Shown: in pieces, positions 1-64,000 of the stretch
How positions within the stretch are numbered: the first letter of the stretch is position 1
How the letters are laid out: each line of letters starts with the position of its first letter
NCBI RefSeq assembly: GCF_000155635.1
Contig: NZ_DS990556.1
Span: forward strand, 1,851,079 to 1,915,078
DNA from: Cyanobium sp. PCC 7001
GTDB lineage: Bacteria; Cyanobacteriota; Cyanobacteriia; PCC-6307; Cyanobiaceae
Direction: 5' to 3'
DNA: 64,000 nucleotides
Made by a program: the position numbers and the translations under genes
Notes under the pieces: generated by a model
What the model was told of the DNA's origin: nothing
The model's database searches: none
Seen by the model: only the letters and a program-made list of their open reading frames with translations

Positions 1-622
<622 letters not shown>

Positions 623-674
623 CCAAGGGCCCCTGACGGGGCCCGCAGCCTGCCTGGGGAGGACGGCCTCCAGC

Positions 675-3600
675 TCAGAGCATCGGGGTGGACGCCATGT
701 CCTGGATCAGATTGAGCTGGCCGCCCTGAACCAGGTTGTTGTTGCCGCCGATGGTGCCGTCCCGCAGGCTGTGGGCCTGCACATCTGCCAGGAAGGTGCT
801 GCCGGCAGCCTGGTCATAGATGGGGGAGACATCGATGATCCCGGACGATTCCCAGTTGCCGGGGTCGCTGGCACTGGGATCGGTCTGACCTGCGGCCGTG
901 GGCACGGCGGTGCGGTCGATCTGGGCCCAGCGCTCGCTGGTGGCCTGACCGGTGATCGGATCGGTGGCGGTGGGGCTCACCTTCCAGATCGAGGTTTCCT
1001 CCTGGCTGAAGTAGGCCGGGGAGACCGAGCGGTCTTCCTGCACATAGACAGAGCCATCCCCCGCCCAGGTGAGGTTGTCGGGGTTGCGGATGATCGTGGC
1101 GCCGAAGGCACCCTCCTGGCCGGCGTCGATGACGCCGTCATTGTTGCCATTGGCCGCATCCCAGGCGGCGATCTCCCGATCGCCGTCGTAGATCACGGCC
1201 AGATCGGTGCTGTTCGAAGCGTCGATCAGACCGTCGGCGTTGAAGGCCCCGCTGAGATCGAGGCTGATCAGATTGCCGAAGGTATCCGCGCCGCCAAAGG
1301 CCGCGTTCCCCGTGGTGGCCAGCACCACTTCCTGGCCATCCTCCGGATTGATGCTGGCGTCCTCGAGGCGGCTGAGCTGCAGGGCACCGAGGGCATTGGC
1401 GGTACCGCGCAGGGTGCTCTCGTCCCAGCCCGCCACGTCGGTACCGGAGCCCACCAGCTGCCAGCTACCGGAAGCCGGAGTGGCCAGGGAGAGGAGGTTG
1501 AGGTCGGCGGAATCGGGAACGCCCGCCAGCCCGGCATCGGTGCCGATGAGGCCCCCCGGTGTCGGCACCCAGGTGTACACCTCGCCCTGGCTGGCCGCCA
1601 GGCCGTTGCGCTCGAGGAACCCGGCGGCGGGATCCGTGGACTTGGTGCCCACCCAGAGGTAGAGCGGAGCGGTGTTGTCGTCCATCAGCAGCACACCCAC
1701 GCTGTCGCTGCTGCCGGTGTCCACTTGGACGGCCGTTTCCCAGCCGCCCCGACCCAGGCCCGGCAGGGCATACAGGGTGTCGGTGGCGGTGTCGAGCGCG
1801 TAGAACAGACCCTCATCCGCTTCCTCACCGGTGAGATAGAGGGCGTCCACGAAGCCGTGACCCTCACCGAAGCGGTTCGCCATCTCGAAACTGCCCGAGC
1901 AGAAGCGGTTGAAGCCGCCGCCGATCTGGGCCGCATCGGTCACCAGATTGCCGTCGGCATCGATGATGGAGGTGTAGGCGATCCCACCGGCGATCAGCGC
2001 CGACTGGTAGCCGTTGCTGGCGTCGTCATCGGTGTCCTTGTCGACGATCAGCTTGTGGATGCGGGCACCGGTCAGGGCTGCGGTGCCCACCAGGTAGGGC
2101 GTGCCGGTGCCGCGGTTGAGCTCGCTGTTGGCCAGCACGGTGTAGGTGCCATCGCCGTTGTCAAAGGCACCCAGTCCATCGAGGATGCCGGTGGGTGCAT
2201 ACACACTGCTGCCCGGCTCCAGGCCGTTGGTGAACTCGCCGTTGGTGAGCAGGTTGCTCACCGCCAGCTCCGGGCCTCCCGCCACATCCTTCAGCATGGT
2301 GGGCTCGAAGAAACCGGCGCTGCCGAGGCCGGGAGATTCGATCAGGACTCCGAGATCGAGGATGTCGAGGGTATTGCTCACCTCGTTCGACACCACCAAC
2401 TGGCTACGGCCCGTGGGACTGTCCTTGGCGGGGATCAGCAGCAGACCCTCGGGTGACAGGCTGCCCTCGATCACCCGATGGCTCACGTAGCGACCATCGG
2501 CAGGATTGCTGATGTCGAAGACGGCCAGAGTGGTCTTGAGTCCGCGCTCCATGCCCACGATGGCGTAGGTGCGTCCATCCAGTTTCACCGTGGTGACTGT
2601 TTCCGATTCCACCCCCTTGGCGTCGCTGCGGCCGTCGTCATAGGTGCCAGCCGCGAAGGCGATGGTCTGCAGGCTGTTGCCGCTGTCCCAGACCAGGGCA
2701 CCGGTCTTGGCATCGAAGATGCTCACCGAACGGCCGCCCAGGGAGAGGTTGGTCTGGGAGAGGCTGGTCTGGCCGCCATCCGGGGTCACGATGGTCTCGA
2801 GGCGACCATCCGGCGCTGCCGGATTGCGGGCGACATCTTCATAGGCACCGTATTCACGAGCATCACCTTCGTTGGCCGTGATGTAGTACGTGCGCCCCTT
2901 CACCTTGAAGGCACTGATGCCATCGGGCATCCGCAGGCCAAGGAACTCCTGACCCAGCAGTGGATTGAACACCCCATCAGTTCCCGCGGCATTGTCCCTG
3001 TCGGAAAGGTCAACGGCGAACTGGGAGTAATCCACCGTTCCCAGGGCCTGGATGGCCTCGATGCGCCCGGTCTTGAGATTCACAACGGCAACGCCATTGT
3101 TCTCCTGCAGGGTGACATAGGCCTTATCACCCAGAATGCTCACATATTCAGGCTCGATATCCTGTGGAACGGTTGTACCGGCAGGCCCGGAAATCCGCAG
3201 GTCAGCAGGAATGTCAAGCCCAGGCTGGTCAAAGCCAAGATCGAGATAATCGAAGCGCGGATTCTTCTCACCCTTGATCGCGATGATACCGATGGAGCCC
3301 ACCGGATCAACGCTGTAGTCAGCGCTGGGCTGGCCTTCATTGGCGATCACCAGCCTGCGGCCATCCTGGCTGAAGGCGATGCCATCGGGCAGGTAGCCCA
3401 CGCTCACATCCTGCAGCAGCTGCAGCGTTCCATCCCGCTGCATGCGGAAGAAACGCACCATCCCGGGAGCAGGATTGGCGTCGTAGTCGCCAGGGGTGAG
3501 GGCCACAGCCACCAGATCCCCGTAGGCCGCCACCGAGGTGCTCACATAACCACCTCCGTAGCTGAGCCGCTGGATGAGCTGCGGGGAGGACGGATCGGTG

Positions 3601-4004
3601 GCCTCGGTGATCTGGAGTGTCTCACCACCACCGGAAGACAGGAGGAAGAACCTCTTGCCCACCCGCACATAGGCGGAGATTTCTGATTGGAACTGTTCGC
3701 CGCTGGTTCCTTCCGGCGTGAAATCCAAACGACCCACCAGGGCGTCGGCCGGACGCTCCGAGACGTCGTCGTCACGTTTCTGGCCACCGTGCTTCGAGCG
3801 GCCTGCGTGTCTGCGCTCCAACGCTTCCAGCTTCTGCATCAGGCGTCTCTCTCGCCGCTTCAGCCGCTCTGACATGTCATCATCTGAGGACAGCTGGTGC
3901 AGAACGGATTCCAGCCGGGCGATCCTTGCCTGAAGGCGGGACTTCGTCCGGGCTGGCCAGGTGGCAGCGGCCCCAAACACCCTGCTCTGATCGGAAGCAA
4001 CCAT
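675..4004 (-). CDS. Choice-of-anchor I / PhoX-like two-domain protein (putative extracellular phosphatase)
   Basis: This is a 1109-aa protein. Residues 20-75 are a charged, Arg/Glu/Leu-rich predicted coiled coil. Residues about 90-555 match the choice-of-anchor I beta-propeller family, including stretches such as YVTLQENNGVAVVNL and YYITANEGDAREYGAYEDV. Residues about 560-1105 resemble PhoX/DUF839-type phosphatases (NPDNLTWAGDGSVYVQEDRS, GEGHGFVDALYLTGEE). PhoX enzymes are Ca/Fe-dependent phosphomonoesterases outside the cell. No Sec or Tat signal is visible at the N terminus, so export, if real, would need another route such as type I secretion. ATG at 4004 is the only good start. It is monocistronic and tail-to-tail with ligA. 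Phosphatase activity is inference. Confidence 0.72.
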   Translation of the reverse strand: MVASDQSRVFGAAATWPARTKSRLQARIARLESVLHQLSSDDDMSERLKRRERRLMQKLEALERRHAGRSKHGGQKRDDDVSERPADALVGRLDFTPEGTSGEQFQSEISAYVRVGKRFFLLSSGGGETLQITEATDPSSPQLIQRLSYGGGYVSTSVAAYGDLVAVALTPGDYDANPAPGMVRFFRMQRDGTLQLLQDVSVGYLPDGIAFSQDGRRLVIANEGQPSADYSVDPVGSIGIIAIKGEKNPRFDYLDLGFDQPGLDIPADLRISGPAGTTVPQDIEPEYVSILGDKAYVTLQENNGVAVVNLKTGRIEAIQALGTVDYSQFAVDLSDRDNAAGTDGVFNPLLGQEFLGLRMPDGISAFKVKGRTYYITANEGDAREYGAYEDVARNPAAPDGRLETIVTPDGGQTSLSQTNLSLGGRSVSIFDAKTGALVWDSGNSLQTIAFAAGTYDDGRSDAKGVESETVTTVKLDGRTYAIVGMERGLKTTLAVFDISNPADGRYVSHRVIEGSLSPEGLLLIPAKDSPTGRSQLVVSNEVSNTLDILDLGVLIESPGLGSAGFFEPTMLKDVAGGPELAVSNLLTNGEFTNGLEPGSSVYAPTGILDGLGAFDNGDGTYTVLANSELNRGTGTPYLVGTAALTGARIHKLIVDKDTDDDASNGYQSALIAGGIAYTSIIDADGNLVTDAAQIGGGFNRFCSGSFEMANRFGEGHGFVDALYLTGEEADEGLFYALDTATDTLYALPGLGRGGWETAVQVDTGSSDSVGVLLMDDNTAPLYLWVGTKSTDPAAGFLERNGLAASQGEVYTWVPTPGGLIGTDAGLAGVPDSADLNLLSLATPASGSWQLVGSGTDVAGWDESTLRGTANALGALQLSRLEDASINPEDGQEVVLATTGNAAFGGADTFGNLISLDLSGAFNADGLIDASNSTDLAVIYDGDREIAAWDAANGNNDGVIDAGQEGAFGATIIRNPDNLTWAGDGSVYVQEDRSVSPAYFSQEETSIWKVSPTATDPITGQATSERWAQIDRTAVPTAAGQTDPSASDPGNWESSGIIDVSPIYDQAAGSTFLADVQAHSLRDGTIGGNNNLVQGGQLNLIQDMASTPML

Positions 4005-4302
4005 GGATCAACGTCCAACGGGAGCTTCAAGCTCTCAGGGAAGCAGCCTGCACCCGATAACCCAGGGTTAAGGGCCTGGAAAGCTTCGCTGAAGGACATC
4101 CATCCCGCACCGGGGTTGTCTTCGGCGCTGCATGACAGTGCGACAGAACAGGTGCAGGATCCGGACAAGTGCTGGATCCGGCTGCACACCAGGAGGGGCT
4201 CAATGGCTGTGCGACCCCAGTCAGACCGGAACCCAGCCCTTCCAACACGGGGCAGCCGCCGACCCCTGACCCGTTCCTAACGTGAATCGGTGAAGCGGGG
4301 CC
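4005..4302. other. Intergenic region between divergent genes, no gene seen
   Basis: These are about 300 bases between the divergent starts of the phosphatase-like gene and mscS. An open frame covers part of it on the plus strand, but its composition is not protein-like and I recognise nothing. An 8-bp direct repeat GGATCCGG occurs twice near 4158-4182. Promoters for both neighbours must lie here, but I cannot place them. Confidence 0.4.
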
Positions 4303-5886
4303 ATGGGCGTGCGGGTCGGGCTGTGGAGGACACTCACGGCGACGCTGCTGGGGCTGCTGATCGGGCTGACACCGGCGCTGGCCCAGGGCACCGCAACGGC
4401 GAACCCGGCCCCGATCCTGCTGGATGGGCGCACCCTGTTCAACCTCTGGCCCTCACGCAACCTCACGGCCGAGCAGCGCAGCAGCACCGTGAACGGCCGG
4501 CTGGAGGAGGCCGTGGCCTCAGGGCGCCCGGTGCAGGTGACGGTGGAGGAGGCCAACAACCTGCCGGTGCTCAGCCTCAACGGCCGCACCCTGGTGACGG
4601 TGACGGAACGGGATGTGCCCGAGGGCCTGGAGGCACGGGAGCAGGCCGAGCAGTGGCAGAGCCAGCTGGAGGCGGCCATCGCCCGTGCCCGGCAGGAACG
4701 CACCCCCGAGCACATGGTGCGCATGCTGCCGCGGATGCTGGCGATCCTGCTGGCGGCCCTGGGGCTGCACCTGCTGCTGCGCAGGCTGTGGCGCCGCTGG
4801 TGCCCCGAGGCGCTGACCCCCCTGCCCCTGCCCACCGAAGGGGAGCGCAGCGACCGCTCCAACCGCTTCCTGCTGCGCAGCGCCCTCGTGCTGCTCCAGA
4901 GCCTGGTGTGGCTGGGGGCCGCGGCCCTGGTGATGGATCTGTTTCCCCTCAGCCGCAGCCTCAGTGCCGGCGTGGTGGAGGCCCTGCGGCGCTGGCTCAG
5001 CGCTCCGTTCCTGCCGCTGGGCTCCCGCAGCTACTCGCTGCAGGACGTGGTGGTGCTCGTGCTGCTGTTCATCGCCCTGGCCCAGGCGGTGGGGATGCTG
5101 CAGAGCCTGCTGCGCCGGCGGGTGCTGCGCTACACGGGCATGAGCGAGGGCGGCCAGGAGGCGGTGGCCTTCGTGGCCCGCTACGGCCTGCTGCTGGTGG
5201 GCACGCTGGTGCTGCTGCAGCTGTGGGGGCTCGACCTCACCTCGCTCACCCTGTTCGCCAGCGTGCTCGGGGTGGGGGTGGGCCTGGGGCTGCAGGGGAT
5301 CAGCAAGAACTTCCTCAGCGGCCTGATCATCATTTTCGAGCGCCCCATCCAGGTGGGCGACTTCGTGGAGATCGGCGATCTGCAGGGCACGGTGGAGAGC
5401 CTGGGTCTGCGCAGCACCAAGGTCACCACCCTCGATCGGGTCACGATCATCGTGCCGAACTCCGAATTTCTCGAGTCACGAGTGATCAACTGGAGCCATG
5501 GCAGTTCGGTGTCACGGCTGCAGGTGCCGGTGGGGGTGGCCTACGGATCCGACACCACCGCCGTGCGCGAGGCCCTGATCGCCGCCTGCAAGGGCAATAC
5601 GGCCGTTCTGAAATCGCCACAGCCGCGGGTGTACTTCAGCAATTTCGGCGACAGCTCCCTCAACTTCACCCTGCTGGTGTGGACGCGGGAGCCCCGGCGC
5701 CAGTACGAGATCGTGAGCGACCTGAACTACAGGATCGAAGCCCTGCTCAGGGAGCGCGGCATCACCGTGCCCTTCCCGCAGCGGGATCTGCACCTGGGCG
5801 ACGGCAGCCTCAGGATCAACCTGCCGCCGGCGCTCGAGGCGGGACTCCAGGCCCTGCTGGAGCGGCAGCAGAACCCGGAGCGCTGA
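4303..5886 (+). CDS. mscS: MscS-family mechanosensitive ion channel
   Basis: This 527-aa inner-membrane channel should open on membrane tension and release solutes on hypo-osmotic shock. A Sec signal peptide (residues 1-28, ending ALAQG) is followed by a periplasmic segment of about 110 residues, several membrane helices (about 144-162, 190-212, 246-266, 290-310) and the diagnostic pore helix with Gly/Ala packing (SVLGVGVGLGLQGISKNFLSG region, about 317-337). The cytoplasmic beta domain follows (FERPIQVGDFVEIGDLQGTV). The extra N-terminal domain makes it longer than E. coli MscS. mscL follows 77 bases downstream, so the two major osmotic safety valves sit together. Confidence 0.92.
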   Translation: MGVRVGLWRTLTATLLGLLIGLTPALAQGTATANPAPILLDGRTLFNLWPSRNLTAEQRSSTVNGRLEEAVASGRPVQVTVEEANNLPVLSLNGRTLVTVTERDVPEGLEAREQAEQWQSQLEAAIARARQERTPEHMVRMLPRMLAILLAALGLHLLLRRLWRRWCPEALTPLPLPTEGERSDRSNRFLLRSALVLLQSLVWLGAAALVMDLFPLSRSLSAGVVEALRRWLSAPFLPLGSRSYSLQDVVVLVLLFIALAQAVGMLQSLLRRRVLRYTGMSEGGQEAVAFVARYGLLLVGTLVLLQLWGLDLTSLTLFASVLGVGVGLGLQGISKNFLSGLIIIFERPIQVGDFVEIGDLQGTVESLGLRSTKVTTLDRVTIIVPNSEFLESRVINWSHGSSVSRLQVPVGVAYGSDTTAVREALIAACKGNTAVLKSPQPRVYFSNFGDSSLNFTLLVWTREPRRQYEIVSDLNYRIEALLRERGITVPFPQRDLHLGDGSLRINLPPALEAGLQALLERQQNPER

Positions 5887-5963
5887 GCCTCACGAAACCC
5901 GGGTCTGGTGTTGCACGGCGCAGCAGGCTCACTAGCTTTTCGGGAGTCATCCACTGCGTCTCC

Positions 5964-6356
5964 ATGCCGTCCCGCCGCCCCGGCCTGCTGGCCGACTTCA
6001 AGGCCTTCATCAACAAGGGCAACGTGGTGGATCTCGCCGTTGCCGTGGTGATCGGCGGCGCCTTCAGCCAGGTGGTGAACGCGGTGGTGAGCCTGGTGAT
6101 GACCACCCTGCTGGAGCCGGTGCTCAAGGCCGCCCAGGTGGAATCGATCAGCGCCTGGCCGGCCGGGGCCGTGCTGGTGGCCCTGATCAACTTCCTGGTG
6201 ATCGCCTTCGTGGTGTTCCTGATCGTGCGGGCCATCGAGGCGGCCAAGCGCAAGGAGGCCGCCAAGGCCGAGGCGGAGGCGGCCCCCGACACCCAGGCCC
6301 AGCTGGCCTCAGCGGTGACCCGGCTGGCCGATGCTCTGGATCGCCGGGGGCTGTAG
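5964..6356 (+). CDS. mscL: Large-conductance mechanosensitive channel MscL
   Basis: This 130-aa protein forms the pentameric large-conductance osmotic release valve. The family signature is at the N terminus (FKAFINKGNVVDLAVAVVIG), followed by TM1 with GGAF, a periplasmic loop (about residues 45-70), TM2 (VALINFLVIAFVVFLIV, about 73-94), and a charged cytoplasmic helix rich in Lys/Glu/Ala. The length is typical. I chose ATG 5964 because the family motif starts shortly after it; the open frame extends far upstream only as a shadow of mscS. It lies 77 bases after mscS on the same strand and is probably co-transcribed. Confidence 0.95.
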   Translation: MPSRRPGLLADFKAFINKGNVVDLAVAVVIGGAFSQVVNAVVSLVMTTLLEPVLKAAQVESISAWPAGAVLVALINFLVIAFVVFLIVRAIEAAKRKEAAKAEAEAAPDTQAQLASAVTRLADALDRRGL

Positions 6357-6359
6357 GGA

Positions 6360-6676
6360 TCAGCACGCCGCTCGCAGCGGCCTCTTCACGGCGACCGCGC
6401 CGCAGGAGCAGGTGGGCGTGCAGGGCACACCACAGCTGGTAGCCGACGGTGACCTGGCGGATCCCAAGCTGTTCGAGCCCCGCGACGGCCGCCTCGGCCC
6501 CCTCCAGTTCGGCCACCACGGGCCAGCCGGCTCACCTCCGCCCTCAGGCTGGGGCCGAGACGGAGGAGCGCGTCGTGGAGCCGCAGCAGGGCGGGCCCGT
6601 CGATCCGGCCCGTGATGGCCCGATGGCCGCAGACTGAGCAGGCTGATGCACCCCAGCTGGGGCCAGACGTCACCAT
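6360..6676 (-). pseudogene. Possible small gene split by a frameshift
   Basis: On the minus strand two protein-like pieces adjoin in different frames: LLRLHDALLRLGPSLRAEVS from about 6600 down to 6533, then WPVVAELEGAEAAVAGLEQL down to about 6370 (continuing GIRQVTVGYQLWCALHAHL). Removing one base near 6527 would fuse them into a single Leu/Ala-rich protein. In the second frame a TGA stands directly before the join, so neither piece has a clear start of its own. The 3' end runs toward mscL and the true stop is unclear. No function is recognised. Alternatively both pieces are chance open frames. Confidence 0.33.
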
Positions 6677-7109
6677 GGTGAGCCATTTCGATCACGTCAC
6701 CGTTGTGGTGCAGGACGTGGAGGCGGCCAGGCGGTTCTTTGCCCTGCTGGGCTTCGAGGAAGACAAGGCGCTGGTGATCAGCGGCCCCACGTTCTCCAGC
6801 TACATGGGAGTGGATGGCATCGAGGCCGAACACGTCACGCTCGTGCTCCCCCACGCCACGCCGCGCCTGGAAGTGCAGCTGCTCAAGTATCACCACCCAC
6901 AGGTGCACCCAGACCCGGAGATCGCCAACCTCTGCAGGCTGGGCTTCAACCACATCTGCTTCGCCGTCGACGACCTTGAGGCCGAGGTGGCCAGGCTCAC
7001 CGCCAAGGGGGTGCAGCTGCGCAATCAGATGATGACGTTCAACACCCGCAAGCTGGTCTTCCTCTCCGGGCCTGAGGGCATCACCGTGGAACTGGCGGAA
7101 TGGCGATGA
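6675..7109 (+). CDS. VOC-family (glyoxalase/bleomycin-resistance fold) protein
   Basis: This 144-aa single-domain protein has the paired beta-alpha-beta-beta-beta modules of the vicinal oxygen chelate superfamily. The four expected metal ligands are visible: His in FDHVTVVV near the N terminus, Glu in LEVQLLKYHH, His in GFNHICFAVDDLEAE, and Glu in GITVELAEW at the C terminus. The substrate cannot be read from sequence; the family includes glyoxalase I, methylmalonyl-CoA epimerase and dioxygenases. ATG 6675 puts the first beta strand directly at the start; an earlier in-frame ATG at 6612 would add residues without family character. Confidence 0.85.
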   Translation: MVSHFDHVTVVVQDVEAARRFFALLGFEEDKALVISGPTFSSYMGVDGIEAEHVTLVLPHATPRLEVQLLKYHHPQVHPDPEIANLCRLGFNHICFAVDDLEAEVARLTAKGVQLRNQMMTFNTRKLVFLSGPEGITVELAEWR

Positions 7110-7395
7110 AGTTCGCTGTCAGGCTGGAGCGAAGCGGCTGACAGCGATGCCGAAGATGCAAACAAAGCAAAGGATGCAGAACACGAACACCACCCCGAAG
7201 TCCTACGCCAGCAGGGCTCTGCATGGCCTTGTTGGAGCGGGGATGGCTCGGCACCCAGCCCCCTCCAGTTCGGCCTGATCGGACTTGTCATCGGGGCTTC
7301 GGCGCTGATGGGCTGGCTCCGGGGAGACAGGTTCCTTGATTCCGTCTCCAGGGCGCTGGATTGCACCTCGACTTAGCCAACCTGGAGGCCCGCCC
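7110..7395. other. Intergenic region with a doubtful membrane-segment fragment
   Basis: In the plus frame around 7263-7375 the sequence reads SPLQFGLIGLVIGASALMGWL and then a short charged tail, which looks like one membrane helix, but there is no start codon upstream in that frame. A short open frame from ATG 7147 ends at 7275 in another frame. Together they might be a frameshifted mini-gene, but I cannot support it as a gene. Confidence 0.3.
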
Positions 7396-10185
7396 TCAGC
7401 CCAGCCCCTGCAGCCGCCCCCGGGCCAGCGCGGCCTGGGCTTCGACTTCCGCCAGGTTGGCGCGGCACGCGGCAACGACCTCCGGCGGCGCCTTGCCGGC
7501 GAAGTTGGGGTTGGCGAGGCGGCCGGCCAGCCCCTGGATCTCCTTCTCGGCCTTGGCCAGGTCTTTCTCCAGCCGGCTGCGCAGGGCCCCCAGGCTCTGC
7601 TCCGGCACGGTCAGGCTCACCTGGGCGTCGCTGTCCACGATGCCGAGCAGCTGACCCGCCGCGGGCTGGGACTCCAGGCCGAGGTCGCTGCCGCCCACCA
7701 GGCGCAGGATCTTGTCCTGGTTGGCCTCCAGGAAGCCCTGGCGCTCCGGGCTGCCGCTGTGAATCCCCACCGGCAGCCGCTCCGAGGGCTTCACCCCCGA
7801 AAGCGCGCGGAGGTTACGCAGGGCCCGCACCGCCTCGATCCCGAACTGGAAGGCCTGCTCGTGGCCCTCATCGATCCAGCCGGCGTCCAGCTCGGGCCAG
7901 GCCTGCAGGGCCAGGAACTCCGTGGCCTCGGCGCGAGTCACGGCATGCCAGAGCTCCTCGGTGAGGTGGGGCATCAGCGGGTGCAGCATCACCAGCAGGG
8001 CCTCGAGGCTGTGGGCCAGCACCCGGCGCGCCGCCGTGCGGGCAGCGGGATCCTCCCCGGCCAGGCGAGGCTTGGCCCATTCGATGTACTGGTCGCAGAG
8101 GTCGTTCCAGGCGAACTCGTAAAGCAGCTTGGCCGCCTCGCCGAGCCGGTAGCTGCCGTAGAGCTCCGCCGCCTGTTCGGCGGTGCGGGCCAGGCGCGAG
8201 AGGATCCAGCGGTCCTCGCTCTCCAGCTCGGCGGTCAGGGGCCGGCCCAGGCTGGACGGCGTCTCGCCACCCAGGTTCATCAGGGCGAAACGGGTGGCGT
8301 TCCAGAGCTTGTTGGCGAAGTTGCGGGCCGTCTCCACCGTGCCGGAGCTGCCGTCGTTGCGGTCGTAGTCGAGGCGGATGTCCTGGCCGGCGCCCGCCAC
8401 CTCCCGCACCAGGGCGAAGCGCAGGGCATCGGCGCCGTAGCGCTCGATCAGGGGCAGCGGATCGATGCCGTTGCCCGCCGACTTGCTCATCTTGCGGTTG
8501 TTCTCATCCCGCACCAGGCCGTGGATGTAGACGTCCCGGAAAGGCATGCGGCCGGTGAAGGCGCCGGCCATCATCGTCATCCGGGCCACCCAGAAGAAGA
8601 TGATGTCGAAGCCGGTCACCAGCACGCTGGTGGGGTACCAGGCGGCCAGGTCGACGCTCGTGTCGTCGGGCCAGCCCAGGGTGGAGAAGGGCCAGAGGCC
8701 GCTGGAGAACCAGGTATCGAGCACGTCGGGGTCCTGCTCCAGCTGCAGCTGCCGACCCGCCGCCCGGCTGGCGGCGCCGTACTGCGCCTCCGCCTTGGCC
8801 TCGGCTTCAGCGGCATCGCGGGCCACCACGTAGGGGGTGGCATCGGTGATCACACCGCCCGTCTCGCTCACCACGAACCAGGCGGGGATGCGGTGGCCCC
8901 ACCAGAGCTGACGGCTGATGCACCAGTCGCGGATGTCGGTGAGCCAGTCGCGGTACACCTTGGCCCAGCGCTCCGGCACGAAGCGGGGTTGGCCTTGATC
9001 GAGCGCCTCCCGGCAGCGGGCCGCCAGCGGCTCGGCCTTCACAAACCACTGGGTGGAGAGCAGCGGCTCCACAGGCACCTTGCCACGATCCGAGCAGGGC
9101 ACGCTGTGGCGGTGCGGTTCCACCTTCACCAGGAAGCCCTCGGCTTCCATGGCCGCCACCACCGCCTTGCGGGCCTCGAAGCGATCCAGGCCCTCGAAGC
9201 GGCCGGCGGCGGCGTTCATCGTGCCGTCCTTCGCCATCACGGTGATCAGCGGCAGGCCGTGGCGGGCACCGATGGCGAAGTCGTTGGGGTCGTGGGCGGG
9301 GGTCACCTTCACGCATCCCGTGCCGAAGGCCGGATCCACATGGGCATCGGCCACGATCGGGATCGTGCGGCCCACCAGCGGCAGGGTGAGGCTGCGGCCC
9401 ACCAGGGCACTGTAGCGGGGGTCGTCGGGGTGGACAGCCACGCCGGTGTCGCCCAGCATCGTCTCCGGCCTGGTGGTGGCCACCACCAGGTGGTCGGTGC
9501 CGCCAGCGCCGGGCTCGCCGCTGAGCGGATAGCGGAAGTGCCAGAGGTGGCCGTCCACCTCCTTGGTTTCCACCTCCAGGTCGCTCACCGCCGATCCCGA
9601 CGCGGGGCACCAGTTCACCAGGTATTCGCCCCGGTAGATCAGCCCCTGCTCGTGCAGGCGCACGAAGGCTTCGGCCACCGCGGCGCTCAGGCCGGGGTCG
9701 AGGGTGAAGCGCTCGCGGCCCCAGTCCACCGAGTAGCCCAGGCGCCGCAGCTGGCCCACGATGGTGCCGCCGCTCTCGGCCTTCCAGCTCCAGGCGCGCT
9801 CGAGGAAGGCGTCGCGGCCCAGGTCGTCCTTGCTGCCGCCTTCCGCCTGGATCTGCTTCTCCAGGATCGTCTGCACGGCGATCGAGGCGTGGTCGGTGCC
9901 CGGCAGGCAGAGCACGTTGCGGCCCCGCAGCCGCTGGAAGCGCACGATCGTGTCGATCAGGGCCGTCTCGAAGCCGTGGCCCATGTGGAGGCTGCCGGTC
10001 ACGTTCGGCGGCGGGATCACCACCGAGAACGGTTCACCCGGCGCCTCAGGATCCGGATGAAAGGCCCCGGCAGCCTCCCAGGCCGCTTGCCAGCGGGCCT
10101 CGGTGCCAGCCGGGTCGTAGGTCTTGGGGAGGGCCTCGGCGGGGGCGGCCTCAGTCATGGCAGGAGCTGGAATGGCCTCAGCCAT
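7396..10185 (-). CDS. valS: Valyl-tRNA synthetase
   Basis: This 929-aa class I synthetase charges tRNA-Val. The HIGH-type signature is HMGH at residues 67-70 in [14 protein letters not shown], and the KMSKS loop appears as [11 protein letters not shown] near residue 565. Between them lies the CP1 editing domain that hydrolyses Thr-tRNA-Val ([26 protein letters not shown]). The anticodon-binding domain follows ([15 protein letters not shown] onward), and the C terminus is the coiled coil specific to ValRS ([20 protein letters not shown]). The length is normal. A second in-frame ATG at residue 10 is an equally plausible start. A tRNA-Val gene also lies in this window at 32.3 kb. Confidence 0.97.
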
Positions 10186-10250
10186 GGCTTGCGGAGGGGG
10201 ATGAGCAATGGCCCCATGGTCTCAAAGCGCCCCTGCGCCCGGCGCCACAG

Positions 10251-12614
10251 CTACTGCCGCGCCAGGATCATCCTCATCCGTTCCTCCTGGTTCTCCACCA
10301 GTTCCCCGGAGACGTCCACCAGAGCACGCTTCACCACACCGGCGTAGGCAAAGGGCGGCCGATAGTCCGGCATGGTGGGTGAACCCGGATCGGCCCCCAC
10401 CGCCACGCCGGATGCCAGGCCCAGGCTGAGGGGGATGGTGACCGGCAGATCGCCCTGACCCACGGGCTGGCCGTCCACCAACAGGGTGATGTGGGCCGGA
10501 GTTCCCTTGCCATTGGCGATGTCCGCAGGGCCCGTGGGGGTGAACTCCACACTGAGGATGTGATGGCCGCTCGGGATCGGTGCCGTCGCCGTGATTCGGA
10601 AGTGGGTGTCGGCCACATAGTTGTAGCCGTAGGTGAGCGTGCCGTTCTGCACGTAGAACGCGAAGCCACCGTCATTACCGCCCATGCTGAACAGCACGCC
10701 GTCGGCACCTCCCTCGGGCACCACGGCTTCCACCGAGATCGCGTGGGGCCGGTTCAACAGGCGGGGAGCCGCATTCCCGGGCACCACCTGGGTGCCGGGG
10801 TAGTAGATGTAGCGCTCGCGATCCACGGCGATCTGGGGCCGTTCGATCCCAAACCGCTGGGTGCCGCGGCTGTCGATCGGCAGCACGTTGAAGCGGCCGG
10901 CCTCCACGTACCACATGCCGATCATGGCGATCAGCCGCTCACGCTCGGCGGCGGCGAGGTTGTTGGTCTCGGCGAAATCCTCCTCGAGGTTGTAGAGCTC
11001 CCAGCCGTGGGCATCGAGCTCGATCAGCTGGTCGTAGCTGATCGGATCACCGAAACGCCGGCCCGACTCGGTGAAGGACGTCCCCGGCCAGGGGCACACC
11101 GCCCGCCAGCCCTCGTGATACAGGGAGCGGTGGCCGAACATCTCGAAATACTGGGTGCGATGCAGGCTCGGCACGTCCGCGTCGTTGAAGCAACCGAACA
11201 GGCTGAATCCCTCGATCGGGCTCTGGGTCACCCCCTTGATCGCCGCCGGCGCCTCGATGCCGAGGGCCTCCAGCACCGTGGGCAGCATGTCGATGGCATG
11301 GCAGTACTGGCTGCGGATCTCGCCCCGGGCGGCGATGCCCTTCGGCCAGCTCACGATGAAGGGATCGCTGGTGCCGCCCCGGTAGGTTTCACGCTTCCAG
11401 CGCCGGAATGGCGTGTTGCCGGCGTGGGTCCAGCCCCAGGGGTAGTGGTTGAAATACTTCGGGCCGCCGATGTCATCGATGGCGGCAAGGTTCTGCTGGA
11501 GGTTCTCAGGAACGTTGTTGAAGAATTTGCCCTCATTCACCGAACCGGTGGGTCCCCCCTCGGAGCTGGCCCCGTTGTCGGAGATCAGCATGATCAGGGT
11601 GTTGTCGTACTCCCCCAGTTGCTTGAGGAACGCGATCAGTTCGCCGATGTGGTGATCGGTGTGCTCGAGGAAGCCCGCGAACACCTCCATCATCCGGGCG
11701 TAGAGGCGCCGCTCCTCCTCCGACAGGGCATCCCAGTCGGGCACGTCGGGATCGTGGCGTGACAGCACGGTGTTGGGCGGGATGATGCCGAGTTCCTTCT
11801 GCCGGGCGAACACCTTCTGGCGGTAGGCGTCCCAGCCGTCGTCGAACTGCCCCTTGTACTTGTCGGCCCAGTCCTTCGGCACATGGTGCGGCGCGTGCAT
11901 GGCGCCGGTGGCGAAGTAGAGGAAGAAGGGCTTGTTGGGGGCCACCTGCTTGGCGTCGGCGATCATCGCCTTGGCCTGCGTCACCAGATCCGGGGTGAGG
12001 TGGTAGCCCTGCTCGGGGGTGGCGGGGGGTTCCACCTGGGTGTTGTCCCGCACCAGCTCGGGGTAGTACTGGTGGGTGTCGCCCCCCAGGAAACCGTAGT
12101 AGCGCTCGAAGCCCCGTCCGAGGGGCCAGCGGTCGTAGGGACCGGCTGCCGAGGTGGCTTCGGCCGGCGTGAGGTGCCACTTGCCCACCGCGTAGGTGTT
12201 GTAGCCCTTCTGCAGCAGGATCTCGGAGAGGAAGCCGTTCTCGAACGGGATGTAGCCGTTGGAGCCGGGGTACCCCATCGACCCCTCGGTGATGCAGGCC
12301 AGCCCGTTGGAGTGGTGGTTGCGGCCCGTGAGCATGCAGGAGCGCGACGGCGAGCACAGCGCCGTTGTGTGCATGTTGCTGAAGCGCAGCCCTTCGGCCG
12401 CCAGGGCATCGATGTGGGGGGTGGCGATCGGGCTGCCGTAGCAGCCGAGCTGCCCGAAGCCCGTGTCGTCCATCACGATGAACAGCACGTTGGGGCTGCC
12501 CTCCGGAGCGCGGATCGGCTCAGGCCAGGCCGGGGTGGAGACATCGGCCGTGCGGCCGATCACGCCGGGGAAGGCCGTGCCGGGCCGGTATTCCTTGGAG
12601 GCCATCCGAGACAC
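10251..12614 (-). CDS. Arylsulfatase (formylglycine-dependent sulfatase)
   Basis: This 787-aa sulfatase should release sulfate from sulfate esters. The N terminus has the metal-binding pair in NVLFIVMDDTGFGQLGCYG (Asp 49-50) and the C-x-P-S-R signature CSPSR at 87-91, whose Cys would be oxidised to formylglycine. Other family marks are VGKWHLTPAEA and the Ca-site DNGASSEGGPTGS. The last 200 residues form a beta-rich C-terminal domain (GVLFSMGGNDGGFAFYVQNG). It starts with GTG at 12614 or ATG at 12605. No signal peptide is visible, so cytoplasmic action is likely. Sulfate scavenging is inferred. Confidence 0.92.
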   Translation of the reverse strand: MSRMASKEYRPGTAFPGVIGRTADVSTPAWPEPIRAPEGSPNVLFIVMDDTGFGQLGCYGSPIATPHIDALAAEGLRFSNMHTTALCSPSRSCMLTGRNHHSNGLACITEGSMGYPGSNGYIPFENGFLSEILLQKGYNTYAVGKWHLTPAEATSAAGPYDRWPLGRGFERYYGFLGGDTHQYYPELVRDNTQVEPPATPEQGYHLTPDLVTQAKAMIADAKQVAPNKPFFLYFATGAMHAPHHVPKDWADKYKGQFDDGWDAYRQKVFARQKELGIIPPNTVLSRHDPDVPDWDALSEEERRLYARMMEVFAGFLEHTDHHIGELIAFLKQLGEYDNTLIMLISDNGASSEGGPTGSVNEGKFFNNVPENLQQNLAAIDDIGGPKYFNHYPWGWTHAGNTPFRRWKRETYRGGTSDPFIVSWPKGIAARGEIRSQYCHAIDMLPTVLEALGIEAPAAIKGVTQSPIEGFSLFGCFNDADVPSLHRTQYFEMFGHRSLYHEGWRAVCPWPGTSFTESGRRFGDPISYDQLIELDAHGWELYNLEEDFAETNNLAAAERERLIAMIGMWYVEAGRFNVLPIDSRGTQRFGIERPQIAVDRERYIYYPGTQVVPGNAAPRLLNRPHAISVEAVVPEGGADGVLFSMGGNDGGFAFYVQNGTLTYGYNYVADTHFRITATAPIPSGHHILSVEFTPTGPADIANGKGTPAHITLLVDGQPVGQGDLPVTIPLSLGLASGVAVGADPGSPTMPDYRPPFAYAGVVKRALVDVSGELVENQEERMRMILARQ

Positions 12615-12722
12615 GGTTCAGGGTGTCCCCGCAACGTATGCAGCCCCACCGCAAGAGGGGATCAGGCCCTGAACAAACCATCACAACTCCGGCCCACAGG
12701 ACAGCCGCGCCTGGCGCGCCAC

Positions 12723-13370
12723 TCAGGGCTCGGCGGCCAGCCGCCGCAGGTAGTCGTCCAGCCGGCCGCCATTGATCCAGCCGGTGGCGATGGTCTTGGT
12801 GTGGCTGTGGCTCACCCGGCCGCGGTGGATGTGGGACACCCCCGCCGGGAAGATCAGCAGCTTGCCCCGCTCGGCCTCTTCGTGGTGGCCCTGCCAGTGG
12901 AACTCGGTGCCACCCTCCGGCAGGGTGTTGGCGTAGAGGATCCAGGCCAGCACCCGGGCCTGGGGTTCGGTGGCCTCGTCGCTGAGGGTCCAGTCGCAGT
13001 GCCAGGCATGGAAGCCCTCGCCGGGCGCGTAGCGCTGCAGGTTGAAGATCGGGTTCACGAACACGCTCTGATCCGGGCAGCACTGGGCCAGCAGCGGTCG
13101 TTCCCTGAGGTACTGGGCCAGGCCGGCGTTGACACCGCGCAGGATCACCTCCGCCAGGGCGAAGGCCTCCGGATCGCTGCGGTCGATCGCCACCAGGCTG
13201 ATGTCGGTGGACACCTTGGCGGGGGCCTGGGCGGACGGGTCCTCCCCCCCGACCTCGGGACCGAAGGCCACCCCTGGCCGCTGCAGATCGGTGCGGCGAT
13301 CGAAGAAGGCGACCACCGCATCGGCCACGGCTTCGTAGCCGGCATTGCGGTAGCTGGCGATCAGGTTCAT
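12723..13370 (-). CDS. 2OG-Fe(II) oxygenase (prolyl-hydroxylase-like)
   Basis: This 215-aa protein has the double-stranded beta-helix pattern of 2-oxoglutarate/Fe(II) dioxygenases. The iron ligands are H124 and D126 in HAWHCDW, with a second His at 180 or 182 in PAGVSHIHRGRVSHSHTK; Lys/Arg after it could bind 2-oxoglutarate. The core motif FNLQRYAPGEGFHAWHCD is typical of prolyl-4-hydroxylase-like members. The substrate is unknown. Its ATG overlaps the TGA of the upstream gene as ATGA (13367-13370), which indicates translational coupling and a joint task with that unknown protein. Confidence 0.82.
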   Translation of the reverse strand: MNLIASYRNAGYEAVADAVVAFFDRRTDLQRPGVAFGPEVGGEDPSAQAPAKVSTDISLVAIDRSDPEAFALAEVILRGVNAGLAQYLRERPLLAQCCPDQSVFVNPIFNLQRYAPGEGFHAWHCDWTLSDEATEPQARVLAWILYANTLPEGGTEFHWQGHHEEAERGKLLIFPAGVSHIHRGRVSHSHTKTIATGWINGGRLDDYLRRLAAEP

Positions 13371-13897
13371 GGCTGCCGTCCGGCGTCGGGGGGCATGGCG
13401 GGCTCCGCCCAGGGAATGGCCACCGCCGCCTCCAGACAGCGCCAGCGGCTGCGGTCGGAGCCCAGCCTCGCCCCCAGGCCCACCCGCTCCACCGCCGCGG
13501 CCGCCCGCTCCAGGCTGAGGGGCTCCCCACCCGGGGCCAGCGGCAGCACCAGCACCTGGGCCTCGGCCGGATCGGCCATCACCTGGAGATCCAGATCGCC
13601 CAGTTCCCGCTCGAAGTACACCCGTCGCATGCGGGCGCGCAGGGCGGGCCCCAGGGCCGCGGCAAAGGCCACGAGGCTGGCCTGATCGCCGGAGCAGCCG
13701 CAGTTGAGGGCCAGCCAGATCAGCAGCTTGGCCCAGCCCTCGGCGCTCCACACCGGCTGGAAGCTCTCCCGGTGCTGCCGCACCAGCTCGGTGATGGCGA
13801 ACTCGAACAGGGTGGCCTGAAGCCTGGAGGCCTCGGGCACGGCGGCAGCCTCGGGGCCGGCAACGGCGGTCGGGTCGGTCATGGCAGGCGCCGGCAT
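13367..13897 (-). CDS. Conserved hypothetical protein coupled to the oxygenase
   Basis: I do not recognise this protein of about 176 aa. Its centre (LQATLFEFAITELVRQHRES, then WSAEGWAKLLIWLALNCGCSGD) looks helical and well conserved in character, with a Cys-x-Cys pair. The C-terminal half is Leu/Ala-rich with a possible second domain. Starts at 13909, 13897 and 13882 are all possible; 13897 has an AGGA about 11 bases upstream. The stop overlaps the oxygenase start by 4 bases, so the two are probably one functional unit. It is divergent from the 84-aa gene at 13957. Confidence 0.7.
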   Translation of the reverse strand: MPAPAMTDPTAVAGPEAAAVPEASRLQATLFEFAITELVRQHRESFQPVWSAEGWAKLLIWLALNCGCSGDQASLVAFAAALGPALRARMRRVYFERELGDLDLQVMADPAEAQVLVLPLAPGGEPLSLERAAAAVERVGLGARLGSDRSRWRCLEAAVAIPWAEPAMPPDAGRQP

Positions 13898-13956
13898 CTG
13901 CACACCCATCCTCGCCAGTGGGCAAACTGCAGAGGCAACGTCCCTGGAGACGCCCG

Positions 13957-14211
13957 ATGGCCCTGGATCTCAATGACCCGGAGCTCGAGTTCGCCGATCT
14001 GGTCACCGCTTACCAGAGCTGGGTGATGGCCGTGATCAACGACGAGAAGCTGGGCGGTGAACCCATGCTCACCGACGAGATCGCCGATGACGCGATCAAC
14101 GCCATGCGCTTCCTGCCGGATGTGGTGACCAGCGCCATCGAGACCACCCTGGCCCGCGTCTACGACGTGGACCCCGAAGAGCTGGACGGCCTGCTCTACC
14201 CGGAGGACTAG
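13957..14211 (+). CDS. Conserved small acidic protein, unknown function
   Basis: This 84-aa acidic, mainly helical protein (MALDLNDPELEFADLVTAYQ at the N terminus, ARVYDVDPEELDGLLYPED at the C terminus) has no signal peptide or membrane segment. It looks like a real gene by composition and position: ATG 13957 begins after a divergent gap, and the stop is 9 bases before the GTG of the solute-binding lipoprotein, so the two are probably co-transcribed. I recognise no domain. The spacing suggests a soluble partner of the lipoprotein/MscS pair, which is inference. Confidence 0.75.
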   Translation: MALDLNDPELEFADLVTAYQSWVMAVINDEKLGGEPMLTDEIADDAINAMRFLPDVVTSAIETTLARVYDVDPEELDGLLYPED

Positions 14212-14220
14212 GGGCCGCCG

Positions 14221-15561
14221 GTGGCCACCCGGTCTGCCCCGCGACGCTGCCGGCAGGTGACGCCGGTTCTGGCGTTGGCCGGGCTGACCCTGCCTGCGCT
14301 GCTGGCGGGCTGCCAGCAGCGGCAGCCCGGCACCGGGCCGGCCGCCGGAGCCGATCCGCTCGGCGGCGGCGGACTCCACACCACCCTTTACATCGCCGTC
14401 GGCCTGGAGAAGGCGCTCGATCGCCAGACCGATCTGGTGAGCCAGAAGCGGCTGCGCGAACAGTTCGATCAGCTGCAGCAGGCCTTCCAGGACGTGCGCC
14501 CCGGGGTGCAGCTGCAGGTGCTGGTGTTCGACAACGAGCAGGTGATCCAGGAGGTGCAGCGCCGCACCCACAGCGGCCTGGGCCCCGACCTCGTGCTGGT
14601 GGATGGCCTCACGGCTGAACGCCTGCATGCCGAGCAGCTGCTCGCTCCGATTGACCTGCCCAACCCCGCCAGCGGCCTCTTGAGGCCTGAGCTGATCCCC
14701 TACGTGCAGGCCACACCGAACCAGTGGTTTGCCATGCCGGTGGGCCTGGAACCCCAGCTGGCCTGCTTCGACCGGCGCCGCCTCAAGGCCGCACCGACGA
14801 CGCTGGCCGAACTGCTGGAGGCCAGCAGCCGGGGACAACGCATCGGCCTCGGCCTCGATCTGGGCAGCCTCGGCTGGACGATGGGAAGCCTGGGAGCGCT
14901 GGAGAGCGTGGCGGCCCTGAGTCGCGGCGGAGGGGCCACGCCGGAGCGGCAGCGGTCGATCCGCAGCTGGCTCGACTGGCTCCGCAACGCCGGGCTGCAG
15001 CTGCGCATCCGCTTCCTGCCCACCCACGCCCAGCTCGTGCAGGGGCTGCGAACCGGACAGTTCGACTGGATCAGCTGCCGCAGCCAGGATGGGGCCCTGC
15101 TGCGGGATGCGCTGGGGCCCCATCTGGGTCTGGCTCCCCTGCCGGCAGGGCCGGGCGGCGCCCCCAGCCCGCTCTCCACCGTGCGGGTGTGGGGCTTCGG
15201 ACGCAATTCCAGCAGCCGGCAGCGGGCCGCTGCCCAGGAGCTGACGCGCTTCACCCTCAATCCACCGGTGCAGCGGGGCTTCACCATCCAGACGGAGGGC
15301 CTGCTGCCGGTGATCCGCTCCGCCAGCCTGCCCGTGGCGAGTTCGGCCAACCTGGCCGCCCTGCTGGCGGCCCAGCAGCAGGCTGAAGCAGCCCAGCCCC
15401 AGACGGAGCCCCTCATCGCCCTGCGCGGCAGAAAACAGGGGCTGAACCGCATCCTCACCCTGTTCATGTACGGGGAACTCGACAGCGCCGCCGCTACCCA
15501 GGCCCTGATCCGGGCCCTGGAGCAGGGGGCACCCGCCGCCGGAGGTGGCTTCGATGGGTGA
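14221..15561 (+). CDS. Extracellular solute-binding lipoprotein (ABC family-1-like)
   Basis: This 446-aa lipoprotein has a basic N region, a hydrophobic stretch and a lipobox LLAGC (Cys 32), so it is anchored on the periplasmic side. The body follows family-1 (maltose-type) binding proteins: FQDVRPGVQLQVLVFD, then GPDLVLVDGLTAERL, and ANQWFAMPVGLEPQLACFD-like central segments. These proteins normally feed an ABC importer, but no permease or ATPase is nearby. Instead, an MscS-like channel gene overlaps its 3' end by 8 bases (ATGGGTGA, 15554-15561). It starts with GTG. The ligand is unknown. Confidence 0.82.
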   Translation: MATRSAPRRCRQVTPVLALAGLTLPALLAGCQQRQPGTGPAAGADPLGGGGLHTTLYIAVGLEKALDRQTDLVSQKRLREQFDQLQQAFQDVRPGVQLQVLVFDNEQVIQEVQRRTHSGLGPDLVLVDGLTAERLHAEQLLAPIDLPNPASGLLRPELIPYVQATPNQWFAMPVGLEPQLACFDRRRLKAAPTTLAELLEASSRGQRIGLGLDLGSLGWTMGSLGALESVAALSRGGGATPERQRSIRSWLDWLRNAGLQLRIRFLPTHAQLVQGLRTGQFDWISCRSQDGALLRDALGPHLGLAPLPAGPGGAPSPLSTVRVWGFGRNSSSRQRAAAQELTRFTLNPPVQRGFTIQTEGLLPVIRSASLPVASSANLAALLAAQQQAEAAQPQTEPLIALRGRKQGLNRILTLFMYGELDSAAATQALIRALEQGAPAAGGGFDG

Positions 15562-16825
15562 CCTGCTGCTGGAGACCGCCGGCTGGCTGGGATACCTGGA
15601 GCGCCCGGCGGTGCTGTTCCAGCTGTTGGGCACCGGGCTGGCCGTGGGCCTCTACATGGCGTGGGGGCGCCGCGGCGGAACGTCGCCGCAGAGCCGGATC
15701 CGGCGCCGCTGGGTGCTGCTGGGAAGCCTGGCGCTGTACGCAGCGCTGCTGGCTGCCCTGGCCAGGCCCCACCGGCTGGTGTTGCTGCTGGTGCTGCTCA
15801 CGGCCGGCTGGTTCGGCCTCTCGGCGCTGCGCCGGCGACTGGCCCGCTCGATGCCGGCCGAACAGTTGCAGCAGCTGGACACCGGCCTGCTGCGGCCGCT
15901 CTATCTGCTTGTGGCCTTCCTGCTGCTGGTGCAGGAGGTGGATTCCCGCCGCAACCTGGCCCTGATCCCGATGGGCTCGTGGTTCGGCAACGAACTCACC
16001 GCCGGCCAGCTGTTCCAGGCCCTGCTGGTGCTCTATCTGCTGCTGATGGGATCGGGCCCGCCCACCAAGGCCCTGGCCCGCCTGGTGCAGCGGCTGATCG
16101 GCGTGAGCGACAGCGGCCGGCGGGCCCTGGCTCTGGTGCTCCAGTACGCCCTCGTGGGCCTGGGCGTGATCTGGACGCTGGATCAGGTGGGCTTCAACCG
16201 CACCGCCATCGTGGCGGTGGCCGGCGGGCTCTCCGTGGGGCTGGGCTTCGGCGTGAAGGAGGTGTTCTCGAACTTCATCAGCGGCCTGTGGCTGCTGTTC
16301 GAGGGCTCGGTGCGGCCGGGTGACGTGCTGTTCATCGATGGCGATCCCTGTGAGGTGCGGCGCCTGGGTCTTCGGGCCGCCGTGCTCTGGCGCGACCGCG
16401 ACAACGCCGAGCTGGTGATCCCCAATCAGACGTTCTTCACCACACCCACGATCACCTACACGGGCACCGACCGGCTGCGCCGCGGCCAGGTGCTGGTGGG
16501 GGCGGCCTACCAGCACGATCCCGCCGTGGTGATCGCCCTGCTGGAGCGCACCGCCGCGGCGGTGACGGGGGTGCTGGCCAGCCCTGCCCCGAAGGGACTG
16601 GTGATGGGCTACGGCGACTCCGCGATCCAGTACGCCGTGCGGTTCTGGATCAGCGATCCGCTCCAGAACATCTCGGTGAGCAGCGCCGTGAACACGGCCG
16701 TGTGGCAGGCCTTCCGGCGCGAGGGCATCGCCATCCCGTTCCCGCAGATGGTGCTGCATCAGGCGCCTGGGGAGCCCCCTGGAACGGAGCAGGCCGGGCA
16801 GGAGCGTCAGGCGGAGAACCCGTAG
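15554..16825 (+). CDS. MscS-like channel coupled to solute-binding lipoprotein
   Basis: This 423-aa inner-membrane protein has about six predicted membrane helices before the MscS core. The pore helix reads VAVAGGLSVGLGFGVKEVFS (about residues 217-236), followed by the MscS beta domain (GSVRPGDVLFIDGDPCEVRR) and ending in the usual IPFPQMVLH motif. It differs from the channel at 4.3 kb by lacking a signal peptide and having more helices. ATG 15554 overlaps the lipoprotein stop by 8 bases, so translation is coupled. An alternative GTG lies at 15545. Its 3' end overlaps the convergent esterase gene by 19 bases. Confidence 0.88.
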   Translation: MGDLLLETAGWLGYLERPAVLFQLLGTGLAVGLYMAWGRRGGTSPQSRIRRRWVLLGSLALYAALLAALARPHRLVLLLVLLTAGWFGLSALRRRLARSMPAEQLQQLDTGLLRPLYLLVAFLLLVQEVDSRRNLALIPMGSWFGNELTAGQLFQALLVLYLLLMGSGPPTKALARLVQRLIGVSDSGRRALALVLQYALVGLGVIWTLDQVGFNRTAIVAVAGGLSVGLGFGVKEVFSNFISGLWLLFEGSVRPGDVLFIDGDPCEVRRLGLRAAVLWRDRDNAELVIPNQTFFTTPTITYTGTDRLRRGQVLVGAAYQHDPAVVIALLERTAAAVTGVLASPAPKGLVMGYGDSAIQYAVRFWISDPLQNISVSSAVNTAVWQAFRREGIAIPFPQMVLHQAPGEPPGTEQAGQERQAENP

Positions 16826-17712
16826 CTGCTGAGCTCTGCGGAGGCCGCCAGCCGGCGCACCACGTCGGCGGCCAGCTGGTCGGCGGTACCGGTTCGGGGG
16901 TGCACGTCGTCGAGGAAGCGGGGAGCAGCCACGCTGTTCCACACCGGGAAGCCATCCACCACCAGCACGTCATCGTCAACGGCGGTGTTGTAGCGGCCAC
17001 TCAGGCGGCGGTTCACCCCGCGGGCCGTCTGGTCGACGAAGCGGCGCAGCCGCCGGCCCGTCCTGCCGCCGAGGCCTCGGGCCTGGGAGCGCACGAAGGG
17101 GGTACGGCTCAGCGGGGCGATGCCCAGGATCACGGTCTCATCGATGCCCTGGCCCGTGAGGAGGTCCACGGACCCCTGGATGTTGGCCGCGATCCGACCG
17201 GCCAGGCGGTTGCGCAGCCGCCTGTCGTCGCCGCGGCGGCGGCTGCGCATCGCCCGAAGCACCGCTGGACGCTGCACCTGATCGAGGATGTCGTTGCTGC
17301 CGGCCACGATCAGGGCATCGCGATCGGATCGGAACGGGGCGCTGTCGGCGAAGGCCCGTGCCTGGGACCGCAGGCCGAGGCGGAACCCGGCCAGGCCGGC
17401 ACGGCGCGAGCCCCGGAGCCCGGAGGTCGCTCCTGCATAGGCGTAGTTCCAGAGCTGGACATCCGGATCCACCCCGCCCGTGAGGGTGCTGAGGGGGAGG
17501 CTGAGCAGGTTGAGCCGTGCCTGGGAGGCGAGGCGGGCGCCGAGCCGGCGGGCGATGTGCTCGGCCAGCACCGGCCCATTCGAGGCCTTCACGTTGCCGC
17601 CCCCGGCGTAGCGGCGCCCCGCAAAGGGGTTCCGGCCCACCAGGGAGGCCAGGGCGGCGACATTGCCGGAATCCACGAGGCTGTCGCCCAGCAGTGTCAG
17701 GGAAGTGGTCAT
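16807..17712 (-). CDS. SGNH/GDSL-family hydrolase
   Basis: This 301-aa esterase-type protein has the block I motif LTLLGDSLVDSGN with nucleophile Ser near residue 9, the oxyanion Gly/Asn regions NYAYAGATSGL and VAGSNDI, and the catalytic Asp-x-x-His in FLDDVHPRTGTADQLAADV near the C terminus. It fits cyanobacterial GDSL proteins. No signal peptide is visible. ATG 17712 places the GDSL strand right at the start and is preferred over an upstream in-frame ATG near 17730. It is convergent with the MscS-like gene, overlapping by 19 bases. The substrate is unknown. Confidence 0.85.
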   Translation of the reverse strand: MTTSLTLLGDSLVDSGNVAALASLVGRNPFAGRRYAGGGNVKASNGPVLAEHIARRLGARLASQARLNLLSLPLSTLTGGVDPDVQLWNYAYAGATSGLRGSRRAGLAGFRLGLRSQARAFADSAPFRSDRDALIVAGSNDILDQVQRPAVLRAMRSRRRGDDRRLRNRLAGRIAANIQGSVDLLTGQGIDETVILGIAPLSRTPFVRSQARGLGGRTGRRLRRFVDQTARGVNRRLSGRYNTAVDDDVLVVDGFPVWNSVAAPRFLDDVHPRTGTADQLAADVVRRLAASAELSSYGFSA

Positions 17713-17903
17713 CAGCGCTCTCCACGCCACCGGATCTCCCTGGGGCCGCTCCGGTGCTCAGTGCAAGCCCCATGCTGGCCCAGGGGCGGGAGCGGGCTCG
17801 GCGGGCTCGACCAGGAGCCGCCACACTGGAGCCGGTCGCACCTGGATGTCCCGTGCCGAAGGTTCCCCTGCCGGCAGCGCCATCCGGGTGCCTTGACCCT
17901 GCC

Positions 17904-20687
17904 ATGGCCGCCGACCTGGCCCAGGCCCATGCCACGGGCACGGCCAACCTGCTGGAGGCCCTGGCCAGCGATCCCGGCCGCGGACTGAGCGCTGAGGAGG
18001 CCGAGCGGCGGTTGCAGGCGTGGGGCCTCAACCAGCTGAGCGAACGCCGGGCGAGGCCGGCGTGGCTGCGCTTCCTCGGCCAGTTCAACGATCCGCTGCT
18101 CTACACGCTGCTCACCGTGGGCGGCGTGAAGCTGCTGCTGGGCGAACCCACCGAGGCGTGGGTGATCTGGAGCGTCACGGTGATCAACGCCGTGATCGGC
18201 TACGTGCAGGAGAACAAGGCTGAAACCGCCATCGCCGCCCTGGCCCGCTCGGTGCGCACCCAGGTGGAGGTGCTGCGGGATGGTGCGCGCCAGCGGCTCG
18301 CCTCGGAACAGCTGGTGCCCGGCGATGTGGTGCAGCTGGAGGCGGGCAACAAGGTGCCGGCCGACCTGCGGCTGCTGACGGCACGGGAGCTGAGGGTGGA
18401 TGAATCCGGGCTCACGGGCGAATCGCTGCCGGTGTTCAAGACCACCGAGCCCGTGGCCGGCGACACCCCACTGGCCGATCGCCACGGCATGGCCTACGCC
18501 GGCAGCCTGGTCACCGCCGGGCAGGCCCTCGGCCTGGTGGTGGCCACCGGCAACGCCACCGAAGTGGGGCAGATCTCCCACTCCCTCGCCGAACAGGTCA
18601 ACCTCAGCACGCCGCTCACCCGCAAGTTCGAGGGCTTCACCCACACGCTGCTGCAGCTGGTGCTGGCCCTGGCGGGGCTCACCTTCCTGGTGGGGGTGGC
18701 CCGCGGCCGGGCCGCCGCGGAGATGTTCGATGGCGCCGTGGCCCTCGCCGTGGGGGCCATCCCGGAGGAGCTCCCCGCCATCGTCACGATCACCCTGGCG
18801 ATCGGGGTGAACCGCATGGCCCGCCGCAACGCCATCATCCGCAAGCTGCCGGCGGTGGAAGCCCTCGGCAGCACCACCGTGATCTGCTCCGACAAGACCG
18901 GCACCCTCACCCAGAACCGGATGACGGTGATGGAGATCTACGCCGGGGGCGAGTGCTGGAGCCTGGGCCAGCTCTGGCCGGTGGCGCTGGAGCCGGCAGC
19001 CGCCTCCCCGTCCTCCGGCCCTGAGCCCGCTGGCCACCAGGACCCCCTCAGCCGCAACCTGGCCCTGCGCGAAACCCTGCTGGCCGGTCTGCTCTGCAAC
19101 GACGCCCGCCCCAGCCGTCAGCAGGGGCTGGTGGGGGATCCCACCGAGACGGCCCTGCTCCAGTCCGCCGCCACCGCAGGGCTCGACCGGCAGCAGGCGC
19201 TGGATCGCCATCCCCGCCGCGACGCCATTCCCTTCGCTTCGGAGCAGCAGTTCATGGCCACGCTGCACGGCGATCAGCGCATCCTGCTCAAGGGGTCGGT
19301 GGAGGCGGTGCTGAGCCGCTGCCGGGCCCAGCTGGCCGCCGACGGCCGCGAGGAACCCCTCGATCCCGCCGCCATTGCCACGGCGGTGAGCGCCATGGCC
19401 CGCCAGGGTCAGCGGGTGCTGGCCTTCGCGGTGGGTCAGGCCGAGCCCCGGCTGCAGCAGCTGGCCCATGAGCACCTCAGCGGCAGCCTGGTGTTCCTCG
19501 GCCTGCAGGGCATGCTGGATCCGCCGCGGCCCGAGGCCCTCTCGGCCGTGCGGGCCTGCCAGAAGGCCGGCATCACCGTGAAGATGATCACCGGTGACCA
19601 CCGCGACACCGCCCGCTGGGTGGCCGCCGAGCTGGGCCTGGGGCGCGGCGGTGCCGTGCAGGCCGTGGAGGGGCGCGAGCTGGAGGGCTGCCCTGCCGAG
19701 GAGCTGCAGGCGCTGGCCGAGCGCACCGATGTCTTCGCCCGCGTGGCCCCGGCCCAGAAGCTGGCCCTGGTGCAGGCCCTGCAGGCCCGGGGCGCCGTGG
19801 TCGCCATGACCGGCGATGGCGTCAACGACGCCCCCGCCCTGAAGCAGGCGGACATCGGCATCGCCATGGGCCGGAGCGGCACCGAGGTGGCCCGCGAGGC
19901 GGCCGACATGCTGCTCACCGACGACAACTTCGCCACGATCGAGGCGGCGGTGGAGGAGGGACGGGCCGTGTACCTCAACCTGCGCAAGACCCTGGCCTTC
20001 GTGCTGCCGGTGAACGGCGGCGCCTCGATGACGATCCTGCTCGGCGCCCTGCTGGGTCTGGAGCTGCCGGTGACAGCCCTGCAGGTGCTGTGGCTGAACA
20101 TGGTCTGCTCCCTCAGCCTGTCGGTGCCGCTCGCCTTCGAGCCGCAGCCACCGCGGCTGATGGAGCAGCCACCCCGGCCGCCGGGCCAGCCGCTGCTCAA
20201 CGGCCCCCTGGTGCGGCGGGTGCTGATGGTGTCGGCCTTCTACTGGATGCTGATCTTTGGAGTGTTTCTGGGCGTGTCGGCCAGGGGCGGCTCGCTGGAG
20301 CTGGCCCGCACCATCGCCATTCAGACCCTGGTGCTGGCCCAGGTGGTGTACCTGCTGAGCCTGAGCCAGGCGAGCAAGACGGGCTGGCGCCAGTGGGTGC
20401 GGATGCCCATGCTGCTGGGGGGAATCAGCCTGGCCCTGCTGCTGCAGGTGCTGTTCAGCCAGGCCTCCTGGATGAACCGCTTCTTCGCCACCGCGGCGCT
20501 CAGCGGTTCCCAGTGGCTGCTGTGCGCTCTGGCCATGCTGGCCATGCTGCCGGTGGCCTGGCTCGGCGACCGGCTGGATCCCATGGCCAGCGGGTCGTCC
20601 TCGCCTCAGGCCCCACGCGGTGGACGCAACGGGGCTGACAAAGACGAGGAGATGGAGAGGGTGCCGCACAACCCGCAGCAACGGTGA
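17904..20687 (+). CDS. P-type cation-transporting ATPase (type II)
   Basis: This 927-aa membrane pump is in the Ca/Na/H type II class. The N-terminal cation ATPase domain ends at about residue 75. The actuator has the dephosphorylation loop DESGLTGESLPV, helix M4 has AIPEELPAIVTITLAIG (PEEL near 287, instead of the CPC of heavy-metal pumps), and the phosphorylated Asp is D330 in ICSDKTGTLTQNRM. The hinge TGDGVNDAPALKQADIGIAMG and four to six C-terminal helices follow. The ion cannot be fixed from sequence; Ca2+ or Na+ are likeliest. I chose ATG 17904 because the family begins there. Confidence 0.93.
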   Translation: MAADLAQAHATGTANLLEALASDPGRGLSAEEAERRLQAWGLNQLSERRARPAWLRFLGQFNDPLLYTLLTVGGVKLLLGEPTEAWVIWSVTVINAVIGYVQENKAETAIAALARSVRTQVEVLRDGARQRLASEQLVPGDVVQLEAGNKVPADLRLLTARELRVDESGLTGESLPVFKTTEPVAGDTPLADRHGMAYAGSLVTAGQALGLVVATGNATEVGQISHSLAEQVNLSTPLTRKFEGFTHTLLQLVLALAGLTFLVGVARGRAAAEMFDGAVALAVGAIPEELPAIVTITLAIGVNRMARRNAIIRKLPAVEALGSTTVICSDKTGTLTQNRMTVMEIYAGGECWSLGQLWPVALEPAAASPSSGPEPAGHQDPLSRNLALRETLLAGLLCNDARPSRQQGLVGDPTETALLQSAATAGLDRQQALDRHPRRDAIPFASEQQFMATLHGDQRILLKGSVEAVLSRCRAQLAADGREEPLDPAAIATAVSAMARQGQRVLAFAVGQAEPRLQQLAHEHLSGSLVFLGLQGMLDPPRPEALSAVRACQKAGITVKMITGDHRDTARWVAAELGLGRGGAVQAVEGRELEGCPAEELQALAERTDVFARVAPAQKLALVQALQARGAVVAMTGDGVNDAPALKQADIGIAMGRSGTEVAREAADMLLTDDNFATIEAAVEEGRAVYLNLRKTLAFVLPVNGGASMTILLGALLGLELPVTALQVLWLNMVCSLSLSVPLAFEPQPPRLMEQPPRPPGQPLLNGPLVRRVLMVSAFYWMLIFGVFLGVSARGGSLELARTIAIQTLVLAQVVYLLSLSQASKTGWRQWVRMPMLLGGISLALLLQVLFSQASWMNRFFATAALSGSQWLLCALAMLAMLPVAWLGDRLDPMASGSSSPQAPRGGRNGADKDEEMERVPHNPQQR

Positions 20688-20731
20688 AGCTGTTGAACGC
20701 CCTCCTGGCTGGGTGTGGAATCGCATGGGGA

Positions 20732-20764
20732 AGCCCCGCCAGCGGAGAAGACGCGAGCGGGGCT
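20732..20764. terminator. Hairpin between convergent ATPase and sbtB
   Basis: AGCCCCGC (20732-20739) pairs with GCGGGGCT (20757-20764), an 8-bp stem with a 17-base loop, between the P-type ATPase and the convergent sbtB. There is no T run on either side, so it would be an imperfect bidirectional terminator. Confidence 0.5.
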
Positions 20765-20813
20765 CAATTAAACGCTATGAAGAGTGAAGAAAGGAGAGTT
20801 CAGAATCGCAAGA

Positions 20814-21128
20814 TCAGAACTTATGCGCCCGCAGCGCTTCGACTGTGGAGATGTAGGTGATACACGAATAATCGTCGAAGTACTTGGCGACCACTTTGTC
20901 CTGAATCTGGTCGGCCAGCTCACGGGACGCTGTCAACACCTCAAATTTGATATTGGAGTAGGCATGAGACACACTGGGCTCGCCTGTGGAGCGAACGTTG
21001 CGGCTGCCTTCACCGGCCGCAGCCAGAACGGTGTAGCCGCTGGCTCCGGCCTCTTTGATGATTTTAGAGACCTTTTTCAACAAGATCTCCTCCGTGATAA
21101 TGACAAGTTTCCAGACTTGCTGGCTCAT
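20814..21128 (-). CDS. sbtB: SbtB, PII-like regulator of bicarbonate uptake
   Basis: This 104-aa ferredoxin-fold PII-like protein has the T-loop region [20 protein letters not shown] and the trimer strands [20 protein letters not shown] and [20 protein letters not shown]. SbtB binds adenine nucleotides and plugs SbtA. The C terminus ends EALRAHKF and has no Cys pair, so the redox-sensitive C-terminal loop (CGPxGC type) known from Synechocystis SbtB is absent here. It lies 48 bases downstream of sbtA on the same strand, the usual operon order. Confidence 0.95.
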
Positions 21129-21176
21129 GGCAGTAACCTCTGAGTCAAAGATGAAAGAACAACTTGGTAATCAAGC

Positions 21177-22175
21177 TTACGTAGCAAGCATGGATTGGGC
21201 AATCCCGATGAACAGCGGGATACAGATGGCAATGGCCACGGGAGTGCCGATGGCGGTGGAAGCGCCGATGTAGGCGGATGGATTCGCCGAGGGGATGCCT
21301 GCCCGCAGGGTAGGCGGGCCCGAGATATCGGAGCTGGAGGCCGCGATCACGGCCAGCACCACACAACCGCCGATGCTGAAACCGGTGAGCTGATGGATCA
21401 CAAGGCCAAAGCCAAAGGCAAGGAAGCCATGCAGGATCGGCGCAATCAGGGCATAGATGGCAAACCATTGGGCCACCTTGCGCAGCTCATTCATCCGCTG
21501 GGCGGCCTCCATCCCCATGATGATCATCAGGATCGAGAGGAAGCCACGGAACAGCGGGCTGAAGAAGCTCTCGTACACGGGTTCGGGCTTGGTGAGGATA
21601 CCGAGGGCCACACCCAGCAGCAGGGCCGTCACGGCGGAACTCTGAAGGCTGTCCTTCACGATCGCCCAGATATCCACGTCTTCGGACGTGCCGTCGGCCT
21701 TGCGACCCACATAGATGCTGGCCACCACGATCGCCGTCACCAGCGCCGGGATGTCCATGAAGGGATACAGGGCCGCACTCCAGGCCTCGTACTTGATGCC
21801 GGCGGTGTCCAGTTGGGGCAGCACGGCCGCGAGGGTGGAACCACTCACGGCGCCGAAGAGGCCTCCTGTGGCCACGGCATCCACGAAGCGGATGCCAGAG
21901 CATCGAGCCAGCGTGTACTGGGCGATCAGAACAATGAGAATGCCCAGCAGCACGGCCGCCAGGGCCGGAAGCAACAGCTCAGCCAGATTGGACTTGCGAA
22001 TGGCGATGCCGCCGCTCAATCCAACCTTCAACAACAGGAAGAAGGTGATGAACTTGTAGATTGAGTCTGGAATTTTCAGCTGGCTTCCCAGGGAAGCGAC
22101 GATGATGCCGCCGATCAAGAAACCAAGCGTTGGAGACTGAACCTGCTTGAGAAAGAGAGGGAAGAAATCGGACAC
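21177..22175 (-). CDS. sbtA: SbtA, sodium-dependent bicarbonate transporter
   Basis: This 332-aa high-affinity Na+/HCO3- symporter of the CO2-concentrating mechanism lies in the cytoplasmic membrane. It has about ten helices in two inverted halves; family marks include GGLFGAVSGSTLAAVLPQL in the first half and ASSSDISGPPTLRAGIPSAN in the second, the sodium and bicarbonate sites. It starts with GTG at 22175 with AGAGG about 7 bases upstream, which supports the start. A nested inverted repeat lies 36-61 bases upstream. sbtB follows. A Crp-family gene precedes it on the same strand. Confidence 0.97.
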   Translation of the reverse strand: MSDFFPLFLKQVQSPTLGFLIGGIIVASLGSQLKIPDSIYKFITFFLLLKVGLSGGIAIRKSNLAELLLPALAAVLLGILIVLIAQYTLARCSGIRFVDAVATGGLFGAVSGSTLAAVLPQLDTAGIKYEAWSAALYPFMDIPALVTAIVVASIYVGRKADGTSEDVDIWAIVKDSLQSSAVTALLLGVALGILTKPEPVYESFFSPLFRGFLSILMIIMGMEAAQRMNELRKVAQWFAIYALIAPILHGFLAFGFGLVIHQLTGFSIGGCVVLAVIAASSSDISGPPTLRAGIPSANPSAYIGASTAIGTPVAIAICIPLFIGIAQSMLAT

Positions 22176-22210
22176 CGTTGATCCTCTAGGTGTGCTTAAG
22201 GGAGAAAACC

Positions 22211-22236
22211 CAATGGCTCATGAATGATTGCCATTG
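22211..22236 (-). promoter_or_regulatory. Nested inverted repeat in the sbtA leader
   Basis: CAATGGC (22211-22217) and GCCATTG (22230-22236) are perfect 7-bp inverted arms around TCATGAATGATT, which itself contains TCAT-GA-ATGA. It lies 36-61 bases before the sbtA start. It could be an operator for a dimeric regulator (LysR- or Crp-type) or an RNA hairpin near the ribosome site. Confidence 0.55.
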
Positions 22237-22347
22237 ATCCAGAACAGAGACAGAACACTGGAACCCAACCCCTCCATCGGGAGGTGAACGGCCCAGCAAC
22301 GGAATCGGGGTCACGGCGGGCTTACGAAAAGGAAGGAGACGTTCTGA

Positions 22348-22923
22348 TCAATCGCATTCCCACAGCTCCGTGGAGGGCACCCTGAGCAGCAGGCCGCCAT
22401 CGGGCCGGCCGGCAAGCACGCCGGACTGGCGGAACTGGGTGAGGGCCTTGGTCACCGTGACCCTGGTCATGCCGGCGATCTCCGCCAGTTGCTGATGGGT
22501 CAGGTGCTTCTGCCCGAAGCGCAGCACCACGCCCTCAGTGGTCATGGTGCCGAAGCGTGTGCCGAACCAATCGAGCAGCTGCAGCAGGCGGGATTCGGCC
22601 GGACGCACCCGGCTGAGCAGCAACAGGATGGCGGCCTGCCGCAGCTGTTCTTCCAGGAATTCCCGCTCCATCGCGCTGGAGGCTTCCTCCTCCTCCACCA
22701 CCACGGCGGAAAGGGAACGGAGCTCCAGGCCGGTGAGGCCGATCAACGCGGGCATCACCAGTTCGCCGGGGCCCCACACCCCCAAAGTGAGAGGGTCGGC
22801 GCCGGGGCACCAGCGCGCCAACCACACATAGCCCTGTTCAACCCGCCAGCAGAGATTGCTGGGCAGCGTCTCGCCAGCCCTCAGGCTGAGGCGAAGACAA
22901 CGACGTGACATGGAGACGGCCAT
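22348..22923 (-). CDS. Crp/Fnr-family transcription regulator
   Basis: This 191-aa protein has a short cNMP-type effector domain (WRVEQGYVWLARWCPGADPL, GVWGPGELVMPALIG), a dimerisation helix, and a C-terminal winged helix-turn-helix: FGQKHLTHQQLAEIAGMTRV then TVTKALTQFRQSGVL. The cyclic-nucleotide pocket residues are not obvious, so the effector may differ. ATG 22923 gives a normal start; 22911 is possible. It lies 172 bases upstream of sbtA on the same strand, so control of the sbtAB genes is a reasonable guess but unproven. Confidence 0.87.
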   Translation of the reverse strand: MAVSMSRRCLRLSLRAGETLPSNLCWRVEQGYVWLARWCPGADPLTLGVWGPGELVMPALIGLTGLELRSLSAVVVEEEEASSAMEREFLEEQLRQAAILLLLSRVRPAESRLLQLLDWFGTRFGTMTTEGVVLRFGQKHLTHQQLAEIAGMTRVTVTKALTQFRQSGVLAGRPDGGLLLRVPSTELWECD

Positions 22924-23279
22924 AGCAAGGAAAGGGAGTGGGACATTGAGCCAGACGCCGGGAACGATGAACACACAACGCAACAAACAACCTTCAAGGA
23001 AAGTCGTTCAGGAGGCTGGTGACATCGACCCTTGAAAACCTGTCGCGAGCTCTGAAGCCCGCCGAAGTCATGAAAGGAACCGCGCCTGAATTTGAGTCCG
23101 CAAACCTTAAGGCTTGCTTGAGCGATTGTGTCGTTACTTACCTCCAGGATTCCAGATTGGAACCATAAGGTCACTTAATCATCGCCCCGATCCTGTGGTG
23201 GCACATACAGCGATCTGTGCCGCTCTTGCGTTCAACAACGGTGCCAATCCCGCCAGAATCCGGGCTCCTGGAGACCACC
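22924..23279. other. Long intergenic region, possible plus-strand small RNA
   Basis: There is no convincing protein gene between the Crp-family start and the DUF6671-like stop. The region is less G+C-rich than its surroundings and ends in a good plus-strand intrinsic terminator (23280-23312) although no plus-strand gene lies upstream. Hairpin potential precedes it: GGCACA (about 23199-23204) pairs with TGTGCC (about 23215-23220). A non-coding RNA is the simplest explanation. I could not place its promoter. Confidence 0.45.
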
Positions 23280-23312
23280 GCCGTCTGGAGCCTCGCTTCA
23301 GGCGGCTTTTTT
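23280..23312 (+). terminator. Intrinsic terminator without an upstream gene
   Basis: GCCGTCTGGAG (23280-23290) pairs with CTTCAGGCGGC (23296-23306) as an 11-bp stem with two G-U wobbles and loop CCTCG, followed directly by six T (23307-23312). The wobbles and the T run work only in plus-strand RNA; on the minus strand they become mismatches. Confidence 0.75.
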
Positions 23313-23365
23313 CTGGCTCCGGCACCGGCATGACGCAGCCGGCGCCAGAACGGCAGGAGCAAGCC

Positions 23366-24247
23366 TCAGGGATTGCACCAGGGGCAATGCCCTGGATCGG
23401 CCACGGTCCTGCCATCCCGGCGGGGCCGCAGCTCGGTGTGGGGGCAGGCGGCACAGCCCCAGCGCTCCTGGGCCACCAGGGCCGTGCTGGTGCCGCAGCA
23501 ACGGCAGGGCAGACCGGGGATCAGCTCCACCCGCCCCCAGCCGGGAGCGCCGCAGGCCGGGCACAACTGCCGCAACCGGCGCACCAGCTGGAAGCCGAGC
23601 CGCCGGATGCTGGCCATGCGGGTGGGGTTGCAGTGGGCCCGCATGTCGGTGTCGAGTCGCACCGTGCCATCGGCGGACAGGGCGGCGCAGCGGGCGATGG
23701 CGGCCGCCAGGGCCGTCTCGGAGCGGATGGCCTTGATGCACAGGTCGCTGCGGCTGCCCGGATGGCTGGACCCATGGGGCCGGGCGATCAGCGCATGGCT
23801 GGGGAACTGCACCTGATGCAGCCAGCGCAGGAGATCCTGGTCCTGCAGGTCGGATGGCGCCACGACGCGGCTGGCGAAGGCGGTGCGGAGCTCCAGCCGC
23901 TGCTCCACCAGCGTGAGCTGGCGCTCCCGGTCGAGGAACACCAGCACCTCCTGGCCCACGGGCAGCAGGGGCACGGCCGGGTGGGGGCCGAAGCTGCCCT
24001 CGCTGGCGAGCCCGAGCGGCAGCCCGGTGGCCGCGAGGCCGAGCTCCGCCTTGCGGCGGCAGGTGGTGATCGGGTCGTCCGCACGCTCGATCTCCCCACT
24101 GAAGGTGCCGAGCTGGTCGGTATCGCAGCCACACACCTGAAGCTCGGCGGCGAGGCCATGCCGGAAAGGCCGGGCGAGCACCTTCTCCTTGCCGTGGAGC
24201 GTGGTCAGGCAGACCCTGCGTCCGGCGTAGGGGCCTGCCGGCGCCAT
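23366..24247 (-). CDS. DUF6671-like protein with C-terminal zinc ribbons
   Basis: This 293-aa soluble protein starts MAPAGPYAGRRVCLTTLHGK and appears to match the DUF6671 family from memory of its pattern (GCDTDQLGTFSGEIER, SDLCIKAIRSETALAAAIARC). The last 75 residues carry Cys pairs spaced like zinc ribbons: CPACGAPGWG, CRCCGTST, CAACPHTE and CPWC. It begins 7 bases after the CPA2 antiporter stop on the same strand, so it is probably co-transcribed. Function is unknown; nucleic-acid or metal binding is possible. Confidence 0.7.
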   Translation of the reverse strand: MAPAGPYAGRRVCLTTLHGKEKVLARPFRHGLAAELQVCGCDTDQLGTFSGEIERADDPITTCRRKAELGLAATGLPLGLASEGSFGPHPAVPLLPVGQEVLVFLDRERQLTLVEQRLELRTAFASRVVAPSDLQDQDLLRWLHQVQFPSHALIARPHGSSHPGSRSDLCIKAIRSETALAAAIARCAALSADGTVRLDTDMRAHCNPTRMASIRRLGFQLVRRLRQLCPACGAPGWGRVELIPGLPCRCCGTSTALVAQERWGCAACPHTELRPRRDGRTVADPGHCPWCNP

Positions 24248-24254
24248 GGCGGGG

Positions 24255-25595
24255 TCAGGAGGGTTGCGCCGCAGGCACCGCCTTGGTGCCGATCACGAGC
24301 CGCAGCAGGATCGGGGCCAGGAAGGTGGTGCCGATCACCATCAGCAGGATCGCGGCTTCCAGCGCCGGGGTGAGGATGCCGGCCTGGGTGCCGAGCCCGA
24401 GGAAGATCAGGCCCACTTCGCCCCGGGGCATCATGCCGAGACCCACCACCAGCCTGTTGGTGGGGTCCTTGCTGGTGTAGGTCCAGCCCGCGGCCACCTT
24501 GCCGACGATCGCCACCGCCAGCAGGAACACGGCCACGATCAGGCCTTCCCGGTTGGCGGGATCGAAGGGATTGAGCACCGAGAGATCCATTCCTGTGCCG
24601 ATCAGCACGAAGAACACGGTGGCGAACAGGGCCACCAGGGGTTTCACGGCCGTGTCGATGTCATGGGTGTGCTTCGAGGCACTCAGGATCAGGCCGGCGG
24701 CGAAGGCGCCGAGGGCCGCCTCCAGGCCGATCGCCTGGGCGGCGAAGCAGCAGAGGGTGAGAACGACGAAGCTGGCCACGGCCACATCGCCGGGGGCCTT
24801 CAGACGGTCCACGACCCAGTCGAACACCGGGGCGGCCGTTCGGCTGAGGAACAGGGCCGCCGCCACGAACACCAGAGCCGCGGCGCAGAGCTTGAGGATC
24901 GGACCGATGGTGAAGGCGCCGCCTCCGGCCAGCGACACCACCACCGCCAGGATGACGATGCCGAGGATGTCGTCGAGCACGGCTGCGCCGATCACGATCT
25001 GACCCTCCTTGCGCTTGAGCCACTGCAGCTCGCCGAACACGCTGGCGGTGATGCCGATCGAGGTGGCGGTCATCGCCGCGCCGGCGAACACCGCCGGAAT
25101 CAAGGGCACATGGAAGAGGAAATAGAGGCCGGCGGTGCCGAGGGCAAAGGGCAGCACCACACCGGTCACCGCCACCGTGGTGGCCTGCACCCCCACGGCC
25201 ACCAGCTCGTCGAGTTCACTCTCGAGACCGGTGAGGAAGAGCAGGGCGAACAGACCGATCTGCGACACGGCCTGGAGGCTGGGGAAGGTTTCGCGGTACA
25301 CCTCCTCCACCGTGGCGGCGGGCACATCGGCCAGGGAACCCACCAGGCCCAGCACGGCCTCACTGAGATGGGCCTGGGTGTCGGGGGGAAGCACCAGATG
25401 CAGTCCGGAGGCACCGATCAGCACCCCGGCAACGAGTTCGCCCAGGATCGTGGGCAGCTGCAGCCGCACCATCAGCTCGGCGATGGTGCGGGCCGCCACA
25501 AAGATCACCAGGAAGCGCCCCACCCCGATCAGGGTTTCCGCCACTTCGAGCTGGTGACTGCCGATTTCCATCAGCACGGTGGGCAAGGAATCCAT
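24255..25595 (-). CDS. CPA2-family cation:proton antiporter
   Basis: This 446-aa membrane antiporter exchanges Na+ or K+ for H+. About 12-13 helices are visible; family motifs are LQLPTILGELVAGVLIG, FLTGLESELDEL and the ion-binding Asp pair in VLDDILGIVIL, which indicates an electrogenic NapA/NhaS3-type exchanger. The C terminus lacks a TrkA-N domain, unlike KefB/KefC. ATG 25595 is preferred; a TTG lies one codon upstream. NhaS3-type proteins are thylakoid or plasma-membrane Na+/H+ antiporters in cyanobacteria. Confidence 0.9.
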   Translation of the reverse strand: MDSLPTVLMEIGSHQLEVAETLIGVGRFLVIFVAARTIAELMVRLQLPTILGELVAGVLIGASGLHLVLPPDTQAHLSEAVLGLVGSLADVPAATVEEVYRETFPSLQAVSQIGLFALLFLTGLESELDELVAVGVQATTVAVTGVVLPFALGTAGLYFLFHVPLIPAVFAGAAMTATSIGITASVFGELQWLKRKEGQIVIGAAVLDDILGIVILAVVVSLAGGGAFTIGPILKLCAAALVFVAAALFLSRTAAPVFDWVVDRLKAPGDVAVASFVVLTLCCFAAQAIGLEAALGAFAAGLILSASKHTHDIDTAVKPLVALFATVFFVLIGTGMDLSVLNPFDPANREGLIVAVFLLAVAIVGKVAAGWTYTSKDPTNRLVVGLGMMPRGEVGLIFLGLGTQAGILTPALEAAILLMVIGTTFLAPILLRLVIGTKAVPAAQPS

Positions 25596-25701
25596 CAACG
25601 ACGGAGGAGGAGCGGCAGTTTTAGGCGGAAAATGGCGCGTTATGCCGAAATCAGCGCTCCGGATCGACAGGAGACGTGATCACTCCGATCAGCGCCGCTG
25701 A

Positions 25702-25881
25702 TCACTCCCCCGACGGACCATGGAACCGCTGACCCAGCAGCCCCCGCTGCCGCAGTTCCGCCCGGAACTGGCGTGCGAGCAGAGCCTCGGGGCGTTGGGC
25801 CGTGATCTGGGAGGACAACAGGAGCACACGCATCGCCACCCAGCACGATGCGACGACCAGAAGGATCAGCACAACCGGCAT
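25702..25881 (-). CDS. Small single-pass membrane protein
   Basis: This 59-aa open frame begins MPVVLILLVVASCWVAMRVL, one N-terminal membrane helix, and continues with a basic, Gln/Arg/Leu-rich amphipathic tail ending HGPSGE. Start ATG at 25879-25881, stop TGA at 25702-25704. The helix-plus-basic-tail organisation and its isolated position between two minus-strand genes argue for a real gene. Its function is unknown. It is short, so a chance frame cannot be excluded. Confidence 0.6.
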   Translation of the reverse strand: MPVVLILLVVASCWVAMRVLLLSSQITAQRPEALLARQFRAELRQRGLLGQRFHGPSGE

Positions 25882-25922
25882 GACGGATTCCGCTCCCCAC
25901 GCTTTAACGCAGCCAAGCCCGT

Positions 25923-26585
25923 TCAGTCACCCCAGCGGCGCAGCAGGTTGGTGTAACTGCGGCTGATCAGCGCGAACACCTCCTCATCCTTGGCGGCGAA
26001 GAGGGCGCGTCGGGCGGTGTCGAGCTCGAACAGCAGCTCCCGTTGGTCCGCCTGCCGCACGCGGCTCTGGATCCAGCCCACCGCCACCAGCCGCTCGCCG
26101 CTGCGCACCGGTTCGACGCGATGCAGCAGGGTGCTCGGGTACACGATCAACGCACCGGCGCCCAGCCGCACCGGCTCTTCCCCGGCAGGGGTTTCCAGCA
26201 TCAGCGCTCCACCGGTGTAGCTGGCGGGATCGGAGAGAAACAGGGTGAAGGACAGATCGCTGCGCCCGTCCTTCATGTAGGCGTTGTCCACATGACGCCC
26301 GTACCCCTCGCCCGCGCCGCAGCGGCTGAACAGCAGCCCGTGCACCCGCACGGGCAGGGCCGCGGAGGCCACCAGTGGATGGGCCAGCAGCGCCTCCCGC
26401 ACCTGCTGCGCCAGCTCGCCGTGCAGCGGGGAGTCCTGGGCCAGCTGGCGGTTGTGCTTCACGGTGCGGGCGTGCCATCCGGCCGTTTCGGCGCCGGAGC
26501 GCCAGGGCACTCCGGGCGCCAGCAGCGCCGACCGCATGGCGTCCACACGCTCGGAGGAGAGCAGGGGCTCAACGGCGAAACGCAT
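25923..26585 (-). CDS. PKHD-type 2OG-Fe(II) hydroxylase (PiuC/YbiX-like)
   Basis: This 220-aa Fe(II)/2-oxoglutarate hydroxylase has iron ligands H98 and D100 in GEGYGRHVDNAYM and H155 in YPSTLLHRVEPV, with R165 in RSGERLVAVGW as the 2OG-binding Arg. The N-terminal WHARTVKHNRQL and the FLSDPASYTGGAL motif are diagnostic of the PKHD (YbiX/PiuC) group, which is often linked to iron homeostasis. Length is typical. The substrate is unknown. ATG 26585 is the natural start. Confidence 0.92.
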   Translation of the reverse strand: MRFAVEPLLSSERVDAMRSALLAPGVPWRSGAETAGWHARTVKHNRQLAQDSPLHGELAQQVREALLAHPLVASAALPVRVHGLLFSRCGAGEGYGRHVDNAYMKDGRSDLSFTLFLSDPASYTGGALMLETPAGEEPVRLGAGALIVYPSTLLHRVEPVRSGERLVAVGWIQSRVRQADQRELLFELDTARRALFAAKDEEVFALISRSYTNLLRRWGD

Positions 26586-26649
26586 GGGTTGTGATCGATG
26601 GCACGCGCAGTGGTGCCCTCACGGCCGGGCGCCGCAAGGGACCTTGAGC

Positions 26650-26889
26650 ATGATCGGACCAGCCCGATCTCCCGCCATGGCCCGCAGCAGCCTTGCCCTG
26701 TTCCTCGCCACCGCCGGCCTGCTGGCAGGCACCCTGGGCTGCGGCCAGACCCCCGATGCGAAGGATGCCGGCGAGGCGGGTGAGGACGGCACCGAAATGA
26801 CGAGCCCGGCGCGGGAGGCCATGCCGGAGTCCAAGGACGGGGGCGAAGAAGGGGAAGGGGGAGAGGGCGGAGAGGCCGGCGAAGGCTGA
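26650..26889 (+). CDS. Small acidic putative lipoprotein
   Basis: This 79-aa protein has an N-terminal hydrophobic signal (ARSSLALFLATAGLLAGTLG) ending in a single Cys, a weak lipobox (TLGC), then a low-complexity acidic Gly/Glu tail (GGEEGEGGEGGEAGEG). ATG 26650 or 26677. No domain is known. The acidic tail could bind cations. It is divergent from the PKHD hydroxylase (65 bases) and convergent with the next gene (12 bases). Confidence 0.6.
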   Translation: MIGPARSPAMARSSLALFLATAGLLAGTLGCGQTPDAKDAGEAGEDGTEMTSPAREAMPESKDGGEEGEGGEGGEAGEG

Positions 26890-26901
26890 GCGGCCCCTGG
26901 C

Positions 26902-27189
26902 TCAGGCCCCCTCCGGCGCCCAGCCCCGCAGGCGATCGAGGCCGTCGGTCCAGGCCTGGCAGCGGCGGGTGAGGTGCTCTCCGTGGGCGATCAGGCCCCC
27001 ATGCAGCTGGCAGGTGAGCAGTGGAATGGCGCCGTCGACGGCCTGATGGCGGAAGAAGTGGCAGGTGAGGCACACCTGGCGGCTGCGGCTGGGCGCCAGC
27101 AGGGGCTGCTCGAGGTAGGGCCAATCCTGGACGGGTGCCTCCCCGGATCCCAGGGTTCGCGCAGCCTCTGGCGCATCGGGACGCACCAC
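26902..27189 (-). CDS. Small Cys/His-containing conserved protein
   Basis: This is about 95 aa from GTG 27189. The conserved-looking part is PYLEQPLLAPSRSRQVCLTC followed by HFFRHQAVDG, LLTCQLHGGLIAHGEHLTRR and CQAW; the Cys/His spacing suggests a metal site. The start is uncertain: the frame stays open to an ATG at 27324, but the extra N-terminal residues are Ser/Pro-rich low complexity. A LexA-type box lies at 27337-27350, just upstream of that ATG. Function is not recognised. Confidence 0.6.
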   Translation of the reverse strand: MVRPDAPEAARTLGSGEAPVQDWPYLEQPLLAPSRSRQVCLTCHFFRHQAVDGAIPLLTCQLHGGLIAHGEHLTRRCQAWTDGLDRLRGWAPEGA

Positions 27190-27336
27190 GGCTGGACTTA
27201 GCAAAGGGCTTGATCGGGAGAGGGACTGGGAGCCATGCGCTGTGGACCTTCCTCCGCAACTCGGAGAGTGGCTTGGTGACTGGCTCGCTGAGCGCTTGGG
27301 CGAGGGCAGCGGGGACACGGACATCGGCTCAGCTTC

Positions 27337-27350
27337 AGTACAGATGTACT
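27337..27350. promoter_or_regulatory. Candidate LexA (SOS) box
   Basis: AGTACAGATGTACT fits the cyanobacterial LexA consensus RGTACNNNDGTWCB at every position and is the core of a 16-base inverted repeat (27336-27351). It sits upstream of the small Cys/His gene read on the minus strand. Confidence 0.55.
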
Positions 27351-27411
27351 GTCCCAGGCCTGACGTGTCCTGTCAAAGCCCCCGGGCACGGCCCGCTCAA
27401 GGCGCCGACAC

Positions 27412-27648
27412 TCAGAAGCAGAAGGGCAGGAACTGGGTGCGGCAGGCGGTGTACCCGTCGATCAGGGGGCCGAGGCCGATCTGGTGAGCGATGCCGGCTC
27501 CGGTGAGACCTTCGGTGATGATGCCGATCACGATGCCGAGCATGGCGGCGCGGCCATTGAAGCGCTCAGCGCGCTGCAGCTGCTCCAGGTGGATCTGCTC
27601 GGTGGCACGGTCCTGGAACCACTTTTCGTTGGCGGGCGTGTTGGTCAT
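27412..27648 (-). CDS. hli: High-light-inducible protein (Hli, longer form)
   Basis: This 78-aa protein has one chlorophyll-binding helix: ERFNGRAAMLGIVIGIITEG has the E-x-x-N-G-R-x-A-M-L-G motif of the LHC superfamily, with the second Glu in ITEGLTG. Hli proteins bind chlorophyll and carotenoid and protect photosystem II or free pigment under high light. Upstream residues (EKWFQDRATEQIHLEQLQRA) form a soluble amphipathic helix. It is the last gene of a four-gene minus-strand mini-operon. Confidence 0.9.
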   Translation of the reverse strand: MTNTPANEKWFQDRATEQIHLEQLQRAERFNGRAAMLGIVIGIITEGLTGAGIAHQIGLGPLIDGYTACRTQFLPFCF

Positions 27649-27684
27649 GGAATCAAAGATGCAGGGGGGAGACGGAAAGGCGTG

Positions 27685-27762
27685 TCAGCTGGCGGGATCA
27701 GGCCGGAGCAGGGAACCGGCGATCCAGGCTGCGATCAGCACGACGGCAAGGGTTGCGGTCAT
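27685..27762 (-). CDS. 25-aa single-helix membrane peptide
   Basis: ATG at 27760-27762 overlaps the TGA of the 38-aa gene (ATGA). The product MTATLAVVLIAAWIAGSLLR plus five residues is almost one membrane helix, with Trp and a basic end. The overlap with its neighbour and the position between two hli genes make it credible despite its size. Function is unknown; small single-helix subunits of photosynthetic complexes look like this. Confidence 0.5.
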   Translation of the reverse strand: MTATLAVVLIAAWIAGSLLRPDPAS

Positions 27763-27875
27763 CGGGAATCAGGAGAGAGGTCGCTGGGACGGGACAGCAC
27801 GAAGGCCACCATTCCCGTCAGCACCACCGCGATGGCGATCAGTCCGGCGATGGCTGTGGTGTAGTCGCTGGTCAT
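27759..27875 (-). CDS. 38-aa single-helix membrane protein
   Basis: The product starts MTSDYTTAIAGLIAIAVVLT, continues with a hydrophobic helix to about residue 28, and ends with a polar Ser/Pro/Asp tail. It lies 5 bases after the 47-aa hli stop and overlaps the next gene by 4 bases (ATGA). I do not recognise it as a known Psb or Pet subunit, but size and topology fit one. It is probably co-translated with the neighbours. Confidence 0.58.
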   Translation of the reverse strand: MTSDYTTAIAGLIAIAVVLTGMVAFVLSRPSDLSPDSR

Positions 27876-27880
27876 GGCGC

Positions 27881-28024
27881 TCAACCCAGGCCGACCTGGG
27901 AGAGGATGCCCTGACCGGTGAGCAGCTCGGTGGCCAGGCCGATCACGAAGCCGAGCATGGCCAGACGGCCATTCCAGGTTTCGGCGAAGGCGCTGAAGCC
28001 GAAGCGGGCGGTGGAGTCGGTCAT
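27881..28024 (-). CDS. hli: High-light-inducible protein (Hli, short form)
   Basis: This 47-aa protein is the minimal Hli form: ETWNGRLAMLGFVIGLATEL has both Glu and the NGR-x-AMLG motif for chlorophyll binding, with a short N-terminal tail MTDSTARFGFSAFA. ATG 28024 is the first gene of the mini-operon; the promoter must lie in the 57-base divergent gap, which contains the dyad at 28048-28066. Confidence 0.93.
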   Translation of the reverse strand: MTDSTARFGFSAFAETWNGRLAMLGFVIGLATELLTGQGILSQVGLG

Positions 28025-28047
28025 GGCGGTGGGGTGTCGTTGCGTTT

Positions 28048-28066
28048 TGTTACGTAGACTGTAACA
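28048..28066. promoter_or_regulatory. Perfect 6-7-6 dyad in the hli divergent promoter
   Basis: TGTTAC (28048-28053) and GTAACA (28061-28066) form a perfect inverted repeat with a 7-base spacer, 24 bases upstream of the short hli gene and 16 bases before the peroxiredoxin-like gene. The symmetry suggests a dimeric regulator acting on both directions. Confidence 0.55.
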
Positions 28067-28081
28067 GACTGCAACGGGTTC

Positions 28082-28861
28082 TTGACGGAATTGCCTACAT
28101 CGGCTGCGGCCCAAGGGATCACAGAGGCTGACTCCACGCCGCCCGCGGCCCTGCTCGAAGCCCTGGCCACCCGCGAGGGCATGGCCGCAGGCCACCGCCG
28201 GCTGGTGCTGCTCTGGGGCCAGCTCGGGGATTTCGACAGCCTCGAGTACGCCCAGGCCCTGGCGGGATCCCGCGGCCGGCTCGAACAGGCCGGGATCAAG
28301 GTGCTGGCCTTCGGCATCGGCAACGAGGCGGGCCGGCAGCGCTTCTGCGCCTTCACCGGCTTCCCGCTTGCCTGGCTGGAGGCGGTGCCGGACGCGACGC
28401 TCCATCAGGCGCTGGATCTCTACCCGGGCCTGCAGCTGCCGATCGGGCCCTGGGGCAACCTGCTGCTGATGTGCGCCGGGCTCGGCTCCCCGGGCACGCT
28501 GCAGGAAGTGCTGCGCGGCTACACGGGCGACCGCCAGGCTCCCCCGTTGATCGACGAGCAGGCAGTGATCCACGCCCCTCCCCTGCCCCCACTGCGGGGT
28601 TCCCTGTTCGCCCGGGCCGGCGGCCGGGGCTTTCAGCGGCCGTTCGAGCTGGCCACGATCCGCCTGCGCAACATGGGCGAGGTGCTGGGGCATTGGCGCA
28701 CCTATGTGCCCCGCGACGCTTTCCTCACCCAGCGGGGCGGCACCTTCCTGCTGGACGCGGACAACACCCTGCTCTACGTCCACCGGGACCGGGGCATTCT
28801 GGGGTTCGCCGAGACCATGGCCCAACCGCTGCGGTTCCTGGAGCCCTACCTCGGTGCCTGA
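28082..28861 (+). CDS. Peroxiredoxin-like (AhpC/TSA-type) family protein
   Basis: This 259-aa protein appears to have a thioredoxin-fold pattern: HRRLVLLWGQLGDFDSLEYA, then QAGIKVLAFGIGNEAGRQRF with Cys in RFCAFTGFP, and a C-terminal GGTFLLDADNTLLYVHRDRG strand pair typical of AhpC/TSA-like proteins. The canonical peroxidatic TxxC motif is not evident, so peroxidase activity is uncertain. It starts with TTG at 28082; no better start is close. It is divergent from the hli operon with only 57 bases between. Confidence 0.68.
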   Translation: MTELPTSAAAQGITEADSTPPAALLEALATREGMAAGHRRLVLLWGQLGDFDSLEYAQALAGSRGRLEQAGIKVLAFGIGNEAGRQRFCAFTGFPLAWLEAVPDATLHQALDLYPGLQLPIGPWGNLLLMCAGLGSPGTLQEVLRGYTGDRQAPPLIDEQAVIHAPPLPPLRGSLFARAGGRGFQRPFELATIRLRNMGEVLGHWRTYVPRDAFLTQRGGTFLLDADNTLLYVHRDRGILGFAETMAQPLRFLEPYLGA

Positions 28862-28886
28862 ACCCGTTGCCCCCTAAGGCACGGCC

Positions 28887-29701
28887 ATGAAGACCGATCA
28901 CGTCACCTTGACTCTCCAGCCTCTGGAGACTGCAGGCTTGGGTGATGGCCCCCGCCCCTCGCCGCCGATGGCATCGCCTCCCCTCCATCACGTGCGGCTT
29001 TACCGCATGGACCTGCCCGATCACACCTGTCCCTGGGGGCTGAAGGCGGTGAGACTTCTCGAGGAGCGGCAGATCCCCTTCGAGGACCACCCACTTCGCA
29101 GCGACGAGGAGGTGGACGCCTTCAAGGCCGCCCATGGGGTGGCCACCACGCCCCAGGTGTACGCGGACCAGGAGCGCATCGGCGGCTACAGCGAGCTGGC
29201 GAGGCGGCTGGGGACCCGGCCGGAAGCCGCCGACGTGTCCTACATCCCGGTGATCGCCGTGTTCGCCACCGCGGCGCTGATGGCTCTGGCGCTGGCAGGC
29301 GGTTTCAACGGCTTCATGGGGATCGCCATCTGTCTTCTGGCGATGCTGAAGCTGATGGATGTGGAGGCTTTCGCTGCCAGCTTCCGCAAGTACGACCTGC
29401 TCAGCCAGCGCTGGAGCAGCTGGGCCCGCCTGTACCCCGGAGTGGAACTGCTGGTGGGCCTCGGCATCCTGCTGCGGCCGGAACTCCTGGTGGCGGCACG
29501 GCTGTTGGGCGCCACGGCCGTGGTGCTCGGGGGCATGGGCATGGTGTCCGTGGGCAAGGCCGTGTTCATCGACCGTCTGGCCCTGAACTGCGCCTGCGTG
29601 GGGGGCAACAGCCGCACGCCCCTCGGCGTGGTGAGCTTTGCCGAGAACCTGATCATGGGCGTGATGGGCACCCTGATGCTGGTGGCTGGACGGGTCGCCC
29701 T

Positions 29702-29705
<4 letters not shown>
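28887..29705 (+). CDS. Glutaredoxin-MauE/DoxX-like fusion membrane protein
   Basis: This 272-aa protein has a glutaredoxin domain at about residues 35-110 with active site TCPWGLKAVRLLEE, which has one Cys (CPWG) and so is a monothiol type; the glutathione-site TTPQVYADQERIGGYSEL follows. Residues 115-270 form about four membrane helices of MauE/DoxX type with a Cys pair in LNCACVGGNSRTPLG. This layout suggests redox transfer across the membrane. Its stop overlaps the TTG of the multicopper oxidase, so the two are coupled and may act together in metal or thiol handling. Confidence 0.8.
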
Positions 29706-31237
<1,532 letters not shown>

Positions 31238-31336
31238 AGCCGCGCGAACCGGAACAGGCTCCCTCAGGCGCCACCAGGCTCTCCCCCGCGTCTTCGCCTG
31301 GTCACAGCTGAACCCCGCCAGGCCGGAACCCCGGGG

Positions 31337-31717
31337 TCACCGGGCGGCCGCGTCGTGTGATGGCACAAGCCCGCTCCTGCCGCCGCAGGATTGCCAGTGC
31401 TCCAGCAGGCTGGTGAGGTCGTCCCGCAGGGTGTGGAGGTCCTCTATGCGCCGCTGTATGTCACCGATCTTGGCGCGGATGGTGGCCTGAAGGTTCTCGC
31501 AGGTGCACAGGCCGGAACGCCTGGCCTCCAGCACGGTGCGGATGGTGTCCAGGGGGATGTCCAAGGCCCGCAGGGTTCGGATCAGGGAGAGGTCCTTGTC
31601 CACGGCCTCATCGAACAGCCGATAACGGCCTGCCGTGCGGGAGACGGGCAGGAGCAGCCCCTGATCGCAAGAGAAGCGGATCGTCTTCACCGACACGCCG
31701 GAGCGCGCGGCCACCAC
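31337..31717 (-). CDS. MerR-family metal-responsive regulator
   Basis: This is about 126 aa from GTG 31717. A winged helix-turn-helix (VVAARSGVSVKTIRFSCDQG, then RTAGRYRLFDEAVDKDLSLI) is followed by the dimer helix starting RRSGLCTCENLQATIRAKIG and a C-terminal Cys in HWQSCGG. Cys at the start of the dimer helix is typical of heavy-metal MerR proteins. The real start is unclear: ATG 31755 or 31770 lies in another frame, and one extra base in a C8 run (31729-31736) would join them. A MerR-type promoter reads away from it on the plus strand. Confidence 0.8.
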   Translation of the reverse strand: MVAARSGVSVKTIRFSCDQGLLLPVSRTAGRYRLFDEAVDKDLSLIRTLRALDIPLDTIRTVLEARRSGLCTCENLQATIRAKIGDIQRRIEDLHTLRDDLTSLLEHWQSCGGRSGLVPSHDAAAR

Positions 31718-31758
31718 GCCGATCTGCTGGGGGGGGAAGCGACTGCCGCCACCATCGC

Positions 31759-31789
31759 TTGACTCTCCATCAGGGGGAGACTCGATCCT
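31759..31789 (+). promoter_or_regulatory. MerR-type promoter with 19-bp spacer
   Basis: The -35 box TTGACT (31759-31764) and a weak -10 GATCCT (31784-31789) are separated by 19 bp, the over-long spacer characteristic of MerR-controlled promoters. Between them ACTCTCC and GGAGACT form a near-perfect 7-7-7 dyad (one mismatch). It lies directly upstream of the MerR gene and faces the DUF305-like remnant. Confidence 0.7.
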
Positions 31790-31812
31790 AGGGGCGCTGT
31801 GCTTCTCTGCCG

Positions 31813-32150
31813 ATGCAACGACTGCTCTCGCTCGCTGCCGCCGTGGCGCTCCTGCCCCTGGGCCAGGGGCGCAAGGCCTGGTCCCCGCAGGCCCCCGTGT
31901 ACCCGGTCGTAGCTGCCCCCTGGGGGTGATCCCGACGCCATGGTGCACAGGAGCCCTGCCAGCCTCAGGCGATGCGGATGATGGGCACCACCCCCACCAC
32001 GGACACCCGGGTGGCGTGGTTCCCCGAGGAGATGATCCAGCACCACCGCGGCGCCCTGGAGATGCCCACGGCGCCCTGGCGACATGCAGCACTCCCACCA
32101 TCCGGCGGCTGCTCCAGGCCGGTGGCCTCAACAAACCGGAGCACGGCCGG
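31813..32150 (+). pseudogene. Decayed DUF305-like secreted copper protein
   Basis: A 38-aa frame (31813-31929) reads MQRLLSLAAAVALLPLGQGR, a signal-peptide-like start, then KAWSPQAPVYPVVAAPWG and stop. About 80 bases on, in another frame, AWFPEEMIQHHRGALEMPT resembles the core M-I-x-H-H-x-G-A-x-x-M motif of DUF305 proteins, often linked to copper resistance. The rest is out of frame. The position behind a MerR-type promoter, next to the multicopper oxidase, fits a former metal-induced gene. The 38-aa peptide alone might still be made. Confidence 0.45.
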
Positions 32151-32301
32151 TTCGATCCTCTATTCCGGTTCAGAGGCCCGCCCTCTGTCGCCGGCCATCG
32201 CCCGAGCCCACCTGCAGGCTGGTGCGAATGCCATTCTCAAAGTCGCTGGGCTGCCGAACCTTGCCGTGGCACATCCGCACCAGCCCAGGATCTGTCCGCG
32301 A

Positions 32302-32373
<72 letters not shown>

Positions 32374-33408
32374 GTGAGGCCGACGCTACCGCAACCGATC
32401 CGTCAGGCCGGGACGCCGCAGCCGCAGTCGCGGCTGCGGCGCAGACGTGCTCGCCCCAGCCGGCTTCTGCGCCTGCGCTGGCGCGGCGAGTCCCTGGCGC
32501 TGCGGCTGCTGCTGGCCCTGCTGCGCGGCCGCTCCCACGGCACCATGCGGCGCGGCATCCGCCTGGCCAGCCGGCTGGCGGCGCCGGCCCTGGCCCAGCG
32601 CATGGCCACGGCATGCGCCAACCTTGAGCGGGTGTACGGCGACCAGCTCAGCCCGGCCCAGCGGCGTCAGCTGGCCGGCGAGTCGCTGCAGAGCTTCTTC
32701 CTCTCCTGCCTGGAATCGATCATCCAGCCGGTGGAACCGCAGCGGATCACGGCCGAAGGGGAGGGGCTGGCCGCCCTGATGGCCATGCACCGGCGCGGGG
32801 AGGCCCTGATCGTGGGCTCGCTGCATCTGGGCTGCTGGGATCTGGGCCTGCGCTGGCTGAGCGAGCGGCTGCCCAACCTGGCCGTGATCTACCGCCCTGC
32901 CCACAACCCCCACGCCGACGCCCTGCTGAATGCGGCCCGCAGCGCCAACAGCCACTGCCGCTGGATCTCCCAGTTCGATGCCCGCGGCATCCTGCAGAGC
33001 CTGCGCGACGGCTGCGGCCTGGTGGTGATGACCGATCTCTACAGCCACCGCAATGCGCTCATGGTGGATTTCCTGGGACTCCGCACCCGCTTCGCCTCCG
33101 GGCCGGTGGCGCTCTCGCAGAAGACGGGCGCGCCCCTGTTTCCAGTGGCCCACGTGCGCGGCGACGACGGCCGCTTCCGCCTGATCTGCGGCGCGCCCCT
33201 GCAGCCGGGACAGGGCCCGGAAGCCCTGGCGGCCCAGGCCTCGGCCGTGGCCCGCTGGCACGAGCGCTGGATCCAGGCCTATGCCGAGCAGTACTACTGG
33301 ATCAACCGCCGCTGGCGCCCCGGCGACGGCAGCGGTGAGCGTCTGCGGCCGATCGGGCCGCCGGCCTCCCGAGCCCTGGCGCGGAACCGGGGGCGAGGGC
33401 GGCGCTGA
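32374..33408 (+). CDS. LpxL/HtrB-type lysophospholipid acyltransferase
   Basis: This is a protein of up to 344 aa. The acyltransferase H-x4-D motif is HLGCWD in LIVGSLHLGCWDLGLRWLSE, followed by VIYRPAHNPHADALL and a substrate-site region (GGPVALSQKTGAPLFPVAHV-like). The family acylates lipid A or glycolipids at the membrane. The start is unclear: GTG 32374 directly abuts the tRNA-Val 5' end; ATG 32545 would remove a basic, membrane-associated N terminus. A 12-bp hairpin lies in the early coding region. The next gene overlaps the stop by one base. Confidence 0.82.
   Translation: MRPTLPQPIRQAGTPQPQSRLRRRRARPSRLLRLRWRGESLALRLLLALLRGRSHGTMRRGIRLASRLAAPALAQRMATACANLERVYGDQLSPAQRRQLAGESLQSFFLSCLESIIQPVEPQRITAEGEGLAALMAMHRRGEALIVGSLHLGCWDLGLRWLSERLPNLAVIYRPAHNPHADALLNAARSANSHCRWISQFDARGILQSLRDGCGLVVMTDLYSHRNALMVDFLGLRTRFASGPVALSQKTGAPLFPVAHVRGDDGRFRLICGAPLQPGQGPEALAAQASAVARWHERWIQAYAEQYYWINRRWRPGDGSGERLRPIGPPASRALARNRGRGRR
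32414..32441. repeat. 12-bp perfect inverted repeat (hairpin)
   Basis: CGCCGCAGCCGC (32414-32425) and GCGGCTGCGGCG (32430-32441) pair perfectly around AGTC. It lies upstream of tRNA-Val and inside the extended N terminus of the acyltransferase frame. Confidence 0.85.
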
Positions 33409-33947
33409 TGGCCAGCGGTCGCCGGCATGACCGGGCCACCTGGCGGCTGTCGCTGCCCTTCGCCCTGCTCTGGGGGCCCGGCCTGGGGCCGGCCGGCATG
33501 GCGGTGGCGGGTCTCAGCTTTCTGGCCGGTGGCCTGCTGCTCTCCCCCGACCTCGACACCCGCTCCAACGCCACCCGCCGCTGGGGCCCCCTGCGGCTGC
33601 TGTGGTGGCCCTACCGCAAGGGGCTGTCGCACCGCTCGCTGCTGTCGCACAGCCCGCTGCTGGGAACCGCCGGCCGGCTGGGCTACCTGCTGCTGCTCTG
33701 CCTGGCGCTGGCCGCGCTGCTGGCGCCCCTGGGCGGGCCGGCTCCGGCGACGCTGCTGAGCGCAGGGGCCCGGCTCTGGCGTGAGCACCGGCCCCTGGTG
33801 ATCGCCGCGCTGGTGGGCCTGGAGGCGAGCAGCTGGCTGCACCTGCTCCAGGATGGCGATCCGATGCCGCGGCTGCCCCGGCTGCTGCGCCGCCGCGCCT
33901 CACGCCGCCCAGAGCATCGCCCTGTGCGCCGCCGCCCGCCCCTCTGA
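33408..33947 (+). CDS. DUF2227-type putative metal-binding membrane protein
   Basis: This 179-aa protein has helices around 15-45 and 85-105 and the conserved Asp/His motifs LLSPDLDTRSNATRRWG and KGLSHRSLLSHSPLLG, which fit the DUF2227 putative metal-binding family widespread in cyanobacteria. The C-terminal 25 residues are very basic. The ATG shares one base with the previous stop (TGATG), so it is translationally coupled to the acyltransferase. Its role is not known. Confidence 0.8.
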   Translation: MASGRRHDRATWRLSLPFALLWGPGLGPAGMAVAGLSFLAGGLLLSPDLDTRSNATRRWGPLRLLWWPYRKGLSHRSLLSHSPLLGTAGRLGYLLLLCLALAALLAPLGGPAPATLLSAGARLWREHRPLVIAALVGLEASSWLHLLQDGDPMPRLPRLLRRRASRRPEHRPVRRRPPL

Positions 33948-33984
33948 GGCCGGTTCCCATCCCATGGCCCACGCCCGCTGATCC

Positions 33985-34920
33985 ATGCCCCCTGATCCGC
34001 CTGGCTCGTCCCTCCCCGACCCCAGCCTCGGCGCCCCCCCGGACGCCACCCTCGAGGCCCTGGCCGAGCTGATCGCGGTGGTGCACCGGCTGCGCGACCC
34101 CGTGAGCGGCTGCCCCTGGGATCTGGAGCAGACCCACGCCTCCCTGGTGCCCTACGTGCTGGAGGAGGCCCATGAGGTGGCGGATGCCATCCGCCATGGC
34201 GACGACCGCCACCTGGCCGAGGAACTGGGCGATCTGCTGCTGCAGGTCGTGCTGCATGCCCGCATCGCCGGCGAGGAGGGCCGCTTCGATCTGGAGGCCA
34301 TCGCCCGGGGCATCAGCGCCAAGCTGATGCGGCGCCATCCGCACGTGTTTGGCCCGCCTGGCCAGGCCGCTGCGATGGCCGACAGCGCGGCCGTGAAGGC
34401 CAGCTGGGAGGCGATCAAGGCCGAGGAGCGCCGCCAGGCCGCCGCCGCAGGATCGGGTGCCCCCCCCTCAGCGAGCCCCCTCAGCGACCGGCTGGCGGGC
34501 AAGGTGCGCGGCCAGCCCGCCCTGTCCGGTGCCATGACCATCTCCAGGAAAGCCGCCGCAGCCGGCTTCGAATGGGACGATCTCGGCGGCGTGTGGGAGA
34601 AGGTGCACGAGGAGCTCGATGAGCTCAAGGAGGCCGTGGCCAGCGGCGATCGGGCCCATGCCCAGGAGGAACTGGGCGACGTGCTGTTCACCCTGGTGAA
34701 CGTGGCCCGCTGGTGCGGCATGGATCCCGAAGCGGGCCTGGCCGGCACCAACCGCCGCTTCCTCGACCGCTTCTCCCGGGTGGAGGCGGCCCTGGGAGGC
34801 GATCTCAGCGGCCGCAGCCTGCGGGAACTGGAGGGCCTGTGGCAGGCGGCCAAGGCGGCGATCCGGGCCGAAGCGAACCCTGCGCCAGGCAGCACAGCAG
34901 CCGCCGAGGGTGTGCCCTAG
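33985..34920 (+). CDS. mazG: MazG nucleoside triphosphate pyrophosphohydrolase
   Basis: This 311-aa enzyme hydrolyses non-canonical or excess NTPs to NMP and PPi. It has two MazG domains: CPWDLEQTHASLVPYVLEEA with the metal-binding EELGDLLLQVVLHARIA, and in the second half GFEWDDLGGVWEKVHEELDE with EEELGDVLFTLVNVARW. The N-terminal 20 residues are Pro-rich and the C-terminal tail is longer than usual. It is convergent with arfB; the two stop codons share CTAG (34917-34920). Confidence 0.95.
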   Translation: MPPDPPGSSLPDPSLGAPPDATLEALAELIAVVHRLRDPVSGCPWDLEQTHASLVPYVLEEAHEVADAIRHGDDRHLAEELGDLLLQVVLHARIAGEEGRFDLEAIARGISAKLMRRHPHVFGPPGQAAAMADSAAVKASWEAIKAEERRQAAAAGSGAPPSASPLSDRLAGKVRGQPALSGAMTISRKAAAAGFEWDDLGGVWEKVHEELDELKEAVASGDRAHAQEELGDVLFTLVNVARWCGMDPEAGLAGTNRRFLDRFSRVEAALGGDLSGRSLRELEGLWQAAKAAIRAEANPAPGSTAAAEGVP

Positions 34921-35369
34921 TCGTCGGCGAGCCTGTCGCGGGAGGCCCGCCGGGCCTTGATGGCGCTGCGCCGCTTCTTGGCGGTGAGCCGCCGCTCCAC
35001 CGCTCCCCGGCTGGGTCGGGTGGCACGCCGCGGCAGCGGCGGCGGTTGCAGCGCCTCCTGCAGCAGGGCCACCAGCCGCCGCTGGGCCGCCACCCGGTTG
35101 CGCCACTGGGAGCGGTGTTCACTGGCCGCCACCACTACGGATCCATCCACCAGCCTTGGCTCCAGCCGCCGCAGGGCGCGGGCGCGCCGCCCGGGAGGAA
35201 ACGCCTCGGAGGCCGCCAGATCGAACACCAGCTCCACCCGCGAGTCGGTGGTGTTCACGTTCTGACCGCCGGGGCCGGAGGAGCGGGAGAAGCGCCAGTG
35301 CAGTTCCGCCGCCGGGATCAGCACGGCCGGCGACACGCGCAGATCACCGCTGGGCAGGGCGCTGGCCAT
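34917..35369 (-). CDS. arfB: Peptidyl-tRNA hydrolase ArfB-type (GGQ release factor-like)
   Basis: This 150-aa ribosome-rescue factor has the catalytic motif [16 protein letters not shown] with G34-G35-Q36, which hydrolyses peptidyl-tRNA on stalled ribosomes. The C-terminal tail is strongly basic ([20 protein letters not shown]), as needed to enter the empty mRNA channel. ATG 35369 is preferred over an upstream ATG at 35441. It ends tail-to-tail with mazG with a shared CTAG. Confidence 0.92.
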
Positions 35370-35476
35370 GGCCTGAGCCTGCCACGGGCGCCGGCGCGGG
35401 CGCAGGCCCGGGCCCGGTGGGGCGAGACCCCGGCTGTGCAAGCGTACGCAGAGCGCTCCCGGGCCCCCGCTCCGCC

Positions 35477-36343
35477 ATGGCTCCCTCCCCAGGCTGGCCC
35501 ACCGAAGGCTGGATCGACGAGATCCACGACGGCGTTCGCTATGGCCTGGCCGGCCGGGTGATCGCCGAAACCGACTCGCCGTTCCAGAAGGTCACCATCA
35601 TCGAGAGCGAGCGCTATGGCAAGGGCCTGCTGCTCGACGGCTGCTGGATGACAGCGGAGCGCCAGGAGCGCCACTACCACGAGGCCCTGGTGCATCCGGC
35701 CCTCTGCGGCGCCGACCGCATCGAGCGGGTGCTGGTGATCGGCGGCGGCGACGGCGGCACCGCCCGTGAGTGCCTGCGCCACGCCGGCGTGCGGCATCTG
35801 GACATGGTGGAGATCGACGGGCAGGTGGTGGCCTGGAGCCAGAAGCACCTGCCCGCCATCGGGGGCGGGTGCTGGGGGGATCCCCGCTTCCATCTCACCG
35901 TGGGCAACGGCATCGCCTGGGCCGCCGACGCCGCGGCGGCCAGCTACGACGTGGTGATCGTGGACGGCTCGGATCCGGCCGGACCCGCCGAAGGTCTGTT
36001 CAACCGCGCCTTCTTCGAGCACTGCCGCCGCATCCTGCGGCCAGGCGGAGTCTTCGCCACCCAGAGCGAATCGCCGGAGGCCTTCCGCGAGGTGCACCTG
36101 GCCATGGTGCGCCTGCTGCGGGAGGTGTTCGGCCACGCCGATCCGCTGTACGGCTGGGTGCCGATGTACCCGAGCGGCTGGTGGAGCTGGACCTTCGCCG
36201 CCACCGACGGCCGCCGGTATCTGCGGCCCGATCCCACCCGAGCCGGGGCCGTGGTGGAGGGCTGTGAGATCTGGAGCCCCCGCTGGCAGCGGGGCGCCTT
36301 CGAGGCGGTGCCGGTGGCGATCGAGCGGGCCCTCGCGGGCTGA
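35477..36343 (+). CDS. speE: Spermidine synthase
   Basis: This 288-aa aminopropyltransferase uses decarboxylated SAM. The N-terminal beta domain ([20 protein letters not shown], then [20 protein letters not shown]) precedes the Rossmann domain with [28 protein letters not shown] and [17 protein letters not shown], the catalytic Asp region. ATG 35477 fits the family. speB begins 11 bases after the stop, so the polyamine genes are co-transcribed. Confidence 0.96.
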
Positions 36344-36354
36344 CACTGGCGGGT

Positions 36355-37221
36355 ATGCAGCACCCATCCCTCTTCGACACCGACGGCGCCATCTACATGG
36401 CCAGCCGCCGCGACCCCGCCGGCTGCCGCGTGGGCCTGTTCGGCGTGCCCTACGACGGCACCACCTCGTTCCGGCCGGGCACCCGCTTCGGGCCGGCGGC
36501 GATCCGTGAGGTGAGCAGCGGCCTGGAAACCTATTGCCCCCAGCTGGATCGGGATCTGGAGGATCTGGCCTTCGCCGATCTCGGCGCGGTGGACATCCCC
36601 TTCGGTGCCCCCGAGCCGGTGGTGGCCGCCGTGAAGCGGGCCACGCAAGCGGTGCTTGGCCTGGGGCTGAAGCCGCTCATGCTGGGGGGCGAGCACTCGA
36701 TCAGCTCCGGCGCCGTGGCCGCCGTGGCCGCCCGGCACCCGGACCTGGTGCTGGTGCAGCTGGATGCCCACGCCGACCTGCGCCACACGTGGCTCGGCGC
36801 CCACCACAGCCACGCCTGCGCCATGCGCCGCTGCCTGGAGGTGCTGCCCAGCCAGCGGTTGCTGCAGATCGCGATCCGCAGCGGCACCCGCGAGGAGTTC
36901 TCAGAGCTGCGCAGCAGTGGGCGCCTGGTGGCGATCGCCCGGATGGCCGAGGCACTGCGTCCCCTGCGGGGCCAGCCGCTCTATCTCACCGTGGACCTCG
37001 ACTGGTTCGACCCCGCCGTGATGGCCGGCACCGGCACGCCGGAACCGGGAGGCTTCCACTGGCACCACTTCGCGGCCCTGGTGGATGAGCTGCGCCACCA
37101 CGAACTGGTGGCGGCCGACGTGGTGGAACTGGCACCCCAGCTCGACCCCAGTGGCGTCAGCAGCGTGCTGGCCGCCAAGGTGGTGCGCAGCCTGCTGCTG
37201 TTGCTGGGGGGCACTCAGTAG
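36355..37221 (+). CDS. speB: Agmatinase (ureohydrolase family)
   Basis: This 288-aa Mn-dependent ureohydrolase should turn agmatine into putrescine and urea. Metal ligands are visible in LMLGGEHSISSG, VQLDAHADLRHTW and LYLTVDLDWFDPAVMAGTGT. It directly follows speE, so the pair supplies putrescine and then spermidine; the released urea links to the urease genes further right. A guanidinobutyrase-type substrate remains possible. The 3' end overlaps the convergent cNMP-domain gene by 7 bases. Confidence 0.93.
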   Translation: MQHPSLFDTDGAIYMASRRDPAGCRVGLFGVPYDGTTSFRPGTRFGPAAIREVSSGLETYCPQLDRDLEDLAFADLGAVDIPFGAPEPVVAAVKRATQAVLGLGLKPLMLGGEHSISSGAVAAVAARHPDLVLVQLDAHADLRHTWLGAHHSHACAMRRCLEVLPSQRLLQIAIRSGTREEFSELRSSGRLVAIARMAEALRPLRGQPLYLTVDLDWFDPAVMAGTGTPEPGGFHWHHFAALVDELRHHELVAADVVELAPQLDPSGVSSVLAAKVVRSLLLLLGGTQ

Positions 37222-37574
37222 CAGCAGGTGCCGCTGGTGCGCTGCTCCCGCAGCCGCTCATGCTGCTGGCCGATCAGCTGCACCGCCAGGGTGGGGTGGT
37301 TGTGGAGCAGGTTGAGGAAACGCAGGCGGTCCAGCCGCAGCACCTCCACGGGCGTGCGGGCCAGGGCATCGCTGCGGTGGATCCCATCGCCCCACACGAT
37401 GTCCTGATAGCTGAACATCTCCCCGGGGCGGTAGCAGAGCTTCTCCTGGGACGGTCCCAGCACTTCCACGATGCCGCGACGCAATCCATAGATCGAATCG
37501 GCCGGAGCACCGACGCTGAACACCCTGGCGCCGGTGGGCAGGATCACCACTTCGCAGTCCCCATGGGCCGCCAT
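37215..37574 (-). CDS. Stand-alone cyclic-nucleotide-binding domain protein
   Basis: This is 119 aa from ATG 37574 (136 aa from TTG 37625). It is a single Crp-like beta-barrel: VVILPTGARVFSVGAPADSI, YGLRRGIVEVLGPSQEKLCY, RPGEMFSYQDIVWGDGIHRS, then a short helix. There is no helix-turn-helix, and the protein ends in TSGTCCY with two adjacent Cys. It might be a sensor partner rather than a DNA binder. The arginine of the canonical cAMP pocket is not evident. Confidence 0.75.
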   Translation of the reverse strand: MAAHGDCEVVILPTGARVFSVGAPADSIYGLRRGIVEVLGPSQEKLCYRPGEMFSYQDIVWGDGIHRSDALARTPVEVLRLDRLRFLNLLHNHPTLAVQLIGQQHERLREQRTSGTCCY

Positions 37575-37725
37575 CAGATCGATCGGAGCGGTGGGGGCAG
37601 TGGAGCCGGCGGCCGAGCTGATCAACGGGTCACCTCCGGGGTGTCCGAACTGTCTTTCCCTGATACCACCTTGCCTGGAATCCGGAAAGTGTCAGCCGCA
37701 GCACGGTGGATCGGGGACGTGCCGA

Positions 37726-38040
37726 TCAGAACTGCGGCAGCAGAGCTTCGAGGGTGAGCTGGCGGCTGCCCCCACGGGGACCGCCGTCACCGCCAGGGCG
37801 CGACTGCAGGGGCAGGCGCGGCGCACCACCACCGCCACCGCCATGGGCCTCGGCAGGCATGCCTGGCTCCGGGCCGGGGCTCAGGGGCAGCCGCGGGGAC
37901 CGGGCCGTCCAGTGGTGGCACCACAATTCGGAGGAGAGCTCCGGATGGATCGCCAGGCGGCGGAGATGGCACCAGCCCGACTCACCTGCCTGGGGCATCG
38001 CACAGTGGCGGCAACTGCGGCAGCTGGGGCAGTATCCCAT
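37726..38040 (-). CDS. Cys/His-rich small protein, cyanobacterial
   Basis: This 104-aa protein begins MGYCPSCRSCRHCAMPQAGE with a C-x2-C-x2-C-x2-C array, then GWCHLRRLAIHPELSSELWC and HHWTARSPRLPL; the Cys/His pattern suggests zinc or iron-sulfur binding. The rest is Gly/Pro-rich with a short helical C terminus (RQLTLEALLPQF). I do not know a named family. ATG 38040, 151 bases divergent from gcvT. Confidence 0.68.
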   Translation of the reverse strand: MGYCPSCRSCRHCAMPQAGESGWCHLRRLAIHPELSSELWCHHWTARSPRLPLSPGPEPGMPAEAHGGGGGGAPRLPLQSRPGGDGGPRGGSRQLTLEALLPQF

Positions 38041-38090
38041 CCAGGCGCTCTCTGGGGCGCTCAAGCTAGGGAGCGGTGGTCGGTCTGTCT

Positions 38091-38190
38091 GGCGTGGAAA
38101 CCGAATCTCCGGATTGTCTTCGGAGGTCTGCAGAGGATCTGTGCAACCGCCGCAACGGCGGCCATAACCTCGGGAACCCGCTTCCACGCC
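38091..38190 (+). ncRNA. Structured leader upstream of gcvT, candidate cis-regulatory RNA
   Basis: GGCGTGGAA (38091-38099) pairs perfectly with TTCCACGCC (38182-38190) and encloses about 80 bases that fold into further hairpins: CTCCG/CGGAG, and CCGCCG-CAA-CGGCGG. The 3' arm ends one base before the gcvT TTG. The glycine-riboswitch core motifs are not seen. The arms could instead be protein-binding half-sites. Confidence 0.45.
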
Positions 38191-38191
38191 C

Positions 38192-39298
38192 TTGGATCTG
38201 CAGCGCACGCCCCTCCATGGGGCCATCCAGGCGGCAGGGGCCCGCCTCGTGCCCTTCGCCGGCTGGGAGATGCCCGTGCAGTTCGCGGGCCTGGTGGCCG
38301 AACACCAGGCGGTGCGCCAGCGCTGCGGCGTGTTCGACATCTCCCACATGGGGGTGCTCACCCTGCGCGGCGACGGCGCCAAGGACGCCCTCCAGGGCCT
38401 GGTGCCCACCGACCTGTTCAGGATCGGCCCGGGCGAGGCCTGCTACACGGTGCTGCTCAACGAGAAGGGCGGCATCCGCGACGATCTGATCGTCTATGAC
38501 CGCGGACGCCAGGCCGATGCCGGCGGTGGGGTGTGCGATGAGCTGGTGCTGGTGATCAACGCCGCCTGCGCCGACACGGACACCGCCTGGATCTGCGGCC
38601 AGCTCGAACCCCAGGGGATCGGCGTCAGCGACCGCAAGGGCGACGGCGTGCTGCTGGCGCTGCAGGGCCCCGAGGCCCAGAGCCGGCTGGAGGCCCTCAG
38701 CGGCACCAGCCTCGACGGCCTGCCGCGCTTTGGTCACCGGGAACTGAAGCTGGCCGGCTGCACCGCCTTCGTGGGACGCACGGGCTACACCGGCGAGGAC
38801 GGCTTCGAGCTGCTGCTGCCCCGCGAGGCCGGGGTCGCCCTCTGGCAGCAACTGGTTGGGGCGGGGGTCACCCCCTGCGGGCTCGGCGCCCGCGACACCC
38901 TGCGCCTGGAGGCCGCCATGCACCTCTACGGCCAGGAGATGGATGCCAACACCACCCCCCTGGAAGCGGGCCTGGGCTGGCTGGTGCACCTGGAGATGCC
39001 CAAGCCCTTCGTGGGGCGGGAGGTGCTGGAGCGGCAGAGCGCCGAGGGGGTGAGCCGCCGGCTGGTGGGCCTGATGCTTCAGGGCCGTGCCATCGCCCGC
39101 CACGGCTATCCGGTGCTGCACGGCGGCAGGGCCGTGGGGGAGGTGACCAGCGGCACCTGGTCGCCCACGCTGGGCGAAGCGATCGCCCTGGCCTACGTGC
39201 CCACGGAGGCCGCCCGGATCGGCACCGAGCTGGCCGTGGAGATCCGCGGCAAGGCCGAGCCGGCGGTGGTGGTGAAGCGGCCCTTCTACCGCCGCTAG
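38192..39298 (+). CDS. gcvT: Aminomethyltransferase (glycine cleavage T protein)
   Basis: This 368-aa folate-dependent T protein of the glycine cleavage system is needed in photorespiratory glycine breakdown. Family marks are FAGWEMPVQFAGLVAEHQAV, GVFDISHMGVLTLRG, GRTGYTGEDGFELLLP and the C-terminal VGLMLQGRAIARHGYPVLHG. It starts with TTG at 38192, since no ATG or GTG occurs earlier in frame near the family N terminus (LQRTPLHGAIQAAGARLVPF). The stop shares CTAG with the convergent small gene. Confidence 0.95.
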   Translation: MDLQRTPLHGAIQAAGARLVPFAGWEMPVQFAGLVAEHQAVRQRCGVFDISHMGVLTLRGDGAKDALQGLVPTDLFRIGPGEACYTVLLNEKGGIRDDLIVYDRGRQADAGGGVCDELVLVINAACADTDTAWICGQLEPQGIGVSDRKGDGVLLALQGPEAQSRLEALSGTSLDGLPRFGHRELKLAGCTAFVGRTGYTGEDGFELLLPREAGVALWQQLVGAGVTPCGLGARDTLRLEAAMHLYGQEMDANTTPLEAGLGWLVHLEMPKPFVGREVLERQSAEGVSRRLVGLMLQGRAIARHGYPVLHGGRAVGEVTSGTWSPTLGEAIALAYVPTEAARIGTELAVEIRGKAEPAVVVKRPFYRR

Positions 39299-39516
39299 CC
39301 CTCGGCCCCCAGCCGGTCCGCCAGCTGCGACCGCAGGGCCAGGATCCGCTCAGGGTGCCCCTGCACCTGCAGTTCACCGTTGGCTGGCCAGAAGTTGATC
39401 GTCTCGCCGGCCTCCAGCCTGTAGACCACGAACGCCCCCTCATCGCTCCAGTGGCCTGGACACTCCAGGGCCGCCACGTGGGCTTTCAACGCATCGAGAG
39501 TGCCGGAGAAATGCAT
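39295..39516 (-). CDS. Small conserved protein, unknown function
   Basis: This is 73 aa from ATG 39516 (earlier ATGs at 39531 and 39546). It reads [20 protein letters not shown], then a [20 protein letters not shown] motif. Small proteins with a similar N-W-W-P-x-x-G-x-x-x-x-Q-G pattern occur in many bacteria, but the function is unknown. It is convergent with gcvT and overlaps its stop codon (CTAG). Confidence 0.7.
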
Positions 39517-39635
39517 GGGGCGGCGAGGCATCGGGCCAACCTCCATGCTGGCCTCCCGACACCGCCACTCGCCAGCGCAGCCCGGACCAAGGCCAGCCGG
39601 GTGGGAAAATCGCCGATTGCTCTGGGAATCTCGGC

Positions 39636-41456
<1,821 letters not shown>

Positions 41457-41535
41457 TCGCTAAGGCTCAGCGGCCCGAACCGCGGACACCGAAAACCGAA
41501 GCAAAGCGGCCGAATCAGGCCCCTGCGTCGCCCCG

Positions 41536-42552
41536 ATGACAACGGTGGTGACAGTCCGGCTCCAGGTCTTGACCCACGCCCCACCCACCAAAGCTGCCGC
41601 CACCGGCCAGGCTGGTGCCTCCAGCGATCCGATCAGGCTCTACCTGCGGGAGATCGGGCGGGTGGATCTGCTGCGCCAGGAGGAGGAGATCCTGCTGGCG
41701 CGCCTGGTGCAGGAGCGGGAGGAACTGCTGCGGCAGCGGGGCGATGGCGAACTCACCGCCTGGGCCGGCCGCTGCGGTGTGCCGCCCGCGGACCTGCGCC
41801 AGGCCCTGCACCGGGGCCGCCGGGCCAAGGAACGGATGCTGCAGGCCAACCTGCGCCTGGTGGTGGCCGTGGCCAAGAAATACCAGCGCCGGGGACTCGA
41901 CCTGCTCGATCTGATCCAGGAGGGCACCCTGGGCCTGGAGCGGGCGGTGGAGCGCTATGACCCGCGCCGGGGCTTCCGCTTCAGCACCTACGCCTACTGG
42001 TGGATCCGGCAGGGCATCACCCGCGCCCTGGCCAGCCAGAGCCGCACCATCCGCCTGCCGGTGCATGTGACCGAAACCCTCAACCGCATCCGCACCTGTC
42101 AGGGCGAGCTCACCCGTGAGCACGGCCGCCAGCCCACCCTGGCGGAACTGGCCAGGGCCGTGGGGCTGGACGAAGCCCGCCTGCGCAGCACCCTCGCCCA
42201 CATTCCCCGGCCCGTGTCGCTGGAGGGAAGGGTGGGCGCCAACGCCGACACCCCACTGGTGGATCTGCTGGAGGACGACCACGCCACCCCGGAGCAGACC
42301 CTCACCCGCCAGCAGCTCCATGCCGATCTGGAGGCGCTGCTGGATGAGCTGAGCGCCCGCGAGGCCACCGTGATCCGGCAGCGCTTCGGGCTGGACGACG
42401 ACACCCCCCGCACCCTGGCCGAGATCGGTGAACAGCTGCAGTTGTCGCGGGAGCGGGTACGGCAGATCGAATCACGGGCGCTGCTGAAGCTGCGTCAGCC
42501 CCAGAACCGCTGCCGCGTGCGCGATTACCTCGACAGCCTGGATCGCCCCTGA
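41536..42552 (+). CDS. RpoD-like group-2 sigma factor
   Basis: This 338-aa sigma-70 protein has region 1.2 (DPIRLYLREIGRVDLLRQEE), region 2 with NLRLVVAVAKKYQRRGLDLL, DLIQEGTLGLERAVERYDPR and FSTYAYWWIRQGITRALASQ, region 3, and region 4 with TLAEIGEQLQLSRERVRQIE. It lacks the long N-terminal region of the housekeeping factor, so it is an alternative group-2 factor of the kind cyanobacteria use under light, nutrient or stress changes. Dps follows 51 bases on, suggesting a stress context. Confidence 0.94.
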   Translation: MTTVVTVRLQVLTHAPPTKAAATGQAGASSDPIRLYLREIGRVDLLRQEEEILLARLVQEREELLRQRGDGELTAWAGRCGVPPADLRQALHRGRRAKERMLQANLRLVVAVAKKYQRRGLDLLDLIQEGTLGLERAVERYDPRRGFRFSTYAYWWIRQGITRALASQSRTIRLPVHVTETLNRIRTCQGELTREHGRQPTLAELARAVGLDEARLRSTLAHIPRPVSLEGRVGANADTPLVDLLEDDHATPEQTLTRQQLHADLEALLDELSAREATVIRQRFGLDDDTPRTLAEIGEQLQLSRERVRQIESRALLKLRQPQNRCRVRDYLDSLDRP

Positions 42553-42603
42553 GCGCCACCCCACCCCGATGAGCTAAAACGGACTCAGTACGCCTTAGCA
42601 AGC

Positions 42604-43089
42604 ATGGCCATCTCCGCCCCCCCGATCGACATCGGCATCCCTGAGGCCCAGCGCCAGCAGATCGCCGAAGGCCTCGGCCGCGTGCTCGCCGACAGCACGG
42701 TGCTCTACGCCAAGACCCATGGCTTCCACTGGAACGTCACGGGCCCGATGTTCAACACGCTCCACCTGATGTTCATGGAGCAGTACACCGAGCTCTGGAC
42801 CGCCCTCGACGAGATCGCCGAGCGCATCCGTGCCCTCGGCTGCCCCGCCCCCTTCGGCGGCAGCACCTACAGCGGTCTCTCCTCCATCCCCGAAACCCAC
42901 GGCATCCCCGCCGCCATGGAGATGGTGCGCGAGCTGGTTCAGGGCCATGAGGCCGTGGCCCGCACCATCCGCGGCGTGATCGCGCTGGCCGAGGACGCCA
43001 ACGACCAGCCCACCGCCGACCTGCTCACTCAGCGCCTTCAGATCCACGAGAAGACCGCCTGGATGCTGCGCAGCCTCCTGGAGGACTGA
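42604..43089 (+). CDS. dps: Dps-family DNA-protecting ferritin-like protein
   Basis: This 161-aa four-helix bundle forms dodecamers that oxidise and store iron and shield DNA. Ferroxidase residues lie in KTHGFHWNVTGPMFNTLHLM (His) and ALDEIAERIRALG (Asp/Glu). The N-terminal tail is short and not Lys-rich, so direct DNA binding may be weak. Length is normal. It lies downstream of the sigma factor on the same strand. Confidence 0.94.
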   Translation: MAISAPPIDIGIPEAQRQQIAEGLGRVLADSTVLYAKTHGFHWNVTGPMFNTLHLMFMEQYTELWTALDEIAERIRALGCPAPFGGSTYSGLSSIPETHGIPAAMEMVRELVQGHEAVARTIRGVIALAEDANDQPTADLLTQRLQIHEKTAWMLRSLLED

Positions 43090-43160
43090 GCGCCCCCGGC
43101 ACCCTCCCCGACACCCTCCCCGGCATCCCCGGTACAGGGTGAACGGATCGCCCTCGGTAG

Positions 43161-44864
<1,704 letters not shown>

Positions 44865-44884
44865 GTCACCGCGGCGCTGCGGAG

Positions 44885-44918
44885 CCACCTGGGCTCTGGG
44901 CTGTCGCCCAGGAGGTGG
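44885..44918. terminator. Strong hairpin between convergent pyrG and hlyD
   Basis: CCACCT (44885-44890) pairs with AGGTGG (44913-44918), and inside it CTGGGC-TGTC-GCCCAG forms a second stem. The stack lies between two converging genes and probably ends both transcripts, although no T run follows. Confidence 0.6.
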
Positions 44919-44927
44919 TCCCCAGGG

Positions 44928-46094
44928 TCAGAGCCGCTTGAGCGAGTCGGTCTTGCTCTTGAACTCACCGAGAAGCAGCTGAAGGTAAGTCACCTTGCGC
45001 AGTTTGATGTTGGCCGTGAGCGACATGCCCACCTGCAGGGGAAGCTGCTGGCCTGACTTAAGTTTGAGCTGCTGGGAATTGAGCTGGATCGTGGCAGGAA
45101 AACGATAAGTGGGCTTCTGATCCTCAGGAGGCAGGGCATCAGAGCCGATGGACGACAACGTGCCCTCCACCACGCCGAAGTCCGTGGCCGGGAACGAGTC
45201 AATGCTGATATCCACGGGCTTGCCGACGCGCACAAAGCCGATGTCGCTGCTGTCGATCTCAACCTTGGCTTCCAAGGCACTGAACGGCACGATCTTCATC
45301 ACTGGCTCACTTCCCTGAGCCACAAAGCCGGTACCTGTGGGCTTGAGATCGAACACGATGCCATCAACAGGCGAACGAATATCCTGATACCGGATATTCA
45401 CCTTCAATTCCGTCAGCTTGCTGCGCAGGTCAGAGAGCTCGCTTTGAAGTTCAGCCACAGACTGTTCAAGGATGGCCTTCTGCCTGAAGCGGTCGACTTG
45501 GACCTTTTGAAGTTCGCCTTCGACTTCTCGCACCTGGTTTCTCTGCTGAAGATACTGGAGCTCTGGCACAGCACCCACCTCCTGAAGCGAAGCCAGCCGC
45601 TCGAGGATCTGCTTTTCGAGATTCAGATTTCTTGTCAGAACTTGTTGCTCGGTGTCATTCAGGCTGAGATACCGCCGAAGCTCCAACCTCTTGAGTGAGA
45701 GCTGCTCTTCCTTGGCCCGGATCGATTCACGAAGGCTGTTGCGCCTGTCAAGGGTGGTTTCATTGTCAAGGCGCAGAAGCACCTCTCCTTTCTTCACCTG
45801 CTGACCCTCCTTGACCAGCATGGTGTCCAGCACGCCGCCGACGGGCATCTGGACCGTTTGAACATCGCCAATCGGCTGCAGCTTGCCGGGGGCAATCACC
45901 ACCTCATCAGTCTTGGCCAGGGCAAGCCATGCCAAGGCAAAACCGGTCGTGCCGATCAGGGTCCAGGTGATGGTGCGCGCCAGGAACCTGGACTGCTGGA
46001 GAGCCATGGCCTCCTGGCCGGTCTGGACACGCCGCTCGATGGCGTTCTGGGCGGCCTTGACAATGGAGGAGGAGCGCTTGGAATTGGGCGTCAT
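44928..46094 (-). CDS. HlyD-family membrane fusion protein (type I secretion)
   Basis: This 388-aa adaptor links the ABC exporter to an outer-membrane channel. One N-terminal membrane helix (TWTLIGTTGFALAWLALAKT, about residues 38-57), then lipoyl/barrel strands (GKLQPIGDVQTVQMPVGGVL, KEGQQVKKGEVLLRLDNETT), long coiled-coil hairpins (about 105-245) and a C-terminal barrel (VVEGTLSSIGSDALPPEDQK). It lies one base downstream of the ABC gene. No TolC gene is in the window. The coding stretch is visibly more A+T-rich than surrounding genes. Confidence 0.92.
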   Translation of the reverse strand: MTPNSKRSSSIVKAAQNAIERRVQTGQEAMALQQSRFLARTITWTLIGTTGFALAWLALAKTDEVVIAPGKLQPIGDVQTVQMPVGGVLDTMLVKEGQQVKKGEVLLRLDNETTLDRRNSLRESIRAKEEQLSLKRLELRRYLSLNDTEQQVLTRNLNLEKQILERLASLQEVGAVPELQYLQQRNQVREVEGELQKVQVDRFRQKAILEQSVAELQSELSDLRSKLTELKVNIRYQDIRSPVDGIVFDLKPTGTGFVAQGSEPVMKIVPFSALEAKVEIDSSDIGFVRVGKPVDISIDSFPATDFGVVEGTLSSIGSDALPPEDQKPTYRFPATIQLNSQQLKLKSGQQLPLQVGMSLTANIKLRKVTYLQLLLGEFKSKTDSLKRL

Positions 46095-46095
46095 A

Positions 46096-49044
46096 TCAAA
46101 CAGCCTCTTGCTGGCGATAAAGAGCGAAGTAACGCTCCTTGCGCTGGATCAGTTCATCATGAGTTCCGCACTCAACAACGGCACCCTCCTGCAACATCAC
46201 AATGCGATCAGCGCGGCGAATCGTTGACAGGCGGTGGGTGATGAAGAAAACCGTGCAATGGCGAAGGTTCTCCAGAAGATTATTACAGACCTTTCTTTCT
46301 GTATCGTAATCGAGGGCGCTTGTGGCCTCATCGAGCACCAGGAGCTTGGGTCGTGAAAGCAGCGTTCTCGCCAGTGCCAGACGCTGGCGCTGTCCGCCGG
46401 AGAGGCTGGCCCCCCGTTCTCCGACATTGGCGCTGTACCCACCGGGGAGTTCCATGATGAAGTCGTGAGCACACGCCATTTTGGCGGCCTCCACGATCGC
46501 GTCACTGGTGGCGTCGGGGTCGGTGAGGGCGATGTTTTCAGCGACGGAGCCGGAGAACAGCAGCGGCTCCTGAGGCACAATGCCGATCTGCCGCCGCAAG
46601 GAATAGAGTTCTACTTTGTCGATATCGTAATTGTCGATCAGAATTTTGCCGTTAGTGGGAGAGTAGAGGCGGGTGAGCAATTTCATCAGTGTGCTCTTTC
46701 CACTTCCACTCTGGCCCACCACTCCAACGAATGTTCCGGCAGGAATTTTGAGATTGACTTCTTTGAGCACCAAAGGGGAATCCGGCTCAAAAGCAAAACT
46801 CACATCCCTGAACTCAACATCACCAACAATGGGCGGAAGAGGGATTTTCTGCTTGTCAGCTTCGTTGGACTCTTCGGGTGTATCAACAACATCGGCCAGG
46901 CGCTCGAATGAAACCTTCAGCTCCTGAATGTTCTGCCAGATGGAGGAAAGCCTGAGCAGGGGTTGGGTCACATAGCCCGAGATGATGCGGAAAGCGATCA
47001 GCTGGCCCAGGGTCATCTCGCCCTTCAGCACCAGGCTTGCACCCACCCAAAGCACGAGCAGCTGGGAGAGCTTCTGGAGCACCTGGGAGGTCTCCACCAG
47101 TGCCGTGCCGGTGATGGTCTTCTCGAAACTGCGGGAGATATAGCGGGAGTAGAGATCCTGCCACTTCCAGCGGCTGATCATTTCAACGTTCTGTGCCTTC
47201 ACGGTCTGAATTCCCGTCAGCACCTCCACAAGATGGCTCTGGGTGCGGGCATTTTCATGGGCGGCATCACGGTACTGGCGACGGAAGAGGGGAGCCCCGA
47301 GAATCGTCAGCCCCACCTGGATGGGCAGCACACAGAGAGCGATCAGGGAGAGCAGCCAGCTGTAGAGCAACATCACCACGATGTAGATCACGGAGAAGGC
47401 GGTATCCAGCAGCGTGGTGAGGGCCTGACCCGTGAGGAATTCCCGGATGTTCTCCAGCTCGGCCACCCGGGTGCCGAGCTCACCCACCGGCCTTCGATCG
47501 AAGTAACCGAGCGGGAGCCGCAGCAGATGGTCAATCACCTCGGCCCCAAGGCGCAGATCAATGCGGTTGGTGGTCTCGGTGAACAGGAACGTGCGCAGCG
47601 CTCCGATCAGCCCCTCCAGCAGCGTCACCACCACAAGGGCGAACCCGAGCACCTGCAACGTGTCGAGGCTGCGCTGGGCAATCACCTTGTCGATGATCAC
47701 CTGGATCAGCAGGGGGTTGGCCAGACTGAACAGCTGCACCACGAAGGAGGCCACCAGCACCTGCAGCAACAAGCCGCGGTAGCGCTTCAACGAGGGCCAG
47801 AACCAGTTGAAGCTGAAGCGCTGATCGGGAGTCGTGCTGCTGCGTTCCATCAGCAGGAGCTCGATCCCTTCGGGAAAGGCTTCCTCGATCTGGGAGGGCG
47901 TGAGCTCCACCCAGCCCTCGCGCGGCGAAGCCAGCACCATGCCGCGGGAATCGGCGGCCCGCACCAGGGCGAATCCGCCTTTCCAGGGCACCATCGACGG
48001 CACCTGCAGACGGGTGCCGTCCCTTGCGGGGATCCGCACGCCGCTGACGTGCAGCCCCATCATGGCGGCGATGCTGCCGCACAACTGGAGATCGGGGGTC
48101 TGGCCCCTCCGCAGCACGTCCCGCAGGATCTTCTCCACCGAGTCCCGGCGGAACGGCAGTTCGAGCTCGGCCGCCAGCATCTGGAAGCAGGCGAGCGTTT
48201 CCTCGAGCGGTCCCTGACCCCGGAGCAGCCGCAGTTCAGCCCGCTGGCGCTGGCCCAGGTCGATGCGGGTCGCCAGAGGCCCGCGCGCGCCCTGGCCGTC
48301 CTCCTGCTCGTCGGCGAGTTCGGCCTCGAGAACCTCGGTTCCGATGGAGGGGCCGGATGAGCCCAGCAGGGCCAGCGGCGCCTCGGGCAGGGCGATCAGG
48401 CGTGCAGCCAGGGGCGGCCTGGCACTGGGCACACCCTGGCGCGGATCGAGGCGGGCTCCGAGGGGATGGTCGGGCAGATTCTGGCTGGCAGCGAACAGGA
48501 TCTGGTCGCTGGCGAGGGCTTGCAACGCTGCCGCGGTGGGGGCAACCAGCTGGGCCTCGGCCAGCACCTGGTCCCTCAGCTCCAGCAGGGAAGGGCCAGC
48601 CTGAGCCTGCTTCTCCAGGAGCAGAGCCAGCAGGCTGAGCAGTTCAGCCTTGAACAGGTGGGAACCGCACCAGCTGGCGAAGGACTCCTCCCGCTTGAGC
48701 AGGTCGAGCACCAGGTGATCGGGCAACGCCAGCGCTTCCACCGCGGTGGCCGCACTCACCTCCTCACAGGGATTGGCCCGGAGCAGGGAGGCCAGACCCA
48801 CGAGATCACCGGGCCCGAGTTTCTCGGCTGTGCGCAGCTTGCCGCCATCCCGCACCAACAGCCGCGCGGAGCCTGACACCACCATCAGCACCTCGGAAGG
48901 GATCAGATGGTCATGACACAGCGGCGCCCCGACATCGAACCGCCTTGCCTCAAGACTCTGCTCGAGCTGGTCGCAGCTGCGCCTGGAAAGGCCGGCGAAC
49001 GCCGGGTGACTGAACAGAGGAGCGATGTCGTGGGTGGACTGCAT
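46096..49044 (-). CDS. Type I secretion ABC exporter with N-terminal Crp domain
   Basis: This 982-aa exporter subunit has four parts: an N-terminal cNMP/Crp-like domain (about 10-130: RRFDVGAPLCHDHLIPSEVL); a peptidase-C39-like region (about 310-420: GQTPDLQLCGSIAAMMGLHV) in which the usual His position looks replaced (PWKGGFALVRAADSRG), so it may only recognise substrate; six helices (about 440-720); and an ATPase with GQSGSGKSTLMKLLTRLYSP (about 780), LSGGQRQRLALARTLL (about 880) and LLVLDEATSALD. ATG 49044 shares one base with the previous stop. Confidence 0.93.
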   Translation of the reverse strand: MQSTHDIAPLFSHPAFAGLSRRSCDQLEQSLEARRFDVGAPLCHDHLIPSEVLMVVSGSARLLVRDGGKLRTAEKLGPGDLVGLASLLRANPCEEVSAATAVEALALPDHLVLDLLKREESFASWCGSHLFKAELLSLLALLLEKQAQAGPSLLELRDQVLAEAQLVAPTAAALQALASDQILFAASQNLPDHPLGARLDPRQGVPSARPPLAARLIALPEAPLALLGSSGPSIGTEVLEAELADEQEDGQGARGPLATRIDLGQRQRAELRLLRGQGPLEETLACFQMLAAELELPFRRDSVEKILRDVLRRGQTPDLQLCGSIAAMMGLHVSGVRIPARDGTRLQVPSMVPWKGGFALVRAADSRGMVLASPREGWVELTPSQIEEAFPEGIELLLMERSSTTPDQRFSFNWFWPSLKRYRGLLLQVLVASFVVQLFSLANPLLIQVIIDKVIAQRSLDTLQVLGFALVVVTLLEGLIGALRTFLFTETTNRIDLRLGAEVIDHLLRLPLGYFDRRPVGELGTRVAELENIREFLTGQALTTLLDTAFSVIYIVVMLLYSWLLSLIALCVLPIQVGLTILGAPLFRRQYRDAAHENARTQSHLVEVLTGIQTVKAQNVEMISRWKWQDLYSRYISRSFEKTITGTALVETSQVLQKLSQLLVLWVGASLVLKGEMTLGQLIAFRIISGYVTQPLLRLSSIWQNIQELKVSFERLADVVDTPEESNEADKQKIPLPPIVGDVEFRDVSFAFEPDSPLVLKEVNLKIPAGTFVGVVGQSGSGKSTLMKLLTRLYSPTNGKILIDNYDIDKVELYSLRRQIGIVPQEPLLFSGSVAENIALTDPDATSDAIVEAAKMACAHDFIMELPGGYSANVGERGASLSGGQRQRLALARTLLSRPKLLVLDEATSALDYDTERKVCNNLLENLRHCTVFFITHRLSTIRRADRIVMLQEGAVVECGTHDELIQRKERYFALYRQQEAV

Positions 49045-49853
49045 CAGACTTCGACCGTCTCGGAGGCGCTTTGCGGGGCGCTGTGGGAGGCGCTGCTTGT
49101 GGACGATGGGCCGGCTTCGGAACGGGCGCTGACGCTGGCCGGGGAGGGCGGGGAGGCCAGGGAGGAGAACAACTGGTCCATGCGTGCATCCACCTCCTGC
49201 TCGAGCCACTCGTCGAGCATTTCCTGGATCATCGAATTCTCGGCTTCTTCATCGAAACAGGCTGGAATCAGCCTCTCGACACGAACCAGAAGCCACCAGT
49301 CACCGATCGGGAAAGGCTCGATCACGTTACCGGGGCTGGCCGTCTGTAGGCGTTCAACGAGGGAAGGATGACCCTGGGACAGGGGCACCGGCCCGACAAT
49401 GCCACGGGTATCGCGCTCCGGCCCCTCTGCATGGGCAGCGGCAAGCACATCGAAGCTGGCTTCTCCCTCGCTCACCTGGAGATACAGCTCCCGCGCCAGA
49501 TCCGCATTTTGCGTGCGAAGCAAGCTGTACACAACCTGATCCAGGCTGGACTTGCGGGCCAGGAAGCGAGATTCGGCCTTGGACGAAAAATGTTCGTGGC
49601 AGTATTTCCACACTTTCACCGGGTACAGAGCCTGATACTCAATGTCCTGCTCGGAAAGGCAGAAGGACCGCTGGACCTGCTGCAGTTCTTCCTGGCTCGA
49701 GATGTCATGGTCCTCGAGGAATTGGGCTTTGGCGGCCTCGGCCTCCTCGGCCTCGACGGGCACATCCGCCAGCACCTCCTCGAGGATCACCTGACGCAGC
49801 AGGGGGCGCAGCAGTCCATACCTCGCCAGGCGCTGGAGGTCGGTTCGGTCCAT
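49044..49853 (-). CDS. PpiC/SurA-like peptidylprolyl isomerase of the secretion operon
   Basis: This 269-aa protein has an N-terminal helical SurA-like part (ILEEVLADVPVEAEEAEAAK, SFCLSEQDIEYQALYPVKVW) and a parvulin core (EASFDVLAAAHAEGPERDTR, then GIVGPVPLSQGHPSLVERLQ). No signal peptide is visible, so it may act on substrate inside the cell before export. The C terminus is Ser/Ala-rich. MDRTDL at 49853 is preferred over an upstream ATG at 49937. It overlaps the exporter start by one base, the first gene of the three-gene operon. Confidence 0.82.
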   Translation of the reverse strand: MDRTDLQRLARYGLLRPLLRQVILEEVLADVPVEAEEAEAAKAQFLEDHDISSQEELQQVQRSFCLSEQDIEYQALYPVKVWKYCHEHFSSKAESRFLARKSSLDQVVYSLLRTQNADLARELYLQVSEGEASFDVLAAAHAEGPERDTRGIVGPVPLSQGHPSLVERLQTASPGNVIEPFPIGDWWLLVRVERLIPACFDEEAENSMIQEMLDEWLEQEVDARMDQLFSSLASPPSPASVSARSEAGPSSTSSASHSAPQSASETVEV

Positions 49854-50047
49854 CAATGCATCTCTTCCCGGTGGCGGCTCGGGCTCAGGGCGCCCACGCA
49901 TGCGCTGCATCCTGGCAAGTCCGTCCAGGCTTGGCATCCGGAAAGGGACGCTTCCTGATTGGGTCCAGGTTGAACAGTTCCGCCAGGGGGTGGAGCGGCC
50001 TGGTCTTGTCCCCGGGCCTCTGGGCTCCTACCTACGCTGGAACAGCG

Positions 50048-50734
50048 ATGCAGGAAGGCGTGCAGGGCAGCAGCGCTCAAGGCAGCACCGTTCCCACGGA
50101 GTCGATGCCACCCCGGAACCCTGGCGCGCTGCCGGTGGTGGAAGCCTTTCATTCCCTCCAGGGGGAGGGCCTGCACACCGGCCAGAGCGCCTTCTTCATC
50201 CGGCTGGCCGGTTGCCGTGTCGGCTGCAGCTGGTGCGACACCAAGCACTCCTGGCCCATGGCCGGCCATGCGGAATGGAGCCTGTCCGGGCTGGCGGACG
50301 CAGCCCTGGCAGCCCGCCAGGCCGGTGCGGGCTTCGTGGTGATCACCGGCGGAGAACCGCTTCATCACGATCTCACCGCCCTCTGCGCCCTGCTCCGGTC
50401 GCACGGGCTCCGCCTCCATCTGGAGACCAGCGGCGTGGAGCCCCTGCGGGGCCAGGTGGACTGGATCGTGCTGTCTCCCAAACGGCATCAGCCACCCCGG
50501 GACGACCTCATCCGCCTCTGCAACGAACTGAAGGTGGTCGTGCACAGCCACGACGACCTGGACTTCGCCCTGGCCATGGCACGCCAGGCCAACGCCTCGG
50601 GGAACCATCCGGCGCTGCTGCTGCAGCCGGGCTGGGAGAGCACCGAGGGGCAGCGCCTGGCCCTCGATTTCGTGCGCAGCCATGCCGACTGGCGCCTGAG
50701 CCTGCAGAGCCACAAGTGGCTGGCGATCCGCTGA
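50048..50734 (+). CDS. queE: 7-carboxy-7-deazaguanine synthase
   Basis: This 228-aa radical SAM enzyme makes 7-carboxy-7-deazaguanine for queuosine. The cluster-binding triad is in FFIRLAGCRVGCSWCDTKHS (C-x3-C-x2-C), and SAM-binding follows in FVVITGGEPLHHDLTALCAL. The front is EAFHSLQGEGLHTGQSAFFI, as in the family. ATG 50048 gives about 20 residues before the family start; ATG 50105 is possible. queC begins 4 bases after the stop. Confidence 0.93.
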   Translation: MQEGVQGSSAQGSTVPTESMPPRNPGALPVVEAFHSLQGEGLHTGQSAFFIRLAGCRVGCSWCDTKHSWPMAGHAEWSLSGLADAALAARQAGAGFVVITGGEPLHHDLTALCALLRSHGLRLHLETSGVEPLRGQVDWIVLSPKRHQPPRDDLIRLCNELKVVVHSHDDLDFALAMARQANASGNHPALLLQPGWESTEGQRLALDFVRSHADWRLSLQSHKWLAIR

Positions 50735-50737
50735 GCC

Positions 50738-51415
50738 ATGGCCACCACTCCCCCCACCACGATCGCGCTGCTCTCGGGCGGACTGGACTCCGCCACGGCC
50801 GCCGCCCTGGCCATCGAGGCTGGCCACCGGGTGATCGGCCTCTCCTTCGACTACGGCCAGCGCCACCGCCGGGAGCTCCTGGCGGCCAACGCCATCGCCG
50901 GGGCGCTGAACCTGGCGGAACACCACACCATCGCGGTGAACCTGGCGGCCTGGGGTGGGTCGGCCCTCACCGACCCCGCCCTGCCGGTGCCCCAGGACGG
51001 GACCGCCGAGGGAGTGATCCCCAGCACCTACGTGCCGGGTCGCAACACGGTGTTCATCGCCCTGGGGCTGAGCCTGGCCGAGGCCCGCGGCGCCGGTCGG
51101 CTGGTGCTGGGGGTGAATGCCGTGGACTACTCGGGCTACCCCGACTGCCGGCCCGACTATCTGGAGGCCTTCCAGACCCTGGCCGACCTGGCCAGCAAGG
51201 CCGGCCGCGAGGGGCGCGGGGTGCGCCTGTGGGCGCCGCTGGTGCAGTGGAGCAAGACCCGGATCGTGACCGAGGCCCTGCGACTGGGTGTGCCGATCGC
51301 CAGCACCTCGAGCTGCTACAGCGGCGGTGATCGGCCCTGTGGCGTCTGCGACAGCTGCCGCATCCGGGATGCGGCCCTGATCGAAGCGGGGCGGGCCGAT
51401 CTGGTGGGTCGATGA
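50738..51415 (+). CDS. queC: 7-cyano-7-deazaguanine synthase
   Basis: This 225-aa ATP-dependent enzyme converts 7-carboxy-7-deazaguanine to preQ0. The PP-loop is [20 protein letters not shown], the substrate region [20 protein letters not shown], and the C-terminal zinc site [20 protein letters not shown] with four Cys. It follows queE immediately. Its stop overlaps the pabB start by ATGA, linking queuosine and folate genes in one transcript. Confidence 0.96.
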
Positions 51416-52836
51416 GGGCTTCGGTGCGGCCCTGGGAGCCGGAACCGCCGGGCCCGCCCATGCCGGAGCCGCCGCCAGCCTCACCGCCACTGCTGCACCG
51501 GCCGCTTCCATGGCGCCCTCCGGAGCAGGTGGTGGAGCGTCTGGTGGGCGCCCTGGGCGCCGAGGGCCTGGTGTGGCTCGACAGCCAGGGGGCCACCGAT
51601 TCGCCCCTGGCCGGTCGGAGCTTCCTGGCGGTGGCTCCGGCGGAGCAGCGCTGCTGCCATGGACTGCCGGGCGATCCCGGCGCCCGCGATCCCTTCGCGC
51701 TGCTGGCGGAGCTGGCGCTTCAGGCGAGGACCGAGGGGGACACCTGGCTGGGTTGGCTCAGCTACGAGGCGGGGGCCTGGGTGGAACCCGCCGAGCACTG
51801 GCGGCGCCCGGACATGGCCGTGCTCTGGGCCGTGCGGGCCGACCCCCTGGTAGTGATCGACCGAAGACGGGAGCGGCTGGAACTGCAGGGGCGGAACCCC
51901 ACCAGCCTCGCCCGCTTCGCCGCCCTGCTGGAAACGCCGGCCGACCCCGCACCCCCCTGGCCTGCCCGCCTGGCGGCGCCACGGGACGGCTGGCGGTGGC
52001 ACACCGACCGCCGGCAGTTCGCCGACCAGGTGCGCCAGGTGCAGGCCTTGATCGCTGGCGGCGATCTCTTCCAGGCCAACCTCACGGCCTGCTGCGAACA
52101 GCTGCTGCCTGAGGGTCCCAGCGCCGAAGCCCTGGTGGCCCTCCACCTGCGGCTGCGCCGCCATTGCCCGGCGCCGTTCGGTGGTCTGGCCATCGGCCGC
52201 GCCGGGGGCGGAGCCCCCCTCCAGGCCGTGCTGTCCACCTCCCCGGAGCGGTTTCTGCAGCTGATGCCGACGGGCCTGGTGCAGACCCGGCCGATCAAGG
52301 GCACCCGGCCCCGCCACGGCGAACCGGAAACCGACGCGGAGGCCGCCGCCGCACTGATCACCAGTGCCAAGGACCGCGCCGAGAACGTGATGATCGTGGA
52401 TCTGCTGCGCAACGACCTTGGCCGGGTCTGCAGGCCCGGCTCGATCCGGGTTCCCCAGCTCGTGGGGCTGGAGAGCTATCCCCAGGTGCACCACCTCACC
52501 TCGGTGGTGGAGGGAGAGCTGGCGGCGGGGCAGGACGTGGTGACGCTGCTGAAGGCCTGCTGGCCCGGCGGCTCGATCACCGGAGCCCCGAAGGTGCGGG
52601 CCTGCGCCCGCCTCAACGCCCTGGAGCCGGTGCCGCGGGGGCCCTACTGCGGCTCCCTGTTCCGGCTGGGACCGGACGGCAGCCTGGACAGCAACATCCT
52701 GATCCGCTCGCTGCTGGTGCGGGGAGCCCGCCTGCGGGCCCACGCCGGCTGCGGGATCGTGGCCGACTCCGATCCGGACGATGAAGCCGAGGAGATGGGC
52801 TGGAAACTGGATCCACTGCTCGACGCCCTGGCATGA
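51412..52836 (+). CDS. pabB: Aminodeoxychorismate synthase component I
   Basis: This 474-aa chorismate-using enzyme makes 4-amino-4-deoxychorismate for folate. The key motif [17 protein letters not shown] carries the Lys that marks aminodeoxychorismate synthase rather than anthranilate synthase. The core motifs [20 protein letters not shown] and [20 protein letters not shown] are complete. The N terminus is Pro-rich. It overlaps both neighbours by ATGA. A glutamine amidotransferase partner (PabA) must be elsewhere. Confidence 0.93.
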
Positions 52837-53675
52837 GCAGCGCCAGAGCCATCGCCTGGATCGGGACGCCGGAGGGGCCTGAACGCTGGGGACCGCCAGG
52901 CGACCTGGGCGTGCCGCTGCACGACCGGGGGCTGCTGCTCGCCGATGGGCTGTTCGAGACGCTGTGGGTGGAGGCTGGCCGGGCCCAGCTGCTGCGGCAG
53001 CACCTCGAGCGCTGGCACCAGGGCGCCGCCCTGCTGGGGATGGAGGCTCCACCCACCCAGGCGCAACTGGAACCCACGATCGCCACCGCCATCCGCCGCA
53101 GCGGCGGGATCAACGCGGCCCTGCGCCTGAACTGGAGTCGGGGCGAGGCCGGGGCTGGGGCCAGCCGCGGTCTGGCGATCCCGGCCGCCTGCCGGCACCG
53201 CTGCTGGCTGGTGCTCAGCCCGGCCGAGGCCTGCTTCACCCCGGTGCGCACGATCGTAAGCCCCACCGAACGCCGCTGCAGCACCAGCCTGCTGAGCCGG
53301 TGCAAGACCTTCGCCTACGGCAGCGCCATCCAGGCGCGCCGCCAGGCCGAAGCCGCCGGCGCTCACGACGCCCTGCTGGCCAGCAGCAGCGGGGGCCTCA
53401 GCTGCGGCACCGCCGCCAATCTCCTGGTGCTCCGTGGCGGCCGGTGGCTGACGCCACCGCTCTCCAGTGGCTGTCTGCCCGGTGTGATGCGGGGGCAGGC
53501 CCTCGCTCTGGGCATCGCCGAGGAAGCTCCCCTGGGCGTCGAGGATCTGCTCGCGAGCCAGGGAGCTCTGCTGCTGAACAGCCTGGGCTGCCGCCCCATC
53601 GAACAGCTGCAGGACCAGCGCCTGCCGCCGGTGGACGGAGCCGAACGGTTCTGGAGGGCCCTGCTGGACGGTTGA
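52833..53675 (+). CDS. pabC: Aminodeoxychorismate lyase-like aminotransferase class IV
   Basis: This 280-aa PLP enzyme probably releases p-aminobenzoate from aminodeoxychorismate. Family marks are PLHDRGLLLADGLFETLWVE, the PLP Lys in LLSRCKTFAYGSAIQARRQA, and SGGLSCGTAANLLVLRGGRW. A branched-chain or D-amino-acid aminotransferase is the alternative, but the coupling to pabB (ATGA overlap) favours PabC. Confidence 0.88.
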   Translation: MSSARAIAWIGTPEGPERWGPPGDLGVPLHDRGLLLADGLFETLWVEAGRAQLLRQHLERWHQGAALLGMEAPPTQAQLEPTIATAIRRSGGINAALRLNWSRGEAGAGASRGLAIPAACRHRCWLVLSPAEACFTPVRTIVSPTERRCSTSLLSRCKTFAYGSAIQARRQAEAAGAHDALLASSSGGLSCGTAANLLVLRGGRWLTPPLSSGCLPGVMRGQALALGIAEEAPLGVEDLLASQGALLLNSLGCRPIEQLQDQRLPPVDGAERFWRALLDG

Positions 53676-53693
53676 GCCTCGGGCCCAGGGAAC

Positions 53694-54446
53694 TCAGACG
53701 CTCAGGAAACGCTCCACCACATCCTTGCTCAGCTCAGCGGTGGGGCCACTGGCCACCACCCCACCCTTCTGCATCGCGTAGTACCAGTCGGCCTGGCGCA
53801 CGAAGTGCAGGTGCTGCTCCACCAGCAACACGCTCACGCCGGTGGTGGCGATGATCCGGCGCACGGCCCGCTCGATGTCGAGCACCACCGACGGCTGAAT
53901 GCCCTCGGTGGGCTCATCCAGCAGCAGCAGCTTCGGCTTGCCGAGCAGGGCCCGGGCAATGGCGAGCTGCTGCTGCTGACCCCCGGAGAGGTCGCCCCCC
54001 TGGCGGTTGAGAAACTTCTCGAGCACGGGAAACAGCTCGAACACCACCGGGTCGATGTGGCGGTTGCGGCCCAGGCCGCCCGGCAGCGCTTCCAGCCCCA
54101 GCAGTAGATTCTCACGCACCGTGAGGCGCGGAATGATCTCCCGCCCCTGGGGCACGTAGGCGATGCCGCTGCGAGCCCGCCCGTGGGGCGGCAGGGCGGA
54201 GATGTCGCGCCCCTGCAGCTCCACGCGCCCGCTGCGCTGACGCAGCAGGCCCACCACGGTCTTGAGCAGGGTGGTCTTGCCGACGCCGTTGCGCCCGATC
54301 AGACACACCATCTGGCCGGAGCGCACGCTCAGATCCACACTGCGGAGGATGTGGCTCTCGCCGTAGTACACATTGAGGCCCTGAACTTCGAGCACCGTGT
54401 CGGTGACGGGATCGGGCGCTTCCTGCAGGGGGCTGGTGACGGTCAT
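53694..54446 (-). CDS. urtE: Urea ABC transporter ATP-binding protein UrtE
   Basis: This 250-aa ATPase has Walker A GRNGVGKTTLLKTVVGLLRQ, signature LSGGQQQQLAIARALLGKPK and Walker B LLLLDEPTEGIQPSVVLDIE. It belongs to the LivF-like group and is the last gene of the urt operon, 11 bases after urtD. The high-affinity urea importer uses two ATPases, UrtD and UrtE. Confidence 0.95.
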   Translation of the reverse strand: MTVTSPLQEAPDPVTDTVLEVQGLNVYYGESHILRSVDLSVRSGQMVCLIGRNGVGKTTLLKTVVGLLRQRSGRVELQGRDISALPPHGRARSGIAYVPQGREIIPRLTVRENLLLGLEALPGGLGRNRHIDPVVFELFPVLEKFLNRQGGDLSGGQQQQLAIARALLGKPKLLLLDEPTEGIQPSVVLDIERAVRRIIATTGVSVLLVEQHLHFVRQADWYYAMQKGGVVASGPTAELSKDVVERFLSV

Positions 54447-54457
54447 CGGCTTGGAAG

Positions 54458-55219
54458 TCAGTTGAATTCACCCTCGGATTCGCTGCCGAGATACACCTCG
54501 ATCACCCGCGGATCGCTCTGCACCTGATCCATGGTGCCCTCGCAGAGCACGTGGCCTTCATGGAGCACCGTGACCGGCGCCTGCAGATCGCGGATGAACT
54601 CCATGTCGTGCTCGATCACGAGCACGGTGTGATCCCCGGAGAGCTGCTTGAGCAGATCGGCCGTGAGCTTGGTTTCCTCGTCGGTGAGGCCGGCCACCGG
54701 CTCATCCACCAGCAGCAGCTGCGGATCCTGCGCCACCAGCATGGCGATTTCCAGCCACTGCTTCTGGCCGTGGGAGAGGCCCCCGGCCCGCTGGTTGGCA
54801 TGGGGCTCGAGCCCCACCACCCCCAGGAGATGCTGCACCCGATCCCGGGCGGTGGAATCCAGCCGGCCGAAGAGCAGATCAAAGGGGGACGACCGCCGGC
54901 TCACGGCCAGCTCCAGATTGCGGCGCGGCGTGAGGTTCTGGTAGACGCGCGGGGTCTGGAACTTGCGCCCGATGCCCAGCCTGGCGATCTTGTGTTCGCT
55001 GATGCCCAGCAACGACTGACCACGAAAGTGGACATCTCCCCTTGTGGGTTTCACCTTGCCGGTGATCACATCGAGGAAGGTGGTCTTGCCGGCGCCGTTC
55101 GGGCCGATCACGGCGCGCAGTTCACCGGGAGCGAGGGCGAGGTTGAGGTCGCTGAGGGCCCAGAAGCCATCGAAGCTCACACTCACCCCGCGCAGTTCGA
55201 GCAGCGGTGACACGGTCAT
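54458..55219 (-). CDS. urtD: Urea ABC transporter ATP-binding protein UrtD
   Basis: This 253-aa LivG-like ATPase has Walker A GPNGAGKTTFLDVITGKVKP, signature LSHGQKQWLEIAMLVAQDPQ and Walker B LLLVDEPVAGLTDEETKLTA. ATG 55219 overlaps the urtC TGA by 4 bases (ATGA). The frame is open further upstream, but family sequence starts at MTVSPLLELRGVSVSFDGFW. Confidence 0.95.
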   Translation of the reverse strand: MTVSPLLELRGVSVSFDGFWALSDLNLALAPGELRAVIGPNGAGKTTFLDVITGKVKPTRGDVHFRGQSLLGISEHKIARLGIGRKFQTPRVYQNLTPRRNLELAVSRRSSPFDLLFGRLDSTARDRVQHLLGVVGLEPHANQRAGGLSHGQKQWLEIAMLVAQDPQLLLVDEPVAGLTDEETKLTADLLKQLSGDHTVLVIEHDMEFIRDLQAPVTVLHEGHVLCEGTMDQVQSDPRVIEVYLGSESEGEFN

Positions 55220-56343
55220 GACCCACCTCCTTGCAGGTCCTGCTTTTCGGCCTGCACTGCCGGATCGAGATCGAGGCTTGGGTAGGTGGGCGCCAGCGGC
55301 GGCCAGCCCACCATGGCCTGGAGATGGCGCGGACCTCCCTGACGCCACCAGCCCACCAACCCATCGGGCAGGGCGGTGACCACCAGCAGGAAGAGGCCGC
55401 CCTGGATGAACAGCCAGGTTTCAGGCAGCTGCTCGCTCACCAGGCTCTTGGCGTAGTTGATCAGGACGGCACCGAGAACGGCGCCGATCAACGTGCCCCG
55501 GCCGCCCACCGCCACCCAGATCACCATCTCGATCGAGAAGGGCACCGCCATGAACTGGGGCGAGATGATGCCGGACTGCACGGTGTAGAGGGCCCCGCTC
55601 ACCCCGGCCAGGGCCCCGGCGATGGCGAACACCACGGTCTTGTAGGCCGTGGGGTTGTAGCCGGTGAAGCGCAGGCGCGGTTCGTCATCGCGGATGGCGA
55701 TCAGCGCATCGCCGAAGCGCCCGCGGGTGAGCCAGCGGCACAGCAGCCAGGAGGCCACCACCAGCAGCAGGGTGACCCAGAACAGCCAACGCTGCATGCC
55801 GTCACTACCCACCAGCTGGCCGAAGATGCGGGCCGTGTCGGTCTTGAGGCCGTTGGTGCCGTTGATCAGCTTCTGCTGGCCGTTGAAGAAGTTGAAGAAC
55901 ACCAGGAGGGAGGCCTGGGTGAGGATCGAGAAATAGACCCCCTTGATGCGGTTGCGGAACACCAGGTAGCCCAGCACCCCGGCCACCAGGGCCGGCAGCA
56001 CCCAGATGCAGAAGAAGGTGAACAGGGGTGAGCCGAACGGCTTCCAGAAGGCCGGCAGTTCCTGAACGCCGTAGAGGCCGAAGAACTCGGGCAGCTGGCC
56101 AGGCGCCAGGCTCTTGAGCTGGAGGTACATGCCGATGGCATAGCCCCCGAGGGCGAAGAAAATCCCCTGACCGAGACTGAGCATGCCGGTGAAGCCCCAG
56201 ATCAGGTCGATCCCCAGGGCCACGATGCCGAGGGAGAGAAACCGGCCGAGCAGGTTGAGCCGGAAGGGCGGCAACACGGCCGGAAGGATGAGGCCGGCCG
56301 CGATGATCAGCAGCCAGGGCAACCATTGACGCAGGCGTGACAT
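55216..56343 (-). CDS. urtC: Urea ABC transporter permease UrtC
   Basis: This 375-aa LivM-like permease has about 9-10 helices; family marks are LIWGFTGMLSLGQGIFFALG and IAIRDDEPRLRFTGYNPTAY, with GGRGTLIGAVLGAVLINYAK near the C terminus. It begins 3 bases after the urtB stop and pairs with UrtB to form the membrane pore. Confidence 0.95.
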   Translation of the reverse strand: MSRLRQWLPWLLIIAAGLILPAVLPPFRLNLLGRFLSLGIVALGIDLIWGFTGMLSLGQGIFFALGGYAIGMYLQLKSLAPGQLPEFFGLYGVQELPAFWKPFGSPLFTFFCIWVLPALVAGVLGYLVFRNRIKGVYFSILTQASLLVFFNFFNGQQKLINGTNGLKTDTARIFGQLVGSDGMQRWLFWVTLLLVVASWLLCRWLTRGRFGDALIAIRDDEPRLRFTGYNPTAYKTVVFAIAGALAGVSGALYTVQSGIISPQFMAVPFSIEMVIWVAVGGRGTLIGAVLGAVLINYAKSLVSEQLPETWLFIQGGLFLLVVTALPDGLVGWWRQGGPRHLQAMVGWPPLAPTYPSLDLDPAVQAEKQDLQGGGS

Positions 56344-56346
56344 GGA

Positions 56347-57504
56347 TCAGGCCTCCACCATGCGTCCCTTCTGCGGGAACAGGCCGGCTGGCCTGAACTG
56401 CAGGAACACCACGATCACGGCGAACACGAGCACCTTCGCCATCGAGGTGGTGGCGAAGAAGGTGACCAGGGCGTTGAGCCCCTCGGGCATGGCCGGCCAC
56501 ACCAGCAGCAGGGAACCCGAGCCGATCACGTAGCTGAGCACGCCGATCCCCAGCGCAGCCACCACGGTGCCGAGCAGCTTGCCCACCCCGCCGAGCACCA
56601 CCACCATGAAGCAGTCCACGATGTAGTTGCCGCCCAGATTCGGGCCCACCGAGCCCAGCAGGGTGACAGCAACCCCTGCCACGCCGGCCAGGCCCGAGCC
56701 CACCAGGAAGGTGAGGGCGTCCACGGTTTCGGTGGGGATGCCGAGGCAATCGCTCATCGGCCGGTTCTGGGTCACGGCACGGATCCGGATCCCCCAGACA
56801 CTCTTCTGGAGAAACCAGGTGACCGCCGCCAGTGACACGATCGTGAGGGCGATGATGAACAGCCGGGCCACCGGCATGGTGAGCGCCCCGACCTGCAGGG
56901 AACCGCGAAGCCACACCGGTGCGGTCACGTCGATGTTGCGGGCGCTGAACCAGGGCTGATCGAGCACCCTCACGCCGCCGAGCACACTGGCGAGCACCAC
57001 ACCGGCCAGCGTCGCCACGATCCAGCTGCCCACGCCCAGCAACGGTGTCCAGCGCTGCTGCCACCAGGAGCGGGGGGTGAGCTTGGGCACCAGCAGACCC
57101 ACCGCCACCGCCACCACCAGGCCGATGGCGAAGGCGCTGCTCACCGAGCGCACGAACTGCTGCAGGATCAGGCTCACGCCCCAGGTGGCGAGCAGGGTTT
57201 CCAGCGGTCGGCCGTAGAGACGTCGGATCACCGTCTTCTCCAGCAGCAATCCGACCAGACCGCTCACCACGAAGGCGGCGGGGATCGCCAGGATGATGTA
57301 CAGCGGGAAGAGGGCTTCCAGCGGGCCGTTCTTGAACAGGTTCTGCACCACGAAGGTGGTGTAGGCCCCGAGCATCATCAGCTCGCCATGGGCCATGTTG
57401 ATCACGCCCATCAGGCCGAACACCACCGCCAGGCCGAGGGCGGCCAGCACCAGCACCGATCCGATGGCGAGGCCGTTGAAAAGGGTTTCGTTGAAGAGAT
57501 CCAT
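56347..57504 (-). CDS. urtB: Urea ABC transporter permease UrtB
   Basis: This 385-aa LivH-like permease has GVINMAHGELMMLGAYTTFV near the N terminus and FLVGSGLAGVAGVAVTLLGS, then GGNYIVDCFMVVVLGGVGKL in the second half. It is longer than LivH because of an inserted region at about residues 125-185, as in cyanobacterial UrtB. Two strong hairpins separate it from urtA, likely lowering its expression relative to the binding protein. Confidence 0.95.
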   Translation of the reverse strand: MDLFNETLFNGLAIGSVLVLAALGLAVVFGLMGVINMAHGELMMLGAYTTFVVQNLFKNGPLEALFPLYIILAIPAAFVVSGLVGLLLEKTVIRRLYGRPLETLLATWGVSLILQQFVRSVSSAFAIGLVVAVAVGLLVPKLTPRSWWQQRWTPLLGVGSWIVATLAGVVLASVLGGVRVLDQPWFSARNIDVTAPVWLRGSLQVGALTMPVARLFIIALTIVSLAAVTWFLQKSVWGIRIRAVTQNRPMSDCLGIPTETVDALTFLVGSGLAGVAGVAVTLLGSVGPNLGGNYIVDCFMVVVLGGVGKLLGTVVAALGIGVLSYVIGSGSLLLVWPAMPEGLNALVTFFATTSMAKVLVFAVIVVFLQFRPAGLFPQKGRMVEA

Positions 57505-57630
57505 AGGCCCTCGCAGGGGCGCCCAGGGGAACAGAAAACAGCGCGGAGGCCTGGGTTTTCCGGATTCGGCATTCTGCGGGGAGCGCCGAAGTCAGGAGCA
57601 GGATTTCAGCGACACAAGTGACACATGAAA

Positions 57631-57692
57631 GGAAGGGGGAGTGGACTCCCCCTTCCGGCGCCGGAGCACCACCGGCCCATGGGCCGGTGGTG
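57631..57692 (-). terminator. Twin hairpins between urtA and urtB
   Basis: A 26-base perfect palindrome (57667-57692, arms CACCACCGGCCCA) is followed, in minus-strand order, by GGAAGGGGGAGT-GG-ACTCCCCCTTCC (57631-57656, 12-bp arms) and a short T stretch (TTTCATG). Placed right after urtA, they probably end most transcripts or protect the urtA mRNA 3' end. Confidence 0.7.
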
Positions 57693-57712
57693 GGTCAGCG
57701 ACGCCTGGCGGC

Positions 57713-59019
57713 TCACATCTTGAACTTGCCGGGATCGGGCACGTCGGTGCGGGTCCAGTCGCAGGTGTAGCCCTTGGTTTCGGGCACGAACTGGTTCCAG
57801 GCGATGGGCTTGATCACGCCCTTGTCCTCGACGATCTTGAACATGCCGTCGTTCTGCACCTCACCGATGAGCACGCGCTTCTCGACGTGGTGGTTGGGCT
57901 GCACGGTGACGGTGCCCTGGGGAGCGTCGAAGCTGACGCCGATCAGGGCTTCACGCACCTTGTTGTCGTCGATGCTGTTGGCCTTCTCCGCAGCAGCGGC
58001 CCACAGGTACACCATCATGTAGGCGGATTCCGCCGGGTCGTTGGTGACGCGGTTGTCGCCTACTTCTTCTTGAAGTTCTCGGTGAACTCCTTGGAAGCGG
58101 GAGTGTCAAGCGACTGGAAGAAGTTCCAGGCCGCGAAGGTGCCCTCGAGATACTCAGGACCGATGGCTGCCACTTCCTCCTCGGCGATCGAGAAGCTCAT
58201 GATCGAGTAGCCGTTGGCCGGGGTGATCCCTGCCGCCTTCATCTGCTTGAAGAAGGCCACATTGCTGTCGCCGTTCAGGGTGTTGACGATCACACCGCCG
58301 TTGGGCAGAGCCTGCTTGATCTTGGAGATGATCGGAGCCACTTCCGTGTTGCCGAGCGGCAGGTAGTCCTCACCCACCACGTTGCCGCCCATCGCCTTGA
58401 GCTGCTCCTTCATGATGGTGTTGGCCGTACGTGGATACACGTAGTCGGAGCCCACCAGGAAGAAGTCCTTGCCCTTGTTCTTGAGCAGCCAGTCCACAGC
58501 GGGCTCGGCCTGCTGGTTGGGGGCAGCGCCGCTGTAGAAGATGTTCTTGGAGCACTCCTGCCCTTCGTACTGGATCGGGTAGAAGAGGAAGTGGTCCTTG
58601 GCCTCGAACACCGGCAGCATGGCCTTGCGGCTGGCGGAGGTCCAACCGCCGAACACCACGGCCACCTGATCCTGGTCGATCAGTTTCTTGGCCTTCTCGG
58701 CGAAGGTGGGCCAATCGGAGGCACCATCTTCCTCGACAGGGACGATCTTGAGCTTCTTGCCATCGATCGTGATGCCGCCCTTGGCATTGATCTCATCGAT
58801 GGCCATCAACTCGGCTTCGGCCACCGTGTTCTCGGAGATGGCCATGGTGCCCGAGCGGGAATGAAGGATCCCGACCTTCACTTCACCGTCGAAATCCCCG
58901 GAGGCCTGATCGCCTCCTCCGCAGGCCACAAGGGTGAGGGAGGTGGCCAGAGCCGTGGCACCGCTGAACAGGCGCAGCGACGTCTTGCCCATGGCTTTGC
59001 CCATGAAGGAAGGGGTCAT
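57713..59019 (-). pseudogene. urtA: Urea ABC transporter binding protein UrtA, frameshifted
   Basis: This is the periplasmic urea-binding lipoprotein, about 435 aa when the frame is repaired. ATG 59019 has AGGAG 5 bases upstream; the signal ends in lipobox [10 protein letters not shown]. The body is [20 protein letters not shown] through EFTENFKKK, where TAG (58060-58062) stops the frame. The remainder, starting GDNRVTNDPAESAYMMVYLW, continues in the next frame to 57713. Adding one base between 58060 and 58061 turns the stop into a Tyr codon (TAC or TAT) plus GGC. Either sequencing error or real loss of urea uptake. Confidence 0.93.
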
Positions 59020-59075
59020 AGAAGCTCCTACGGAAGAACCGCCGAATGGTCCGCTGCGATTCAGCGGCATAGCGG

Positions 59076-59117
59076 ACGGTATCCAGCGGGCAACCTTCGG
59101 CATGTAGCCGACGCCAC
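59076..59117 (-). promoter_or_regulatory. Candidate NtcA-activated urtA promoter
   Basis: Read on the minus strand: GTG-N8-TAC (59117-59104), then 22 bases, then TACCGT (59081-59076), matching the NtcA layout GTA-N8-TAC-N22-TAN3T except for one G. The predicted transcript would begin about 50 bases before the urtA ATG. Confidence 0.55.
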
Positions 59118-59254
59118 ACTTTGCCGGGCTGGTCAGTGGCACCTGACCCATCTCCTCCCCCGGGCGGACCCCTGGAAGCAGCCCGAGTGGAGCGCGCGGA
59201 AGCGGATCTCACGAACCCAGGCGAGGCATGGCCCCTGATGTTCAACGAATTGTG

Positions 59255-59863
59255 TTAATTCGTGACGACTGGCAATTGACGAAGCAGAAACGCCTCCACC
59301 GCTTCCAGCCCCTCGCCACTGCGCAGATTGGTGAAGCACTAGGGCCGTCCGGGGCGCATCCGCTCGGTATCGCGCTCCATCACCTCCAGGCTGGCGCCCA
59401 CCATCGCGGCCAGGTCGATCTTGTTGATCACCAGCAGATCGGAACGGGTGATGCCCGGGCCACCCTTGCGGGGGATCTTGTCGCCGGCCGCCACATCGAT
59501 CACGTAGATGCAGAGGTCCACCAGTTCAGGGCTGAAACTGGCGGCCAGGTTGTCGCCACCGCTCTCCACCAGCACAAGATCGAGATCGGGGAAGGCCTCC
59601 TCCAGCTCCTGCACGGCGGCCCGGTTGATCGAGCAGTCTTCACGGATGGCGGTGTGGGGACACCCCCCCGTTTCCACTCCCCGGATGCGTTCGGGCTCCA
59701 GAGCCCCCGCGCGGGTGAGGAACTGGGCATCCTCCTGGGTGTAGATGTCGTTGGTGACCACCGCCAGCTGCAGCTGCTGGCGCAGGCGGCGGCAGAGGGC
59801 CTCCACCAGGGCCGTCTTGCCGGAGCCCACCGGGCCGGCGACACCCACGCGCAGCTTGCTCAT
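59255..59863 (-). pseudogene. ureG: Urease accessory GTPase UreG with in-frame stop
   Basis: UreG is the GTPase that drives nickel insertion into urease. The P-loop [60 protein letters not shown] and [14 protein letters not shown] are intact. At codon 175 a TAG (59339-59341) interrupts ERMRPGRP / CFTNLRSGEGLEAVEAFLLR, exactly where an aromatic residue (usually Tyr, Phe or Trp) is expected. The frame then continues to its own TAA at 59255, giving the usual 202-codon length. A one-base change (for example TGG or TAC to TAG) or a base error explains it. The short form would lack the last 27 residues. Confidence 0.93.
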
Positions 59864-59871
59864 GGCTTCGC

Positions 59872-60513
59872 TCAGCTCCTGAACAACCGGGAGTAGAGCT
59901 CAGCATGGCGCAGCTGGGCGATCCCGGCCCCCACGCCCCCGTTCCAGAGCTGGCGCGGATCGGCCGCCGCCAGCTCCTCGGCCCGCGCGGCGATCAGGGG
60001 CGCCAGGGCCAGCTGCAGCCGCTGGGACTCGGTGGAGCCCAGGGGCACCAGGCGCACCGCAGCGCTCAGCTGGTTCGCCACCCAGCCATAGAGGTAGGCC
60101 TCCACCACATCCCTGGCCGGCAGCTCCAGGGCCCGGCCCGCCAGGGCGAAGGCCGCCGGCCAGGCCAGGTCGAGCCTGGGCATGTCGAATCCCAGATCGG
60201 CCAGCAGTCGCAGCAGCGATCCCCCCATCTGGCGCTGCTGGGCCCGCAGCTCGGGGGCCTCCCGCAGGGCCAGCAGCCAGCGGTCCCGGTCCCGGAGTTC
60301 CTGCGGCGGAGCCTCCATCAACACAGGCAGCCAGGCCGCCTCGATCGCCAGCACTCCGCGGTGGAGCTCAGCGTCCAGCCAGCGGGCCACGGCGGCGCCA
60401 TCCCCGAGGCGGCCGGCCTGCACCAGGGCCTCCAGTCCCTCGGCATAGCTGAACGCGCCCACCGGCAGCGCCGGGCTGACGAGCTGGAACAGGCGGAGCC
60501 GCTCAATGCCCAT
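59872..60513 (-). CDS. ureF: Urease accessory protein UreF
   Basis: This 213-aa all-helical nickel-chaperone partner that binds UreD/UreG starts [20 protein letters not shown], with the conserved [18 protein letters not shown], and ends [13 protein letters not shown] 60513 overlaps the ureE stop by 11 bases, so it is coupled. ureG follows 8 bases after the stop. Confidence 0.93.
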
Positions 60514-61021
60514 GGAGGTGGACGTGGGGGTGGGCGTGGGTAGGCGCATGGGCTTGGGCGTAGGCCCCCGCCTCCGGCAGGAAGGGGGCCTCCACCGCCG
60601 TCACCGACAGGCCCCGGTGTTCGAGCAGTTGGGCCAGCACAGGATCCGCCAGCAGGCGCAGTTCGCCAGCCCGGATCTCCATCGCCACATGCCGGTTGCC
60701 GAGGTGGTAGGCCGCCTGCAACAGGCCGAGCTCCGAAGCCGCGGTGACCCGCAGCAGCGGCTCAAGGGCGGCCTCGATCCGTACCAGCGGCTCGGCAGCG
60801 GCTCCGCCCAGCAGTTCCCCCGGCCGGAGCGGCTCACCCCGCGGCAGCTGCAGCAGCAGCGAGCAACCGCAGACGCTCTGGCGCAGGCCCCGCAGCCGGG
60901 TGCGCTCCTCGGCGGTGAGGGCCAGGCTGAGGGTCGCCGCTCCACCGGCCCGCTCCCCCAGCCTGCGGGTGAGGAGCAGGGGGCCAGAGGCTGGCGCATC
61001 TGGCGTGGCGGCGGGGATCAT
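60503..61021 (-). CDS. ureE: Urease accessory nickel chaperone UreE
   Basis: This 172-aa metallochaperone has an N-terminal peptide-binding domain (LTRRLGERAGGAATLSLALT), a metal domain with AAYHLGNRHVAMEIRAGELR, and a His-rich tail [15 protein letters not shown] that can hold Ni2+. ATG 61021 is the only good start and shares CATG (61019-61022) with the divergent ureD ATG, so promoters for each gene must lie inside the other. Confidence 0.94.
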   Translation of the reverse strand: MIPAATPDAPASGPLLLTRRLGERAGGAATLSLALTAEERTRLRGLRQSVCGCSLLLQLPRGEPLRPGELLGGAAAEPLVRIEAALEPLLRVTAASELGLLQAAYHLGNRHVAMEIRAGELRLLADPVLAQLLEHRGLSVTAVEAPFLPEAGAYAQAHAPTHAHPHVHLHGH

Positions 61022-61953
61022 GGCCGGAGGACGCGGACGGGACGATCTCCAGCATCACAGGGAATCCCCCGTGGCATGGCGAGGCCAGGCTGGCATTCCG
61101 CCGCGGGGGTGACGACCAGGAGGGGGGCACGATCCACCAGGGGGAAACCAGCGCACCGCTCAAGCTCCAGCGGGCCTTTCCCCAGGCCGACGGCCGCTGC
61201 GAGCTGCCGGTGCTGCACACCGCCGGCGGCCTGGTGGGTGGCGATCGCCTCAGCATCACCGCCAACCTCGACACCGGCAGCCGGGCGCTGCTCACCAGCG
61301 TGGCCGCCCAGAAGATCTACGGCTCCATCGGGCGCTGCCGGGAAGCCCCGGCGGGCCGCTGGGCCCAGCAGCACCTGCAGTTCAACCTGGCGGAGGGGTC
61401 CGACCTGGAGTGGCTTCCCCAGGAGCTCGTGCTCTATGCCGATGGGCTGTTCGAGCAGCACTGCCAGGTGGAGCTGGCTGCGGGAGCCTCCTTTCTGGGG
61501 TGCGACGTGGTGCGCCTGGGGCGTACGGCGGCCGGGGAGGGGCTCGGTTCGGGCCGCTGGCGTTCGGCCCTCGAGATCCGGCGGCGGCAGAACGGGGCGA
61601 GCGACTGGGTGCTGGCGGACCGCACGGAACTGGCGGACGGCGGCCTGGCGGGGGAGCACGGCCTGGCGGGGGCCCCGGTCTACGGCTCCCTGGTGTGGGC
61701 GGCGCCGGAACCCCTGGCCCCTGGCGCCCTGGCAGCCCTGCTGGCGGAGTGCCGCCAGGACCGGGCCGGCCTCGAGGGTGAGATGGCCTGCGGTGCACTG
61801 GAGCCAGGCCTGGTGGCCCGTTACCGGGGCCCCTCCAGCCAGGCGGCCCGCTACTGGTTCACGCGGATCTGGGCCCGGATCCGCCAGGTGAGGGGGCTGG
61901 CGACACCTGAGCTGCCCCGGGTGTGGCCCTTCCAGGAGCGGCCGCTGGGCTGA
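61020..61953 (+). pseudogene. ureD: Urease accessory protein UreD, apparent frameshift near the start
   Basis: UreD is the scaffold for nickel transfer to urease, about 310 aa when repaired. The main frame holds WHGEARLAFRRGGDDQEGGT, APLKLQRAFPQADGRCELPV, LHTAGGLVGGDRLSITANLD and the C-terminal QAARYWFTRIWARIRQVRGL. That frame has no start codon before GTG 61210, too late for the family. ATG 61020 in another frame reads MAGGRGRDDLQHHRESP and joins it if one C is removed from the C5 run at 61066-61070. It could otherwise be a true frameshift. Confidence 0.85.
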
Positions 61954-61966
61954 GCGGCCCGGAACC

Positions 61967-62004
61967 GTCCGGCCTGGAAACGTCCGGCCTGGAAACGTCC
62001 AGCC
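61967..62004 (+). repeat. 15-bp tandem repeat, two and a half copies
   Basis: GTCCGGCCTGGAAAC occurs at 61967-61981 and 61982-61996, then a partial copy GTCCAGCC to 62004, in the gap between ureD and ureA. Function is unknown. Confidence 0.85.
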
Positions 62005-62078
62005 AGAACCGGGCGCAGGCCCTGAAGACTGTCAGAGTGGCGCTGCAGTGGACCCTGCAGCTTTCCACTCCCGCAGCC

Positions 62079-62381
62079 ATGCACCTCAGCCCCCAGGAGA
62101 AGGACAAGCTCCTGATCGTGACCGCAGCGCTGCTGGCCGAGCGCCGCCTCCAGCGCGGCGTCAAGCTCAACCATCCCGAGGCCGTGGCCTGGCTCAGCTT
62201 TCTGGTGCTGGAGGGCGCCCGCGACGGCAGGACCGTGGCCGAGCTGATGGGCGAGGGCACCACCTGGCTGCGCCGCGATCAGGTGATGGAAGGGGTGCCC
62301 GAACTGGTGCAGGAGGTGCAGATCGAGGCCGTGTTTCCCGATGGCACCAAGCTGGTGACGCTGCACGACCCGATCCGCTGA
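62079..62381 (+). CDS. ureA: Urease subunit gamma
   Basis: This 100-aa small urease subunit begins [20 protein letters not shown] and has [20 protein letters not shown] and [20 protein letters not shown], complete and of normal length. The gap to ureB is 34 bases. Confidence 0.97.
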
Positions 62382-62415
62382 GCCCCGTTCCCCCAACGGC
62401 CCCCGCCCGTTTCCC

Positions 62416-62733
62416 ATGGCCCCCTTCATCCCCGGCGAACTGATCCCGGAACCCGGCGAGCTCGAACTCAACGCTGGCCGGCCCGTCACCACCTTGCTGG
62501 TGGCCAACAGCGGGGACCGGCCGGTGCAGGTGGGCTCCCACTTCCACTTCCAGGAGGCCAACGACGCTTTGCAGTTCGACCGCGACGCCGCCCGGGGCCT
62601 GCGCCTCGACATCCCGGCCGGCACGGCGATCCGCTTCGAACCGGGGGACAGCCGGGAGGTGAACCTGGTGCCCTTCGCCGGTCAGCGCCGCGTGGTGGGC
62701 TTCAACGGCCTGGTGAACGGCCCTCTGGACTGA
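62416..62733 (+). CDS. ureB: Urease subunit beta
   Basis: This 105-aa subunit begins [20 protein letters not shown], with the family motif [20 protein letters not shown] and [20 protein letters not shown]. It is complete. ureC follows 67 bases later. Confidence 0.97.
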
Positions 62734-62800
62734 CGACGCTTCGACCCCGCGGCCAGCCGGCCCGCCCCCAGCCTTCCCGCCACCACCAGCGCCACCCCCC

Positions 62801-64000
<1,200 letters not shown>

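Follow-up and report, generated by a model that had tools for sequence, protein, structure and literature searches.

The window, a stretch of 64,000 nucleotides from Cyanobium sp. PCC 7001, carries three consecutive genes on the forward strand. They encode a small acidic protein of 84 residues (13957-14211; ATG at 13957, stop codon at 14209-14211), a predicted lipoprotein of 446 residues with a maltose-binding-protein-type fold (14221-15561; GTG start at 14221, stop codon at 15559-15561), and a channel of the MscS superfamily with 423 residues (15554-16825; ATG start at 15554). The positions given in an earlier note on this DNA were all recovered from the sequence and the list of open reading frames, as were the 9-base gap between the first two genes and the 8-base overlap of the lipoprotein and channel genes (15554-15561, forward strand). 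Judging from the sequence, this overlap is likely to couple the translation of the two genes. Among 99 related loci with flanking DNA, the lipoprotein and channel genes overlap in 76, by exactly 4 bases in 67 of them. The hallmark of ABC importers, a permease and an ATPase adjoining the gene for the solute-binding protein (SBP), is missing from the operon, and the earlier remark that it contains no ABC parts is borne out.

The three genes had also been taken for one tight system. Conservation extends only to the linkage of lipoprotein and channel; the small acidic gene lies outside the system, as a neighbour conserved in its own right. Its product has no Pfam match; the gene is present in 163 of the 201 genomes of the family, many of which lack the pair, encodes proteins that are 70-99% identical, and at many loci lies apart from the pair or on its opposite flank. 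We therefore rejected a three-gene operon, the small gene being a core gene that is also present in genomes without the pair and often lies away from it. Together with a divergent gene for a 180-residue protein (no Pfam match) and a 2OG-Fe(II) oxygenase gene, it makes up a strongly conserved neighbourhood of the Cyanobiaceae (12724-14211 in the window). A sulfatase gene (PF00884, 3.2e-69; 10251-12614, reverse strand) separates this block from the valyl-tRNA synthetase gene, and in some relatives (L268) the pair directly adjoins valS. On the other side of the pair, a gene for a cation P-type ATPase (17517-20687) lies ahead of genes for a PII-like protein (PF00543) and a predicted membrane transporter (20814-22175, reverse strand), which are probably SbtB and the bicarbonate transporter SbtA. 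The source genome (2.83 Mb) encodes 11 MscS-type channels. One of these, with 527 residues (PF00924, 2.3e-24), is encoded about 10 kb upstream in the window (4303-5886, forward strand) without an SBP lipoprotein, and is the nearest unpaired paralogue of the paired channel in this genome.

Conservation of the lipoprotein-channel pair

A positional tally over the Cyanobiaceae genomes placed the channel gene immediately downstream of the lipoprotein gene, on the same strand, at 112 of 115 lipoprotein loci. Searching the family with a channel profile gave the matching result, with the lipoprotein present at 112 of 113 channel loci. The three unpaired lipoproteins comprise two fragments and one on a small contig, where a contig end is likely, and the single unpaired channel is a fragment as well. 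The next gene is the channel in all lipoprotein genes with flanking DNA (99/99). In a search of the whole phylum, the pair was found for all 22 strong lipoprotein matches in five other cyanobacterial families, in which the channels are about 30% identical to that of the window. All 78 loci of named genomes with room on the contig are paired; 74 of these were scored automatically, and L195, L199, L215 and L261 are adjacent by coordinates. The proposal of the earlier note that an SBP-type lipoprotein has an MscS-like channel, instead of ABC permeases, as its partner thus describes a conserved module (112/115; 22/22). A natural fusion of lipoprotein and channel was not noticed among the pairs tallied.

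The two genes are also inherited jointly. Pairwise distances of the lipoproteins and of the channels correlate with r=0.81 in a mirror-tree comparison (maximum of 500 permutations 0.21), and in the 17 genomes with more than one pair, matching paralogues between genomes by lipoprotein or by channel gives the same assignment in 242 of 288 cases. The matched distances and the paralogue agreement indicate that the two genes move and are duplicated together as one cassette. Cyanobium and Synechococcus genomes contain up to three divergent pairs, and Synechococcus WH7803 has two separate pairs within about 10 kb. Accidental linkage is ruled out by the conserved adjacency, the pairing at the named loci and the joint inheritance. 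Joint inheritance alone is no proof of contact between lipoprotein and channel. At one locus (G168:C1:2211614-2214091), the lipoprotein gene is broken into three frames and the channel gene beside it is intact.

According to the earlier note, the linkage would be accidental if in relatives the lipoprotein sat beside ABC permeases and the channel elsewhere; the orthologues do not show this arrangement. The only relatives of the lipoprotein beside ABC permeases (BPD_transp_1) are deep ones, with 22-25% identity, which makes an origin from a sugar ABC system likely; the lipoprotein looks like an ABC sugar SBP that switched partner. When the pair loci were scanned with six CUT1 ABC queries, which distant permeases could escape, a UgpA-like sugar permease gene was found beside the pair, in divergent orientation, only in one Cyanobium-like genus (L035, L044, L213). 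At some marine Synechococcus loci the ATPase query gave matches; the single one inspected, L095, proved to contain an ABC-2 exporter. Two divergent pairs flank this exporter and a further MscS gene (L095, L087 and L273 are of the WH7803 type). We rejected the lipoprotein as the orphan SBP of a local ABC system, since the operon has no ABC gene and the adjoining permease, in the scan with the six CUT1 queries, is restricted to one genus and divergent. Another candidate identity was ChiE/CK_1342 of marine Synechococcus (PDB 6WPM), which is likewise a cluster-D SBP of picocyanobacteria. It is another gene, with its orthologue located separately in the source genome (G000:C1:2113739), and we know of no link between ChiE/CK_1342 and MscS channels.

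Architecture of the lipoprotein and the channel

The lipoprotein matches SBP_bac_8 (PF13416, 5.6e-17) and SBP_bac_1, and carries a lipobox (LLAG-C31) whose cysteine, the predicted site of lipid attachment (codon 14311-14313), is found in 57 of 62 aligned relatives; the five exceptions mostly reflect uncertainty in the start site or the alignment. In Foldseek searches with the AlphaFold2 model (pLDDT 89.5), the nearest solved structures are maltose/trehalose (MalE-type) sugar-binding proteins (E~1e-18, TM 0.6-0.7). The model predicts that the two-lobed MalE-type fold of the cluster-D SBPs is fully kept, and it contains an unusually long C-terminal helix (residues 376-416).

Fold and Pfam families are thus common to the lipoprotein and the MalE/GgtB-type SBPs (structural cluster D) of ABC importers. 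Unlike these, the lipoprotein is linked to a channel, has lost the sugar-contact residues and the NGPWA motif, and has two invariant cysteines specific to its family. Set against E. coli maltose-binding protein (MBP) and four SBPs linked to ABC genes, the lipoproteins of the pairs lack the equivalents of W62, D65, R66 and W230 (MBP numbering), in an alignment of about 20% identity in which individual positions may be off by one residue. Also missing are two features of ABC SBPs, the NGPWA motif and the G-x-P-x-P loop at the C-terminus. With the MBP-like sugar contacts gone, a classical sugar ligand is not to be assumed, and the ligand need not be a sugar. Polar and aromatic residues are still present at the positions equivalent to E153 and Y155. 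C182 (codon 14764-14766; 62/62 in alignments A1 and A3, absent in MBP and the four ABC-linked SBPs), C286 (codon 15076-15078), which replaces the conserved Asn of NGPWA, and W219 do not vary among the 62 paired lipoproteins, the most distant of which are about 19% identical, and occur in none of the SBPs used for comparison. As far as the sequences tell, C182 and C286 most likely form a disulfide.

The channel combines an MscK-like core with extra helices at the N-terminus. The first, second and third MscS domains (PF21088, PF00924, PF21082) all score above the cut-off, MscK is the best NCBIfam match (8.3e-40) and the match among PDB sequences (1.5e-26), and Foldseek with the AlphaFold2 model (pLDDT 88.3) returned MscK (7ux1) as the best hit. 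About seven transmembrane helices are predicted, with no large soluble domain at the N-terminus in the model; the number seven follows from predicted helices and charge distribution. A conserved loop (residues ~130-149) would then face the periplasm. The N-terminal region, with a conserved amphipathic segment (M..LL.E..GWLGYL.RP) and about four extra membrane helices, is present only in lipoprotein-linked channels. In unpaired MscS paralogues, the match is confined almost entirely to model positions ~107-419, with one starting at 48, and therefore the N-terminal region accompanies the lipoprotein. Of the two proteins, the lipoprotein shows the faster evolution (mean column identity 33% versus 51% for the channel).

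Possible roles of the lipoprotein

The nearest solved channel, by sequence and by fold, is the potassium- and tension-gated MscK (KefA) of E. coli, and the window channel has the same type of pore. Tension and an external ion are both required to gate MscK, whose large periplasmic domain is built in (PMC9653487). This domain of about 500 residues is covalently attached to a channel with 11 transmembrane helices (PMC9653487), whereas here a separate lipoprotein of SBP fold accompanies a channel with about seven. In likeness to MscK, a periplasmic component is expected to tune the gating of the window channel. A combination of an SBP-type ligand-binding fold and a channel is also known from cyanobacteria in GluR0, the ligand domain of which is a class-3-type SBP domain. 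In this glutamate-receptor-like K+ channel, which has been tied to cell-volume regulation, the SBP-type domain controls the channel (PMC13099474). In GluR0, by contrast, ligand domain and K+ channel pore form one fused protein, with neither an MscS part nor a lipoprotein.

By analogy with MscK (tension and ion) and GluR0 (an SBP-type domain on a channel), we propose that the lipid-anchored, two-lobed lipoprotein would dock to the channel heptamer from the periplasmic side and do the work of the built-in periplasmic domain of MscK. Once docked, it may shift the tension threshold of channel opening, and the open or closed state of its lobes, probably set by a periplasmic solute, would be the signal. 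Physical contact, periplasmic docking, the disulfide and an effect on gating are all inferred. We see about an even chance that the lipoprotein is a dedicated periplasmic regulatory partner of an MscK-type channel, in a cyanobacterial two-gene module descended from a sugar-ABC SBP; the genome in which the channel is intact although its lipoprotein gene is broken (G168) counts against this reading, as does the diffuse coevolution signal described below. Ligand gating of the channel by the lipoprotein is a plausible hypothesis. We advance only tentatively the full version, a binding-protein-gated mechanosensitive channel in which the SBP would respond to a periplasmic solute and control how an MscK-like heptamer opens. 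Two proteins would then combine membrane tension with the chemistry outside, in a device that came about through an ABC SBP changing partner. The apparent loss of the MBP-like contacts weakens the version of the regulator reading with a sugar as ligand.

The same loss of the W62/D65/R66/W230-type contacts, of NGPWA and of the G-x-P-x-P loop would also fit an SBP fold that no longer binds or senses any ligand and acts in the periplasm as a rigid cap or as a tether (to the channel, the cell wall or the outer membrane), stabilising or positioning the channel. The structural look of the invariant residues and the faster evolution of the lipoprotein point the same way. However, the bilobal fold is fully kept, and the residues at the E153 and Y155 equivalents may belong to a different pocket, and we regard such an adaptor as rather unlikely. 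A further possibility is that osmolytes escaping through the channel (sucrose, glucosylglycerol) are caught by the lipoprotein and delivered to an ABC importer whose genes lie elsewhere (Ggt/CUT1). The recovery of leaked compatible solutes has been ascribed to Ggt (PMC6753628), CUT1-type permeases are present in all pair-bearing genomes of the family listed, and the divergent UgpA-like permease of the one genus is in line with this idea. Yet the CUT1 ABC operon of the source genome has its own GgtB-like SBP, with the ChiE/6WPM-type SBP separate, and of the 152 genomes (among 201) with CUT1 permeases, about 64 lack the pair. Since, moreover, the sugar-contact motifs are lost and the linkage is to the channel and not to permeases, salvage for an importer is possible but less likely, and we consider it improbable.

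MscS-family channels can export metabolites, as in glutamate export by MscCG in Corynebacterium, and this, with the operon structure, would suit a lipoprotein that hands its solute to the channel, as a facilitated route of entry or exit without ATP. MscS pores are wide and poorly selective, however, and downhill flux would gain little from a binding protein, which makes this passive transport very unlikely. Co-transcription alone could reflect shared regulation, with both proteins acting in osmotic stress and never touching. Mean-field DCA on 157 pairs (reduced alphabet) scored the real pairing above permuted pairing and gave no residue-level interface: the top couplings were diffuse over cytoplasmic and membrane parts and unfocused on the periplasmic parts of the channel, and we read the signal as shared ancestry, not as an interface. 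The lack of detected residue-level coupling agrees with shared regulation only, but the linkage outlasts relocation, duplication and large divergence, with matched paralogues, and most co-regulated genes for non-interacting proteins separate over such distances; we rate this explanation lowest of all.

Known partners of SBPs are ABC and TRAP importers, and also some sensor kinases and receptors. MscS genes (PMC9361551; PMC7522525) and SBPs (PMC8786288) of picocyanobacteria are listed in surveys, and the pair is undescribed in the survey passages of these three papers; for the MscS genes (CK clusters) in the passages of PMC9361551 and PMC7522525, no match to the window channel was established. 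The open-access literature searched yielded no description of an SBP-MscS pair, or of any dedicated, near-unbreakable partnership of an SBP with an MscS-family channel. The presence of an SBP-type lipoprotein encoded beside a channel, not a pump, across many cyanobacteria suggests an undescribed two-part channel whose opening may be under control from outside the membrane. Such a channel would show, in a defined case, how a binding protein can pass from a pump to a channel, and would amount to a naturally split MscK; it would also be a tractable system for asking if mechanosensitive channels take chemical input. With up to three pairs per genome, the finding bears on osmotic handling and the release of organic carbon by picocyanobacteria.
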